From: Brachynemurus nebulosus
Taxonomy: Eukaryota > Arthropoda > Insecta > Neuroptera > Myrmeleontidae
Direction: 5' to 3'
DNA length: 64,000 nt
Assembly: GCA_035578155.1 (NCBI GenBank)
Contig: JAPWDM010000006.1
Coordinates: 14,586,305 to 14,650,304, forward strand
Part shown: in pieces, positions 1 to 64,000 of the stretch
How positions within the stretch are numbered: position 1 is the first letter of the stretch
How the letters are laid out: each line of letters opens with the position of its first letter
Program-made: the position numbers and the translations under genes
Notes under the pieces: model-generated
What the model was told of the DNA's origin: nothing
Database searches by the model: none
What the model saw: the letters and a program-made list of their open reading frames with translations, nothing else

Positions 1-217
1 TTAAGCAACACTGCAGAGGGGGTGAGTCGGCCTTTTAGAGTACATATTAATTTTCATACACTCATTTCTACTACTATAGCACTGGCAGGGGGTAATAATG
101 TCAAAGTGCGTGCTTCTGAAGTTGAACTGTCGTATGAATGGTTTTTAATATGTTTATTTTTAAATGATACAACTGAAATATTATCCATTTAGATTAACGA
201 TTACAATAATTTATTAA
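1..217. other. Unassigned AT-rich sequence
   Basis: I see no gene, repeat or recognised element in this opening stretch before the first inverted-repeat element. Confidence 0.3.
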
Positions 218-431
218 TTTTGAAAGTGAGGCAAGTCCATTTAGTTATAATAAAACTACTATTTTTTTAGCCAGCACTACAAACACTATTGGATTATAAA
301 CTTACATTATCTAACATCACAAAATACCAAAAATATGCCTATAAGTACTTACCAATATTTTTGAACTTATTGAAACGTAAGCCCTTAAATATCTCGCAAT
401 AACAAAATATGGACTTGCCCCACTTTCAAAA
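218..431. mobile_element. Small inverted-repeat element (MITE), ~214 bp
   Basis: A 23-bp terminal repeat at 218-240 is matched in reverse complement at 409-431 with one mismatch. The core motif is AAGTGAGGCAAGTCCAT on the left and GGGGCAAGTCCAT on the right. No coding sequence lies between the ends. The flanks do not give a clear target duplication, so the superfamily is open. Confidence 0.65.
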
Positions 432-559
432 TAAACGGCTCAATTATAAATGTCAAAACTGTTCGGACATATGATTGCGTTCCGAAATAGGGGTTTTTAT
501 GTTACTTTATGAAAAATGTTTACATGTTAAAAGTTGAAGATTCATTGTACATGACTTTT

Positions 560-653
560 AATTGTATTATTATGCCTAGATAAGTGTTTATCGGGTTCTG
601 TGACGCCAAAAGATATTTTGCCTAGGCCGCCAAAGAACCTTGCGCCGGCACTG
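560..653 (-). mobile_element. hAT-like terminal fragment
   Basis: The sequence up to 653, read on the minus strand, starts CAGTGCCGGCGCAAGG, which resembles hAT-superfamily ends (CAGNG start with GGC-rich continuation). No partner end was found nearby, so this is a one-ended fragment. Confidence 0.4.
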
Positions 654-934
654 TCCGCGACAGATACCAAAGTCATTTCATAAGTGTTGCATTTTGTCGT
701 TTTTGATACGCGCAACACTAAAAATATGAGTATAATATAATGTAATTTTGAAACACCCTATCTATGAAGTGTCGATTTACCAAAAGTCAGGGTGTTTTCT
801 CCGCATCATATTTGAAATATTTGGTACAATTGTATATTGTAGGCATATAACCTTCTTCTAATGTAGTGTTATTGTGGTTACAACATATTTTAATAGAATG
901 TGTGTAGGTGTTGTAGGTTCTATATAAATATAAA

Positions 935-1000
935 CTAAGATATTTCTTAGTAAATGTTGGAAATTTTCTAAGATATTTCTCAGTAAATGTTGGAAATTTT
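935..1000. repeat. 33-bp tandem duplication
   Basis: Two adjacent 33-bp units, 935-967 and 968-1000, differ by one base. Both read CTAAGATATTTC at the start and end in GGAAATTTT. Confidence 0.9.
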
Positions 1001-1281
1001 CTTCATCGAAACAATAAAGTAACATTTTTCGTAAAGATTACAAATTTTTAAAGTATTACTTTTTTAAAAAAAAATAATTTTAATTGAAAAAGTTTACCTA
1101 TAGAAATATTTTTAAAAATAATTGTTTTTGTTATTCGGGTATTTATTTATTAACAAACAAAAAAAAAATTTTTGTCAAAAAGAAAAACTTTTATTATTAA
1201 TTAAAACATTATTAAATATGAAAGTCATTAATAATTCGAAATAGATGTTAACAGTTAGTAAAAAAAAATGTGTTTAAGACA

Positions 1282-1657
1282 GTATTCTAGTCTAGACTTT
1301 TCAAAAATTTAATATTTTTTAGTTTTATTTTCTAAAAGTACTTATAGACCTTAACAAAAAATATGTCCTCAAAAGGAAATTTAAAAATGTTCAGAACTCA
1401 CAAGTTATAGTCATTTTAATACGGTAGCTTTCGGTATCAGGTATCTATTATTTTTCAAAATTTTAAGTGCATTTTTCTTGAAACTACATATTTTTCAAGC
1501 TGGTCGATTTCGAATTTGATATGTATCTTCAACACATGTTGCTTTATGGTAAAAACTTAAAAACTGTTGATTTTGAAAAAATAAAAAACTTTTAAAAAAA
1601 TAACGTAAAATATCGATAAATGGATGGTCGAAATTTTTTGGCTCTAGACTAGAATAC
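1282..1657. mobile_element. Inverted-repeat element, ~376 bp
   Basis: A perfect 15-bp inverted repeat, GTATTCTAGTCTAGA at 1282-1296 and its complement at 1643-1657, bounds AT-rich non-coding sequence. The repeat itself contains the palindrome TCTAGA. The superfamily is not assignable. Confidence 0.55.
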
Positions 1658-1705
1658 TAGAAAACTTTCTTAGAGTTACCAGAAACTCGGTTTAGTACCT
1701 AAGTA

Positions 1706-2141
1706 TACAGGGTGTAAAATAAATAACTCTCATTCCTTTGAGGAGTGACTCATAGTACCCTATAGACACTAAAACCACAGGAATTTTTTTCGAAATTAAC
1801 AGTTTGAGAAAATCGCAAATTGACTGGCTTACATGATGTTTCAAAATTTTTCTAAGCGCGGCCCTGACTAACATTTAGTAAAATTTTGTAAACAAGTTAA
1901 GGCCGTCCGTAAACGTGTTTCCCAGATCTTCTTTTAAAAACAGAAAATTTATCTTACAAATATGAGATGGTCACAGGCGGATTAAAAAACATTCTTAACG
2001 GCCCCTTTTTGATTCATATTTAGTATCAAATATTTTCTGTTAAAAAACAGTTTTGATTCAAACTTATTGGCAAATATTAATTAGATGGGTGAGATCTATC
2101 CACTGTTTTCGTAGCGAGATTTATATACTTTACACCCTGTA
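1706..2141 (+). mobile_element. TA-target MITE, family M1, full-length copy
   Basis: The element starts TACAGGGTGTAAAATAAATA and ends ATACTTTACACCCTGTA, with TA on both sides (1704-1705 and 2142-2143). That is the target duplication of the Tc1/mariner group. A near full-length copy in reverse orientation lies at 36193-36614, and a palindromic derivative at 2873-3221. There is no transposase; open frames here are shadows. Confidence 0.8.
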
Positions 2142-2143
2142 TA

Positions 2144-2870
2144 TCGCACTGCCGCGATCACCGGCGCCTAAACCAAAAATCCCTTTACTGTTGTTACGGA
2201 ATATTCAAAAAATTTTCCAAAAAACCGCAATATATATCATCACTTTTTATAAAAATATATTTCATAAATATATTTACTTTTTTATTACACGTTTTCCTTT
2301 CTTTTTTTTTTGCAAATAACCACAAATCTGAAACAATGCAATTTATCGATAGGATTATCAAACGTTTGTCACACAATCGTTTTGCATCGTTTAAAAAAAA
2401 AATTTTGTCACCATTTTTATTGTAAAGAATTGCGTCATTTACATAGATAGTTGCCATTTACATCACCCATTTATTGAGAGAATGGTTCATTGGTGTACGT
2501 ATATAAGCTCAACGCCAATATAAACAACAGTGTCACCACACTCGTGCCGCTTTTTTTGTGCCATTCGTTAATTTATACGAAATGAAAAAACATAACGCAT
2601 ATAGCGGGAGAACAAAACGGGAAATTCACAATCGGAAACACACAATGATGGTATTTTTATTGATATTTTATTCATTTGATATAGTTTGATTTTAAACTGT
2701 ACTAATAAAAAAGTGATCAAAATTCAAGTTTTTTTTTTTTACCTTTTGTAAAAAAAATGGATACAGAGAGATTAAAGCAAAGGTTTGATTTTATACGGGG
2801 GTACATGAGGAAAAATAGTATTTGCAAAGTATTTCAAAAAACTATTATATAATGATTATAATTACCACTC
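2144..2870. other. Unassigned AT-rich sequence
   Basis: No gene or repeat is recognised. Short frames on both strands at 2053-2457 are built of A/T-rich codons and are probably chance. A TATATAAG string near 2500 could act as a TATA box, but no downstream gene supports it. Confidence 0.3.
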
Positions 2871-2872
2871 TA

Positions 2873-3017
2873 TACAGGGTGTAAAACAAATAACTCTCTT
2901 CCTTTTGTGGGGTGACTCATAGCACCCTGTAGACACTAAAACCGCAGGAATTTTTTCGGTCGGAATTAACAGTCGCGTCACCACTCAAAAGGATAAGAGT
3001 TATTTCCCTTACACCCC

Positions 3018-3091
<74 letters not shown>

Positions 3092-3221
3092 GGGAAATAA
3101 CTCATCCTTTTGAGGGGTGACGCGACTGTTAATTCCGAAAAAATTCCTGCGGTTTTAGTGTCTACAGAGTGCTATGAATCATCCCACAAAAGGACGAGAG
3201 TTATTTGTTTTACACCCTGTA
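2873..3221. mobile_element. Palindromic M1 derivative (foldback MITE)
   Basis: This element is flanked by TA (2871-2872, 3222-3223) and carries M1 ends. Instead of two different halves it has the same ~140-bp M1 end twice in opposite orientation. Both arms contain the M1 landmarks: the AAATAACTC block, the sequence around GACACTAAAACCGCAGGAAT and the tract around GGAATTAACAGTCGCG. The arms meet at a pure (TA)35 tract. It can fold into a hairpin with arms well over 100 bp. Confidence 0.85.
3019..3088. repeat. (TA)35 microsatellite
   Basis: A pure 70-bp TA tract sits exactly at the centre of the palindromic M1 element. The short frames reading YIYIYI across it are artefacts. Confidence 0.98.
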
Positions 3222-3301
3222 TAATTGTCAATACTATAAAAATTAGTACAATTTTTTGGATTGATAACGATTAATAACTGCCTTTTATTTCTAGCTAGGT
3301 A

Positions 3302-3553
3302 CAGGGCCGAATTCAAGTCTATGGTGGCCCCCGTGTACTTCTCATGTGAGGACTCCTGAGTACTTTTGTGAAGGCTCCTCTGGAGAATTAAAAAAATTTT
3401 AAAAAGATTGATAAAATTTTAAAAATATATTCTCTCTATTCTATTCCGCCTGTTTTAAAAATTTATTCTATTTTGAGAAATTTTATGGAGGTCCTTTTTG
3501 TATGGAGGCCCTCGGGTAGATTCCTCAAATGCCCTTATGTAAATCCAATTCTG
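3302..3553. mobile_element. hAT-type MITE, 252 bp
   Basis: The left end reads CAGGGCCGAATTCAAG and the right end terminates CCAATTCTG. The 8-bp flanks are GCTAGGTA (3294-3301) and GCTAGATA (3554-3561), seven of eight identical, as expected for an old hAT insertion. The interior is non-coding. Confidence 0.75.
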
Positions 3554-3561
3554 GCTAGATA

Positions 3562-4318
3562 TGTAGACCGATCAAATTAATTCATTTAGACGGAAATTAA
3601 AAAAAAATTGTTACCTGGACTTCTGTAATTGTAAATGGTAAAGTGACTCAAATAAATGCATGAGCAGTTGTAGTTGGAGGGTTGAATTGTATTATTGCAA
3701 TTTCCGGCGAAAGTCGAGGTCCACGGAGAAAAGTTGTAGGTCATGAAAACATTTTGTAAAGGTCACTTTTTTACTCAAATTTTCAGAGAAAAATGCGAAT
3801 TTTCTTGCTTTTTCTTTTTTTGTTTTATATTTCTCATTTTCAAAAAAATAATTTAACTTTGACGAAACTTTCACCAAGTTTAACAAAATTTAATACGTTT
3901 TAGTGTCTTAAATAATCACAAATTATTTTGGGTAAAAAAATTAAAGTTTCCCAGATATTTATTTTTTTCGGTTCGACTGGATAATTTATTTAACAATAAG
4001 AAAGAAAATTATGAATTTATTGGGCTGACTGATTCACTGGGTCACGTGACCAATAGATTTTGTCCACGACTGAACGAATCAAAACGTATTTTGTGCAGTC
4101 CGTCTGTTCAGACAATGTTTTGTACACACAAACGAAAATGTTTTAATGAATAATCACTTTAAATCATGTAGCAGTCCCTTAAATAATAAGTTGAATATTT
4201 TTTAATGATTCACCAACATTTTGGTAATTGTGACAAAACACGTTTTGAAATATCACTCCACAAATATAAGACAATTTCCATTTATTTATTCAACTCCGAG
4301 TAAAAAAAAATTTCCTGT

Positions 4319-4321
<3 letters not shown>
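3562..4321. other. Unassigned AT-rich sequence
   Basis: I see no supported gene or element. The frame near 3692-3886 is low-complexity. Confidence 0.3.

Positions 4322-4383
<62 letters not shown>
4322..4383. repeat. (AT)31 microsatellite
   Basis: A pure AT tract of 62 bp. It gives the spurious frame of alternating Tyr-Ile residues. Confidence 0.97.
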
Positions 4384-4385
<2 letters not shown>

Positions 4386-4898
4386 CATATATGTAGGTAT
4401 TATGAATTCATACTGTATACACATACGTAATACTGTATACAATGTCATAGAATGGAATATATGGAAGCGGAATATAAAAGCCACACAATCGTTCACATTA
4501 CATAAATATAAATGAAATGTAAATATTATTTTTGGTGTGACTGTTGTTTAAATTTCAGTTCGGTCTATTTGCAAATCATCAAACTATGTATATTATTTAT
4601 TGTCGTTTTTTCTTTTTTGTTTCATTTTTGTATTTTTCCATTCCCTGTTTTCCCCTGTTTATATTTTGGAAAAAAATTTTTCAGCTGCATAGTATCAACG
4701 ACCCTAAGAAAATTAACGGGGTACTAACAATTATACTGTAATTTGGATTGAATCGGCCCTAAATTAAGACAGAACCAACCCCCCCCCCCCGCCCCCCCAA
4801 AGTTGTGAAGTAGTTTAAGATCGTACGGCCGAAGTGAAAATTTCTATGGTGATCTCGTAGTGTCATCAGATCGGCGACATTAATTAAATGCATATTTA
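4384..4898. other. Unassigned stretch with a poly-C run
   Basis: No gene is supported. A C-rich run occupies 4779-4798. A TATAAAAG string at 4474-4481 is followed within 30 bp by no recognisable gene. Confidence 0.3.
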
Positions 4899-5402
4899 CA
4901 GAATCGTTGTAACCTTACTCTTTTTGATACATAATCGCTGTAGCATTACTACTTTTGATGCAGAACTTTAGCTTACTGTTTCGGTACGGAATTGCTGTAA
5001 CCTTACTACTTTTGGTACAGAATTGCTGTTATTTTACTACTTTTGGTACGGAATTGCTGTTACCTTACTATTTTTGGTACGGAATTGCTGTGACCTTACT
5101 ACTTTTGGTACGGAATTGCTGTAACCTTACTAGTTTTGGTACAGAATTGCTGTTATTTTACTACTTTTGGTACGGAATTGCTGTGACCTTACTACTTTTG
5201 GTACAGATTTGCTGTTATTTTACTACTTTTGGTACGGAATTGCTGTTACCTTATTACTTTTGGTACGGAATTGCTGTAACCTTACTACTTTTGGTACGGA
5301 ATTGTTGTTATTTTATTACTTTTGGTACAGAATTGCTGTTATTTTACTACTTTTGGTACAGAACCGCTGTAACCTTACTACTTTTAGTATAGAATTGAAA
5401 GG
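4899..5402 (+). repeat. 31-bp minisatellite, about 16 units
   Basis: The unit is roughly GGTACGGAATTGCTGTAACC followed by TTACTACTTTT, 31 bp in all. Units vary at a few positions (ACGG or ACAG; AACC, GACC or ATTT). Because 31 is not a multiple of three, the reading frame cycles and the protein period is 31 residues. No frame meets a stop in the array, so long frames (4955-5392, 5167-5412) result. The outermost left units are degenerate. The repetitive peptide has no sign of selection and I do not call it a gene. Confidence 0.93.
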
Positions 5403-5650
5403 TCACATTTAAGTTTTTAAATTTTACAAAATCCATCAACCACTGTCGTGGGTCCGCCAGAAACTCAAGGCATAGTGCGGTTTACTGTTTGCAGCGCTCT
5501 CGAGCCCTGTTTTTTTATTTTTGTTTTCATAGATTTGTTGAATTTTAGTAGTCTGAATACAATAGAAATTAACTGATAGATAATAATAACTGAACTAAAA
5601 TGAAGTTCATACCAAAATAATTGGTCTTTTTGGAATCGATAACAGCCAGA

Positions 5651-5866
5651 CTAAACCCAAAAATGTATGGAACTGGCATCGACTCCAGGAAAGCCAATTA
5701 CTTTAGCTCCAACATTCTTCTTGAAATATTTTATTTATATTCCTCACTTGTGTCTAGTCAAACCAAAACCAATAGCCATACCAATCTTTTGCTCTCTTAC
5801 GCGAAAAACGTCTTTGATTTCGGTACACTCTATAGTATATCCGTTCCAATTTGCATACCAGGTCAC
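5651..5866 (-). pseudogene. Decayed coding fragment, protein unrecognised
   Basis: One minus-strand frame gives non-repetitive, protein-like sequence for about 70 codons. It first reads IECTEIKDVFRVREQKIGMA and then IGFGLTRHK. After a TGA (5746-5744) and a TAA (5737-5735) the same frame continues IKYFKKNVGAKVIGFPG and VDASSI, ending at a TAG (5653-5651). The amino-acid mix (Gly, Lys, Glu, Asp, Val, few runs) is unlike the Ile/Phe/Tyr-rich chance frames around it. A gene remnant or retrocopy is the best reading. I do not recognise the family, and the plus-strand frames over the same DNA look like shadows. Confidence 0.45.
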
Positions 5867-5896
5867 TCACATCTAAACAGCAAAAAAAAGAAATGA

Positions 5897-6508
5897 TCAC
5901 AAAAAAAAAATAAACCAGAAGATTACACTATCTTACTATATGGGATTAATCTACATAAAATTATAACTTAAAAACTTTATGAACTATAAAATTAATAATT
6001 TGGTTTAACAACAAAAACCAGAACACCGCGTTTGGTACGCCACCTATTGGGGGGAAGGGCAATGTGAAAAAATAATTCAGTCAATGTATGTATGTGAACG
6101 GGCGCAATACAATATTTGGGTTAAACGCTCATAACCATAATATTTAATAGACAATTTTTTAAGGAAAAAAATTGAAGAAACGATGATATCGACGGAGGCG
6201 ACCGAACGAAACGATACCAGCCAAGTTGATTGCGTCATTAATGTCGAAAAATATAATTATTTGTCAGTAAGTATATGGCCCACGGACCGACCGACCAAAA
6301 TAGGCCACGGTTAGGTTAATTTCAAATGATATTCTACATAACTATAAAAAATTATTGGGTATTTGTGCTGTGTGATGAACATCGTCCATTGTCATTGTTT
6401 CTGTGTGGTATGGTTGGGATCAGTATGAGAGTGGTACGTACATACCATTGTGGTTGATGTCGTTTAGGAGATTAAAAATGATAATGAATGTATGTGTGTA
6501 TGTATGTA
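5897..6508. other. Unassigned sequence
   Basis: No gene or repeat family is recognised. Several short GC-richer patches (around 6040 and 6190) have no readable frame. Confidence 0.3.
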
Positions 6509-6702
6509 TACAGGGTGTCCGTAATGAAATTGTAAACGTATGGGGAATTTGTAAACGGTGAGAGATAATGTTTTGGTTAAATTAGGTATGGTTAAGTTAT
6601 CGAACTTACCAAATTCGAAATAGTTTAGGTGAGCTAAACCAAAAAAATGTATAATTTCATAATTTTTTCTCCAATAACTTCTTTCTGGTAAGAACAATAA
6701 TA

Positions 6703-7230
6703 TTGCTTCCAAGACTACTAAAGTAGCGGATGCATTGTGATCACTTCTGAAAGATAAAACATTTTTTCACTCCAAAATAAATTTTTTTACGCACATTTTA
6801 CGTTTTAGAGCTTCCTAAACAATTTTAGTTTGGTATTCGTCTGTCCGTCTGTGTGTCGCTAGTTTGCGCCAAGTGGGATAACTTCTGAACTATTCGATTG
6901 TTTTTAGTGAAATTTTTAGAAGCTATGCAGTTTGGTTCCTAGATGGTCCCCATGAATTTAATCGAAATCGGAGTAACGGTAGCTACGCCGCTACCATGTC
7001 ATTCCAAAATTGCACCAAGTGGCATAACTTCTGAACTAATCGATTGTTTTTAATGAAATTTTTAGAAATTATGCAGTTTGGTTCCTAAATGGTCCCCTAT
7101 GAATTTAATCGAAATAGGAGTAACGGTAGCTACGCTGCTACCATGAAATCCCATTAAATGTCAATATCTTATTTACTGCTAGTCCCATTTTGCTCAAATT
7201 TTTAGGCTATTTTGGCGGTTAGTTTATAAA
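6703..7230 (+). repeat. Dispersed repeat family B
   Basis: The copy begins TTGCTTCCAAGACTACTAAA and includes the short palindrome CTACTAAAGTAG. A GTCTGTCCGTCTGTGTGTCG block follows. Then come two imperfect tandem units of about 130 bp, each containing AACTTCTGAACTA, GCAGTTTGGTTCCTA and GGTAGCTACGC. A second copy in the opposite orientation lies at 52985-53762. It resembles long non-coding repeats common in insect genomes; I cannot assign a class. Confidence 0.75.
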
Positions 7231-8099
7231 AAATTTTGCTATTATTTTATAATTTAGCCTTTAATTATTTTGAATTACAACAATTTTTAATGAGCTTTAG
7301 GGCGAAAATATAATTTCACGGTATACCTATAGGTAATATTTGGTAGAATTACATCTCTATGGGTAGAATACTGTTTTAAAGTCTTTTACGAGTACGAGAA
7401 AGCTATGTGCCATGCCCCATTGGCAGTGTATTTTTATCTGTACATTCTGACAGCATTTTTTTACATAAATTTAAATATCTTTTTAAAATTTTTCTATGAG
7501 TATCTGTTTTTTGAGTTATAACCTCGAAGTAGATTTTGGCACACTTAAATGACTTTTTTCTTCCCTTTCTTTCTATTTATCATATATTTTATCTTCGAGA
7601 ATGACCTCGTAAACATACGAAAGCTCTATTTTGGAAAATATTTTCCAAGTTTCGATGAATAAATGAATAAATTACGCAGTATATAATTAAAAGAAAAACA
7701 TATTTAGGGACCGGTTGTAATTTTCTAAATTTTTTACCTTTTGGTCTCAATTTGTTTTCGAATTTTTAATTTTGAACGGGTAGCAGACCCAAGTTTTTTA
7801 GTAGTAGTTTGTCACATGATATTAGAGTTTATATTGAATCAAATACTTCTCGCGTAATTTGTTCATTTCTCAACCAAAATTTTGGGAGTTTTTTTGTTTT
7901 TTTCAAGACAATTAATATAACAAATATATAAAATTAACTGTGTCAAAATCTACTTCGCATTCCATAAGAAAAACAAAAGTTCGGGGTTATAACTTGAAAT
8001 TGCGTACTGAAAGAAAAATTAAAAGATATTTAAATTGTACATAGAAAATTTCTATCAGAATATATAGATAAAGATACCGTAATTCTCACTAGGAAAAAA
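7231..8099. other. Unassigned AT-rich interior
   Basis: No coding signal. If the two ends at 6509 and 8275 belong together, this is internal sequence of that element. Confidence 0.3.
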
Positions 8100-8275
8100 A
8101 TTATTGACAGAACAGCAATTGAAACCAGAAGTTTTCTGGCTATGTTTCCTAAACTACATGGAATCTGGAAGGCTTGGAGATAATATTCTGTATAATTCAC
8201 CTAATTTAAACAAGACTGAGTCTGTCACCATTTACAAGATCCTGATATTGGCAATTTTATTAGGAACATCCTGTA

Positions 8276-8606
8276 CAGTGGAATAGTACAGTAAGGTTGG
8301 TTTTAGTATGTATGTTAAATTAGAGTACACATATCAAATGACGTTTTATATCTGTACAAGCTCATAACACACATACAAGAGATGGTATATACCTTTTTTA
8401 TGCTTAAATAAGACTATGAAAATAAATGTTAACAAGTGCGGCTTCACCTTTTCGAGTTAAGCGATAACTAAGCTTTTGCGTAACCGAATAGAATGCGCTT
8501 TTGCCCTGAGGCTGTGGAGGGGGTGCGGGTAGTACAAACAATCAATCCTCTCTGTTAGAATTTACTATCGAATTGTCGAGTATAATTTAGTGTCTCGACT
8601 TTTTTA
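8276..8606. other. Unassigned sequence
   Basis: No gene, repeat or recognised element is visible between the two transposons. Confidence 0.3.
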
Positions 8607-9445
8607 GGGGAAACCTGTACAAAATCGTATACCGGGGTAAAACATTTGTAGCGACAAGCACGAATGCTTTCAAAATATTTCATTTTCGTATTTTTCGGTA
8701 GACTTGATCTTATTTTTGTGAAAATTCAAGTAAAAATAGTTAAGTTTATGTGTACTATAAGCTAGTCTCCAATCATTTAGGTTAAAGTGTGTGTATTTAC
8801 TCGTAATTTACAATATTTGTACCGGCGAAATCGATTTGCGTATGTAGAAGTGAGTTATATGTTTATACATAGGTCTCCGGATCAAAACCGTACGGGGTGT
8901 AAAACCGGTTTATATACAATTTTGGCTTGGATGTATAAATATGAACCAAACTGATTTTTTATTATTAGTTGCAAAAAAGATGCTACGTAATCATAAAAGA
9001 GCTACTACTAGTAAAAAATATTGAAATAATATGAGAAAAACCATTGAAGCGATATTTGACGGAACCATGGGGTACTTCAAAACTGCTGGAACATGTCAGG
9101 TATCAAAATCAACATTGTACAAGATTGAGTCAACAAATTCAAACAAAAAAGTGATTTGGGTTCTTCAACACGCAAAGGTTTAAGGGAATTTAAATCGATT
9201 TTTTCGGCGTTAAATATAGTATACCTACGGTTTTGTCCATGTGTCGGGGCAAAACCGTAATAAATAGTGATTTAAATTTTTTATGCTATTTTTGTTTAAT
9301 ATTGTGATTATCCAAAATATGTTGACGTGATTATGTTCCTTATAAAATTGGCCAATTATAGACGTTTCTTTCATACACTTATGTTTTAAAATGAATGATC
9401 TACAGCGCTAAATCCTTAGCTATACGGTTTTGACCCGGTCTCCCC
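8607..9445 (+). mobile_element. pogo-type non-autonomous element, 839 bp
   Basis: Terminal repeats (left GGGGAAACCTGTACAAAATC, right complement GGGGAGACCGGGTCAAAACC) are flanked by TA at 8605-8606 and 9446-9447. A GGGG..AAAACCGTA-like motif from the ends recurs inside near 8632, 8893 and 9248. The element keeps the first ~67 codons of a pogo/Tigger-like transposase (8980-9183) and then jumps to its right end, so it is an internal-deletion derivative. Confidence 0.82.
8980..9183 (+). pseudogene. pogo-type transposase N-terminus with psq helix-turn-helix
   Basis: The frame starts MLRNHKR, close to the MPRNYKR-type start usual in insect pogo transposases. After one in-frame TGA at 9022 it continues MRKTIEAIFDGTMGYFKTAG and then TCQVSKSTLY. 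This matches the Pipsqueak-type HTH of the CENP-B/pogo/Tigger family, which recognises the transposon ends. The helix positions IEAIFDGTMGY, KTAGTCQVSKSTLY are recognisable. The frame ends at TAA 9181-9183, where the DDE catalytic domain should begin. That domain is absent, so this is a dead relic. Confidence 0.82.
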
Positions 9446-9884
9446 TACATATGTGTGCTTGAAACTCTAAATTTCTAGTGATTTTATTTGATCAAATGAA
9501 AACGTAAAACCCCTTTGAGATTTTAAAATATGAAAAAAAAAGTTACAATTAACATAGATACTGGCCATTTTTTCTTATCCTAAACATTTTTAAATAGTAT
9601 CACAAGCAAAGTCTACTAACAACCAACTAATATCTAATTTAATATGTCATCCGTAAAATGAAGAAAATGTAGTATTTTATTCTCGAAGGAAATAATTTGA
9701 ATACATCTTTCGGTTAATGGCATGTTCTCATTATCACAGCAGAAATACTGAGCCGGCAGCCGATTTGAGATATCAATCAAAAGTAAATAAGTAGTTTGAA
9801 ACGAATATCCTGTTTGGCTGTTCTATTTCGTTGGGAAATTTTCCTGTTGGAATAAAATATTTTCTCGAGGTAAAAATTAGTCTC
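9446..9884. other. Unassigned AT-rich sequence
   Basis: No gene or element recognised. Confidence 0.3.
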
Positions 9885-9970
9885 TATTTTCCATATGCGG
9901 TTGAGGCGTAAAAACAATACAAACAAACAAACAAACACACTCACTTTCATATCTATAATATTACTTAGGA
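9885..9970 (-). repeat. Insect-type repeat terminus with CAAA run
   Basis: Sequence like GGTTGAGGCGTAAAAACAAT followed by an (AAAC)n run and TTTCATATCTATAATATTA is a common tail of dispersed insect repeats. A related tract (CTGAGACGTAAAAACGAGAC plus AAAC run) lies near 37860. The class is uncertain; a non-LTR retrotransposon 3' end is possible. Confidence 0.45.
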
Positions 9971-10218
9971 GTTTTTGTAACAAGACCCTGCAAATTACAC
10001 CACACACAATATAAAAATCTAAAATACAATTTAAAATACTTAATTTTCCCTTTCCAAAATTATCATATTACATATAAGTGTTTCGAAATGTTAATGGTTT
10101 TTTACGGTTTTGCACCAAAAAAAGTAAATTAGGATGCAAATACGTAAAAAAATTAGATAAAATTTACAAAATTTTCTTTTAATTCGTCTAAATTTGATGA
10201 CGAATTACAGCCGTCAAT

Positions 10219-10251
<33 letters not shown>

Positions 10252-10782
10252 ATTTCAAATTTTAATGTAGTTGCTCGGAGATAGTCAGGTACAAAAATAC
10301 ATCTCAGCGAGAAAATTTTCTTTTATCAAAATTTAAATAATGTATGTATTAATAATCTTTAGTTATTATATTTGTATACCACTTTTTTTTTTTTTAATTT
10401 CCGCGTGCTTATGTTATAGCAATACAAAAGAATTGTTGGGAAAGCGCTATAAAAATATTGTAAAATGATGTTTATAAATTATATTTCAAAAATAGCGTCG
10501 TAAATGATTTTTATTTTTTATTAATTATGATTTGTATAACTTTGTATTTTATAACATATTAAATTTTTATCAAATTTCTTTGACACGTTTTCATTTTATT
10601 TAAAAATATAGAGTTTTCCCATAAGAGCCCGTGTTAAAGTTACAAAACTTTGAAACCGTTTTTCTCAAAATTGGGGTAGCCAAATTTTTTTTTTTTCGGT
10701 AAGGGCTCGTAATATCTAAAGATGTTTCGTTAAAATCCTTTGAAGAATCGTTTTATCGATAAACTATCTTAATACTTTATAA
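9971..10782. other. Unassigned AT-rich sequence with poly-T
   Basis: No coding signal. A poly-T run occupies 10220-10247. Confidence 0.3.
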
Positions 10783-11131
10783 AATACCCCTGTCGCAGCA
10801 TCCTGCATAACATAGCGAATTTCCGTTTATAAAAATTAGTTTTTCTCGGAAACTAGTTGACATAGAATAATAGTTTAAAGACCTTTTTTATGTAATTTTT
10901 TCTCCTCTTTTAAACGATGTAAAAAAATTTGGCAAAAATTTTTGAATAAGTGGAAATTTTGGCAAAAAACTAATTTTTTGCAAGAACAAAAACCATGTTC
11001 CTGGCATCCGACGTGTCTGGCTGAAGAACTCATCCAAGATTTTTGGACTTCCAACTTTGTCACCAAATTTCGTAAACCTAGGACATTTCGTGCGAGAGTT
11101 ATCGTGTTGATACATATATACATACATACAT

Positions 11132-11199
<68 letters not shown>

Positions 11200-11331
11200 T
11201 TTAGTGAATATTATTTTCGGATTCTAGGGACCTCAAAACAAATTTCTGCCATAGTCCCGGGCTCAAGTCGCGTCATGACACCTACTGTAATAGCTGAATT
11301 TCCAGAATTCTTTCTGGAAATTCGCTAAAAG
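10783..11331 (+). repeat. Repeat family A, copy 1 (~550 bp)
   Basis: The copy starts AATACCCCTGTCGCAGCATC and ends with GGAAATTCGCTA. A 12-bp inverted repeat TAGCGAATTTCC (10813-10824, complement at 11316-11327) lies near its ends. The first ~110 bp differ from the copy at 27694 by only a few bases. It contains a TA tract near its middle. Decayed copies lie at 12205, 44945 and 51195 in the opposite orientation. Frames of 79-128 codons here are shadows. Confidence 0.88.
11136..11196. repeat. (AT)n microsatellite inside family A
   Basis: A 61-bp pure tract preceded by imperfect ATACATACATAC units. The same position in the 28-kb copy carries a 91-bp tract. Confidence 0.97.
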
Positions 11332-12204
11332 TAAGTATAATAAATATCACACATATCATGACTATGAGGCTGTATGTCATTGAAATGACATTAATTGCTT
11401 TATTTTTGTAGTAACTAATCTATGACTGAACAGGTCGAATATTTGCCACACAGTTGCCGAATACCGAATGATTGCCAAATATTCATTACAAACCGAGTTT
11501 CTCTAATCCTTTAAACATTACAATTCAAGTGTAAAATTGAAAATTAATTTTAAACAAATTGAAAAATAAATGTGAAATGGTCTTTAGACAAATAATTAAT
11601 TTAGAGTGCGGTATAAGTTAATAAGGATTTGTTACTCTCTGCTGAGAATGCGAGATACCGTGTACAAAAGTGTATGTAATATGTACCTAACTACCTACGT
11701 CATTGTAAAAACATCATCTTTAATAAGTGGGTGGTGGTGGGGGGGGGTGAAGGACTCTGTAAATGAATTCTAGCGGCAAATCTTATTACTTGATTGCTTC
11801 TTACAGCGAATATATTTATAATACCTACACCGCACAATTTTAATAGCATTCCCGGCAAAAAGGTTAAAGTAAAACATTTAATAAAACATATTTTTTTATA
11901 AGTCTCTGCTGTCAGTAATTTTAATTTCTTTAAGTGGAATTTTTTATATACAAGAATAAAAAAAAAAAACACTATATTCCTCAATTTCTTGCTTTTTTTA
12001 TTAAATTTTAAATTCGTATCATGAAAATTCAGCTATTACTGCGTCTGTCTGTGAAGCCTGAAGTGACATAGGTACACTAAAACTTTGATGAAATCGTTGC
12101 AAGTCCCTTGGATGAGTATACTTTAGTCCAGGCGTCGGTTACCTTTTTTGGATGGGAGGCCATTTCTCAAAAAAATTTTTTTTAGCGGGTCGCTTTTTTT
12201 AGTG
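11332..12204. other. Unassigned sequence
   Basis: No gene supported. A G-rich run (GGTGGTGGTGGGGGGGG) lies at 11730-11746. An AAAATTCAGCTATTACTGCG block near 12025 matches the family A end and may be a fragment. CAGGCGTCGGTTACC at 12131 resembles a hAT end. Confidence 0.3.
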
Positions 12205-12580
12205 AATATACGAATCGAAAATTCTCCTATTAGAGCCACTGTTTTGTTGTGAAACAATTTGTTTTGTAGTCTCTAGAAGCCGAAAAAGACATTCAATAAA
12301 ATTTATATCCGCGCGATAACCTTCGAATGAAGCATGCTATTTTTACGAAATTCGGTGAAAATGTTAGAAGTCCAAAAAAAAAAAAATGGAAATGTTGGGT
12401 GAAAATTTTTGTGGGGAAATAAGTTTTTTGGCAAAATTTCCTCAAATTTTTGCCATATTTTCTTACATATAGCTGGAAAGAGGAGAAAAAATCACATAAA
12501 AAAGATTTTTGAACAATAATTTTATCATCAAGTGGTTTCCGAGAAAAACTAATTTTTGTAAGCGGAAATTCGCTATATTA
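12205..12580 (-). repeat. Repeat family A, decayed copy
   Basis: Shared blocks include GTCTCTAGAAGCCGAAAAAG, a TTACGAAATTCGGTGAAAAT stretch and TTTCCGAGAAAAACTAATTT, all in the reverse orientation relative to 10783. Its missing outer end (TTATGCAGGATGCTGCGATA) appears at 12993-13012, suggesting an insertion or rearrangement between 12580 and 12975. Confidence 0.7.
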
Positions 12581-13023
12581 TTTTTCTTAATACAAATTTT
12601 CCTCAACACAAATTAATATAAATATGATTAAAAATCAACATGAAAAAAATTTTTTAGTAACAGTTTATGTTTTACATGTTGTAATAACATCGGAGAACAA
12701 AAAAAGTACAGAGTATGCTCAGCTCTGCATGAGCAAAGCCAATTGTTCGAAAAATTATATTGCTTGCCGACTCTTGACTTGCTTTAGTCAGACACATCGG
12801 ATGCCCAAAACCAAATATTTTGATACTGTTTGTTGATTAATATTGTAATATTGGAAATATTTTTCTAACTGATAAATTTTGTAGGATGATTTCGTCTTAG
12901 TTAATCTAATACACGACGTAAAGTCTTGTAGTAGATTTGGAAATTTTATTTTTCGAATTGAAGTATAGGTTACTCCTACGAAATTCACTATGTTATGCAG
13001 GATGCTGCGATAAAAATCAGCAA

Positions 13024-13031
<8 letters not shown>
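12581..13031. other. AT-rich sequence with the displaced family A end
   Basis: No gene supported. The tract 12977-13012 is the outer end of the family A copy above. Confidence 0.35.

Positions 13032-13063
<32 letters not shown>
13032..13063. repeat. Poly-A run (32 bp)
   Basis: Uninterrupted A run; it produces the Lys-rich and Phe-rich frames on the two strands. Confidence 0.95.
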
Positions 13064-13064
<1 letters not shown>

Positions 13065-13754
13065 AGAAACAATTTTTTTAGTCTTAAAGAGCAAAATTGG
13101 AATACCAAACAAAAGCAACATTAGTCGCGGTAATTTTCATTTATTCAAAAATCACTCAGTTTCATTTTTTTGACAAACTTAATGAGAATATTTAAATAAT
13201 TTTGTATGATTGACTTTTTAATGAAATAAAATTAATATTTTATTCGTTTAATTAGCAAAAATTATTCAATTAATATAAACAAAACTTGAACATTGTAATA
13301 ATTTGTACATATTTACACATGGTGACAGGGTGTATCATAAAACTCAATACATATTACGTATTATTTTAATTTTTTGTAAACAATAAAATAAATAGGTATT
13401 TTATCAAATTAGCAAAACGGAATACTGACCCTACAAAGACCATTTGATGTAGAAAGTTAAAATTTGGTACAGTTATAGAAAACGGTGGTCCAATTATAGA
13501 CATCTTGTACAAAAAATTTTCGAAAGACTGTTTTCATTTTAAGATATGCTTTGACTCGTATATTGACAGGTACGTGATCCAAAAGAGCGCATCATAAGCG
13601 ACCAATTTTTTAGTTAATTATCAAACTAAATCAGATTCCATCAAATTAACAAATTAAAAACAAAGGGAGGATTCCAAAAATTATCCTTATTTATCAAATT
13701 AAAAATATAAAGGTGTTGTTTTATTCTCAAAGGCCTGTTCATCTTTTTTTTTTT
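13064..13754. other. Unassigned AT-rich sequence
   Basis: No gene or recognisable element. Confidence 0.3.
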
Positions 13755-13974
13755 TTCAATTTCAAAATGTTATCGAGTGCCTGTGAAACATTGTTAATGT
13801 ATGGCGGACTTTTGTTCGTAGTTATACATACACCAATATTCATATGTTCAGTTAATGTCCACCTTTAGCTGATACTTGAACACTCGATTTACTTTGGCAT
13901 ATATGACCAATTCATTATGTTAATTAAAATTCAGTGTTTGAGTGATTCGGTGACTAAAATTCAGAGTGTTCACA

Positions 13975-14046
13975 GGCTCAGCTGGGACTCGAACCCGGAT
14001 CTCTTGGTTGCTAGTCAAGCGCCTTATCAATTAGGCTACCGACGGC
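13975..14046 (-). repeat. tRNA-like sequence (SINE head), minus strand
   Basis: Read on the minus strand it has an A-box-like TAGCCTAATTGATAAGGC and a B box GGGTTCGAGTCCC. The seven-base anticodon-type loop is CTAGCAA (T33, triplet AGC) with a four-pair stem. The acceptor ends do not pair (GCCGTCG against CTGAGCC), so it is not a functional tRNA. It forms one arm of a ~40-bp inverted repeat with 14053-14092. Confidence 0.75.
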
Positions 14047-14092
14047 TTGTTCGAGTAGCAACCAGGTTCGGGTTCGAGTCCCAGCCGAGCCA
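14047..14092 (+). repeat. Partial tRNA-like sequence, plus strand
   Basis: GAGTAGCAACCAGG followed by the B box GGGTTCGAGTCCC repeats the anticodon and T arms of the minus-strand copy next to it, in the opposite orientation. The D arm is missing. Confidence 0.7.
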
Positions 14093-14331
14093 GTTTGATA
14101 ATTTTTCAAACACTATGTGAATTTTATTGAACAGCTTATTCTCGTTGGTTTTAGAAATGTGTACTCCATTTTTGAGCTGCGCAGGCCCGCTTTAAGATAC
14201 TTTCTTTGACAGTGTCCTACTTTCCTAAAAAGGTTCTTAACGAATGTTAGATAGAATATGTTTGGTTTTAAACCAGTGTAAATACACTGCGAGAATTTCT
14301 TGATTTAGAAATATTAGGGTAGAAGTTCCTG

Positions 14332-14455
14332 TAGTCGAACGCGATTCAATACTCGAACAGTTTTGATATTTTATATATAGGTATATTAATGAAGTTATTT
14401 CTGAAAGAAACTGATAAATATTAAAACTGTTCGAGTATTGAATCGCGTTCGACTA
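14332..14455. repeat. Perfect 33-bp hairpin with 58-bp loop
   Basis: 14332-14364 is exactly complementary to 14423-14455. The arms contain TCGAAC twice (TCGAACGCG and TCGAACAG). It may be the palindromic end of a TA-target element (TAGGGTAGAAGTTCC just upstream at 14315) or a transcribed foldback. There is no coding sequence. Confidence 0.9.
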
Positions 14456-15096
14456 TACGGCCTTTTAAGTTACAGTTACAATTATATAACATAATTCAGA
14501 CAATGTATTGAATTTTGTAACATTCCCTGTACATACATGTATGTTCGTGTATATATACATATATTTATAACCATTCTATTAAAATGATTTATTAATTTAT
14601 AAAATTAAATATTCAAATTTTTAATGAATAATAATTGTATACATGAAATTTTGTTATAACTACATCAATAATTATAATTTCAAAATAAAATAACTAACTG
14701 TCGACCTGATTCGGTTACATAAATAAATGATAATCCTCACCCACAATTACCACCTCAGCCCCCAAATGAGGGGGCCGAAGTGGAGTAAAATAAAATGGTG
14801 GGTTACGTAGTCATATGTGAACAAAATCACAACACTATTTTTTTAACTTAACTACTATATTTACTATTTTGAATTTTTTTTTTATTAAGGGATGACATAC
14901 ATATTATATTTTTTTGATGAAAATACTGTTTTTTATTGCATTTCCGTTGAGTAAATTATATTAAAAATATTTTTAAAAATTTTTATAAGAATTGGAGTTA
15001 TGTACACTTAAAAACCTGATCTAGATTACAATCACTCGAGCCGTTGAATAGAGTTATTATATAGGCCTATTCCTCGACGTAAGTGCACATGACTCC
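14456..15096. other. Unassigned AT-rich sequence
   Basis: No gene or element recognised. Confidence 0.3.
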
Positions 15097-15100
15097 TTAA

Positions 15101-15770
15101 GGGGGAATTCGCCAAAAGAAACATCAAAAATCGACCATTTTTATTATATTTTTATTTTTATACAAATAAATATTTTAATGAAAAACAAAAAAATTTAAAA
15201 AAAAAAAAACAAAAATTCAATAATGAACTGAGTATAAATGGCTTTGTAGTCGACTCGAAGCGAGATTTTTACGCCTTGATCCTCGAGTTCTCAAATCCCC
15301 AGTGAACCAAAATCAAAAAATCAAGAATTTTCTGAAAATATACACATACGGTTGTAGCACTAACTACAATCTAAGAAAAAAATAAAAAACCACCGAGAAA
15401 TCGCATTTTGAAAATCAATTTTCAAAAATCACCGCTTTTTCTCTACTGTAAACACCGCCGCTATTTTGAAAATATATTACGGAATCAAACGATCCTAGTT
15501 CCTGCCAAAATCACGGATTTATATCGATATTTAAAATATTTTTTGAGATACACGAGGAACCGTGTCGAAAAGCGTACTTTCGAGAAAAAAGAATTTAGCG
15601 TTGTTTTGTTTTGTTAAATTGAATCAGTGTAAAGTGCGTGCACTAAAATGCTCATAACTTTTTGATTTTTCATTTTTTTTAAATAAAATTTTAGATGAAT
15701 ATTTCTAACACCTTAAGGAACATAATTATGAAGAAAAGGAATCGATTTCTTTTTTTTAGCGACTCTCCCC
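15101..15770. mobile_element. TTAA-flanked element (piggyBac-type MITE), family P1, copy 1
   Basis: TTAA lies immediately outside both ends (15097-15100 and 15771-15774). The ends read GGGGGAATTCGCC and, in reverse, GGGGAGAGTCGC. Target duplication TTAA with G/C-rich ends is diagnostic of the piggyBac superfamily. The second copy at 39713-40416 shares the interior, including AAATGGCTTTG and the AACCAAAATCAAAAAATCAA tract. No transposase remains; the 69-codon frame inside is a shadow. Confidence 0.85.
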
Positions 15771-15879
15771 TTAAATAATGTATACCAACTGTATAAAATC
15801 GATTCAGAAAAAAAAGACAAATCCTTCTTATTGTATTCGTACAGACAAAATAATATCCCGTTTTGCCTTAACATATTAA

Positions 15880-16140
15880 ACAGTTGTTTACAGCCATTCA
15901 GATAAGAAATTAAGTCACTCAAGATTGTCGGTACCGATAGTTGTAGGTATTGTTGATATTTCTATGAGAACTGAAAGAACTGCTAAAGTCGTTGCATTAT
16001 TCACTGGGCAGAGATACTCGACTCATTTGACTTTGAATGCATTAAATATGATAAGAGGATTTAAAAACTTGATCCGACTTGAAGAAGTCGCCTTCATAGA
16101 AGTCCTTACATTACATAGGCACCCACTTGAGCGACATTAG
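15880..16140 (+). other. Unassigned open frame, 86 codons without ATG at its start
   Basis: The frame is open from the stop at 15877-15879 to TAG 16138-16140. It is richer in Leu, Val, Arg and Thr than neighbouring chance frames and includes MRTERTAKVVALFTGQRYST and LTLNALNMIRGFKNLIRLEE. An acceptor-like TTGTTTACAG precedes it. I do not recognise the product, and the first ATG is internal. It may be an exon or gene fragment, or a chance frame. Confidence 0.25.
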
Positions 16141-16487
16141 TAGAAACAGGTAGATGCTTTACATGTATGTAAAAGTATAGTGAAAATCCTCTCGTATTAT
16201 TCATTTTCAAAAATTTTCCTTATTGTTCAATTTCGTTTTAGATATTTTTTTCTAAGTGAAAATTTCTGTAGTGAGGGTAATAAATTATTTAATTTATCCA
16301 CAATAATCTCAATGTCATATTTTGTATTCGCTATATATACCAAGAGTGTAATAGCATATTACCACTAAAAAATTTTATTTTTCTTTAATAACAATAAAAT
16401 TAAATTAACATCTTGACGGTCATTAATGTTATAAAACGTCAAGTGAAATCTTACCATCTCACATACCACGCCGTAGCACGTCAATAA
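16141..16487. other. Unassigned AT-rich sequence
   Basis: Nothing recognised. Confidence 0.3.
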
Positions 16488-16948
16488 TCTATACATATAA
16501 TAAAACTGTAAATCTGTCTCTGTCTGTCTGTCTGTCTGTCTGTTCACGCATTACGTAAAAACTACTGGACGGATTTTAATGAAATTTGGTGTGATGATAA
16601 TTTATTACCTGGGTCAACATCTAGGATATTTTTTATTCCGGGATATGTCTCATTCCCACGGGAAAATGGAAAAATTATTTTGAGCATCTACACACATTAC
16701 GCTAATTTACATATTTCATAAAAAATTTCATAACTATAGTAACAAAAATTGTAAATAAAATTTGTAGTTTGGAAATTTTTCTGAATTTTAAATTAAAAAA
16801 AATGTTGCTAATTGTGTACCGAAAAATACAATAAATACACAAGTGTCAATTTGGAGACAATTTAATGCATTTTGTGTTGCAAGAAACTACAAATTGGAAA
16901 AAGAAACTACCCAACGTTTCGCGTGAACAACGTCACGGGTATGACTAG
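16488..16948 (+). mobile_element. Non-autonomous Helitron, 461 bp
   Basis: The left end is TCTATACATATAATAAAAC, a 5' terminus widespread in insect Helitrons. It is followed by a (CTGT)n run and TTCACGCATTACG. The right end is GTCACGGGTATGACTAG, preceded by a hairpin-forming CGCGTGAACAACGTCACG. It lies between A (16487) and T (16949) with no target duplication, as expected for rolling-circle insertion. No Rep/helicase coding remains. Confidence 0.85.
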
Positions 16949-18119
16949 TTCCATAATAATTGTATTAGCTGTCAGAATAGTGTACCAGTTGGACGTTTTG
17001 TCATTATAGATTTTGACCAACCTGGTGTTAATATTAGTATTCACTAAAAATTAGATAAAAATATTGTCACTTGACTTTCATTGTTATTACCTATCAGCTA
17101 ATTTTTATCGTTGTCAGACTACTAAAATTCAATAAATCTACTTATTATAGAAAGAAAAATAAAATAAATTTTAAAATTAAAATAATTCAAATCACATTTA
17201 ATTTATATTTGTATTATTTCAAGGCCAATCTTCCGAAAAAATATTTATGGATACTTCAACCGATTTATTAAATTGTCACATACTTCGACTTTTTGTGGAG
17301 TGTGGTTCTTGAACTCGGTTTTATTCCAACCGAGTTGTTATTGACTTCACACGTTCGTCTGTAACCGCAACTAGGTCAATAAAGTATTGAAGGTGCTCAT
17401 CAGACACCGATTACAGAGACACCTTAAACTAACATCTTTAAAATATTCACCCAAATTTGAAATGTATCATATAAAATTTTAAAAATTTAACTGTATACAG
17501 AAAACCACAAACATCAATTTGTACATGTTATACGAATTTATCCTCGTTTATTTTTTGTACACCGAAAATTTTCCAGCAAAAATCTTCCCTAATATCTACT
17601 GACTACAAACAAAATACATCATATTATAACATTAAAACCATCTCTTCGTACAATAATATTAAATAAACATTTTATGAAGTTTATAAAATATTTAAATAAA
17701 TCTCTTAAATTTATTATATGGTCTATGGTCTATTTTATTATAATAAAATTTGTACTACATATTAATAATAAAATAATATACGGCAGACAAAAGATACATA
17801 CAACCTCCCTCCGCCCCCCCCCCCCGCCCCCTTAACCCCACCTCACTGCGTACTGGCCATAATAATATGGAATGAAACAATATAAACAATTTATTGTTTA
17901 TATTATAACGGGGCCATTTGGTTTAAATAAAACACACACATAAAAGATGTGTTAAAATTTAATTAATCACAATTAAGATTTTATGTACAAAATTTTCTAA
18001 TAAACACGCTATATATAGTAGGTACTAGCAAATGGGTACAATTCATTTAATTTAATTTAACTGGTATTATTCATTTTAATTGCCGCGTATAAATAGGTAC
18101 AAATTTTATAGATTCAAAC
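16949..18119. other. Unassigned AT-rich sequence with poly-C
   Basis: No gene supported. A C-rich run lies near 17808-17831. The 66-codon frame at 17071 is Ile/Lys/Asn-rich and probably chance. Confidence 0.3.
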
Positions 18120-18329
18120 GTAATAGTATAGAATATTAATAATAAATAATAATAATAATAATACAATATAATACGTAATTCAGGTTGTAACATGCATAAT
18201 TATTACACACGAACGTAACTGTACAAGTGTGTAATGCGCGTTACATCCATTGAATTACATACTATACTTTTTCTACGATTAGTACAAATTTTATAGTTCC
18301 ATACATAATACAAAAAATGTTAATAATAA
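18120..18329. repeat. Tandem duplication, left unit
   Basis: This ~190-bp segment (landmarks TACGTAATTCAGGTTGTAA and CATACTATACTTTTTCTACG) is repeated at 20213-20400. The second unit was later split by the piggyBac-type insertion at its TTAA. Confidence 0.75.
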
Positions 18330-18370
18330 TTAAACCCTAGAATCATACGTTGGTCTACGAGAAACGTTAC

Positions 18371-18559
18371 TCATACATCGACGTCAATTTGACGAATGGA
18401 CTTTTTACGGAGAGTTTTAGAGTTTATTTTCAAATAATATTTTTTTTTACATAACAATACTACAAAAGCGAATAAAATATTTAAAAAAATTGCATTTGGA
18501 AAAAGTTTTTTAATATAAATATTAATTTTTTTAATCTTTTTATCAAAGCATATTTTCAT
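18371..18559 (-). pseudogene. Possible piggyBac transposase C-terminal remnant
   Basis: The 62-codon frame contains KKLFPNAIFLNILFAFVVLL, which loosely resembles the hydrophobic helix after the catalytic core of piggyBac transposases. It lies at the end of the element where that region is expected. Similarity is weak and no catalytic Asp is visible. Confidence 0.3.
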
Positions 18560-18585
18560 TATAAAAATTAAAAAATAGATAAATA

Positions 18586-19538
18586 GGGTAAGTACGGGAG
18601 AGATGCCGCGTCGGGAGTGATGCCGCAGTAGCCATAGTTCGTCGGTTGATTGACAGATAGCGCTATTGATGGATTATATGTTTAAAATAAGTTACTTATT
18701 TAAGCTGTATATGGTAATATTTATGATTAGTCCATCAGTTTAGTAATTATCCAACTTTTTATTATTGAAAAGTACGTTTTTTAACATAATATTTTATCAG
18801 CCATTTAATTCATTAGAATTTAAGAATGTATACTTCATTGTTTTAATGAAAATGAGTTTTGTTATTAATTTAGGTATATTTTAAAAGTACTGTATAAAAT
18901 TTTAGGTTGAAATTCCGCACTATGCTTGCTATAGCAACATGCGGCATCTATCCCAACAAAAAGGAGAGACGCCGCATTTAAAGTTGGTATAGATGCCGCA
19001 TGATATTACATGTTAAAAACAGAGACCTATATACCTTAATTATGCAATTTTTTTTTTGGACTGTAAATTATGCCACGTAAATATAAAAGATCCATTAATG
19101 GATCAGGAAGAGCCCTCATATTAGTGAAGATAACGAAAATAATGATGACTGCCTGTGTATTGAATGTTTTGAAAGGTACTCAGAAACAAATAAAAATTTG
19201 ACTGGTTAAGATGCATTAAGTGCCAAAAATGGTTACATATGGCATGCATCATGTATGGAGATGTGTGTAAAATGCAAAATTTTTAATATGAACTATGCCG
19301 CGTCTCACCTTCTTTGATGCGGCATCTCTCCCATAGGTGTGGGAGAGACGCCGCTTTGCAGGCTCTACAAAAATGTTAATTATGAATCCTTTATGACTCA
19401 AAATTTACAATTATTTATAAATAATTGTAAAGAACAATGTTTAGATTTATTGTGTACCAAATTTCAAATCAATTAAATGCTTACTTTAAGAATTATCAAG
19501 TGTTTTCAAAATGTGCGGCATCTCTCCCGCATTCACCC
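18586..19538 (+). mobile_element. pogo-type non-autonomous element nested in piggyBac remnant, 953 bp
   Basis: TA lies on both sides (18584-18585, 19539-19540). The ends are GGGTAAGTACGGGAGAGATG and, in reverse, GGGTGAATGCGGGAGAGATG. The core GGGAGAGATGCCGC or a one- to two-base variant recurs inside at about 18606, 18942, 18963, 18984, 19300, 19318 and 19343 on both strands. It carries the start of a transposase gene joined directly to its C-terminal zinc finger (19070-19260). Confidence 0.87.
19070..19260 (+). pseudogene. pogo-type transposase: start codons fused to C-terminal PHD finger
   Basis: The frame opens MPRKYKR, the usual start of insect pogo transposases. It is followed within 75 bp by a PHD-like finger broken by frameshifts: DDCLCIECFERYSETNKNLT in one frame, then WLRCIKCQKWLHMAC in the next. 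The cysteine-histidine spacing (CxxC, CxxC, HxxC) agrees with the relic at 32865-33089. The HTH and DDE catalytic domains are deleted. Confidence 0.78.
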
Positions 19539-19828
19539 TACATCAATTGTATCATAAAACATGTGTTTCAAATAATTAATTTATGAACTATTATGAGTCG
19601 GTGAATATGTGTGGCTCTACAGAATGTGAAATTTCTCGGTCACAAATATTCCTGTAGATATGTAGTTATTTCCTGATTAGGCACATTTGCAAATTTTCTA
19701 AAATTTTTTAGTAATTTTGCGAATATAATTTCAAAAAGTAATAAAAATTAAAATATTTTCCACAAAATAAATTATTAATCTTTTATTAAGTCATTTGAAA
19801 CGCATTCTTTGGTTTTCGATTCAATATA

Positions 19829-19924
19829 TTAAAACTCCAGCATTATGTCGTCTCTATAAGTCAAATAGCTGTCATCATCTTTCACATTATCATAATCATT
19901 GAATAAATTAATTACAACATCCAT
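19829..19924 (-). pseudogene. Possible piggyBac transposase N-terminal remnant
   Basis: A short acidic peptide, MDVVINLFNDYDNVKDDDSY followed by LTYRDDIMLEF, lies on the same strand as the C-terminal remnant and nearer the right end. piggyBac transposases have an acidic, poorly conserved N-terminus, so this fits by position and composition only. Confidence 0.25.
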
Positions 19925-20212
19925 ATCTTTAATAGATTTTAGAAAAATTAGGAAAACTTTGATAATTATGTAAAGTACAAAATCTTAAAAAAAAACGTAC
20001 GTTAATCATACATCGTCGTCAAATTGACGCACACTATTTTAATATAAACAAAACGACAGCAACTATAAACAAAATTTATACGTCTTATGTGTTATAATAA
20101 CAAATAAATCAGATAACAGAAGTTTCACAGCAAACAGGCAACGAGAAGTTGTAGTATTGGAGCAGGTAGAGAAGTTCGTTCGTCAATTTGACGAGTACGT
20201 ATGATTCTAGGC

Positions 20213-20400
20213 TTAATAATAATATAGTATACTACGTAATTCAAGTTCTAAGTTGCACATATTACACATGAACGTAATAAATTGTACAACTATTGTGTAA
20301 TACCTATGCCTTACATTCGTCGAATTACATACTTTACTTTTTCTACGACTAGTATGAAAGTCACACCAAATAATAGGTATAAATCTGGTACGAATATAGT
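20213..20400. repeat. Tandem duplication, right unit
   Basis: It matches 18120-18329 through TACGTAATTCAAGTT, GAATTACATACTTTACTTTT and CTACGACTAGTA. The pre-insertion junction can be read as TTAATAATAATATAGTATAC running on from 18329. Confidence 0.75.
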
Positions 20401-21813
20401 ATATTGTACTTATCGAGGACTGAAAGTATTATTTTTATCGCCTCGAATGCAGTGAATATATCCATGGCCATAGAAATAAACTTACGGCCCTTATTTTTAC
20501 AACCAAAAAAAAAAAAAAAATGTAATTTCAATAAAAATGAGTAGCAAGCGTCTATATAAGCAACTATTTACCTATTAATGGACTGTAAGAGGAAGGTAAG
20601 AAGATTTTATGACCTGTTATTTTTTGTAACTATAGTAAGCAGAAAACAGAATGATAAATATTGCTTACGCGTCACGCTACCCGCTTTGTAAACGCCAGCT
20701 TACGATTCCAGTACTTGAAAAAATAACATTTTAACTTCTGAAGTGTATTAAAAACAAGTAGGTACCTACTAATTTTTAGTTGTTGGGTAAAAATTTTGTA
20801 TAAATTTTAATAAAATGTACGTTATGAAGATTAATAAAAGTGTAGTGAGCTTATGGTTCTTTACACACAGTTGTGTGTAACGTGCAAAATTACGTACAGC
20901 TCTGGGTAAATTAGTAACTTCATAGTTAAAATTCGATTAATAAGTATCAAATTTTACTTAAGTACATATCTTCAAACATATTTCGCTTAATACGTTGACG
21001 GTCATAACCCCATCTTGACGAAACGCTTAACTGGTATACTAATTTGGTAACTAATACATTTTAGGCATAAAACTGTTAACTTCATACTTAACAAGAGTGT
21101 TTTTCCGATTCACCACTTACGAATTCAAGGAATTCCCGTTTTCTTAGCTTTATCTCTTTCATTGTTGCAAATGCGTAAATTTTAAATTTGCAGTTTGTTG
21201 TTAGAAAAGAATAGCAGACTGAATTGTTTGAAATATAAGAATTATTTAATTTTTTAACGATGACTCATGCTCAATTGTATTTGAAACGGGGTATAATAAA
21301 ATTAGTAACACATTGTAAACCTATTTTCTTAATTTGTAAATTTTGGTTCAAACACTAATTTTCACCTAAAAAGACGAAAATTTATTTTCTTTTTATCGAA
21401 TATTATATTTTGAGCATTATTTTCGAGAAACTGTATTAGAACCGCAAATTAGTTTTCAAGTACAAAAGCCGGTATTTGTTTAATAAAGTACAATTATTAT
21501 TGTTATTAAATAACCCAGTTTACGAAACTCCGAAAATTTGTTGTTTAAAACAACAGAAGAAACTTTTTGTATGGTGTATGTATATTTTTAAAACAACTGG
21601 TATAATATTTAAAGATGTATACATATTATTACAAAATTAAATAAACATCGAAAAGTCCGAAATTGCAGTTTCCAAACAATCGTATTTAGTTAGAGATTAA
21701 GATTTAATAACCTTAAATTTTTTTTAAATTGGAGACTATTATACAGAATATTAGAAAACGATTAAGTTATTTCAGGGGTATATCTACGGAATGTCAAGGA
21801 TCATTTTCATCTT
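20401..21813. other. Unassigned AT-rich sequence
   Basis: A poly-A run near 20505-20520. No gene or recognised element otherwise. Confidence 0.3.
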
Positions 21814-21817
21814 TTAA

Positions 21818-22439
21818 GGTACCATCACAGTGTGATTTGCCGAAAAATAGTCAATTTTCACAATTTTGCTGTGGATGGATAGGATAGGGGAATGGGGATG
21901 AATATTTTTTTACGATTAATACCATTTGATAAAAATTAAAAAATATTTTTTTTATTCATTTTTATTTATTTTTTATAATTATTATAATTTTTTGAAAAAA
22001 GTGCCTTTAAAAAGGACGAATTGGATTATTAATCTGTAGGTAAACTGCTATGTTCCTTTGAAATTTGCAAAAATGACGACGGTTTGAATAAAAAGTACAA
22101 AATTTCCGTGCGAAAAAATTTGAAAATTTCAAAAAAAAAAGCTTCATAGGAACATAGCTGCTTACCCTCAGATTGATAATTATCCATTTGATTTTTTTTT
22201 CCGATAAAAACTGCGGCCGCAATCGTGGGCACTGAATTTCGGCCTTTTTAAAAGCATTTTGCAAAGAATTATAATAATGATAAAAAATAAATAAAAATAA
22301 ATAAATAAAAATATTTTTGTATTGTTAAATAGTGGTATTAATCGTAAAAAAAATTCATCCCCATTCTGCCATCTTACCCATCCGAAAAAAAAATTGTAAA
22401 AATTGACTGTTTTTCGGCAAATCAAATAGTGATGCTACC
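21818..22439. mobile_element. TTAA-flanked element with ~200-bp inverted arms
   Basis: TTAA lies outside both ends (21814-21817, 22440-22443). The left arm (21818-~22015) and right arm (~22200-22439) are complementary over most of their length. They share GGTA, then GATTTGCCGAAAAA, AATGGGGATGAAT and TTACGATTAATACCA. This is a foldback element of piggyBac target type. The overlapping 67-85-codon frames are by-products of the arms. Confidence 0.85.
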
Positions 22440-22445
22440 TTAAAG

Positions 22446-22629
22446 CAGTGTTGGCATTTGTAACATAATTATAGTACGCTTGACATAATTATTAACGAAT
22501 CATTTGAAAGAATTTTTTCTTTTTCTAACTGCATTTTTGGCCTGTTTCATAATTTTTCAAGAAATATTACGAAATACTCGAATTTGGCGAGCCTGATCAC
22601 ATAACTTAAAAACAAAAATGCCAACACTG
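22446..22629. mobile_element. hAT-type MITE, 184 bp, at the edge of the TTAA element
   Basis: The ends are CAGTGTTGGCATTT and its complement AAATGCCAACACTG. The 8-bp flanks are CCTTAAAG (22438-22445) and CCTTAAGG (22630-22637). The left copy of the duplication contains the last two bases of the TTAA element plus its TTAA, so this element inserted exactly across that older boundary. Confidence 0.9.
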
Positions 22630-22637
22630 CCTTAAGG

Positions 22638-22973
22638 ACAAAGTTATACTTAAAGTATAAACAAAATATTTTTTTTGGTTTTTTATGGTATTTCGAATGG
22701 CAACAAAAAAGATTGGAAAAAGCAAACATTACTTGCATGCATTAAGTTGATCTAAGGCCGTTATAAATTTTATAGTCACGTCAAAACACGCGTTTGGTAT
22801 GATTTTCCAAACAAAAAAACAGAAAAAGCAGTTCGTATCATGTGTTGTCGTCCGTTTTCCCAGTTGTTATAAAACTTGGTTTTAATTCCCCAAAGAGTTT
22901 TAACTATTGTTTTTTGTGCTAATACCACTTGTAAAAACCGATTTCACTCATATAATATGAATGGAACATGTAG
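22638..22973. other. Unassigned AT-rich sequence
   Basis: No gene or element recognised. Confidence 0.3.
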
Positions 22974-23443
22974 TGTATGTATGTTAGGCGTAACGAACGA
23001 AAACGTACATTGGGCGAAAAATTCAACCATAACGCTGGTATGGTTGAATTTCGTGTAAAAAAAAAACAGCTGCATTGCCTTGTCACTGACTTCAAATTCA
23101 TTTTGACTTGTGCTTGCTTCTCGACTTGGGAAAAAGATTTTTTTTTTGAATCAACATACTAAACGAAAATTTTTTTGGATAATTTTTGGCCTGGTGTTAG
23201 GAAATATTTTTTAAAATTTAAAACAGTACATGTCCAGAACATGTTATGGCTCTCGATGAATTACGCGCACAAATTTTCTTTTTTTTTGTTGAGAGTTGAG
23301 AGTCACAACACGATGTCGTTGTTGTTATAGGTGTCACAATGCGAATTTCGCGTTACGGATACTTTTAAGAGGGACAATGCGTTGTGACTGGTTTTTTCGC
23401 CCAATGAACATTTTCGTTCTTTAAGCTTAACATATACATACAT
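22974..23443. mobile_element. Inverted-repeat element, ~470 bp
   Basis: The left arm (TGTATGTATGTTAGGCG, ACGAACGAAAACGTACATTG, GGCGAAAAA) is matched in reverse at 23371-23443. The left arm also contains a small internal hairpin, ATTCAACCAT with its complement ATGGTTGAAT. No coding domain is recognised, and frames inside are shadows. Confidence 0.65.
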
Positions 23444-23864
23444 GTAAATGGTATTTGCTTTTTTGTTTATAGTTCTCACAAAGTGTTTATGTTACTGCGT
23501 ATCCAAATTGATTTTTTATTGTCTGGAAGAAAATATTTTGGAATCTTTATAAGTTCAACATTTTTCGATCTATAAACACAAAATTTTACGTACAGGTGGT
23601 AGATGTCAGGTAAGATACAGTCAAAAACGATTTTTTTAACCGTTTAAGATACTTTTTCGAAACTTTAGGTATTGAAAAGCGGGGACGAAAAATTATTTTC
23701 ACATACAACACCCTATGGAGTATATTGGTAGGAGGGATTCACAAAATAAAGTTAAGACTTCTTTTACAAATTTTCGTTCTTCATGACTTTTTTTGTTTCA
23801 TATAGCCAAAGAGTAACTATTGCAAGCAGACGAAGATTTCGACTCGGGTAGTGACAATGATATT
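23444..23864. other. Unassigned AT-rich sequence
   Basis: Nothing recognised. Confidence 0.3.
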
Positions 23865-24275
23865 TTTTCAATTTCGAATATTATCGAGTGCTTGTGAAAC
23901 ACTACTACGTAGTATGACAAACTTTAGTTTGCATTTTAAACACACGCAGTATTCATATATTCACTTATCGTTCAGCTAAACTGAAACTTTAAGCACTCGA
24001 CCTCCTTGGTTAACATGACCAAAACCCGCATGTAAATTAAAAATCACAAAGTGAAATTAATATTTTAAATTGAAAAATTGTAACTGTTTCTCGCATTAAA
24101 GTATCAATACACATAGGTGGTTGAATGATTATTGGATTGGGGCGTCTGTCGAACAAAAGATTGTTAGTCTAGTGGCAAGACATCTGGCTAGTTACCGGGA
24201 GAGCCTGGGTTCGATTCCCAGACGATTCAGTTTGATAATTTTTTCAATCACTTTGTGATTTTTAATTTAAATGAT
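23865..24275. mobile_element. tRNA-headed composite repeat, copy 2
   Basis: Same architecture as 13755-14135. The first module is bounded by TCGAGTGCTT (23884-23893) and AAGCACTCGA (23991-24000). The second module is bounded by a perfect 21-bp inverted repeat at 24034-24054 and 24248-24268. Inside the second module is one tRNA-like sequence followed by CAGTTTGATAATTTTTTCAA. Confidence 0.8.
24159..24229 (+). repeat. tRNA-like sequence (SINE head)
   Basis: A box TAGTCTAGTGG, B box GGGTTCGATTCCC and a seven-base anticodon-type loop CTAGTTA (triplet AGT) with a five-pair stem (two G-T pairs). The acceptor stem has several mismatches, so a working tRNA is unlikely. The tRNA family differs from that in the 14-kb copy. 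Confidence 0.72.
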
Positions 24276-26012
24276 ATTTTTATAAATATTTTCTTGTGTG
24301 CCATTTAAATATTTCGCTATGTGTCACATTTAATATTAAACCCTATAAATATCGGTGTGTACATGTTTTTACTCACAATTCAGGAAATATTTTAACAAAA
24401 TTTTAACAAAAGATTAACCAGGATAATAGTAATCATAACATGACCATTTTTTATAGGAAATAACAAAAGTTACACACACATAACTAGAAGTCATTTTGTT
24501 CACGCCTCTTGTAAATTTATTAATCTGGACGTTTATTGTGTTTTTACAAAAAAAAAAAAAAAATTCTCGAATACAGTTCTAAAAAATAATTTTGCTTGAT
24601 TTTTGTAAATTAGAATTTTATTTCTATATTCTTTCTTTTGAACTGTAGCGCCACAGTTGGGTTTTGAAAAAGCTTCACTCTCAAAACGATTTCTTTGTTC
24701 AAAAATTAAAAATTTCTCTGAATTTTTTTTTTTTTTTTTGAAGCAAAAAAAGCTTTTTTTTGGAATCAAAAAAATATTTTTTTGGTTAATTAGTAAAAAT
24801 AAAATTATTTCTCCGAATCAAAAAATATTTTTATGATTCAAAGGAAAACATTTAATTAAAAACTTAATAATTTATTTTAAACTCATATCGAAAGAAAAAG
24901 GTTCAGATAGTCATATTATTTACAAATCAAGTACAATTGTAAGTTAAATATTAAATAGAAACAATAAATATTTTATTCCAAAAATTGTAAGAAATTCTAG
25001 TTACTGATGACGAAACCCTGACTTAATGCGTGTCTAGCACACACTTGGTGAATTTCTTTTAATGTGTTAGTTTGAGCTAATTTCAAAACTACACAACTGA
25101 TTTTAAAAAAAAATTTTTCGCTAGTGAATAAGGGGTACACTTTATATTAATATAGGCTACGTTTAAATGGCTAAAATTGTTCTGTACGGTCCTGACCTCC
25201 AACAAGGAAGATTTTATACAAAGTTTGTTCTGGGAAAAATAAACGTGTAGTTGAAATCGTTCCCCAGCTTTCCGAGGACTCAAAAATTTTTCAAATAAAC
25301 GGTTGGGAACGAATCTTGAGCAGATATTTTATTAAAATTCCGAAAGAAATGAACATCACCTTAGAGGGAATGTCCAGGATCTCGGGGCCCCCAAAAAGGT
25401 CCAAAATTGAAGTGCTCCTAAAATTATTAAAATCCGTTTCCACAAAAATCTCTGAAGTGTGTCAACTACTACTCTGAAGTGTGTTAACTGTCAACTAGCA
25501 AAAAACATCAACTAGTTTTTTCAACTAGTTGACGAAATTACCCAACACTAATTTTTTGTCGATATCAATCAAAAAGCTATTAAATGCAGTGAATCATACC
25601 AATCTTGTTCGAAATTCACAACAAACAGAATCAAAACTTTTATGTGGAACTGATTTTTGACGTTAAATTAAAAGCGATACCTAAACACATAGGTACACTT
25701 GGTACATTTTACTGTTATTTACAAAACTAAAAATAGACAAATCTATAGCAAGTTATCATTCAAACATTCATTCAATTGTTCCCGAAACAAAGGAAATTAA
25801 ATAAATTGAGAAGGTGTAACAATTTTACGGATGCGTAGTAACCAGCATGAGTACTGTTTGTCCGCATAGGTGGGCAAGTTTAAAGGTAAATCCAAAAGTA
25901 TAAATATTTTTGATTTATAATTTTTCTAAAAGAAGAATTTATTAAGAACAAATCAGTATACAAATCAGTATTTTAATACAAGTTTTTTTTTTTTAAAATT
26001 CGTCTTTTAAAG
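24276..26012. other. Unassigned AT-rich sequence
   Basis: No gene supported. Poly-A (24548-24562) and poly-T (24724-24740) runs; a CAACTAG-rich palindromic patch at 25490-25535. Frames of 64-78 codons here are low-complexity. Confidence 0.3.
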
Positions 26013-26166
26013 CAGGGGTTCTTAAAATTTTACGTCGACAGACCAATTTGTAAATAAGAAAATATTTGGTGGACCAAGAAAATGCATTCGTTTATTGAAA
26101 TTTCGTTCAACCCGTCGGCGGCGATCCCAGAGCGACTTTTGATCAACCCACTCTTCTAATTTACAA
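26013..26166 (+). mobile_element. hAT-like 5' terminal fragment
   Basis: CAGGGGTTCTTAAAATTTTA followed by a GACAGACCAATTTG tract resembles hAT ends. No matching right end was located. It may continue beyond the nested insertion at 26175. Confidence 0.4.
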
Positions 26167-26174
26167 AATGAATG

Positions 26175-26357
26175 CAGGCCCGCCGAGAGGGTGAGGTAGC
26201 CGGGATTGCAGCCCCGAGGTCCGGGCTTGAGGAGGGGACCCGTAGCTGTCGGAAGAAAAGTTAAAAGTTTTTTTTACTCACCACTGGTTTTTTTGGGAGG
26301 AAATTCTTAAAAAATTCCGTTTACACCCGTAGCCCACCATTTCTCTTCACAGCCCTG
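26175..26357. mobile_element. hAT-type MITE, 183 bp, with perfect 8-bp duplication
   Basis: The flanks are AATGAATG on both sides (26167-26174, 26358-26365). The ends are CAGGCCCGCCGAGAGGG and, in reverse, CAGGGCTGTGAAGAGAAAT. Related copies begin at 31551 (CAGGGCCATGAAGAGAAAT) and 63959 (CAGGGCTGTGGAGTGAAAT). Confidence 0.9.
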
Positions 26358-26724
26358 AATGAATGTAACGGGAGTTATACTTTTGGAGAACGCGGGCCGT
26401 ATTTTTGGCTGCATTGGCTGAATTTTCCATTATTTTCTAATCCACTATCGATTTATGCTTTATCCATTCTTGAAAAAAAAACTATAACTGTCATTCATTT
26501 GAAGTAAAAAATATTGAATTCCTAAATTTTCTTTATTTTAGAAAATTACAAGATATGTATTTTGTCATGTAGACGTTTATATATGGTCGTAAATAAGAAA
26601 CAACAAATTGACTAATTTCTAGTACAGTTTGGGTGTTGCTTTTGAAGATTGCTACAGAAAATTATATCAGTGATTCTTCACCAGCAAATTTTACACTTGT
26701 TAGAGTTATTTAATTTTAATAACA

Positions 26725-26805
26725 CTATGGGGCCCGAGCACTTTCACAGTAAACTTCCCCGGAAGCCGACAATATTTTTAAAGAAATTTTATATAAACAA
26801 ATACA
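26725..26805. repeat. Short dispersed repeat shared with 61.6 kb
   Basis: About 80 bp including GCACTTTCACAGTAAACTTC and CCCGGAAGCCG is repeated in reverse orientation at 61565-61645. The match is close, but the larger element is not identified. Confidence 0.7.
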
Positions 26806-27693
26806 TAAAATAATTCAAAATATACATATATGTGGTACGTACCCACATATATTTAACATTCAAACACATTCAAATCAATTAGAGAATTACAGAAAGTTTA
26901 GATAACAAACTGGTAAAAATAAATAAAAAAAAATACTTTTATTAGTTTTTATATTGTTTATTTTAATATTTTTTATAGAAACTAAGAGAGTAGTGTGTGT
27001 TGGTGTTTGTGTGAGTCCAGTATATACACACACCGGTGTGGTAACATCGCACATATACCTACATAATGCGTAATCAATTAATCATTGATTGCGACTGACC
27101 TCTGCGGTTGTTTCGATTATTTTCGGATCCTGAAGCCGTAGCTGTAAATTTCATGAAGAGGGTAAAATAACCATAGTAACGGTGTTCCTCTCGGTGCGAA
27201 CACACAGTAGTACAAATACAACGACCTAAAAAGTTTCCTTTTTTGTGTACGTGTGTATGAAAGGAATTCAATAGCTGAACGAAATAAAGTGTAGGGGCTA
27301 CACTGTGCACGTGTTACATTTTTGGAATCCCGTGGGCACAATATATGAAAAACGATATGCCTTGATTGTATCGAGTACAAAACACCTTGCTTGCCTGGTG
27401 TGCAAAGTAATTCATCACCACCGAGAAAGAAACGAGGAAGAAGAGTGAATGACGACGGAGTAGTGGGTAAGTTGTCATTCAGGCAAAAGTGTGCCTCAAA
27501 ATAAGAAATATCAATACATTAATGTGCCGGTATGAATTAAGTTTTTCCACGTAATTTGACCTAGATTCTTTTGTAGAATTCTTATGTTAAAAGTATTTTT
27601 TCGTTCCTTTATTCAACTTTTAGATAGTGTCCGGGAAAATAAGACATTTAATGATTTGCAGTTTTTTTTTTTGCTTCATAGTGTATAAGGAAA
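26806..27693. other. Unassigned, locally GC-richer sequence
   Basis: 27000-27480 has more mixed composition than its surroundings and two overlapping minus-strand frames (27074-27380), neither recognisable. A consensus-like splice donor (GTGGGTAAGTT) lies at 27463-27473. No gene can be claimed. Confidence 0.25.
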
Positions 27694-28254
<561 letters not shown>

Positions 28255-28802
28255 GTGTGTACTGAAAAGACTGTACAGTTTCTGTTACTAAAAAAGATTG
28301 AGTTAACTTGAGTTAGTGAAATGACTAAAAGAATTTTGGAAAGCCTTTATTAACTGACGCTATAATTTTACATTAAAATATTGATATTACTCTAACTAAT
28401 GCACTATTGTTAATTTAACAAAATATTTTTAAAAAACACAAATCATAAAATAAATTTATAAATATATCAGATATCCATAGTTTTCAGTCATGTTTTCTTA
28501 AAACAAGTTTTATCTAATCATAAAATTTACGATTTCAACTTTAATATTTATCTAAAAACCTAAAAAAAATTGTTCTGTCCATTTAAAAAAAAATATTTGT
28601 AAGGTATATAATGTGGTTTAAAGTCTTGAGACTTTTTTCGTCTATAACAGACGCCACTCTTATTATTATTTGTAAACGTTATTAACCGTACAAGTTTCTT
28701 TTTACAAAACACTATTATTTATACATTTTTATGATGTGGGTGGAGGACAAGGAAAGTGGTGGTGGACTAGGATTTGAAAGGTGTGCGTCTGCAGTCGTCT
28801 TC
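28255..28802. other. Unassigned AT-rich sequence
   Basis: Nothing recognised. Confidence 0.3.
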
Positions 28803-28949
28803 TTAAAGGAACTATGCCGATATATTCATCTGAAACTGTGAAGGGAAACTTCAGAAAACCTTCACGGGCCTAGCCAGCCGTGGAATTTGAACCCTCGACC
28901 TACCAGTTCGCATGTGCCAGTGCCTAAACATGCTCGGCCACTCCGATGG
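28803..28949 (-). mobile_element. tRNA-derived SINE, copy 1
   Basis: Read on the minus strand, the head has an A-box-like GGAGTGGCCGAGCATG and B box GGGTTCAAATTCC, as in Leu- or Ser-type tRNAs. The body includes the hairpin GTGAAGGTTTTCTGAAGTTT plus CCCTTCAC and ends CGGCATAGTTCCTTT. A second, more decayed copy is at 40419-40558 in the same orientation. Confidence 0.75.
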
Positions 28950-29048
28950 TGAAAAAAAATATAAACATAAAAATTAATTTTGTTCTTCATAATAAAAGTA
29001 TAATTATAGTACAGTACCTATCTGTATTCAAGACTAAACAGTACTGAT

Positions 29049-29130
29049 GGTCCTATGACGCAGTCGACGAAGACACCGCATAAATTTTTGAAATCACAGA
29101 TGTTGTTGGTTCAATTCATAGATATGCCAA
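29049..29130 (+). repeat. Probable tRNA-like SINE head, decayed
   Basis: ATGACGCAGTCGACGAAGAC resembles an A box and GTTGGTTCAATTC a B box, about 40 bp apart. The remaining arms are degenerate. It is unrelated in sequence to the adjacent SINE. Confidence 0.45.
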
Positions 29131-31148
29131 CAGCAGTTTTAATTTTGAAAAATACGTCGTAAATATTAAGTACGTACTTGCAAGTAAAGGTCTTGAAGTG
29201 ATAATTCCCAATTTTGATGAAACTTGGTAGGTGTGTAGAATCACTAAAAACGGTGGATTCGGATTCTAGTGACCTTGAAACGTGGAGATATGTCCAAATT
29301 AGCGATTCGTAAGATCGGGCCTATTACAATAACATCCAAGGGGAAGTTAACTAAAGCTACCGGAATTTGTATAGAGCCCTTAATTTGGTAAGAATAAAAT
29401 TATAATAAAATTTTATCCAATATATTTGTTTAAATATTAATTGTAGAGTATAAATACAATAAATAAAACGATTTAAAAAGTTATTTTTAAAGATATTATA
29501 AGTAAAATATTCAGTGCATATGTAAGATTTTAGATTAAGATTTGAGCTTTTAGCTTTAACGTAACGACTTTTAGCAAAAATAGGTAAACTAGTATTTTTG
29601 ATGTAGTTTTCATATTTGATATTAGTATTTTGAGTGGTCGAACCATATTCACCCTATTTCAAAATTTACCCTCAATTTTATAGTCAAGACCCCTCCAGTG
29701 GGCCCGACTCTGGATTTGAGTACATCGGTAGAAAGATTTCTAAAAATGAAGGGTTGTGTCAATTTAAACTTTTTTTCTATCTGTTACAGTTTTCGAGTAA
29801 TTTAACAAAATTAAATTTTTATCCCAACTTTGGGGGTGGATTTCACCACTCAAAATGGCGTTTTTGGCCGATGAAAAAAAAGCGTGTTAGCTGTTTGTGT
29901 TCTATGCACCTACCAAAATCGGGAATTATCATTGCAAGACCTTTAGTTGTTAGAAGATATAGTTACCAAAAAATTAAATAATTCGAAAAAAATGAAGGAA
30001 ACAAACGCAATGTGGTCTCACAATCTTTTATTACTTTAAAAACACCCTGTATGGCTGACTATTGTCTAATAGCCATGGAACAACTCTACATTAATTTATT
30101 AATATCGATGTACACATATTATATTGTATATATTTATATGATAATAAGCAGCAACACTATCTTATAAACATATCATCATATAATATATGCATATTATACT
30201 ATACATATTTACTCATGTAGAAACCTTTCTTACCTACCGTAGAATATATTATACAACAAAAAACTTTCCCAGTTTCTAGTTACGTCTATGTATATATAAA
30301 GGATTGATGTCTTGAAGAGATAGTGACGACAAGTTAGAAACATACTATAATATAATGTATATGCATACACTCAGACCTGTTCTTGTACAATTAATTTGTG
30401 GTAAGGTTGGTTGTTCACTGTTCAAACCACAGAGCACTAGAGACAACATACCTGTCTCTATACTACTGGAACCAGTGTAATCAATAAGAGATAGAAAATA
30501 TGTTATATACGTGCACGGTGTTTACTTTGTATTTGTGCGGTAAACTGTGTTAGTGTGGTGGCCGTCACGTGACCCTGCTTCGCATACATATGTGTGATAC
30601 CACAACGCTACGTGTGGGGGTTCTACAATGCTAACAACAATCAAATCCATTGTCTTGTGACTGCCCTACACTCAGCGACTTCTACTGAGAAAGTGACTAC
30701 TTAGTAGCCTAATGTGCACAGAAGTGCACACTGTAGATTACACGATAGAGATAGTTGCTGTACTTCTGTACTCTGGGGTCCAAATGTATTACATCATAAG
30801 TATACACATCATTTCAACAACCAGTTTCATTATATACATATATTTATGTAGATATTGCAATTTTTGTACATATGTATATATAATTAAAGAAAAGGGGTAA
30901 TTCTTTGGTAATGGGAGCCACCCAAAACATTTTAAAGATACTTTTTCCATTTTTACAATTTAAAAGTAGACAGTTTCTGTAGAGTAGACATGAACAAAGT
31001 GACCCATGCGTAAGCCTATTGAAATCAATTTCCTCAATTTTTTCCGAACAATGGAAAACACGAGTGGATGAAACTGTTATGTAACATTTTTTTTTAAATA
31101 ATTTTACAGTAGAAGCGTTTGAATGTTTTTATTTACATGTCCTATTGC
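29131..31148. other. Unassigned sequence
   Basis: No gene supported. The sequence AAAACACCCTGTATG ending at ~30052 looks like a single TA-target transposon end. The 115-codon frame at 29634-29981 reads through mixed sequence without a recognisable domain. Confidence 0.3.
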
Positions 31149-31225
31149 ATCTAATGAAACCAAATTTTAATATATGATACATTAGAATCTAATGAAACCA
31201 AATTTTAATATATGATACTTTAACA
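31149..31225. repeat. 38-bp tandem duplication
   Basis: Two copies of a unit with CTAATGAAACCAAATTTTAA and TATATGATAC lie at a 38-bp period. Confidence 0.85.
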
Positions 31226-31550
31226 TAGAATATTTCAAAATTTGGCAAAAAATGAATTTTTGAAAAAATTTTACATAACACCTTCATCTACTCATGTCTT
31301 CAATTGCGACACAAAAGACAGAAGTAATATCAATCTATAGTCTCTTCTAATAAGTAGTATCTATCATACATAAATAAATTGACTGGTATAAATTCAATAG
31401 CTTAATACAAACAATTTAATTTTATAATACAAAATTTCAATCAGCATTTTTGAAGATATTTATAAACCGATTTGGGCGTTTAAAATTTTTATCGTTGCTG
31501 TTACTTATACACTAGGCGATTGTGAAAATAAATCAAGGGGGATTTGTTTT
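31226..31550. other. Unassigned AT-rich sequence
   Basis: Nothing recognised. Confidence 0.3.
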
Positions 31551-31697
31551 CAGGGCCATGAAGAGAAATAACAGGCCTCGGGGACAAAAAAGTTCTCAAA
31601 ATTCTTCCCCAAAATACTTTAACGTTTTACCCGGGCTCCTTCTTACTGGTTCCGGATCGGGGGCTACAGTCACAGCTGCCTGCCTCTCGTTCCAAAT
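31551..31697. mobile_element. hAT-type MITE relative of 26175, right boundary unclear
   Basis: It starts CAGGGCCATGAAGAGAAAT and its far side (in reverse, ACGAGAGGCAGGCAGCTGTG) aligns with the CGAGAGGGTGAGGTAGCCGG end at 26184. The 64-codon frame over it is a shadow. No clear target duplication. Confidence 0.6.
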
Positions 31698-31787
31698 TCC
31701 ACAGTCTAAAATTTAACTCCCAGTTACCCCTACCAGTGTAGTCTTGAAAAATTTTTTACCACTGAATAGTTTTTGAAAAATAATTCG

Positions 31788-31888
31788 GTTAGGTTACACC
31801 AAATTTCGTTAGGCCCCGTTAGGTTATACCAAATTTCGTTAGGTCCCGTTAGGTTAGACCAAATTTTGTTAGGTCCCGTTAGGTTAGA
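31788..31888. repeat. 30-bp tandem array rich in TTAGG
   Basis: Three full units (31788, 31818, 31848) and a partial fourth. Each unit reads GTTAGGTTA, ACCAAATTTCGTTAGG and CCCC, or close variants. Each unit holds two copies of TTAGG, the telomeric pentamer of many insects. Confidence 0.92.
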
Positions 31889-32864
31889 TACGAGAACACG
31901 CATAGGTACCTACCTCCTGCCGAGGTAGGGGGGATGGAGGTTTTCACTCCAAAACTTACTACTCAGTTGTCATTTAAACCTTCTTCTCTTTGAAAATAAT
32001 AGGTTTCTTATGAAATTTTTTGACGTATTTTTGGCCTTTCAAAACGATTTCTCCCATAATCAAAGAATTACCCAATATTTAAAAATGTTCCCAAGTTCCC
32101 ATGTGTAAATTAATTCTTTATCTAAAAAAGAAATTTCTGGTGACATCATAAGGTTTTTCGTGATGTATTTATATTTTTTTGTAGTTATTTATGAAATTTC
32201 GGTATATTTCCTTTTGTCTATGTTCTCCGCGCAAGGGAAGGTTACAGTGTACTAACAAATACATTACAACGAAACTATTATTGGGTGTATTTCGAGAGCT
32301 ATTTGTATTAAAAGTTAGACACCTTCATGTGTGTGTTGATATCTGCATAATAGTATTATAGTTGTTACCCTACTTATTTTAAATGTTTAAATGTTTTGTT
32401 CTAAATAGATATAGAATGGGGTGGTAAAAGTGATTGTTAAGTATGTCGTCCAACAACTTTCCCCACTTCCGTCGATAAAGAATTTGTTTATTTTTTAAGT
32501 AATTTAACTCTTTCGTCCGTATAGGGTGTATAAGAAAGCTATAGCTATAAGAAGGGAAAATATATCAATCAGATCAATTTGAATATATGCAGTTTTCACT
32601 GGATTGTTTTCGGGACTCTGAGGAACTCAGAAAATCAAAAATCCAGCTGGAAATGTTCCGGATTTGGACTTTTGTTTGTGTAGCTTTGTTGGGCCCATGC
32701 CTTAGCAACCCGGGTTCACCCAAACATTTTGAAAAAGCAAAAAAAGGAAAAATTAATAAAACGATTTATCGTTTTTTTATCGTTTTTTTGTATTTTTTAT
32801 AAACGTTATAAGAGCATAAAACTCTCTACAAATTTTGTTTCACTTTTCGATGCGTTTAGCTGTT
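31889..32864. other. Unassigned sequence upstream of the pogo relic
   Basis: The 71-codon frame at 32587-32802 has no recognisable domain. It could be decayed element sequence, but I cannot show it. Confidence 0.3.
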
Positions 32865-33089
32865 TTGGATCTAGTTCAAGTGACGACGATGTAGCTGACT
32901 CTCTTCTTCAACTAATGAAGACGACAGCGAGAATGATTGTGAATGTCCCTATTGTGGTTAGTCGTATTTAACAGACAAAAGGGCGAGAAGTGGATCATTT
33001 GTACAAAGTGTCGCATTTGGTTTCACAAACAATGTTCGGGAACGGAAGATTACAAAACGTTTATTTGTGATTATTGTTTAGACGGTTAA
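32865..33089 (+). pseudogene. pogo-type transposase C-terminus with PHD finger
   Basis: An acidic linker (SSTNEDDSEND) leads into CECPYCG. A one-base frameshift follows near 32955, then NRQKGEKWIICTKCRIWFHK, QCSGTEDYKTFICDYC and LDG, with stop TAA at 33087-33089. The CxxC, CxxC, HxxC, CxxC ligand pattern is that of the PHD-type finger at the C-terminus of many insect pogo/Tigger transposases. All zinc ligands survive despite the frameshift. The catalytic DDE region is not found upstream. Confidence 0.85.
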
Positions 33090-33527
33090 TTAAGAGCGTA
33101 ATATAAGTAAAACTATAAAATTTTAAGTCTAATTTACGTATGATTAAACATATATTAATGTAATTCTATGAAATTTTGTTCTACTGAAGAATAAACAATA
33201 TTATTTTGTCTAAATGTGTTTTTTTTTTTGTTCATAATCCATGTCTAACATTGTCACAGAAATAATAGCCTAATATCGTACAGGGCGATATTTTGACCAC
33301 TATTGGTGGGCGATATTGAGACGACATTTCATGAAGCGGTCAAAACCAGTTTTTTCATTAATTACAAAAAGATATATTATATACATGTTTAATCAATTCT
33401 CAACTATTTAGTACTCCAAGAGTATTAAAAGAACTAAACAGAAGTACAAGTGGGGCTAATTAGAAAGTAAAAATAGCAGAGAAAATTTTAATTTTCAAAA
33501 TTGGTGCGATATTAGGCACACTTCCCC
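32865..33527 (+). mobile_element. pogo-type element, 3' part
   Basis: The right end, read in reverse, is GGGGAAGTGTGCCTAATATC followed by GCACC, with TA just outside (33528-33529). Variants of its GCGATATTAGGC motif recur at about 33269, 33287 and 33310. It contains the C-terminal PHD-finger relic. No left end with the same sequence was found upstream, so the element is truncated or its left end has diverged. Confidence 0.65.
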
Positions 33528-33529
33528 TA

Positions 33530-34629
33530 TTAATATAGAAAAGAAAAACATGATCACAGACAGAACTTCGAGCTTCCGAGCTTGCATACGTATTTATCCA
33601 ATTCCAATAAAATGTCGCAACAGCACTAATGAGTATTAGTCCCTACCGTTCAAAGTTCAAAGCAACTTCTTTTTTACGAAACTATTTTAATAAATAAATT
33701 CTCGAAATAGATTTAAAAAAAAAAACCAACTAAATATATTATGCTTGCTACTGGTAGCAAGTTTTAACTTGGAAACTAGAAACGTACCTATTCATTCATT
33801 CGATACATGTTTTTTCATTTACATAATCTAATAACATCATTAGAGATTTAATAATATTCACATGTTTTCACTAACTAGAATTTGTGTCATCTCTACTATT
33901 ACGAAAAGTTACAAATGTAAAAACATGTACATTTTGTATCTTTTTTAGACGTGTATATTCGCCTGGTCGTTTATGCATACTTAGTGTATGTATATCTTTA
34001 ATGAACTTGGTAGTTCCATATAATGTCGATAAGGCTACAGCTATTAAGGCGGACCATTAGTGTGACATTTTGAAAAAAAAAAAATGAAAATTTTTTCGCA
34101 TGTTTCGATAGTCTATACCCTTAAAAGTAACATACTAAAATTTCAGGTGTATATCTCAAATAGTTTTTGAGTTATAGCCATCCGAAGAGCGGATTCTGAT
34201 TTTCGTTGTTAACTTTGAGGATTGAGAAATGTATGAAGGTTGATAGTTCGGGAGTTTCTGGACGTGAACGTGGACGTGAATGCAGATTCTTAAATCAATA
34301 TTTGAAAAAGTCGGGTCGACTATTTAACAACTACGGTTTTTCTAAATAAATTAAAGTCTATTTGTTTTTAACAAATTGATGCCACTTTAAAAAAAATATT
34401 TTTTTTATATTTTTTAAGGACTAAAAAATTTACGGAAATTTTGTTTCAAATACAATTTTACATCTTGTGCCAGAACGTCTTTAAAAAAACGTCAACTGAT
34501 ACGTATTATAACCGAATTATTTTTTATTATTAGAAAATATATTTTAATTATTTAGATTTTAGAGTATAAGCGTTTGTTACTTAGTCAGTTTATAATATCA
34601 AATATTATATATGGAATGGTTTTATTATT
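33530..34629. other. Unassigned AT-rich sequence
   Basis: No gene or recognised element. Confidence 0.3.
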
Positions 34630-34703
34630 AAAGTAACTGCGAACCCCTTAAAAAGGCTTCGCGATCCCCCAGCGGGTTGCGACCCACCGGTTGAAAAACA
34701 CTG
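34630..34703 (-). mobile_element. hAT-like terminal fragment
   Basis: Read from 34703 on the minus strand it begins CAGTGTTTTTCAACCGGTGG followed by GTCGCAACCCGC, very close to the ends of Charlie-type hAT elements. The opposite end was not found. Confidence 0.6.
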
Positions 34704-35395
34704 TAATAGATAATAGTTCTGGTGAAAAAAGTCAAGTTGATCAAAACTAAATTGTCATATTGCCATTAAGACGTTTCCTGTTGCAGTTAGAATAGGAAAA
34801 TCAACTTTATTTACTTATTTTTTTGAATCTTTCATAAAAGTCCTCACTATTTTTTGTCTCCGTAAGCACCAGCTCATAATTTCAACGTCACTTGGAGTGA
34901 CCACATAATAGAAAATTTAATATAGAAAAATAAATATCACTACACATCTGTATACTTTTACACGTCTCCTGGTCGGTCTTCTATGCTGTTGCACCGATCG
35001 TGTCAACACTAGACATCGGGCTACACATACCCGATACATATTATACAATCTTGCTTGCTGAAGTTCTCATAATATACAGACGCATTCACAGTATGCTGTG
35101 CTACAGAAGAAAATTGTAATTGGTTAGTGCATCTGTAGTGTAGTGTAGTGACTAGTGAGTTTAGTTTGTGTGTTCCCCCCCCCCCCCACTGCCGTGGTGT
35201 CGTAGTGACACGACGCTAGCTAGCAACGGCCACTACTCAACGAGCTTTTACAATTTATAATCTACATTTGTCATTCATGCTGCACATCTCTGGACTGGCT
35301 GCTTGGGTCGCTACTAGTAAACGATAATTGTACATTTACAGTATATACATAAATATGTAATATAGAGTGTATAGGGCGTCATCAAAAATTTGTAC
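34704..35395. other. Unassigned sequence
   Basis: No gene supported. A C run lies at 35176-35188, next to a GC-richer patch (35188-35260) without a readable frame. Confidence 0.3.
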
Positions 35396-35400
35396 CGCCG

Positions 35401-36068
35401 CACAGTGGTCCAATTTTCGAAAAAAACGGACAAAAATCAAAAATTACTTTGAGTAAAACAAAAAATGGTATGTAAGGGTTTTCAAGGTCGCTGATTATGA
35501 ATTTGATATTATTATTTTGAAAATTCAAAATGGTGGGTCCAAAATAGCGGGCCAAAATAAAAAAATTAGTTTTATTGAAACAAAAAATGGTATATAAATG
35601 TTTTCAAGGTCATTGAAAATGAATATGAAGTGAGACAAGAGAAAATTTGTTGTGGAAAAAGCAAATCATCCAACTCGGTCAAACTCATAACTATTTCTTA
35701 TAAATAAACACATTAACAATGTAATATTTCTCTGTAATAAGTACACCCTATAGAAATATTAAATTACCCTTTACCACACATCCATAAAGATTACTCACCT
35801 TCATTTTCAACTTCCATCACTCTTGATTTCAAAAATACACTTGCAAACAAAAGTTATTAATGAACAACTAGAAGATGCGTACGAGGCAGGTGCTCAGTTA
35901 ACTGTGTTTGACCGTCCCTTATCTGGTAGTGAAGCCGGTATAATGAACTGTCGGTTTGCACCGAGGTGCAGTGGTGTCCCCCTACGGTATTATGGGGTAA
36001 TAAGTTCAAAATTACAAACATCACTTTTCTCATTTTTGTCCGCTTTTTTTGGAAATTGGACCACTGTG
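35401..36068. mobile_element. Transib-like non-autonomous element, 668 bp
   Basis: Both ends start with the heptamer CACAGTG, and the terminal repeats match at 34 of 37 positions (35401-35437; 36032-36068 in reverse). The element is bounded by an exact 5-bp GC-rich duplication CGCCG (35396-35400, 36069-36073). Transib transposons, the source of RAG1, have CAC-starting ends like the V(D)J heptamer and 5-bp GC-rich duplications. A nonamer-like AAAAAAACG lies 12 bp after the left heptamer and AAAAAAGCG at the same distance on the right. The interior holds two imperfect copies of a unit with AAAAAATGGTAT and TTTTCAAGGTC. No transposase is present; the 85- and 103-codon frames are not recognised. 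Confidence 0.72.
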
Positions 36069-36192
36069 CGCCGTAAGAGATTCTCTTCCCAGCGTCACTA
36101 CACTTATCGTACATTTAATCTATTGACACTTTAATGGCCGCTCATACAATATGTATGTGATAGCCAGAAGAATTGTAGAGACCGACCACATA

Positions 36193-36614
36193 TACAGGGT
36201 GTAAAGTATATAAATCTCGCTACGAAAACAGTGGGTAGATTTCACACATGTAATTAATATTTGCCAATATATTTGAACCAGAACTGTCTTTCAACAGAAA
36301 AAATGGCTCCTTAAATTTTTTTCAATCCGGCTCTGATCATCTTATCTTTCTAAGATAAATTGTCTGTTTTCGAAAAAAAAAATCTGAGAAACACGTTTAC
36401 CCTCTAAACATGTTTACTAAATTTTATTGAATTTTAGTCAATAAAATTATTTGCTAGCTTTGATATTAAGCAATATTATTTCGTTAATCGTACTAAAAAA
36501 AAAATTTTCAAACATCATCTAGCCAGTTAATTTGCAATTTCCTGTGATTTTGGTGTCTGCAGGATGCTGTGTCACACCTCAAAAGGACGAGAGTTATTTA
36601 TTTTACACTCTGTA
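36193..36614 (-). mobile_element. TA-target MITE, family M1, reverse copy
   Basis: Flanked by TA (36191-36192, 36615-36616). It starts TACAGGGTGTAAAGTATATA, which is the far end of the 1706-2141 copy, and ends with the AGTTATTTATTTTACACTCT end. The interiors align along their whole length. Confidence 0.85.
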
Positions 36615-36616
36615 TA

Positions 36617-38242
36617 TGTGATGCTACTACGGATGGTGATTGGTCGGTAACATACTCTCTGTATGACTTTACTTATCTAATTGTGTAGATGTGCGGCCAT
36701 TAAAATATTAATATTTGCTCCTTCGATAAAAGTATCAATTTAGTAGACTAGAGATTGATATGATAAAAGGGTATAAATTCTAACTTTTTAAGCAGAAATT
36801 TGGGCCATTTTTTTTCTTTTTATGATAAAAATGAAAAATCTCACCCTAGTGTAGTCCAAATTTTTTGGCACTGATTATACTTGCACTACTATGTAATATC
36901 CACTTGGAAATGAATATAGATTATATATGTATGTAGTTCCACTTTGTAAATTCACGCTTCTACTACAACTTTTTTTTTTTTTATTAAATTCTCCAACGTA
37001 CTGGACTTTTATATACAGTGTGTACTTAAAAATTGGGATGATTCTGGGAATTGTTGCTAACAAAATTTTTGAAATCCCTTAAAATTGAGTTTCATATTCA
37101 GTTTCTCAAAGAGAAAGGCGTCAAAAATCGTTTCAATTTCTGCAAAAACTGTCTGTTAAAGTGAAATGTCCGACAAGTCGACATTATAGTTTTGCTAATT
37201 AAAATCATTAGTATACATATATTTTATCTACAAAATTATCAGAAATTTTTTTTACGAAACAGAAATATGTTTTTGTGAAAGTTATAAGAGCATTAATTCT
37301 ATTTTTAACACCGTCAACACCATCAAAAATATTATATTATATTATTAAATTAGTGGAAAAGTTTATATTGCCATCGGCAAAGGGGAAATGGTATAGCTAA
37401 TTCCAAGAAAAATATGTATTTATATATTATATTTGTTTTTGGTTTCGTATTAGAATAGTTTTAGTCTACAGTTTTGTTGACTCGATACTTCAGTTTAGTT
37501 TTTGTTTTTGTTACGAGTGGCTATGTGCCCTCATTTTTTCCCGAAAATATCAAAATCATATCAAAAATGGAAAGTTTTTGGAAAGTTGACCTTGTGTACA
37601 GTCATTCATTTACCTAGTCATTTTGTATACGTCAGTGTTTGTGACTGGAATTATTCTTGATATGAATAGTTCTGTGTAAGTTAAAAAGTATAATTTTTTT
37701 ACTTCTAAAAAATACATTTTAAATTTTGAAATTTTCGAAGCATACACTTTCAGTAAAACGCAAACACAGTAACCTCGTTGCGTGGTAAACAGTAGTGTGT
37801 GTCCTTCTCTGCACCTATAACTTTCGTTATGCAACATTTCATGTCGATCGGTTCAGCTGCTGAGACGTAAAAACGAGACAAACAAATGAACAAAAAGACA
37901 AAAATAATAGAAATCCGTTCAAAAATATAGTCGATTAAATTAACTGAAACATCTGGTATAACATTTTTCTACACAATATCCCTATAAAACTAGAGCGAAA
38001 TATATGTATAATACGTTAATAGAGTAAATTTATAAACAAAACGTTATGAAAAATATATACGCTGATATTTATTTTTTTTCCGAAAAAAAGGAAAATTTAT
38101 TTGAAAAAGATTTGCATTTCAGGAGAAAAAAATTTGTGCTCTGATTTAATAATTTAATAAAAGTTACGCCCACTTTCTGCATGTGCCGTGCTTTGCTTAT
38201 TTTTTGAAAAATAAAATAAGTTAAACATAAAGGAGATAGGTA
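36617..38242. other. Unassigned sequence with an insect-type repeat tract
   Basis: Around 37830-37900 the sequence TTTCATGTCGATCGGTTCAG, GCTGAGACGTAAAAACGAGA and an AAAC run match the type of repeat tail seen at 9885-9970. Elsewhere nothing is recognised. Confidence 0.35.
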
Positions 38243-39265
38243 GGGTTGACCGGGGTAATTGTGAACTGGGGCAATTGTGAACGGCGCCTATAATTTCTAA
38301 AATAACATTAATGTTGTTAAAAATCAACTCTTAATATGTTTTTCTGTCCTTTCTTAATATGTATATTAAAATTTCACAACAATTCTCCAAGTATTAGTAT
38401 CATTTTTTTTTTATTTTGAAAAAACCCTTGCAAAATTTTATGTATCTTACTTCGACCAATCCTCAAAAAGAATTTTTTTTTAATACATTTTCTTTTTTTA
38501 AATGGTAAGAAATGGTTAAAAGTACTTTTAAAGAAGTGGTCTAAGCCCTGAGAGGGTTCCTTATTAATTGCTTATCACCAATTCACAATTACCCCATGAT
38601 TTTAAAATTGTGGGGTAATTGTGAACGTTATTTACAAATGCCCCCATTCGGTCAAAAATTTCAGTAGTGTCCTTTTCAGAGTTGAAAATGTTGATGAAGG
38701 TGCTGGTGACCGTATTGTACAAGTTTTCGTTGTACAAACAATACAAAAAAAAATTTATGTTTTTTATTCATGTAAACCAAATGTATTTCCTTGAAAAATT
38801 CTTATTTTCCTTGTTTTTGTGGGAATACATGGAATTTTTTGATTTTTTATATGATAAAATGACAAAATATCATCAAAATATCATTTTTAGCTTGTAATAA
38901 ATTTGTTCCTACAATTTTTGTTATTTTTCTTTAACCTTGATTTTTTGTAGAATGTGAAGAATTTGAGCTGGGCCTTACTCTGACGTACCACACTTCTCTT
39001 GTGATCCATTCTAAATATTTTTTCTGATGGCATTCACGTTTACCCCGAAATTCGTAAAATTTGCAAAATCGCACCGGGGAAATGTGAATGGCTTATAAAA
39101 TTTTTGTTTTTCATACGAATTTGCTCAAAATTTGTGTGGTGCATCGTGAATAATATAGAATTAAAAATAAATCAACCATAATGTGATATATAAAATAAAA
39201 AATACTTAAAACAACGCTTTTATCTCAACTCATGAAAATCTATTCACAATTACCCCGGTCAACCC
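38243..39265. mobile_element. TA-target element with reiterated end motif, 1023 bp (pogo-like)
   Basis: TA flanks both sides (38241-38242, 39266-39267). The ends share 23 bases exactly, beginning GGGTTGACCGGGGTAATTGT. The motif GGGGTAATTGTGAA recurs inside (two near the left end, one on each strand near 38585-38625). This is the same design as the pogo-type elements at 8607 and 18586, but no transposase remnant is recognised here. Confidence 0.75.
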
Positions 39266-39712
39266 TATATATAATTTATGAATCAAATCGAATGAAATTT
39301 AATTTAATACTTTATGCGCACTGGAAAAATAGAATGCAATCTGTTGTTTAATTTTCATCGCTTCAGTTTTCCGTGGTTATTTATCTTTTCGATTATTAAT
39401 AATTTTTTTTTTTAGTAAACGAATTTGAGTAAAGATTTGAATGCAATCGAGAAATATTTATGGCAGCCCAGTTTTTGCACTATATTGTACATTATAAATT
39501 AATTATGAGTAAAATATTTTTTGAAATACGAATTGTTCTAACAATAACCGGTTAGAAAAATTGGATTAGTTTGAAAAATGAAAAATCAGATATCAAATAA
39601 TTTGAGAGAGACATCATGATTATTTATTTGTTCTATGGTAAATTCTATTATAACAGAATGCTTGTTTTCTTTATGAGTTCTTAAAAGTTCTCTGACCTAA
39701 CCGTCGTCTTAA

Positions 39713-40416
39713 GGGGAGATTCGCCAAAAAAACATCAAAAATCGACCTTTTTTATTTATTTATTTTTTTTTATACAAATACATATTTTATTAAAAAATTA
39801 AATATACGACATTATTTCTACATATCTTAAGATTACAAAAAGAAAAAATTCAGAAATGAGCTGAGTATAAATGGCTTTGAAATCGACACTGCGAGATTCT
39901 TCTACCTTGATGATTCCTCGTCTTCTGAAATCCCCAATGAACCAAAATCAAAAAATCAAGAATTAGCTGAAAATATACATAATATACTACAGTTATCGCA
40001 CTAACTAGGATCTAAACCAGCGAGAAATCGCATTTTGAAAATAAACTTTCAAAAATCACCGCTTGTTCTCAACTATTAATAGCCGCCATTTTGAAAATAT
40101 ATTATGGAAAGAAAAGATCCTACTGTCTGCCAAAACGACGGTATCGAGAAATAATATGCAGTTTAATTTATATCGATATCTCAATACTGTTTGAGACAGA
40201 CGAGGAACCCTGTCGAAAAATTTACTTTCGAGAAAAAAGCACTTAAAGTTTTTTATTTCAATTAAATTATAGTAAAGTGCGTACACTAAAATGCCTATAA
40301 CTTTTTGGTTTTTCATTTCTTTTAAATAAAATTTTAGGGGAATATTTTTAACACCTTATGGAATATAATTATAAGAAAGAAATCGATTTATTATTTTTTT
40401 CTTTATGGAATCTCCC
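39713..40416. mobile_element. TTAA-flanked element, family P1, copy 2
   Basis: Left TTAA at 39709-39712; the right site has decayed to GTAA (40417-40420). The ends are GGGGAGATTCGCC and, in reverse, GGGAGATTCC. The interior aligns with 15101-15770, including ATGAGCTGAGTATAAATGGC and GAGAAATCGCATTTTGAAAA. Confidence 0.82.
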
Positions 40417-40418
40417 GT

Positions 40419-40558
40419 AAAGGTACTATGCCAATATTCAACTGAAATTGTGAAGGAAAACTGTAGAAAACCTTGACGAGCATAGCCAACCACGAGATTC
40501 GAATCCTTGATAGTGCCAGTGCCTAATATTTTGATGAACGTACCATCGACTCTGACCG
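40419..40558 (-). mobile_element. tRNA-derived SINE, copy 2
   Basis: Aligns with 28803-28949 through AAAGGTACTATGCC, CTGAAATTGTGAAGGAAAAC and GCCAGTGCCTAA. The head is more decayed (B box reads GGATTCGAATC in reverse). It abuts the right end of the P1 element. Confidence 0.68.
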
Positions 40559-41911
40559 AAATTGCCATGACCGAATGCCTACTGTATAATGGTTTGATTT
40601 TGAATTGCCAAATATTAAACCAATTTTTGAATACAATCGAAAAATAGTTAGGTATGGTAGTCCAATTTTTTTTTGCAGTATATATTGTACTATTAATTAT
40701 GAGTGAAATATATACTCCTGTTTTAAAAACGAATTGTTTTAATAGTATGTAGTAGTTTTATTCATATATGATTAGTTTGTGAAAATTAAAAATTAAAATA
40801 GTTTGAGAGAGAAGTATTTTCATTTATAGTTTTAATGGTTCAACTAATTTGTTAAAAACTACTTTTATATTTGAATGGGATTATGTTGGAACGTTAAGGT
40901 AAATAGAACAGAAATATATTTCCTGAAAAAAGAGGTGTTATCGAAAAATAAATTTATAATTCCCGTTATAAAAATAATAATAAAACAATTGTTTATCTAA
41001 TCCGTATTCAAACGGTAGTATAGTTTAGGGATTAGGATTAAAAGTCATGTTGTAATTGTCGAAAAGTTCCTAATACAGAAAATTCGAAATAATTTGTTTT
41101 CAAATCATCTAATAGATACTGATTTTGAAGCTTAACGCTGTACAATATACTTCAATATTTTTCGTAGATAATTATCTATGGATAAAAATAATATTTTTCC
41201 ATTTAAAACGATTTAAAAAAAAAATTGTGAGTTATTACTGGAAATAAAGTTAAACTGGAGGTGATTACTGGAAATAAACGATATTAACGACTGAATTAGC
41301 ACCCATGTTTTTATTGAAATAAAAATTTCATATAAGTAGTGTTAATTGTTAGACTTTGAGATAATGTAAAACCGGTGAGGTTAAAATAAAAAAAAACTAT
41401 TAAATTCAGTATTTCGGTCGAAGAATTATTCAAAAGAAAAATTAATGTCGGATAGATTTGTCGAAATTTAATCAACTTTGAATCGAATAATACTTTTTTC
41501 AGTCGCCTGTGTAATGAGCAACTTTCGAGTCTTGTTTTGTAACGTACTATTACGAGCTAGTAAATTCAGATAGTCGAAGTGTTGTCCATTACATTAAGAA
41601 GCCAAGGCTTCCTTATCGCGCTTGAGCCAAACTTGATTCAACTTGGCTTATTGATTGAATAGATTAATTTCATGTGAATCTGAATTTGTCTTAAAACCAG
41701 TATTTAAAAATTTCTTGTTTGACCAAGCCAAAAATTTTAATCTGATTCAAATAGCGGCTTAAATACTTTTTTCTGGAATTCGGAGATCCTAGTCGGCTGA
41801 CTTTGAACATTTTACCGTGCTTCTCTTAGGTATAGTTGATTTTTATAAGTCTTATGAAGAATATGAATGAAGTTTTATTGCAACGAATACAAGTAAACAG
41901 CGGAGGGGTCT
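40559..41911. other. Unassigned AT-rich sequence
   Basis: Nothing recognised. Confidence 0.3.
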
Positions 41912-42017
41912 CCAATTTCCGGTCGACCGGGACCAATTTCCGGTCAGCTAGGGCCAATTTCCGGCTGACTAAAACGAAATTTGAGGCATCTGGGATGAAA
42001 TTTCCAGTCAAACATAA
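41912..42017. repeat. 21-bp tandem array, about five units
   Basis: Units start at 41912, 41933 and 41954 (CCAATTTCCGGTC and variants), then two degenerate ones. The 21-bp period keeps a frame open on both strands, with seven-residue repeats: NFRSTGT and NFRSARA on plus, RKLALAD and RKLVPVD on minus. No start, domain or neighbour supports a gene. Confidence 0.85.
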
Positions 42018-42990
42018 TTTTTGTGAGTAACACTTAGGGGGTGAGTCTTCTGGAGTGACTCTTAGGTTGTGAGTGAGTCTTCTGGCAATATTCCCGCTTT
42101 CTCCTGAATGTAGGCAATTACGTTGCGTTGCCAAGTGGCCCCATACCTCCTTTTTTCCAGGAGCTCCAGAAAAATCATTGTTTCAATAACTAACTCTTCG
42201 CTACGAATAAATTTATTTTTGTTTTCAAAATTTCCATAGAAGGCATGTACATATAGATTAAAGAGTCATAATGAATTCACTTTTTGGGAAAAAAAAACAA
42301 CAAAGTAGAAACACAATACAAAAGCAGTAGAGTTAGAGCACTAGATACACTCTCTAGACAGCAAAAGGACACGGTACAATAATCCTTTAACAAATATTTT
42401 AAAAGTTAATTTAAAACAAAATGCGCTAAATATATTCATAGAATTTACAGTATTTTAAATAATAATAAAAAGAAAATTAATCCTGAAAATATGAATAACA
42501 ATCATAATGGACTTGCTTATATAACTAAAAAGAAAATTTACAAAGTAAAACATAGAGTATAACACGTTGCTGTTGACATGAGTAATATTGTCACTGTGTT
42601 GCGCAAATAACTGCGAATGTAAAATAATACATAAAATTGATTCTACGAAAATAAATAAATTAAAACTAAAAAATGGTTGTAATACGAAGACCGGCAGAAC
42701 TGGCACCAACTTGAAGGTGGAATTTGAAATCATCGTTTGAACATATCCTTAAAATCTTATCAACATGAATGTAGATAGTTGCGTCGGTCTGAAATTTTGC
42801 TAAAAAGTTTAAATACATTCCCCGCGAAAATCCTTTTTTCAATCTAGTTGGTATAAAATCTCGAATCTTTTCTATCCAACCGATTTCCTTTAATTTTGGC
42901 AAAGGCGTTCAATAGATATTTCTCTACAGTACAAATTAGTAGGAAAATTCAAAAAATTTCTAAAAAATCAACAAACAAATCTGAAAAATA
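42018..42990. other. Unassigned AT-rich sequence
   Basis: No gene or element recognised. Confidence 0.3.
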
Positions 42991-43040
42991 ATTGGCCAAG
43001 AGCGAATTGAGCTCGCACAATTAGGGTTTTGTACAGTGGT
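42991..43040 (+). repeat. Fragment of a common insect repeat (family C)
   Basis: ATTGGCCAAGAGCGAATTGA, then GCTCGCACAATTAGGGTTTT. The same sequence occurs in reverse at the right side of the copy at 59789-60130. Confidence 0.65.
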
Positions 43041-43518
43041 CGAGAGACCAAATTAAACAAACCTTGTTAAAATAAAATTTTTAGCTTTAGAAACTTAGAA
43101 GATCAGGAAAGGGATACGGTCACTCCTAGTAAATTTTGAACTATATCATTTTAAGACCACTGATCCAGAAATTATGACAAAAATATTCTTAGACTCCTTA
43201 GAAATGGATTTCCTTTCAAATGATACCTCAAACGATTATTAATTAGAAATTTTTTGAACCCAACTGACTCCTCTCTCCCTCTCAATTTTAATCCAAAATA
43301 AGTTTCTTTTTCTAATGGTTGACTGGCGATTTGTGTGTACGTCATCAAGGCCTAACATTATGCCAAACTGCAAATTCCTTCATTACATAGTTTTCAAGAA
43401 AAATCTCTGTTACAGGTGAAGAAATGAACACAAAAGTGATCTTATAAAGGTTCCATTTTTCTTTAAGGTATATACGTAATCCTAAAGACGACTAAAGTTC
43501 ACCTCTCTATATTGATAC
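43041..43518. other. Unassigned sequence
   Basis: Possibly decayed continuation of family C; nothing else recognised. Confidence 0.3.
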
Positions 43519-44239
43519 TAGAGATGTCGATTTTAAATCGATTAATCGAAGCTTAAAAAATCGATTCTTTTTTCGATTTTTCTCATTTGAATCGATTCCT
43601 GAATCGATTATTAAAAGTAAGAAATCGATAACCGATTTTTTCCAAAAAAAAACTTCATTTTAATAGCAATTCAGAATTCTACAAAGAAACATGTGTTAAA
43701 ATGAAACACCAAAAACTTTATTGTTAATTGTCACTTTCTACTCGTTATATCAACGAACTCCTCCTATGGCTCTATATAAGTCAGACTATCACTACAAAAG
43801 GAAGGAAGAGACCACCTATCTGTGCAAACGACGATCCCTTTCCCACAAAAACGACTTATTTAGAAAACATTTTTTTGTCAATTTGTTTGAAATTTTTGAA
43901 TAAACTTGGTTAAATTCGTGGTATTCGTCCTACATATTCAATTGCTTTATTTTTTATAATTATAATTGAAAATTTGACTCACTCATCGTCTTTACAAATA
44001 TAATACCTTACAAGGCGTTTTTACACTATATTACCGATATTACCTATATACTAACTATCAAGTAAGTCCCTTAAACAAAAATTATCAGCTAATTTTATCA
44101 AACTTTTCAAAATTTCGATTTTTAGATCGATCTCGCAGAATCGGTTTTTTTTTAGCCGATTTTTTTTTAATCGATTTTTTTGATTTCGATTTAAATCGAT
44201 CCAAAAATCGATCTTTTTTTTGGAGAATCGACATCTCTG
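43519..44239. mobile_element. hAT-type element with ATCGAT-rich ends, 721 bp
   Basis: The ends are TAGAGATGTCGATT and, in reverse, CAGAGATGTCGATT. The 8-bp flanks are ATTGATAC and ATTAATTC (six of eight). Both terminal ~120 bp consist largely of ATCGATT and TCGATTTTT variants on either strand, typical of clustered transposase-binding repeats near hAT ends. No transposase is present. Confidence 0.75.
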
Positions 44240-44944
44240 ATTAATTCACTTACAGAACATGATAACTACCTATATATTCTTGAGATATTGAATTCTCTTT
44301 TTCGGAGATTGTCTGATGGTCACGGCGCATATGATTTTTATTGACATAATTATCCTCGTCAAATGTTACATACACACACCAAAGAATTAAAATGATAAAC
44401 TAAATAAAACATGTTATAAAACTTTATGTATGAATGTTGAATTAGTATTGAAGTGAGATGAATATATTTTATTTATAAGTATTGTTATCCTTTTTGTTGT
44501 TGTTTTTTGTTGTTATTTATTTCATTAAAATTATACTTATATATTTAATATATTCATAAACATGAACGGGCGGGAAATGACTGAATCATCAAGCCAGTCC
44601 AGCCACGTTGAATTGCATGCACCAAGTAAACTTAAGTAAATATTTTTATAAAGTTGCTACTTTATGAAAAAATCCATACTATGAGAAAATATGGGAAAAT
44701 ATTTTCTGCAGTTATCTTCCAACAATAAATTATAGGATTACGAGCCGACTTTCTTTGGGTTGTATTTTTCCTGACGGGATAAAACTATAGAAAGAAAGAA
44801 AAAATCAAAAATTTCGGTAATAATTTAGTTCATAAACTAGGCAATCTTATAAAAAAAGAACCAAAAATCCGATGACGAAAATACAAGAAAAAGAGCTTTA
44901 ATAATATTCACTGATTTGGGTGTTAAGTTATGGTATTCCATATT
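44240..44944. other. Unassigned AT-rich sequence
   Basis: Nothing recognised. Confidence 0.3.
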
Positions 44945-45290
44945 TGTAAATAATACCACGAATTGGAAATTCAGCTATTACAGCCGCTCTGATGCGGTGA
45001 CTTGTGAGTCCGGGACTATGACCGAGTGTTGTTTTAATGTTAGGGTCCCTAGAAACCGAAAATGACATTCACTAAAATTTATAGGTATATTTTTGCATTT
45101 TTCGTGAAAGAAATTCGTATTTTGCCAAAATTTCCCCAAATGCAAAAAGTTTTGTGGTATTGGAAGGAGGCGAAAACATCACATGAAAAGGTTTTTCAAT
45201 CATTATTCTATGTAAACTGGTTTCCCAGAAAAACTAATTTTTTAAACGGAAATTCGCTAAATTTTGCAGAATGTTGCGACAGCGGTGTTT
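44945..45290 (-). repeat. Repeat family A, decayed copy
   Basis: Shared blocks include TTCAGCTATTACAGCCGCTC, GGGTCCCTAGAAACCGAAAA and AACGGAAATTCGCTAAATTT. No TA tract in this copy. The 76-codon frame is a shadow. Confidence 0.75.
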
Positions 45291-46394
45291 AGTTTTTCTA
45301 GTAGTTTATTGTTCAAATCAAAAATGAAATTAAATCAAACTCAAAATAAGCTTTCGACATTCTTTAAAAAAAATTTTCTCAGAACAGTTTACTTACAAAC
45401 CACTAATACCGATTTTCAAAAAAAGTCAAGTTTGTCCATCACCAAAATTTGTTGATTATTTGAAAAATAAAACTGAAATATTCAAATAATAATAATTTCT
45501 ACACAATTTCATTTTGCATAAGATACTTGAATAAACACTATTAAAAACTCATCTTTAAACGCCATTTCAACTAACACTGTCCCTAATCATAAATTGTCCC
45601 CGAATTCATAACATAGTAGAATATAATTTTTGAAAATTTGTTTATATATGTATGTGTATAGTAACATTGTCTCATTTTGCCTAACAGCCAGTTTTGTTAG
45701 TTAATTTGCCTAAAAACAATTTCGCCAGTGTCAACAAAATTGCCCATTTTCTGTAAAATATCGCTAAGGACAATCGTAAAAATATTCAAATGTTTTTCGT
45801 TGAATAAATTTTTATGTTATTTCAAGAGACAAAAGACAATCACACAAAATATTTTGGCCTCATTCAAAATGTATAATATAAATATGTAATACCGGGTGTT
45901 TATCTTATTTGAACAACATCATACACTAACTCGAAAATTCCAGCTACAATGTTATACAACTTTCCCATTACAAATTTGGTACTCATATTACTCAAACTCC
46001 AAAAACCGCACTGAAAAAAGTGACTAGTCACACTTTCGCTGATTTTGATGAATGCTATAACGATAATGATTGGCATTGTTATTTGTTGCCTCACTACACT
46101 TTGGCTAAAAGCCGCTAAGGGTAAATTTTTTAAATTTTAATTGTTTATAAAATTTTTTGTTATATACATGTTACATAGATTGTTAAAAAGTTAGGAAAAA
46201 TGCACGAAATGTACCCTTGTAGCAACATTGCTGTTTACTGAATCTTTCTTATTCGTTAAAGTTCCATATACTATGTAGCATGGTAATCACAACTATGGAA
46301 CATGGATCTGGCACCTATGTTAATGCATGGGAGTTCTATGTTGTATAGTAACCGTCATCGTGTTACAGAGTGAATATTTCTATGTGGTCTGGTT
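45291..46394. other. Unassigned AT-rich sequence
   Basis: CCGGGTGTTTATCTTATTTG near 45893 may be a single transposon end. The tract 46263-46360 shares ACTATGTAGCATGG-type motifs, in inverted form, with 46866-46911, so the hAT element between may sit in an older inverted-repeat element. Confidence 0.35.
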
Positions 46395-46800
46395 TAGGGA
46401 TGTTATGGATATGAAATTTCGGATACGGATTCGGATACGGATATTTAAAAACATTTTTTCGGTTTCGGTTTCGGTTACGGATATATAATAATATCGGATA
46501 ATGTTTCGGATACGGTTACGGTTACGGATAATTGCTTTTAGTGAGCATTTTTTTAAGAAAACGGGGAAAATTGTACCGGAAAAGTGAACGCCAAACACAA
46601 AGCAACAAAAATCAATCAAAAGAAGAAGATGCAGCAAAAATTTTCTTCGATTTAACTCAGTTTTCCAATGGCAGTTGTCTGTTATTATCCGAAACAAATC
46701 CGAAACTTTTATTTTCGGATACGGTTTCGGTTACGGATAACTAACTTTTTCGGATATCCGGTAGTTTCGGTTACGGTTACGGATATCCATAACATCCCTA
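46395..46800. mobile_element. hAT-type MITE with TACGG/TTCGG-rich ends, 406 bp
   Basis: A perfect 8-bp duplication GTCTGGTT flanks it (46387-46394, 46801-46808). The ends are TAGGGATGTTATGGATAT and its complement. Both flanking interiors are built of 6-bp steps such as TTACGG, TTTCGG and ATACGG, all in the same strand sense. The 65-105-codon frames inside are produced by this repeat. Confidence 0.93.
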
Positions 46801-46845
46801 GTCTGGTTGCTTATTCTATATTTAACTTTGGCATAACAGAATGTT

Positions 46846-46869
46846 ATGTTTATAACATGTTATAAACAT
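46846..46869. repeat. Perfect 24-bp palindrome
   Basis: ATGTTTATAACA followed directly by its complement TGTTATAAACAT. It lies 46 bp outside the hAT element. Confidence 0.95.
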
Positions 46870-46911
46870 AGTTCCCATGTTCTTGAACTATGCTACATAG
46901 TTCCTAAATGT

Positions 46912-47854
46912 ATGTACATATGAAATTTTACTATTTTCCATGGTAAATCGTTCTACATATTATAGCTGCGACCAAACTACTATGTAACATAGTACCCTGA
47001 ACTATGTACTTTTTTCGGTGCGTAATTTTGATGTTCAAGTATGATAGTCCAAAATACCAGGTTGAAAAGCTATGCGTCTTATATCCATTTGATAATAATC
47101 AAAATGCTCAGTTGGAACAAACCTTATGTTGTAATTGTTGTTTTTTATCACTTATTATTACACGAGGGGTTTGTATTTTTTTCGAATCAATTTGAGTTTG
47201 TCTAACGAAAATTTGTTGTCTAGCGATTCAACTGTTAACTAATAAAAACGCGACAGCTAAACTGAAGCGTTTTTTGATTGACAGTTCTTTGAGTTATACA
47301 TATTTCTTTTGGGCAAGAAATTTGAGTTGTAGAAAACATAAATTTATTCGGAAAAAATATAAAACTCAAGTGTAATACGGTAAGACAATTTAACGAATAA
47401 AATAAATTAGTATATTTCATATTAACATTTAATACATTGTTACCATGGTCCTGAAATTAGTTAAATTTACCGATACGAATTTTTGTTTCGACCAATGAAA
47501 TGTTTTTGTTCCATTTTTTTCGCTGTAAAAATCTGTCTTAACTTTTCTCCATGGTAAAAGTGAAAAAATTACAATATTCTTATGGGACTTGATACACATG
47601 AGTTAAATTGTCAACATAAACCTCTGACAACCCAGCCCCTGCCTTATTCTGTTAAGGTAAACAGCCGGTATAAAATTTTATTAATACTAATGGACACGCT
47701 TTCAATTGTCTCTCTTTGATGCTGTCATGAACCGGGAAATTAAATCTCAAAATATAGGAATATTATTACCAAGTTCAAATACTCATTACCCTTTCCTCAA
47801 AAAGTATCGAAAATCATGACTCAAAATAGGTGGTAATTATATATCGTCTTCCTA
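46912..47854. other. Unassigned AT-rich sequence
   Basis: No gene or element recognised. Confidence 0.3.
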
Positions 47855-48079
47855 GAATGAAAGTGGGATATCTGGGAATTTTCCGATTTTTGTTTTTAGT
47901 ACCATGTAATAGATAAGTCAATTAGTTATCGAATAACATATTTCACAAGTTCGTAGGATATATAATTTTTGAAGGTCATTGCTTTAAATCTTAAGGTCAT
48001 CATTTAAACTAATGTATTATTAAGATTTAAAATGCAGTTATCTCAAAACTAACATTTCCCAGATATCTCACTTTCATAC
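47855..48079. mobile_element. TA-flanked MITE, 225 bp
   Basis: TA at 47853-47854 and 48080-48081. The ends are GAATGAAAGTGGGATATCTG and, in reverse, GTATGAAAGTGAGATATCTG (18 of 20 identical). Non-coding. Confidence 0.8.
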
Positions 48080-48223
48080 TAAGAAGGAGATATGTACATG
48101 TATCTTGGATATTATTGACTATCAAGATAAAGTTTATTTCAAAGGGTACAGATTTCAACGTCATTTATTGGAAATTTCACTTTTGTTGAAAATTGTTCAA
48201 CTGATATTGCTAATCTTTGTTTT

Positions 48224-48412
48224 GTGTTACAAATTCTTGGAATAAAGTTTCTAGAATCGGACATGACAAAAACATATTATGCCATTAAATTGATGAAAAA
48301 CTTTTATAACCAACAATCAACACGAAAAACCGAATCATACACTTTTCCGAATAAGGGACGGCGACAAATTTTTAATTCAATTAGAGATGGAACATACGAG
48401 TATACGGGTTGA
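48224..48412 (+). other. Unassigned open frame, 62 codons
   Basis: The frame has a balanced composition and includes FLESDMTKTYYAIKLMKNFY and FPNKGRRQIFNSIRDGTYEY. It starts at a non-ATG codon, and the first ATG is internal. No family is recognised. It may be a C-terminal gene fragment or chance. Confidence 0.2.
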
Positions 48413-49119
48413 ATTTTTAATGTAGGTTTGTTTTTTGTGATGTGTGGTAGTAAAAAACAAAGTTTTGTTAGGTTAGTATGAATTTTTTATCGTTTTTCTC
48501 AAAATCTAAATTTTATTGACTTTTTCTAACAATAATATCAAATATTTTTCTATAAACTACGTCAGGTGTACGAGTACCCTGAAGATAGACTCAATTTTGG
48601 GAATGGTTATGTCCCTTGGAAGGAGCTTAGGGAATAAGTTTACCATTTGCTACTGTCTAATGATCCAAAATGATTAATGGTTTCTCACAAGTGACACTTT
48701 TAAATTTGACAATTTCAAAATTGTAGAATATTCTGTGGAGATTTCGAAAATTGTCGAAATAAAATATAAGTCGATATTGATTGGGAGGAATACCCTGTTT
48801 TATTCAAAATTTTGAAGTTAATGTCACATGACGGGAAAGCACTCGTCGGAAATGAGTTCATTAGTATCAAAAACAGGCCTCTCTTTGTGTGATAAGAATC
48901 CAGTAAGTTTGAGATTTATCTAGACATCTATCAAAGTATTTTCGCGATGCTGCCTAGCCGAAACAGCGTGAGATACCTCAAAATGTTTAACTTTTATTCT
49001 AATTTAAAAAAAAACTCAGAATTATGCTAAAATTTTATTTGGAAAGATTACTGGTTTTCCATCGTCTTTTATTATGATATACACTTCACTTATCCAAAAT
49101 CTGTTATGTGGTCTAGGCT
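48413..49119. other. Unassigned sequence
   Basis: Nothing recognised. Confidence 0.3.
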
Positions 49120-50300
49120 GTATGTTTTTCACAAAATTTTCCCTTATCCTGTTAGATAAGGGCAAATTTGTCTTTAAATAATTAAAATTTATTAAACGAG
49201 CTGGTCTAGTAGACGTTGCTCTGCCCTTTCGAGTACAGCTAAACCATTTTTTATGCGGTCCTTTTTTATGCGGTCTTTAAAAAAATGATCATTAAAATGC
49301 GCAATGTGAATCAAAATTAAAAAAAGTAAGAAACTTAAAGGTTAACTTTTTTTGATAAAAATACTTTTTAATTGTTTTTAAGCATTTAATCAGTAGGTAC
49401 ATACCTTGTATAGTGATGGGCAAATGCAAGACCAAGACCAAGACTTGGTAGTCTTGGTTTTGGTCGTGTTCTTGCATTAAGAATCTTGGCCTTGATCTTC
49501 CTAGAGCAGTTTGAGTCTTGGTCTTGGCCTTGGTCTTGCAAAATGCAGTCATGGTCTTGGTCTTGGTATTGCTAAAAAATCTAGCACTTTCTTACATTTT
49601 TTTATTAGTGAATTTTTCCTTCTAAAATCAGAATTTTCTTTGTTTACGGCATTAATTTACTTTCAAACTATTTAAATGGTTTCGCAAGAGTTTTGCTTTT
49701 TTCTTGCTTTTGTCTTGGTCTTGCTCACTTGAGTCTTGGTATTGGTCTTGCAGCCATACTTATAGTCTTGGCCTTGGTCTTGCTCTTGGTATACATAGTC
49801 TTGATCTTGCTCATCACTAATACCTAGCATAAGAATATAAGTTATTGCATCATTTAGTTTTCTCACAGATGTTTTTTTCAAGATTTTCATAATATAAAAA
49901 TTAAATAAAATGTTATTAAGTGTAAATTGATGCTTTATCTTGTTTATAAATGAAACTTCTAAGGAAATTTCCAAGTTTTGAGCGTTTTATGTTTTTTTGA
50001 TGAATTTTTTTTAGGCGGTCCCGACCCATCGCATAAAAAATGTTTTTTTTTTTTTACATTCTGGATCGAACTTTTTATAGCTATTTATAAAGTTTTTAAG
50101 TATATTTTTTTGTGCGATTTTTTTATGCGGTCCCTATCCACCGTACAAAGAAAGGATCAGCGGTAGTTTAATTTGGTTAAAATTTCTGTATTTATAATTT
50201 TATTTTCTGGTGTGGATTTTGCAATTTTATTTTTCTGGTCCCATGAACTATATGGTCTTGACCAAACAAATACATTGTGTGAATATGACGTCGATCGTTC
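49120..50300. repeat. Dispersed insect-type repeat carrying ATGCGGTCC motifs
   Basis: GAGCTGGTCTAGTAGACGTT and GCTCTGCCC at 49199-49227 and GTCGATCGTTCAAGCCGTTC near 50291 are typical pieces of long insect repeats. Between them TTTTTTATGCGGTCC recurs (49242, 49258, 50118, and AGGCGGTCC at 50012). A hAT element is nested inside. The class of the host repeat is uncertain. Confidence 0.5.
49411..49819. mobile_element. hAT-type MITE with (CAAGAC)n-rich ends, 409 bp
   Basis: The ends are TAGTGATGGGCAA and, in reverse, TAGTGATGAGCAA. Flanks ATACCTTG (offset by two bases) and ATACCTAG resemble an 8-bp duplication. Both terminal regions consist of hexamer steps of AAGACC and CTTGGT type. The frames of 86 and 100 codons (KTKTQT-like) arise from these hexamers. 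Confidence 0.82.
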
Positions 50301-51194
50301 AAGCCGTTCAGAAATTGACGATCACTAGCAGACGCACGAACAGAACATCCTATATATAGCAATTTTCCATCGAAAACATCACGGAAGTTTTATGTTGTGA
50401 AAATGAGAATAAAATAGGGCAGAATAATCGAACACACACACACACACACACCTAAAAACTAATATTTTAAAAACTTTTTTATAATATGCGATGTCAGTAA
50501 AAATGTAGAAATGCCAAGCTTAACATATCATTCCCGATGCTGTCTCTCCACTGCTGCTCCGCTCCTGTTCCTGCCACTACGCTACGTCGTGTACGGTAAA
50601 TCTTATTGACTGTCAATTTTTATTGTTTTGTAGGTTCAATTTTTAGTAGGTTTTTTTTTTTGGGCCGTACGGAGCGTGTGAATTGGGAAACGTAATAGAA
50701 GTGGAAGAATAATTTTAAAATGTCTGTTATATTATGTTTTTTTTTCTGTATTACCCACTTTCATGTACAACAATATCATGCACATACATATATGTACAAT
50801 CAAAATAGAGAAGAAGAAGAAACACAAGCAAAAGTGGAACTGTGAATTGAGAATTCAAAGAAAATGGGCCTTCGAGAATTATATTATTTACACTGGAGCA
50901 CTGTTTTTTATGCGACATAGATGCAAAGTTGTGTGAAGTTTTTTTTTTAAAAAAAATAAAGTAACTTGAAAGAAATATATGATAAAATTTTCTGGAATAT
51001 CTCTAATAAAAAAAATTCATTATTTACCTAAGTTAGTTTGATAATACTTCAAATACAAAACAAGATTAAAATAAAAAAGAAAAAATACATTTTATTTTAC
51101 TTATCTTCAATAATTATTTTAGGGTTTTTTTTTTTTCATCAAAATTTCATATGATTTTTATAATTTTTTAAAAATTTTTCGTTGTTTTAACGAA
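50301..51194. other. Unassigned sequence with (CA)n
   Basis: An (AC)10 tract lies at 50432-50451. Nothing else is recognised. Confidence 0.3.
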
Positions 51195-51607
51195 TTTTCG
51201 AATTGAAAATTCAGCTCACATAATGCGATTTGAATCCGGGACTATGACAAAAATTTGTTTTGAGGTCTCTAGAAATCGAAAATAGCATTTACCCCACAAT
51301 AACTTAAGAAGGAAACATTTATTTTTACGAAATTTGGTGCAAACGGTGGAAGTTCAAAAATCTTGAATGAGTTTTTCAGCCAGTCACTTCTGATGTTTGG
51401 TGCATGGATTGGTGGGCATTTTTTGTAAAAAAAAATTAGCTTTTTGTTAAAATCTTCCCAAATTTAAAAGTCTTTGCAAAATTTGCAAAGAGGAGGAAAA
51501 ATCACTTAAAAAAGGATTTTGAACTATTATTTTATGTAAACTGGTTTTCGAGAAAAACTAATTTTTGTAAATGGAAGTTATGCAGGATGCTGTGACAGGC
51601 GTATTTT
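51195..51607 (-). repeat. Repeat family A, decayed copy
   Basis: Shared blocks include GAATCCGGGACTATGAC, GGTCTCTAGAAATCGAAAAT and TTATGCAGGATGCTGTGACA. No TA tract. Confidence 0.78.
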
Positions 51608-51796
51608 TGTATGTAAAATATTATTAAGCTAGTAATTTTTGTTATGTAAACTGAATATTTGTTCAAAAGTTATTTTCGAAATATTAAAATTTTTCCTCTC
51701 TCTCTCTCTCTTGTGTCTCGACTCCAAAATCCATAAGTAATAAACCGAATGATTCTCTCATTAAAATTGCAAAACTATTGAATGAAATTAACAATT

Positions 51797-52255
51797 TTTG
51801 TGTTGTGTAAATCCTTGACACTCAAATAATTGTTTATCTTCAATGTCACTTATGTTTCTATATATATTTTGTTGGATAATGGTACTGGACGGTATGTTTA
51901 GATAGAAATAAATCCAAGTTTGGAAAACAGGGTGTCAATTTTAATGCGATGCAACACCCACTAAAGATTATCTGCATCAGTTCATTATCATTTTTTTTAT
52001 TGTACTAATATTTTGTGTTCCAAACCATTCTTGTGTTGTGTAAATCCTTGACACTCAAATAATTGTTTATCATCAATGTCACTTATGTTTCAATATATTT
52101 TGTTGGATAAATGGATTGGACGGTATGTTAGATAGAAATAAATCCAAGTTTGGAAAACAGGGTGTCAATTTTAATGCGCCCAACACTCACTGAAGATTAT
52201 CTGCATCAGTTTATTATTTTTTTTTTTATTGTATCATTATTTTGTGTTCCAATGT
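51797..52255. repeat. 233-bp tandem duplication
   Basis: Units 51797-52029 and 52030-52255 share almost all sequence, for example GTAAATCCTTGACACTCAAA and GGAAAACAGGGTGTCAATTT. They differ by small indels and a handful of substitutions. Confidence 0.92.
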
Positions 52256-52984
52256 ATTGCGTTTATCAGAAATAAGTAGCACGTTTCAGATATTTATTGC
52301 CAATAGCAATATTATATAGCGGCACTGATCGAAAAGTTATATTGAAAAACACTCATTTAATATTACGTATAGGCTTTACACCTAGGCGTCGCGCGTTGTG
52401 TTGTAAAGTGAATATTTAATATCATTGAACGTAGAATTGATTGCCTATATCACGATTGCCGCGCGACTCGACTCCCTTGCGTCGACGCTGGGCTCGACTG
52501 GGCGGCCGAAATACCAAAAAGAGACGGCGAAAAGGTATTTTGTTCGAAAACTTTTCCCATTCCCTCCATGCCGTCGTACCTTTTTACAGTTTCGTGTTGT
52601 CGGCTTGTATTACAACTGATCGTGCCAAATAAATCGAAATATTTTATAACCTGATCTGATTTTTAATCGAGCTTTAAACATTCACACTATAACGAACGAC
52701 TACGCAATTTTAAAATCTTGTTGCGAAAAATGCGTTTTATTATTTCCAATAATGATACGATTTATTTGATGTCTCTATTTGCTTATAGGTATTACGAATA
52801 CTGGTATAGTGTTGAGTGATTAGCAAATTGGTACATCAATTCTTTACACACACAAAAAATACGCTGCCAATAGGGTGTGGCACACAGCTTCCTCGTACTC
52901 GTAAAAGCACCTTGGTAATTTAATGCCCAATATATCTTTGTATAATTTAACGTAGTTAATAAACAAAACGATTCATAAAGAATT
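52256..52984. other. Unassigned; GC-richer island at 52380-52620
   Basis: CpG-containing sequence (GCGTCGCGCGTTG, GCGCGACTCGACTCCC, CTGGGCGGCCG) stands out from the AT-rich surroundings. Two overlapping plus frames (52425-52632) have no recognised domain. An exon, promoter region or retroelement 5' end is possible. Confidence 0.3.
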
Positions 52985-53762
52985 GAGAGAAGTGGGACTA
53001 GCAGTAAATAAGATATTGGATATTTAATGGGATTTCATGGTAGCGCCGTGGATACTATTACTCCGATTGGAATGAAATTTGTAGGGGACCATCTAGGAAG
53101 CAGACCGCATGATTTCTGACAATTTCATAAAAAAGAATTGAATAGTTCAGAAGTTATGCCACTTGGTGCAATTTAATATATTAATGGCATGACATGGTAG
53201 CGGTGTAGCTACCGTTACTACGATTTCGATTAAATTCATAGGGGCCATCTAGGAACCAAACTGCATAATTTCTGAAAATTTCATTAAAAACAATCGAAGA
53301 GTTCAGAAGTTATGCCACTTAGTGCAAGCTGGCGACACACAGACGGACAGACGGACGGTACCAAACCAAAATTGTTCAGAAAGCTCTAAATCTAAAACGT
53401 AAAATGTGCGTAAAAAATTTTATTTTAGAGGGAAAAAATTATTTATTAATAATTTAATTTAATTATATAAAATTCAAATTGATGTTAAATTTACGAAAAT
53501 GTAGCTTAAAATTAATTAATGCAGCTTAAAATTAATTAATAATTTCTGAAAGTTTCATTAAAAACAATCGAATAGTTCAGAAGTTATGCCACCTGATGCA
53601 AACTGGCGGCAACAGACACCAAACCAAAATTGTTCGAGAAGCTCTAAAACGTAAAATGTGTGTAAAAAATTTTATTTTGGAGGGAAAAATTTTTTTATTC
53701 TTCAAAAGTGATCACAATGTTTCCGCTACTTTAGTAGTCTCGGAAGCAAATAACAGATTTGG
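52985..53762 (-). repeat. Dispersed repeat family B, second copy
   Basis: Reverse orientation relative to 6703-7230. It carries the tandem unit three times (AGTTCAGAAGTTATGCCAC at 53145, 53303 and 53575), with the terminal block CCGCTACTTTAGTAGTCTCG near 53730. Part of the terminal block is duplicated (53400 and 53650). Confidence 0.78.
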
Positions 53763-54199
53763 CAAGTGCAAGTCGTACTGACGTCAATAGTGTTCCATAC
53801 AATGATTTGTTTTCTAAACACACATTTAATATAGAGAACATTATATGCGGGCCAACAAGCTTTTTGCCGTAATAATCAATTAATAATATTTAAACCATAA
53901 TTCTCGATTTCAAAACGATCATCTTTATTTGGTATTTAAATCGTATTTATGGATACGTTAACAAGTTTGTAGATATTTGCAGGGCTGAATCATCGCGTAG
54001 ACAATTAAAAACAATTGGCTAAGGCCCGGTTTTTTAAAAGACCCGACGAAACTTCCTATTTTTGAAGATTTGAATCAATATTTGAGATTTGTTATATAGT
54101 TTTTCACATTATTTGGTTGTCTTATATTTTTTATGTGGTCTTTAACTTGTCTAAAAACTATTTAAAATCCAGAATTTTCGTCAATAACTGAGACAATAT
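53763..54199. other. Unassigned AT-rich sequence
   Basis: Nothing recognised. Confidence 0.3.
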
Positions 54200-54511
54200 T
54201 AGGTCGTGTAATATGAAATGTCGTTTTCCGACCACTTAGTCGACCATGTAATTCAAATAAATATCGACACATTTTTAAGCATTAGAGAAATGTTTAAAAG
54301 CAGTTCCTTAATTTTAAATAGAATTCTTGTAGCCTGGAATCATTTACACCATTACCTAGTTGGATAGATTTCTTGAAACCTGAAATCATATTCGTTCTTA
54401 ATTGGAACAACATTAGATCGTGTAATATGAAATGTCGTTTTCCGACCACTTAGTCGACCATATAATTCAGATTAATATCAATACCTTTTTAAGTATTAGA
54501 ATAAGCTTTCT
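54200..54511 (-). repeat. Satellite-like repeat S, about 1.5 units
   Basis: TCGTGTAATATGAAATGTCG, then TTTTCCGACCACTTAGTCGA occurs at 54203 and 54417, 214 bp apart. It matches the array at 62.7-63.8 kb in reverse. Confidence 0.8.
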
Positions 54512-54588
54512 TGAACTGTTTAGAATTTTAGTTTTTGTTGTTTTTCTGTTTTTGTCATTTTTTTGCTGATTTTTGTAATAGACTTTAA

Positions 54589-55294
54589 GGGGAGATTTAC
54601 TTGAGAGTCGTTAAAAAAAATCGATTTTTTTTTTGTAGAAATTGATAGCAAATTATGTGTAGAATATGTTCCCAAAGTGATTTTACTGAAAATAATTTAA
54701 AAACAAGATTCTTGCACATTAACTGAATCCAGCTTTCTATAAAAAAAAATTCAAAGAACGTAGTTCACGCAATAATGAGTATTAAATATAAAATTTTGAA
54801 AATGCATTTCTTTATCTACCTATATTTTATAATATCGGAACTATAATTCAATTCTTCGGCACCTCTACCTAAGTTTGTACACTTTCAATATTTTTTTATT
54901 TTTAAGGTTATTTTAAAGAGCGAAAAATAAGATAAAAATCGTAATCAAAAGTTCGAACATCCGCCATTTTTTTTTCTTTTAGCAATTTATTGATATTATA
55001 GATAGAGGTGCCGGCACTCTTCATATATTTTATAAATCTTTTTTGTTTTTGGATTTCGGTGATTTATTACCGACGCTAGGATGTCCTCCAACAAGGCATT
55101 GGATTTTCGGATCGTCACACTGCAGTATCTATAAATGGACAATTTTTTATATTTTTCCTTGAGAAATTTTTTTTGTATAGTCTAATACTTAATAAATATG
55201 TGTACAAAATTTGAAATTGATATTTACTTCCGTTCTTGAGAAAAAAATCCTAGAAAAATACATAATTTTTAAGGACTCTCGAGTAAACTTCCCC
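54589..55294. mobile_element. TTAA-flanked element (piggyBac-type MITE), family P2, 706 bp
   Basis: TTAA at 54585-54588 and 55295-55298. The ends are GGGGAGATTTACTTGAGAGT and, in reverse, GGGGAAGTTTACTCGAGAGT (17 of 20 identical). Interior motifs ATAGATAGAGGTGCCG and GGCACCTCTACC also face each other. No coding sequence. Confidence 0.87.
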
Positions 55295-55298
55295 TTAA

Positions 55299-57668
55299 TA
55301 ACATACCAGACAAAAATATTTTCTAACCAACTTTTCTTATTGGTTGATTACCACTTTTAGAGTTAACTTATTAATAATAATGTTGATAATCTGCAGTATC
55401 TTTCAATTTTAATTAAGATTTCCCTTAACTAGACCTTATTACCCGCAGTTACCTTATATCCCAATAGAATTAAACCGCAATATTTTTACTAAATTACAGT
55501 TTGGTGAGGTGTGTTTTTTCCATTCTATTTGAAATAAACATCAACATATGAAATTTTACTAGTAAAAAAAATTATGTTTTGTTAAATTTCATTACGCTCG
55601 AACAAGTCGAAATCTATCCCAGCTCAATATACTCAAACAAATGACAAATCAAAAACTTTTATCTGAATGAAATTAAATGACGGGGAAATTTTAATATTTC
55701 AGTTAAAACTTCTTGTTATAATATAATTGTTTTTAATGTTACCATTATATCTGCACTAATAGCTTTAATATTGTTTACCATTCTCATCTCTTCTGTCAGT
55801 CTCTTAACGTTTTACTATAAGTATCTACTTGAATAAATTTATCAAACTGAAAATAAAATTTAACTATTATTATTTTATTGAGATTATAATATTATGTAAT
55901 TATAAGATAATTTCTGTTCATTAAACAATCTTAATTTAGTTTTAATAATTAAAAATATTTCGAAAAAATTTAGGTTAAACGCAAACGTACAGTTAATAAA
56001 ATAGAAGTTATAAATGGTTCTTACCATGATACTAGTCGATATTCAGACTGAAGAATATTTTCCACAAAAAAATAATGTTTTCGATTTTCTTCGAAGCGAA
56101 AAACGTAAAAATAAAAATTATTTTTGTAAAAGAAAGAACTAGCAACACACATAACAAAAGAAAATTGATTTCCCTTTATAATCGTTGAAGAGGAAATTTC
56201 ATATGTAGATAATATTTATGTATTGAAAACTTCTCTTTTTTCCGAGATATATTTAAACTTTTGAGCTAAACTTTTCTAGAAATTTTTTCGCAAATTTTAT
56301 TAATATTATTTAAAAAAATATAGAAATTATTATTCGATTATATCTTATAAGATCCAACACAAATTTTTATACTAAATACTAAAGCTGTACTTAAAGGTAA
56401 ATAGTACTGCACTCTCTTACTTTTCAAGAATAAACTGATTTTTTTTATTTTGATAACTTTGTATTTTCAGACTGTTTTTACCTCAGTTACTTTACATGAT
56501 CTGGTTTAAATATTTCCACGAAAATGAATATGCATCTATGTGATGAAAGAGATTAGTTATCTACCGGTCGCTACTGAAAATATCAAGAGAAAAGTAACAT
56601 TTTCTACAACTTTGATGTTTTTGAAATAAGGGGCTTCTAGGAAAATTATTCTGTTTGAAATGTCACCGTCTGATAATGTTTCAGTTTCTTGAGAAATAAA
56701 TTGAATTCACGAAAAATTAATTTTACATTGTACAATTATTAAAGATTGAATCTGAAGCCACATACATCTCCACAAAAATAACGTTACAAAAAGTCTTAGC
56801 GGTGCTTTGGGTGAATAAGTTGAGATGCACAGTTTTCAAAAATTGGCTAGAAATTGGTTAGAAAGAGCTCAGTCATTAAAGACAAAGGGCTACAGACATT
56901 GTAAGCTATAGAATTTTAATTTTTTTTTAACACAAAGTGTGGTATAGTAAAATTGTCTTCAATATGTAAATCTAAGGGTAGGTACTGACAGTTAAGATTT
57001 TGATAATCGAAACACTGTGTTGCAATTAAGCGTATAAATATCAAATACTTTTTGTTTAAGTTTGTTCTAAAAGACTAAATTGTACTTTTAATTATAAAAG
57101 AAACGTTTTAAGTATCTACAATTTTTATTTTCTTATTTTTAATTTCACTCAAGATTAGTTTCAAACCTGCACATACAAGATGTAACTATGTTACTAGATC
57201 AAATATTTGAGTCAGTTATAATTATATAGATATTTGAGAATGATATATGCATATATAGCTTTTGCTATATATAAAAAGAAGTACCTATTCATTAACACCT
57301 TACAAAATTAAACTTGTCTTCAAATATTTGCTTTTAACATCAATTTAATAATAAGATCGCTATACTAATTTTTTATTAGAAGAATGCAATCTTATATCTA
57401 CTTTAATTATATAAAATACGTTTTTCTTTTAATTCTATTTCAAGATTTAATTGAGCAAATAGTTAGAGCAAACTAAAACATATTCAAGTATAAATATGTG
57501 AGAAAAGGACGAACTGAAACAATGAAAAAAGCAATTAAATCGTGAAGAAATTCTACTTACAGAAATGGTTCGACAATATATGATGCTCGTATTCAGACGG
57601 ACGGGAATGGGGCAACCGGGGCTGTGGCCACATGGTCCAGAGCCATTGTAAGGTGCCCGAAAAATAGT
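55299..57668. other. Unassigned AT-rich sequence, 2.4 kb
   Basis: This is the longest stretch in which I recognise nothing: no gene, repeat, tandem array or terminal repeat. Confidence 0.35.
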
Positions 57669-58090
57669 TAAATGGGTTTAAAAATTTGTTTTGTGTCTGG
57701 GCCTTCTGAGCCAGTTTCTCAAAATATGTAACAGTCTGACACCAGAGCGGCGACACAAGTAGCTTGGGACTACATCTCTATGATCGAAATTTTGATTTAA
57801 AAATTGCTATGTAACCGTATAAGAAAATGGTTTAACACCAGGGCGGCGACACTGATTATTGGGAATTACATCTCTGTAGTTGGAATATTAATTTCCAAAA
57901 AATAAACATAATTCCTAGGTAACCGCGTTGAAGAATTTTTTTGCTAAAGTTGAATTAACAGAAGATAATTTTTGGCTGGTTAAATTAACATTTCGATCAT
58001 AGAGATGTAATGCCGGGCTACCGGTGTCGCCGCCCTGGTGACAGACTTCCACATATTTTGAGAAAATGGCGCATTGTGTTGAACCCATTA
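57669..58090. mobile_element. Foldback element, ~420 bp
   Basis: The left arm (57669-~57795) pairs with the right arm (~57985-58090) through AATGGGTT, TTTCTCAAAATATGT, CACCAG.GCGGCGACAC and ACATCTCTATGATCGAAAT. A third, direct copy of the inner block (ACACCAGGGCGGCGACACTG) lies at 57835. No TSD established. Confidence 0.75.
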
Positions 58091-58173
58091 ATTTTCAGTC
58101 TAATCAACAGTTCTATGAATATATACAATTCTACGATAGGTATAAATTCATTGTACTCATTGATGCTTTGGTG

Positions 58174-58576
58174 CAGGACCGGACCTAGAGTTATAAGGAG
58201 GGGGGGCAAATTTTCCTGTTGGCGCCCCTAGCAGCAAAAAAATTTTTACCTGCAGGATGACAAAAAAAATAACCTGGACCCTGTCATAAATCAGCACCGT
58301 TGACCTTTTTTTTTTTTTTTGGTCATCACTTACTTACAAATTCACTCACTAATAACCATAAATTGTTATTATTCACGTTTTGCTCATCACTTGTTCCAAC
58401 TATTGACCCTATTCTAAATTATTACTGTCGACCTTTTTTTTTTTTTTTGTTCCTCACATCACAAATTTTACTCGGCCCAAAAAAGTTTTACCATTTTTGC
58501 GCCCCTCAAATTACGTCCCTAAAATCATCCAGGGGGGCACGTACCCCGGCTGCCCCCCCCCCTAGATCCGGCCCTG
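58174..58576. mobile_element. hAT-type MITE, 403 bp
   Basis: The ends are CAGGACCGGACCTAG and, in reverse, CAGGGCCGGATCTAG. The 8-bp flanks are CTTTGGTG and TATTGGTG (six of eight). The interior has two copies of a GTYGACC plus poly-T block. The 73- and 97-codon frames inside are shadows. Confidence 0.8.
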
Positions 58577-58584
58577 TATTGGTG

Positions 58585-59178
58585 GTAAGGTGAAGTTACC
58601 CAGTTATATAGGTCTCAAATTCTGCAACGAGCTAAGCCCCTTTTTTTACCAGAGGTAATATTTTGAACACTAAAACCGAAAAGTTGATAAAAAAAGGCAA
58701 ATTTTTGATTTACAACAAAAATCTGTTTTTTATCGTTTCATTTTCTTTTAATAAAAAAAGTTCATTTTTGTTAACCTTTTTTAAAAATACAGTAATTTTC
58801 AATTATTTTTGTAAACCATCCCCTCTCTATCTGTATAGATATTTATTTTTCCTTCTTTTTTTACCTTTTTTTATCTTTTTTTTTTCCACCGAACATGTTC
58901 TAGTGTAAAGCAAATTTTAATGCGGAATAACTGTTGTTAAAAGGGCACAATTGCAATTTACTAACTCTACATAATGTAAGTACATACAATAAGTTAGTTA
59001 CACGATACGACACTACTATGCACGGCACGACACCACGGTTGTGACGTTTGTGTGCCGGTAGTGCTCTGGTGTCGTGGAGCATTTTGTATAGTGGCTTGCT
59101 TCGTTAATATAGTACAAACCTGAAAATTATCGTCAGTGTTGTTTGTTGTTAACTGTACCATACTCACATACGAGCCGG

Positions 59179-59184
<6 letters not shown>
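58585..59184. other. Unassigned AT-rich sequence
   Basis: No gene supported; a GC-richer patch at 59010-59080 has only short frames. Confidence 0.3.

Positions 59185-59253
<69 letters not shown>
59185..59253. repeat. (AT)n microsatellite
   Basis: A 69-bp pure tract that directly abuts the inverted-repeat element starting at 59254. Confidence 0.97.
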
Positions 59254-59255
<2 letters not shown>

Positions 59256-59680
59256 ATGTGAGTTTTTTAAGAGTTGCCATTTTCATTACAGTCAAATTTG
59301 TATGATAGAAATGGTACTGGAAAAGGCTCTTTTCTTGGATGTAATGGAAATATAACCAACCAGAATACTATCGGTTGAAGTACATATACCGCCTAATTGA
59401 TAAATTAAAGCAAAATTAAACAAATTATACTTGGGTCAAAAAAAAATTTTTTGCTCATTTATGTTGTTAGATCAGTTTTATCGAAAAATTAATATATATT
59501 CTCATCTAAAAAAATCTATAAGTTTGTATCATAGCTCGAAAACCATAAGAGCTATAAAGCTCCTGGCTATAGCAATCGGTTGCCCCCGCAAATATCTAGA
59601 ACTCTTATTTGAACAATTTTTCGATTAAATCAACGGTATGGCTATATTGAAAATGGCAACTCTCAAAAAACTCACACAGT
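59254..59680. mobile_element. Inverted-repeat element (MITE), ~427 bp
   Basis: The left end CCATGTGAGTTTTTTAAGAG, then TTGCCATTTTC is matched in reverse by the right end (GAAAATGGCAACTCTC, AAAAAACTCACACAG at 59649-59679). AT-rich flanks suit a TA target. The 65-codon frame inside is not recognised. Confidence 0.75.
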
Positions 59681-59788
59681 ATATGCTATCTATTCAGATA
59701 CGATAGTCTGCAATAGACTGTGTTACAATTAAAACAAACAAAAGCCGCTTTATCTGCTTGTTTTTTTTTTTTGTTTTTCATTTTTTTA

Positions 59789-60130
59789 GGGTTTCGTACC
59801 GTAAAAGGAATAACGGAATACTTATAAGCACACTCTCGTGTCCGTCCATCCGTCCGGACGTCACGGAAGTTTTTTCCGAAGACTGTGTATAACGTAAGGA
59901 TTTGAAATTTGGTATAGTGTTAGGTATTTTCTGATTCTGAAGTCCAAAAGAAAAAAAGTTGTAATTAATATTTGAAAGAGCTATCTGTAAGGATTCTAAA
60001 AATATTTTTGTTTATAATAATTTTTGATTTAGCTGTAATAAATAAAGGAAAGTTTCATTTTGTCTACTGACTATTCACTGGGGTATTGGTACGGAACTCA
60101 AATTGTGCGCGTCCAATTCGCTCTTGGCCA
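59789..60130. repeat. Family C repeat, near full-length
   Basis: It begins AGGGTTTCGTACCGTAAAAG and includes a TCCGTCCATCCGTCC block. It ends, in reverse, TTGGCCAAGAGCGAATTGGA followed by CGCGCACAATTTGAGTTCCG. These motifs characterise a repeat widespread in insect genomes; I cannot name its class. Confidence 0.65.
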
Positions 60131-60282
60131 ATTTTTCTGTTTTGCATCCTTTACCAAGTTGAATAAACTATAGGTAGTTCGTGAGTGTAGATAGTGTTAT
60201 TGTGATTGTAAAGTATTTATTCATGGTAACGAGAATACTGAAAATTATTGGGGAAACTGGGATTAATATCTGGTATAGTTAA

Positions 60283-60385
60283 GGTGACCAGACGTCCCGT
60301 TTTCAACGGGATAGTCCCGTTTTTCGGAGACATGTCTCGGTGTTCCAACAAAACATCTCGAGACGCCCATTTGTCCCGTTTTGGT
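60283..60385 (+). mobile_element. Possible TTAA-type terminal fragment
   Basis: GGTGACCAGACGTCCCGTTT follows a TTAA at 60279-60282, with a GTCCCGTTTTNNACGGGA-type palindrome inside. No right end was found. Confidence 0.35.
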
Positions 60386-61564
60386 AATATTTTTGAACTT
60401 ATATACGCTATTTTATGAAAAGTCTTATTCATTATTTGAAATGCCTTTAAAATCCTTTACTTGGGTTCTTTCGTCTGTTCCCAAATATGAGAGGATGTAT
60501 TCATTTTGGCAGTACTTAGTTGGCTTTCCAACTCCGCTCCGATGTTCTAAACTAAACTAAAGCTAACTAGCACGCATCGGCCATTCCCGGACATTATTCG
60601 TGTATGATCGGCTTACTCCGGCGTTATTCGGGCAACTTCGTAATGTAACATAAACCATAACCTCTACTACGTCTACAGTCTCCATCTTTGTGTGCCCATC
60701 TCCATAACGTCTGATGTTCGTGTTTTGGTTGATGTTGTAAAGTTTTACTTTATATATAGTTTAAAAATACCTAAAGCCTAAACGTACATGTAAGTTCAAT
60801 AGTGAATTGGAAAAAGAATTTACGTTTATTAATTAAAAAGACTAAAAGTAATTCTGATGTTCCTTGTCTAACGTGTATAACTAAATTTTCCGGGGAGTAC
60901 CTCCGGACCCCCCTTTTCTCATAGGGGGTACTCCGTACCCCTCAAACCACAGATTGTAAAAACACCGAATTCCGAACGCTAAATACCCAATGATTTCCTT
61001 GGAAGTTGTTTTTCTAAACAACATAACGCATTAATTTACACATGAGAACATTTTATTTCATTTTTAATAATATTATCAACACTGACATAAATACATCTGT
61101 AAAAAAACTTCATGATGCAATAAGTTCTATTCTTATGCAATGTACTGATCCATTTTTCAATCAATAAGTAATCTTAACACTTTCAGTCCCATAGCTTCGG
61201 CATCCGAAACCAAACAAAACATCCTCAGGGGCCGACCGCGATCAATATTTAGAATAATAGACAAAACACTTAAAAATATTTATAAAAAAGATTTTATATT
61301 ATTCTAATAAAAATAATTTATTATGTACTACGTATCGGATAATTTTCATTTTTTGTACATATAAATATAGTACATAATATGATTAATATGTTTTATCATC
61401 AAAATATCTGGGCTTCATTTTTATTTACAATAATATTTTTATCCACATATGTATGTATGTGTGTGTTGTATGCTTGCATGTATATGTGTGTTACTCATCT
61501 TTTGACCTGCATAACACATACATATTGAATCGTTTAGTGTTTTGTGGGATCATTTTATGTACTT
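60386..61564. other. Unassigned sequence
   Basis: A mixed-composition patch at 60520-60740 without a readable frame; the rest is AT-rich. Nothing recognised. Confidence 0.3.
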
Positions 61565-61645
61565 GTTTACATAAAATTTACTTAAAAATATTGCCGGCTT
61601 CCGGGGAAGTTTACTGTGAAAGTGCTCGAGCCTCATAGTGTTAAT
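61565..61645. repeat. Short dispersed repeat shared with 26.7 kb
   Basis: Reverse-orientation match of 26725-26805, including GAAGTTTACTGTGAAAGTGC. Confidence 0.7.
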
Positions 61646-62739
61646 TAATGTTTAAAAAAGACCGCATAAAAATAGTTGTTGCTGTATTATCAAATCCAAT
61701 TATTAAATCCAAAACAAGTGAATTTTATTCAGTGCCGTTACCAGAAAATTTCGACTATTCTCCTGTGTTGCCTGCTACCGTAATTTTATTTGACCTCTTC
61801 AGATTGCTTGATTACTTTAAATTGTTTGAAGTCCACATATAGTTTGGTCTCGTTCTGTGGCCGTAATACAAACGAAAAATCGTATTAGATTACATTAGTT
61901 TCAATTTTAAAACACGTGTTACCCGTATCTCCTCTATTATTTTTGCAACTGGCAGGCTTTCACTGTAAGTAAATTTAGAAAAAAAAAGTGTAAACGCGCG
62001 TAAATGACATAAAATCTATCAAAAAGAAATTTGTTTTTCCTGCTGGTTAAACTTTGTCGTTTGAATAAGCTCGTTGATAATTTCAATTTTATTTTATTTT
62101 TATTTTTTCGCTGTAGGTATGTTGTATAAAATCAAAAATTTTTTCGATATGTTGAAACATTTCTTTTTCTTTCTTGATGTCAAAAATGGATTTTCGATTT
62201 GACATAGATACGAAGGTAAGATGTGGGCAGACGAATATTTAAATATAATCGAAAATATTTTTAAATAGGTGGGAATGTGAAAAATAGAAATTCCAAGAAT
62301 TATTTTTGAGAATATTTTCATAAGACAGTAGACATTTCATATGTAAGTATATTAAATTTTATAGAGTGGGAAAGTGGTAAATTATTTTATGAGAAATAGA
62401 AGACAAAATCAGCTTATGTTTTCTATCAAATATTATCCTTAGAATTGAAGAAGACAATTAAATATTCATTTTATAGTCATAAATTATTGATTTTCGAAGT
62501 GATTCTTTACCCTTTTATCAGACCACTATAAAGAGGTTTTCTGTTAAATCAGCAATATTTAAAAAAAACTGAATTTCATCATTTTGATAGCAAAAATGCA
62601 AAAGTTAACACCAAAGTTAAATAAACTCAGCTACACCAATGATTCAAAGTAACGAAAGGCAATTGCGTATTGGTTAACCGTCTTTTTTGAAAGAAAAAAA
62701 AATAGCGGGGGCTAGCTAGCTTGTTGGTGATATCGGGTC
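61646..62739. other. Unassigned AT-rich sequence
   Basis: The 64-codon frame at 61648-61842 (KSKTSEFYSVPLPENFDYSP) directly follows the repeat. It is not recognised. Confidence 0.3.
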
Positions 62740-63010
62740 AACCAAATGGTCGAAAAACGACATTTCATATTACACGACCTAATGTTATTACAACTGTCAT
62801 TGGAAATGATTCCAGGCTACAAGAATTTTATTTAAAATTAAAGAACTGTTTTTAAACATTTCTCTAATGGTTAAGAAAGTGTCCCTATTTGTCTAAATTA
62901 CATGGTTAACCAATTGGTCGGAAATCGACATTTCATATTACTCAACTTAATATCATTCCAACTGACAGTGGAAATGATTCCAGGCTAGAAGAATTCTATT
63001 TAATATTAAA
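62740..63010 (+). repeat. Satellite-like repeat S, two units
   Basis: ACGACATTTCATATTACACG at 62757 and a variant at 62925 are 168 bp apart, each followed by GGAAATGATTCCAGGCTA. Matches 54200-54511 in reverse. Confidence 0.8.
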
Positions 63011-63169
63011 GAATTTAGACGACGATTTAGACGAAAGTCAATGGAACTAATTTGAATAGGTGATTCATAAGGCGATTTGTGGCTTTTACAGATCTTTTTT
63101 TTCTAAAAATGATTTTTCGTTTCTTCTTTTACTTTTTCTGTTCTCTATTGCAAGTTTGGTCTTCAGATG

Positions 63170-63480
63170 TTTTTTTGTTGTTTCACATTTCCGTTTTCGT
63201 ATATCATTTTTAGTGATGTAAGTATTTCCTTTTTTGCAACCAACGTGTTGCTATATTTGACATTGTTTGATTTGATTAGTTTCGATTCAAACTAAAAGGT
63301 TTTTAGTTTCTTTTGTTTATGAAAAGATTTTTTAAATTTTTCATTTTTTATTTTTACTGATTTTTATATTCTTGTCTTGATAATGGTGTTTTTGAGACAC
63401 CGAAACCGGTCGACATGTTGAAGATTGGTTAAAAAATTCCGTTTGGTTTTTGCTGGTCTATATTGAGGTTTATCGCCAAA
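63170..63480 (+). repeat. Possible retroelement end with conserved hairpin
   Basis: GGTGTTTTTGAGACACC forms a five-pair hairpin followed by GAAACCGGTCGACATG. Such a hairpin next to a CCGAAACCGGTCG motif is seen near the ends of some retroelements. It splits the satellite array S in two. No reverse transcriptase is present. Confidence 0.3.
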
Positions 63481-63529
63481 TAAAGTCAAATAATGAAATT
63501 ACAAGTTTAAAATTTTTTGACGAAAATAG

Positions 63530-63835
63530 AGGTAACAATTTATTTATCTATTAAAGAATTGTTTTTAAACATTTCTCTTATGGTTAAGAAACGGTCCATA
63601 TTTGTCTGAATTACATGGTAGACCAATTGGTCGGAACACGACATTTCATATTTCACGACCAAATGTTATTTCAACTAATGGTGGAAATATTTCCAGGATA
63701 CAATAATTCTACTTAAGATTAGAGAACGGTATTAAATAATTGCTTTTAAATATTTCTTTAATGGTTAAGAAAGTGTCGATATTTATCTGAATTACATGGT
63801 ATAGACCAAATGATCGGAAAACGACATTTCATACT
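63530..63835 (+). repeat. Satellite-like repeat S, two further units
   Basis: CGACATTTCATATTTCACGA at 63639 and a variant at 63822 are 183 bp apart. Shared spacer motifs are TTTAAACATTTCTCT and ATGGTTAAGAAA. Confidence 0.8.
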
Positions 63836-63958
63836 AATTATAACTTGGAAAACTGATAATCGTCATATTTGATCCCATATGTGACCGATTCGCATAGAAT
63901 TATCGGAAATTTAACTGAACCATGACTGAAACCAAGTTAAGAAGCGCTGCCTTAGAGG

Positions 63959-64000
63959 CAGGGCTGTGGAGTGAAATTGTGGGCCCCGAGGACAAAGCAC
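63959..64000 (+). mobile_element. hAT-type end, cut by the window edge
   Basis: CAGGGCTGTGGAGTGAAATT and then GTGGGCCCC match the end of the 26175-26357 family. Confidence 0.55.

Follow-up and report, generated by a model that had tools for sequence, protein, structure and literature searches.

The element at positions 35401-36068 of the window (668 bp) is, at a probability of about 0.96, a non-autonomous, internally deleted Transib, which comes from a parent of ~3.3 kb, similar in type to the longer element E, and has lost the transposase gene. Among transposons, Transib is closely related to the RAG recombinase. The window is the whole 64,000-nucleotide stretch of DNA analysed here, corresponding to C106:14586305-14650304 of a 960-Mb assembly of 138 contigs. 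The ends, the duplications, the family of copies, the longer relative with a transposase and the deletion relationship between the two were all observed directly, and the Transib assignment is given by the 5-bp duplication, the CAC/heptamer ends and the RAG1-core-like transposase with its DDE triad in the longer copy. The element is also a MITE, being short and gene-less, present in many copies and provided with ends in common with E.

Borders and ends of the element

By flank comparison, the 5-bp flanks at 35396-35400 (left) and 36069-36073 (right) were both CGCCG, a perfect target-site duplication on either side of 35401-36068. CACAGTGGTCCAATTT was read at both ends, and the end-to-end identity was 16/16, 18/20, 34/37 and 35/40 with increasing length. 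The terminal inverted repeats of 37 bp obtained by end comparison are located at 35401-35437 (+ strand) and 36032-36068 (- strand), and start with the heptamer CACAGTG at 35401-35407 (+) and 36062-36068 (-), respectively, which equals the consensus heptamer of the RSS as given in excerpts of PMC8289069. A second box lies 22 bp past the heptamer at each end, ACAAAAATC at 35430-35438 (+) on the left and ACAAAAATG at 36031-36039 (-) on the right, matching the RSS nonamer ACAAAAACC at 8/9 and 7/9 positions, respectively. The heptamers, the 34/37 terminal repeats and the duplicated CGCCG at the borders had all been described in the earlier note and were reproduced.

The strength of the terminal repeats was compared with chance by using inverted pairs with the first 10 bases identical and a distance of at most 3 kb. 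None reached 34/37 in 60 dinucleotide shuffles of the window. The real window contained 722 inverted pairs of that strength (10 identical start bases, 34/37, at most 3 kb apart), and long TA/AT runs may be behind many of them. A 5-bp flanking duplication was found in 1/722 and a CAC start in 1/722, both of them in the window element. When flank lengths from 5 to 10 were scanned with each border shifted independently from -6 to +6, a single perfect duplication was obtained for the window copy, 5 bp long and exactly at the CAC border.

A longer relative with a transposase gene

The longer copy with the same ends, for which a search had been proposed in the earlier note, was found as element E at C84:40844960-40848271 (3312 bp), which carries a Transib (RAG1-core-like) transposase. 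One of its ends, 537 bp downstream of the transposase match, is identical to the ends of the window element at 36-37 of 40 positions. Its own two ends are 38/40 alike, and a perfect AGGCG duplication is present on both sides.

One transposase frame was seen in E, with two in-frame TAA stops. Its protein pieces are collinear on HzTransib (Helicoverpa zea, 6pqn), at residues 12-114 (E value 8.8e-10), 117-243 (5.9e-23) and 255-479 (1.5e-51), respectively. The DDE triad of HzTransib is given as D126, D225 and E436 in excerpts of PMC6941560, the numbering of which differs from the chain positions by an offset of 17 derived by hand from the alignments, and the residues of E aligned to these three are D, D and E. 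The E transposase is thus aligned along most of its length with HzTransib (6pqn to 6pr5) with the catalytic acids kept, and the 5-bp duplication of HzTransib, GCTCG in excerpts of PMC1852546, is of the same length as that in the window family. The differences are that in the transposases of this genome the HzTransib-like core is preceded by an extra N-terminal part containing a GRP motif, and that the window element is without a transposase gene.

In alignment, the window copy, when inverted, corresponds to two parts of E placed end to end, E 1-425 (86%) and E 3096-3312 (84%), of which the former is located at 35646-36068 (-) and the latter, as the 3' end of E, at 35401-35628 (-). The 5' part of E is 78-88% identical to single short copies and 89% identical to their majority sequence, so E is a relative of the parent rather than the parent itself.

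With the E transposase DNA as the query, 10 candidates were obtained and all scored, and five of them were places of the same family (at least 92%). The larger damaged coding copies are at C41:7486291-7488616 and C84:56012509-56013796, with CAGCG and CATAG, read by eye, on both sides of the two copies. A deleted coding copy occurs with the same flanks at C65:915622-916001 and C41:391565-391944, with one end eroded and an imperfect duplication. From their sequences these two look like one insertion that was duplicated, by segmental duplication or as a second haplotype left in the assembly, and they were not counted twice as insertions. Against these five coding places, copies without a gene are by far the more numerous. 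None of the five coding places held an intact E-family transposase. Hence the mobiliser could be a copy since lost or another Transib family, and the present-day mobility of the window family is unproven. The earlier note's reading of the element as a non-autonomous Transib, with ends that would be natural substrates of a RAG1-like transposase in the same genome, is supported with this qualification.

Interior of the element

A subterminal unit of ~122 bp belongs to the left end of the element and is repeated inside it in two copies, at 35417-35506 (+) and 35538-35628 (+), which are 79% identical by repeat comparison. In 9 of the 30 loci of the family that were read, Tandem Repeats Finder reported arrays of this left-end unit, at periods of 104-123 bp and with at most 3.8 copies. 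The titles listed in a literature text search with words of the internal repeat were all unrelated, and its patterns gave 0 and 3 contigs in contig collections.

A GC-rich block at 35861-36020 (46% GC vs 28-38% in the stretches around it) is common to E and other copies. Four frames of the window element had no Pfam match above the cut-off, one match (DUF6545) being sub-threshold, and no protein-database relative was found for the longest frame. For the open frame of 103 aa that covers the GC-rich block, neither a Pfam match nor a protein-database relative was obtained, and no PDB match was significant; a captured gene is therefore not claimed.

Other features of the window

A tandem array at 4897-5397 is built of a 31/93-bp unit, with 5.4 copies at the 93-bp period, and one of its frames stays open for ~150 codons. 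Five places (10781-11332, 27691-28256, 51324-51607, 45098-45290 and 12417-12581) hold copies of a dispersed repeat that is at most ~550 bp long; a TA/AT microsatellite lies inside two of these copies. The imperfect palindrome at 2834-3260, around a TA run (446 alignment columns, 86%), resembles a fold-back element. Matches to the tRNA family above the Rfam cut-off were located at 13978-14042 (-) and 24158-24229 (+); the nearby stretches 13751-13933 and 23863-24046 are 73% alike in the same direction, with the tRNA matches on opposite strands.

Copy family and target-site duplications

The window element as the whole-genome query gave 577 candidate places; of the 40 that were scored every one matched, the window copy among them. 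In 33/40 the identity was 90-94% over the right-hand three fifths of the query, where the match starts at query position 251 or 260-261 and runs to about 675. Thirty of the 577 candidates, again with the window copy, were read as loci. Their right-hand parts were 86-95% identical pairwise and 91-98% identical to the majority sequence (29/30 at 94.7% or above). The corresponding tree was star-like (median end branch, 0.035 changes per column; 3/27 inner branches well supported), a shape such as would be expected after one burst of copying. Both ends were found in 23/30 loci, and L015, L026, L030, L031, L035, L036 and L037 were dropped for want of a second end. The 46 ends of the 23 copies started with CAC in 36 cases and were exactly CACAGTG in 33, one base off in 12 and more than one base off in 1.

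The family was also sought in other collections. Seven viral contigs matched a 17-base end pattern; these were two sequences with one match each, which is about the chance number, and a second end was found in neither, so they were rejected. The 35-position end pattern had 0 matches in a genome contig collection, and blastn of the window element gave no match against phages, plasmids and E. coli genomes, a set that holds few or no animal genomes.

The flanks of the copies were tabulated, as the earlier note had asked. A perfect 5-bp duplication was present in 11/23 copies (10/22 when the window copy is left out) and absent from the other 12, and flanks agreeing at 4-5 of 5 positions were present in 19/23 (18/22). 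When the right flanks were exchanged among copies in 2000 trials, perfect 5-bp matches had a mean of 0.51 and a maximum of 3, and 4-5 of 5 matches a mean of 3.4 and a maximum of 11. Longer chance matches at shifted borders were seen in a few of the 23 copies: 7 bp at +1 (2 copies), 9 bp at +2 (1 copy) and 6 bp at +4 (1 copy).

It is highly improbable that the element is of the hAT type, with its end at the CAGTG inside CACAGTG and 8-bp duplications. The ends of hAT elements often begin with CAGNG, and the string CAGTGG is indeed present in the element; however, an 8-bp duplication of the window copy was absent at every symmetric shift (best 3/8), none of the 23 copies had a perfect one at shifts from -4 to +4, and the longer copy E carries a Transib transposase.

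The perfect duplications of the 11 copies were CGCCG, CATTG, CACTG, CGCTG, CAATG, CATTG, TAGTG, CACCG, CGATC, TAATG and GACCG, with a GC content of 58%. They are mostly of the palindromic form CRNYG with a free centre. The 5-bp length given in the earlier note was thus upheld (11/23 perfect), and its description as GC-rich became the narrower one of CRNYG-like targets with 58% GC. This target is comparable to the motifs CCANTGG and CABHG listed, with 5-bp duplications, for the Drosophila elements hopper and transib2 in excerpts of PMC3276498. CGCCG itself is the target in a mouse RAG strand-transfer structure, according to excerpts of a preprint (PMC11844651).

Spacing of the boxes at the ends

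The earlier note had placed boxes at 22 bp and A-rich nonamer-like matches near 12 bp past both heptamers, from which it read both ends in either spacing. The matches were reproduced, the A-rich one being 7/9 at spacer 12 on the left and, on the right, 6/9 at spacer 12 or 7/9 at spacer 11; the dual reading was not well supported by the comparisons that follow.

Among the 46 family ends, the word ACAAAAAT was at spacer 22 in 23, at 23 in 5 and at 21 in 1, the exact word being absent in 17, and 7/9 copies with the word at both ends had it at 22 + 22. Twelve Transib ends of this genome, one per family, were then compared. [AC]CAAAA was found 20-24 bp past the heptamer in 9/12 (mean 0.10 and maximum 2 in 5000 shuffles) and 10-14 bp past it in 3/12, figures in which the box is favoured by the choice of 5/12 ends (L043, L050, L072, L068 and L083) by motif rather than by a homology break or second end. 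The strict box was present in 5/7 of the better-backed ends (E, A, B, L055, L073, L044 and C). The candidate end L071, with the box at spacer 15, was left out of the 12.

These counts bear on the reading of the two window-element ends as a 12/23-type pair, in which each could serve as a 12-RSS or a 23-RSS. Besides the A-rich matches, it would draw on the nonamer-likeness of the 12 ends at 11-13 bp, which was slightly above that of shuffles (4.4 vs 3.6 matches, 1.3% of shuffles reaching 4.4), and on the 12/23 asymmetry with which some Transib families are described in excerpts of PMC8355894. With the boxes of both window-element ends at 22 bp, ACAAAAAT mostly at that spacer in the family and the excess at 20-24 bp among the 12 ends, the pair is nevertheless improbable. 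Judged from the sequences, what is recognised is more likely the box that both ends have near 22 bp, and the A-run of the window element at 12 bp probably does not provide a second spacing.

The symmetric box is in agreement with a described class of Transib ends. The Anopheles gambiae families Transib N1, N2 and N3 lack a gene. These families, named in the legend of Fig. 2 of PMC8355894, are like the window element in having an RSS-like heptamer and nonamer-like boxes; however, the excerpts of that paper list them with 12/23 asymmetry, whereas the window family looks symmetric at ~22 bp, in line with a symmetric class at 20-22 bp in that legend. The vertebrate 23-RSS has the exact heptamer CACAGTG in common with the window element, whose left box is 8/9 to its nonamer at a spacing of 22 vs 23. 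The vertebrate signals differ in forming a 12/23 pair, whereas the window element has two like ends and belongs to an insertion that is flanked by duplications. According to excerpts of PMC8289069, nonamer likeness is slight or absent in most Transib ends, that of HzTransib being an example.

Other Transib families of the genome

The genome search with the Pfam RAG1 model (PF12940) gave one isolated C-terminal piece, which matched HzTransib with an E value of 1.9e-35 and had no window-family end within 10 kb around it. When this piece was used as the query, 93 candidates were all scored and 80 were matches, many of them in long open frames, of which those of 695, 762 and 722 aa occurred at 9, 4 and 4 places, respectively. 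One of the 80 matches, on C84, was the transposase match from which element E was recognised. The nine places of 695 aa (family A, loci L058-L066, including G000:C1:986049-986477) are 99.7-100% identical over ~2.2 kb, with the ends CACTAAGGGGTATTT. CGGCG and CGACG, of the type CGNCG, were read on both sides in 2/9 copies with left ends read. On this near-identity, family A is taken to be a very recently active RAG1-core-like transposon, and it is a control in that an undoubted Transib of the genome uses the same kind of target. At several other Transib loci no end was recognisable.

The existence of these long open frames, several of them with a related end grammar, and the finding of no intact E-family transposase would be consistent with movement of the window element by a different intact Transib family. 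Such a mover is rather unlikely. When 13 ends (the 12 and L071) were compared, the end of E was the best, at 37/40 to the ends of the short copy, and the next best were 27 (L072), 26 (L050) and 25 (L043) of 40; the subterminal sequence is also common to E and the short copies. The E family is thus preferred as the mover.

The named relatives of one transposase, among 120 of 604 listed, were from the beetles Diabrotica, Psylliodes, Brassicogethes and Ceutorhynchus, from moths and butterflies and from a bee. The transposases at L044-L072 and L084 have a common N-terminal block around GRPxKxFxxLSxRSKRRKT, which aligns in register with the nonamer-binding domain (NBD) of RAG1, though with a weak score (E values for RAG1 chains about 1). 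In structure comparison, 3/50 rows, all of them RAG1, reached the NBD region (model 122-125 to RAG1 397-402), with an rmsd of 8.8-9.9.

According to excerpts of the 2022 survey in PMC9435367, RAGL ends are bipartite and conserved, the ends of Subgroup II Transib are symmetric and asymmetric, and an NBD equivalent with GRP is present in both Transib subgroups. What was seen in the Transib families here is in line with these excerpts, with the difference that here a single genome was compared and the position of [AC]CAAAA was tabulated over 12 ends. A common grammar of many Transib families here, in which a symmetric 23-RSS-like end (a CAC heptamer and then an [AC]CAAAA box 22 +/- 2 bp inward) goes with a transposase GRP block in register with the RAG1 NBD, may be put forward tentatively, though it is doubtful.

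Proposed mechanism

The biochemistry of the jump may be outlined by analogy with HzTransib and RAG, with the E family as the presumed mover. A ~3.3-kb E-type parent would have lost its transposase gene, so as to leave ~425 bp at the 5' end and ~217 bp at the 3' end. The RAG1-core-type DDE transposase encoded by the parent would bind the two symmetric ends, each as a CAC heptamer with a CAAAA box ~22 bp inward, and would nick at the CAC border to free the element. A palindromic target of the form CRNYG, in this case CGCCG, would then receive the element by joining across a 5-bp stagger. Many short copies could have been acted on in trans by that transposase, mostly in one burst.

Significance

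The window element is by itself an ordinary example. Its family is new, of a kind already known, and its coding relatives are now identified; the wider interest attaches to the Transib families of this genome as a set. The genome contains many Transib families, one of them with nine near-identical open copies, together with a large gene-less family with RSS-like ends, which together form a natural collection of ends and enzymes with which to ask what parts of an end are recognised. The same collection bears on whether the nonamer and its binding domain predate V(D)J recombination. If the common grammar were true, the nonamer and its reader would already have been an end-recognition pair in the transposon, and the 12-bp spacer would be a later addition.
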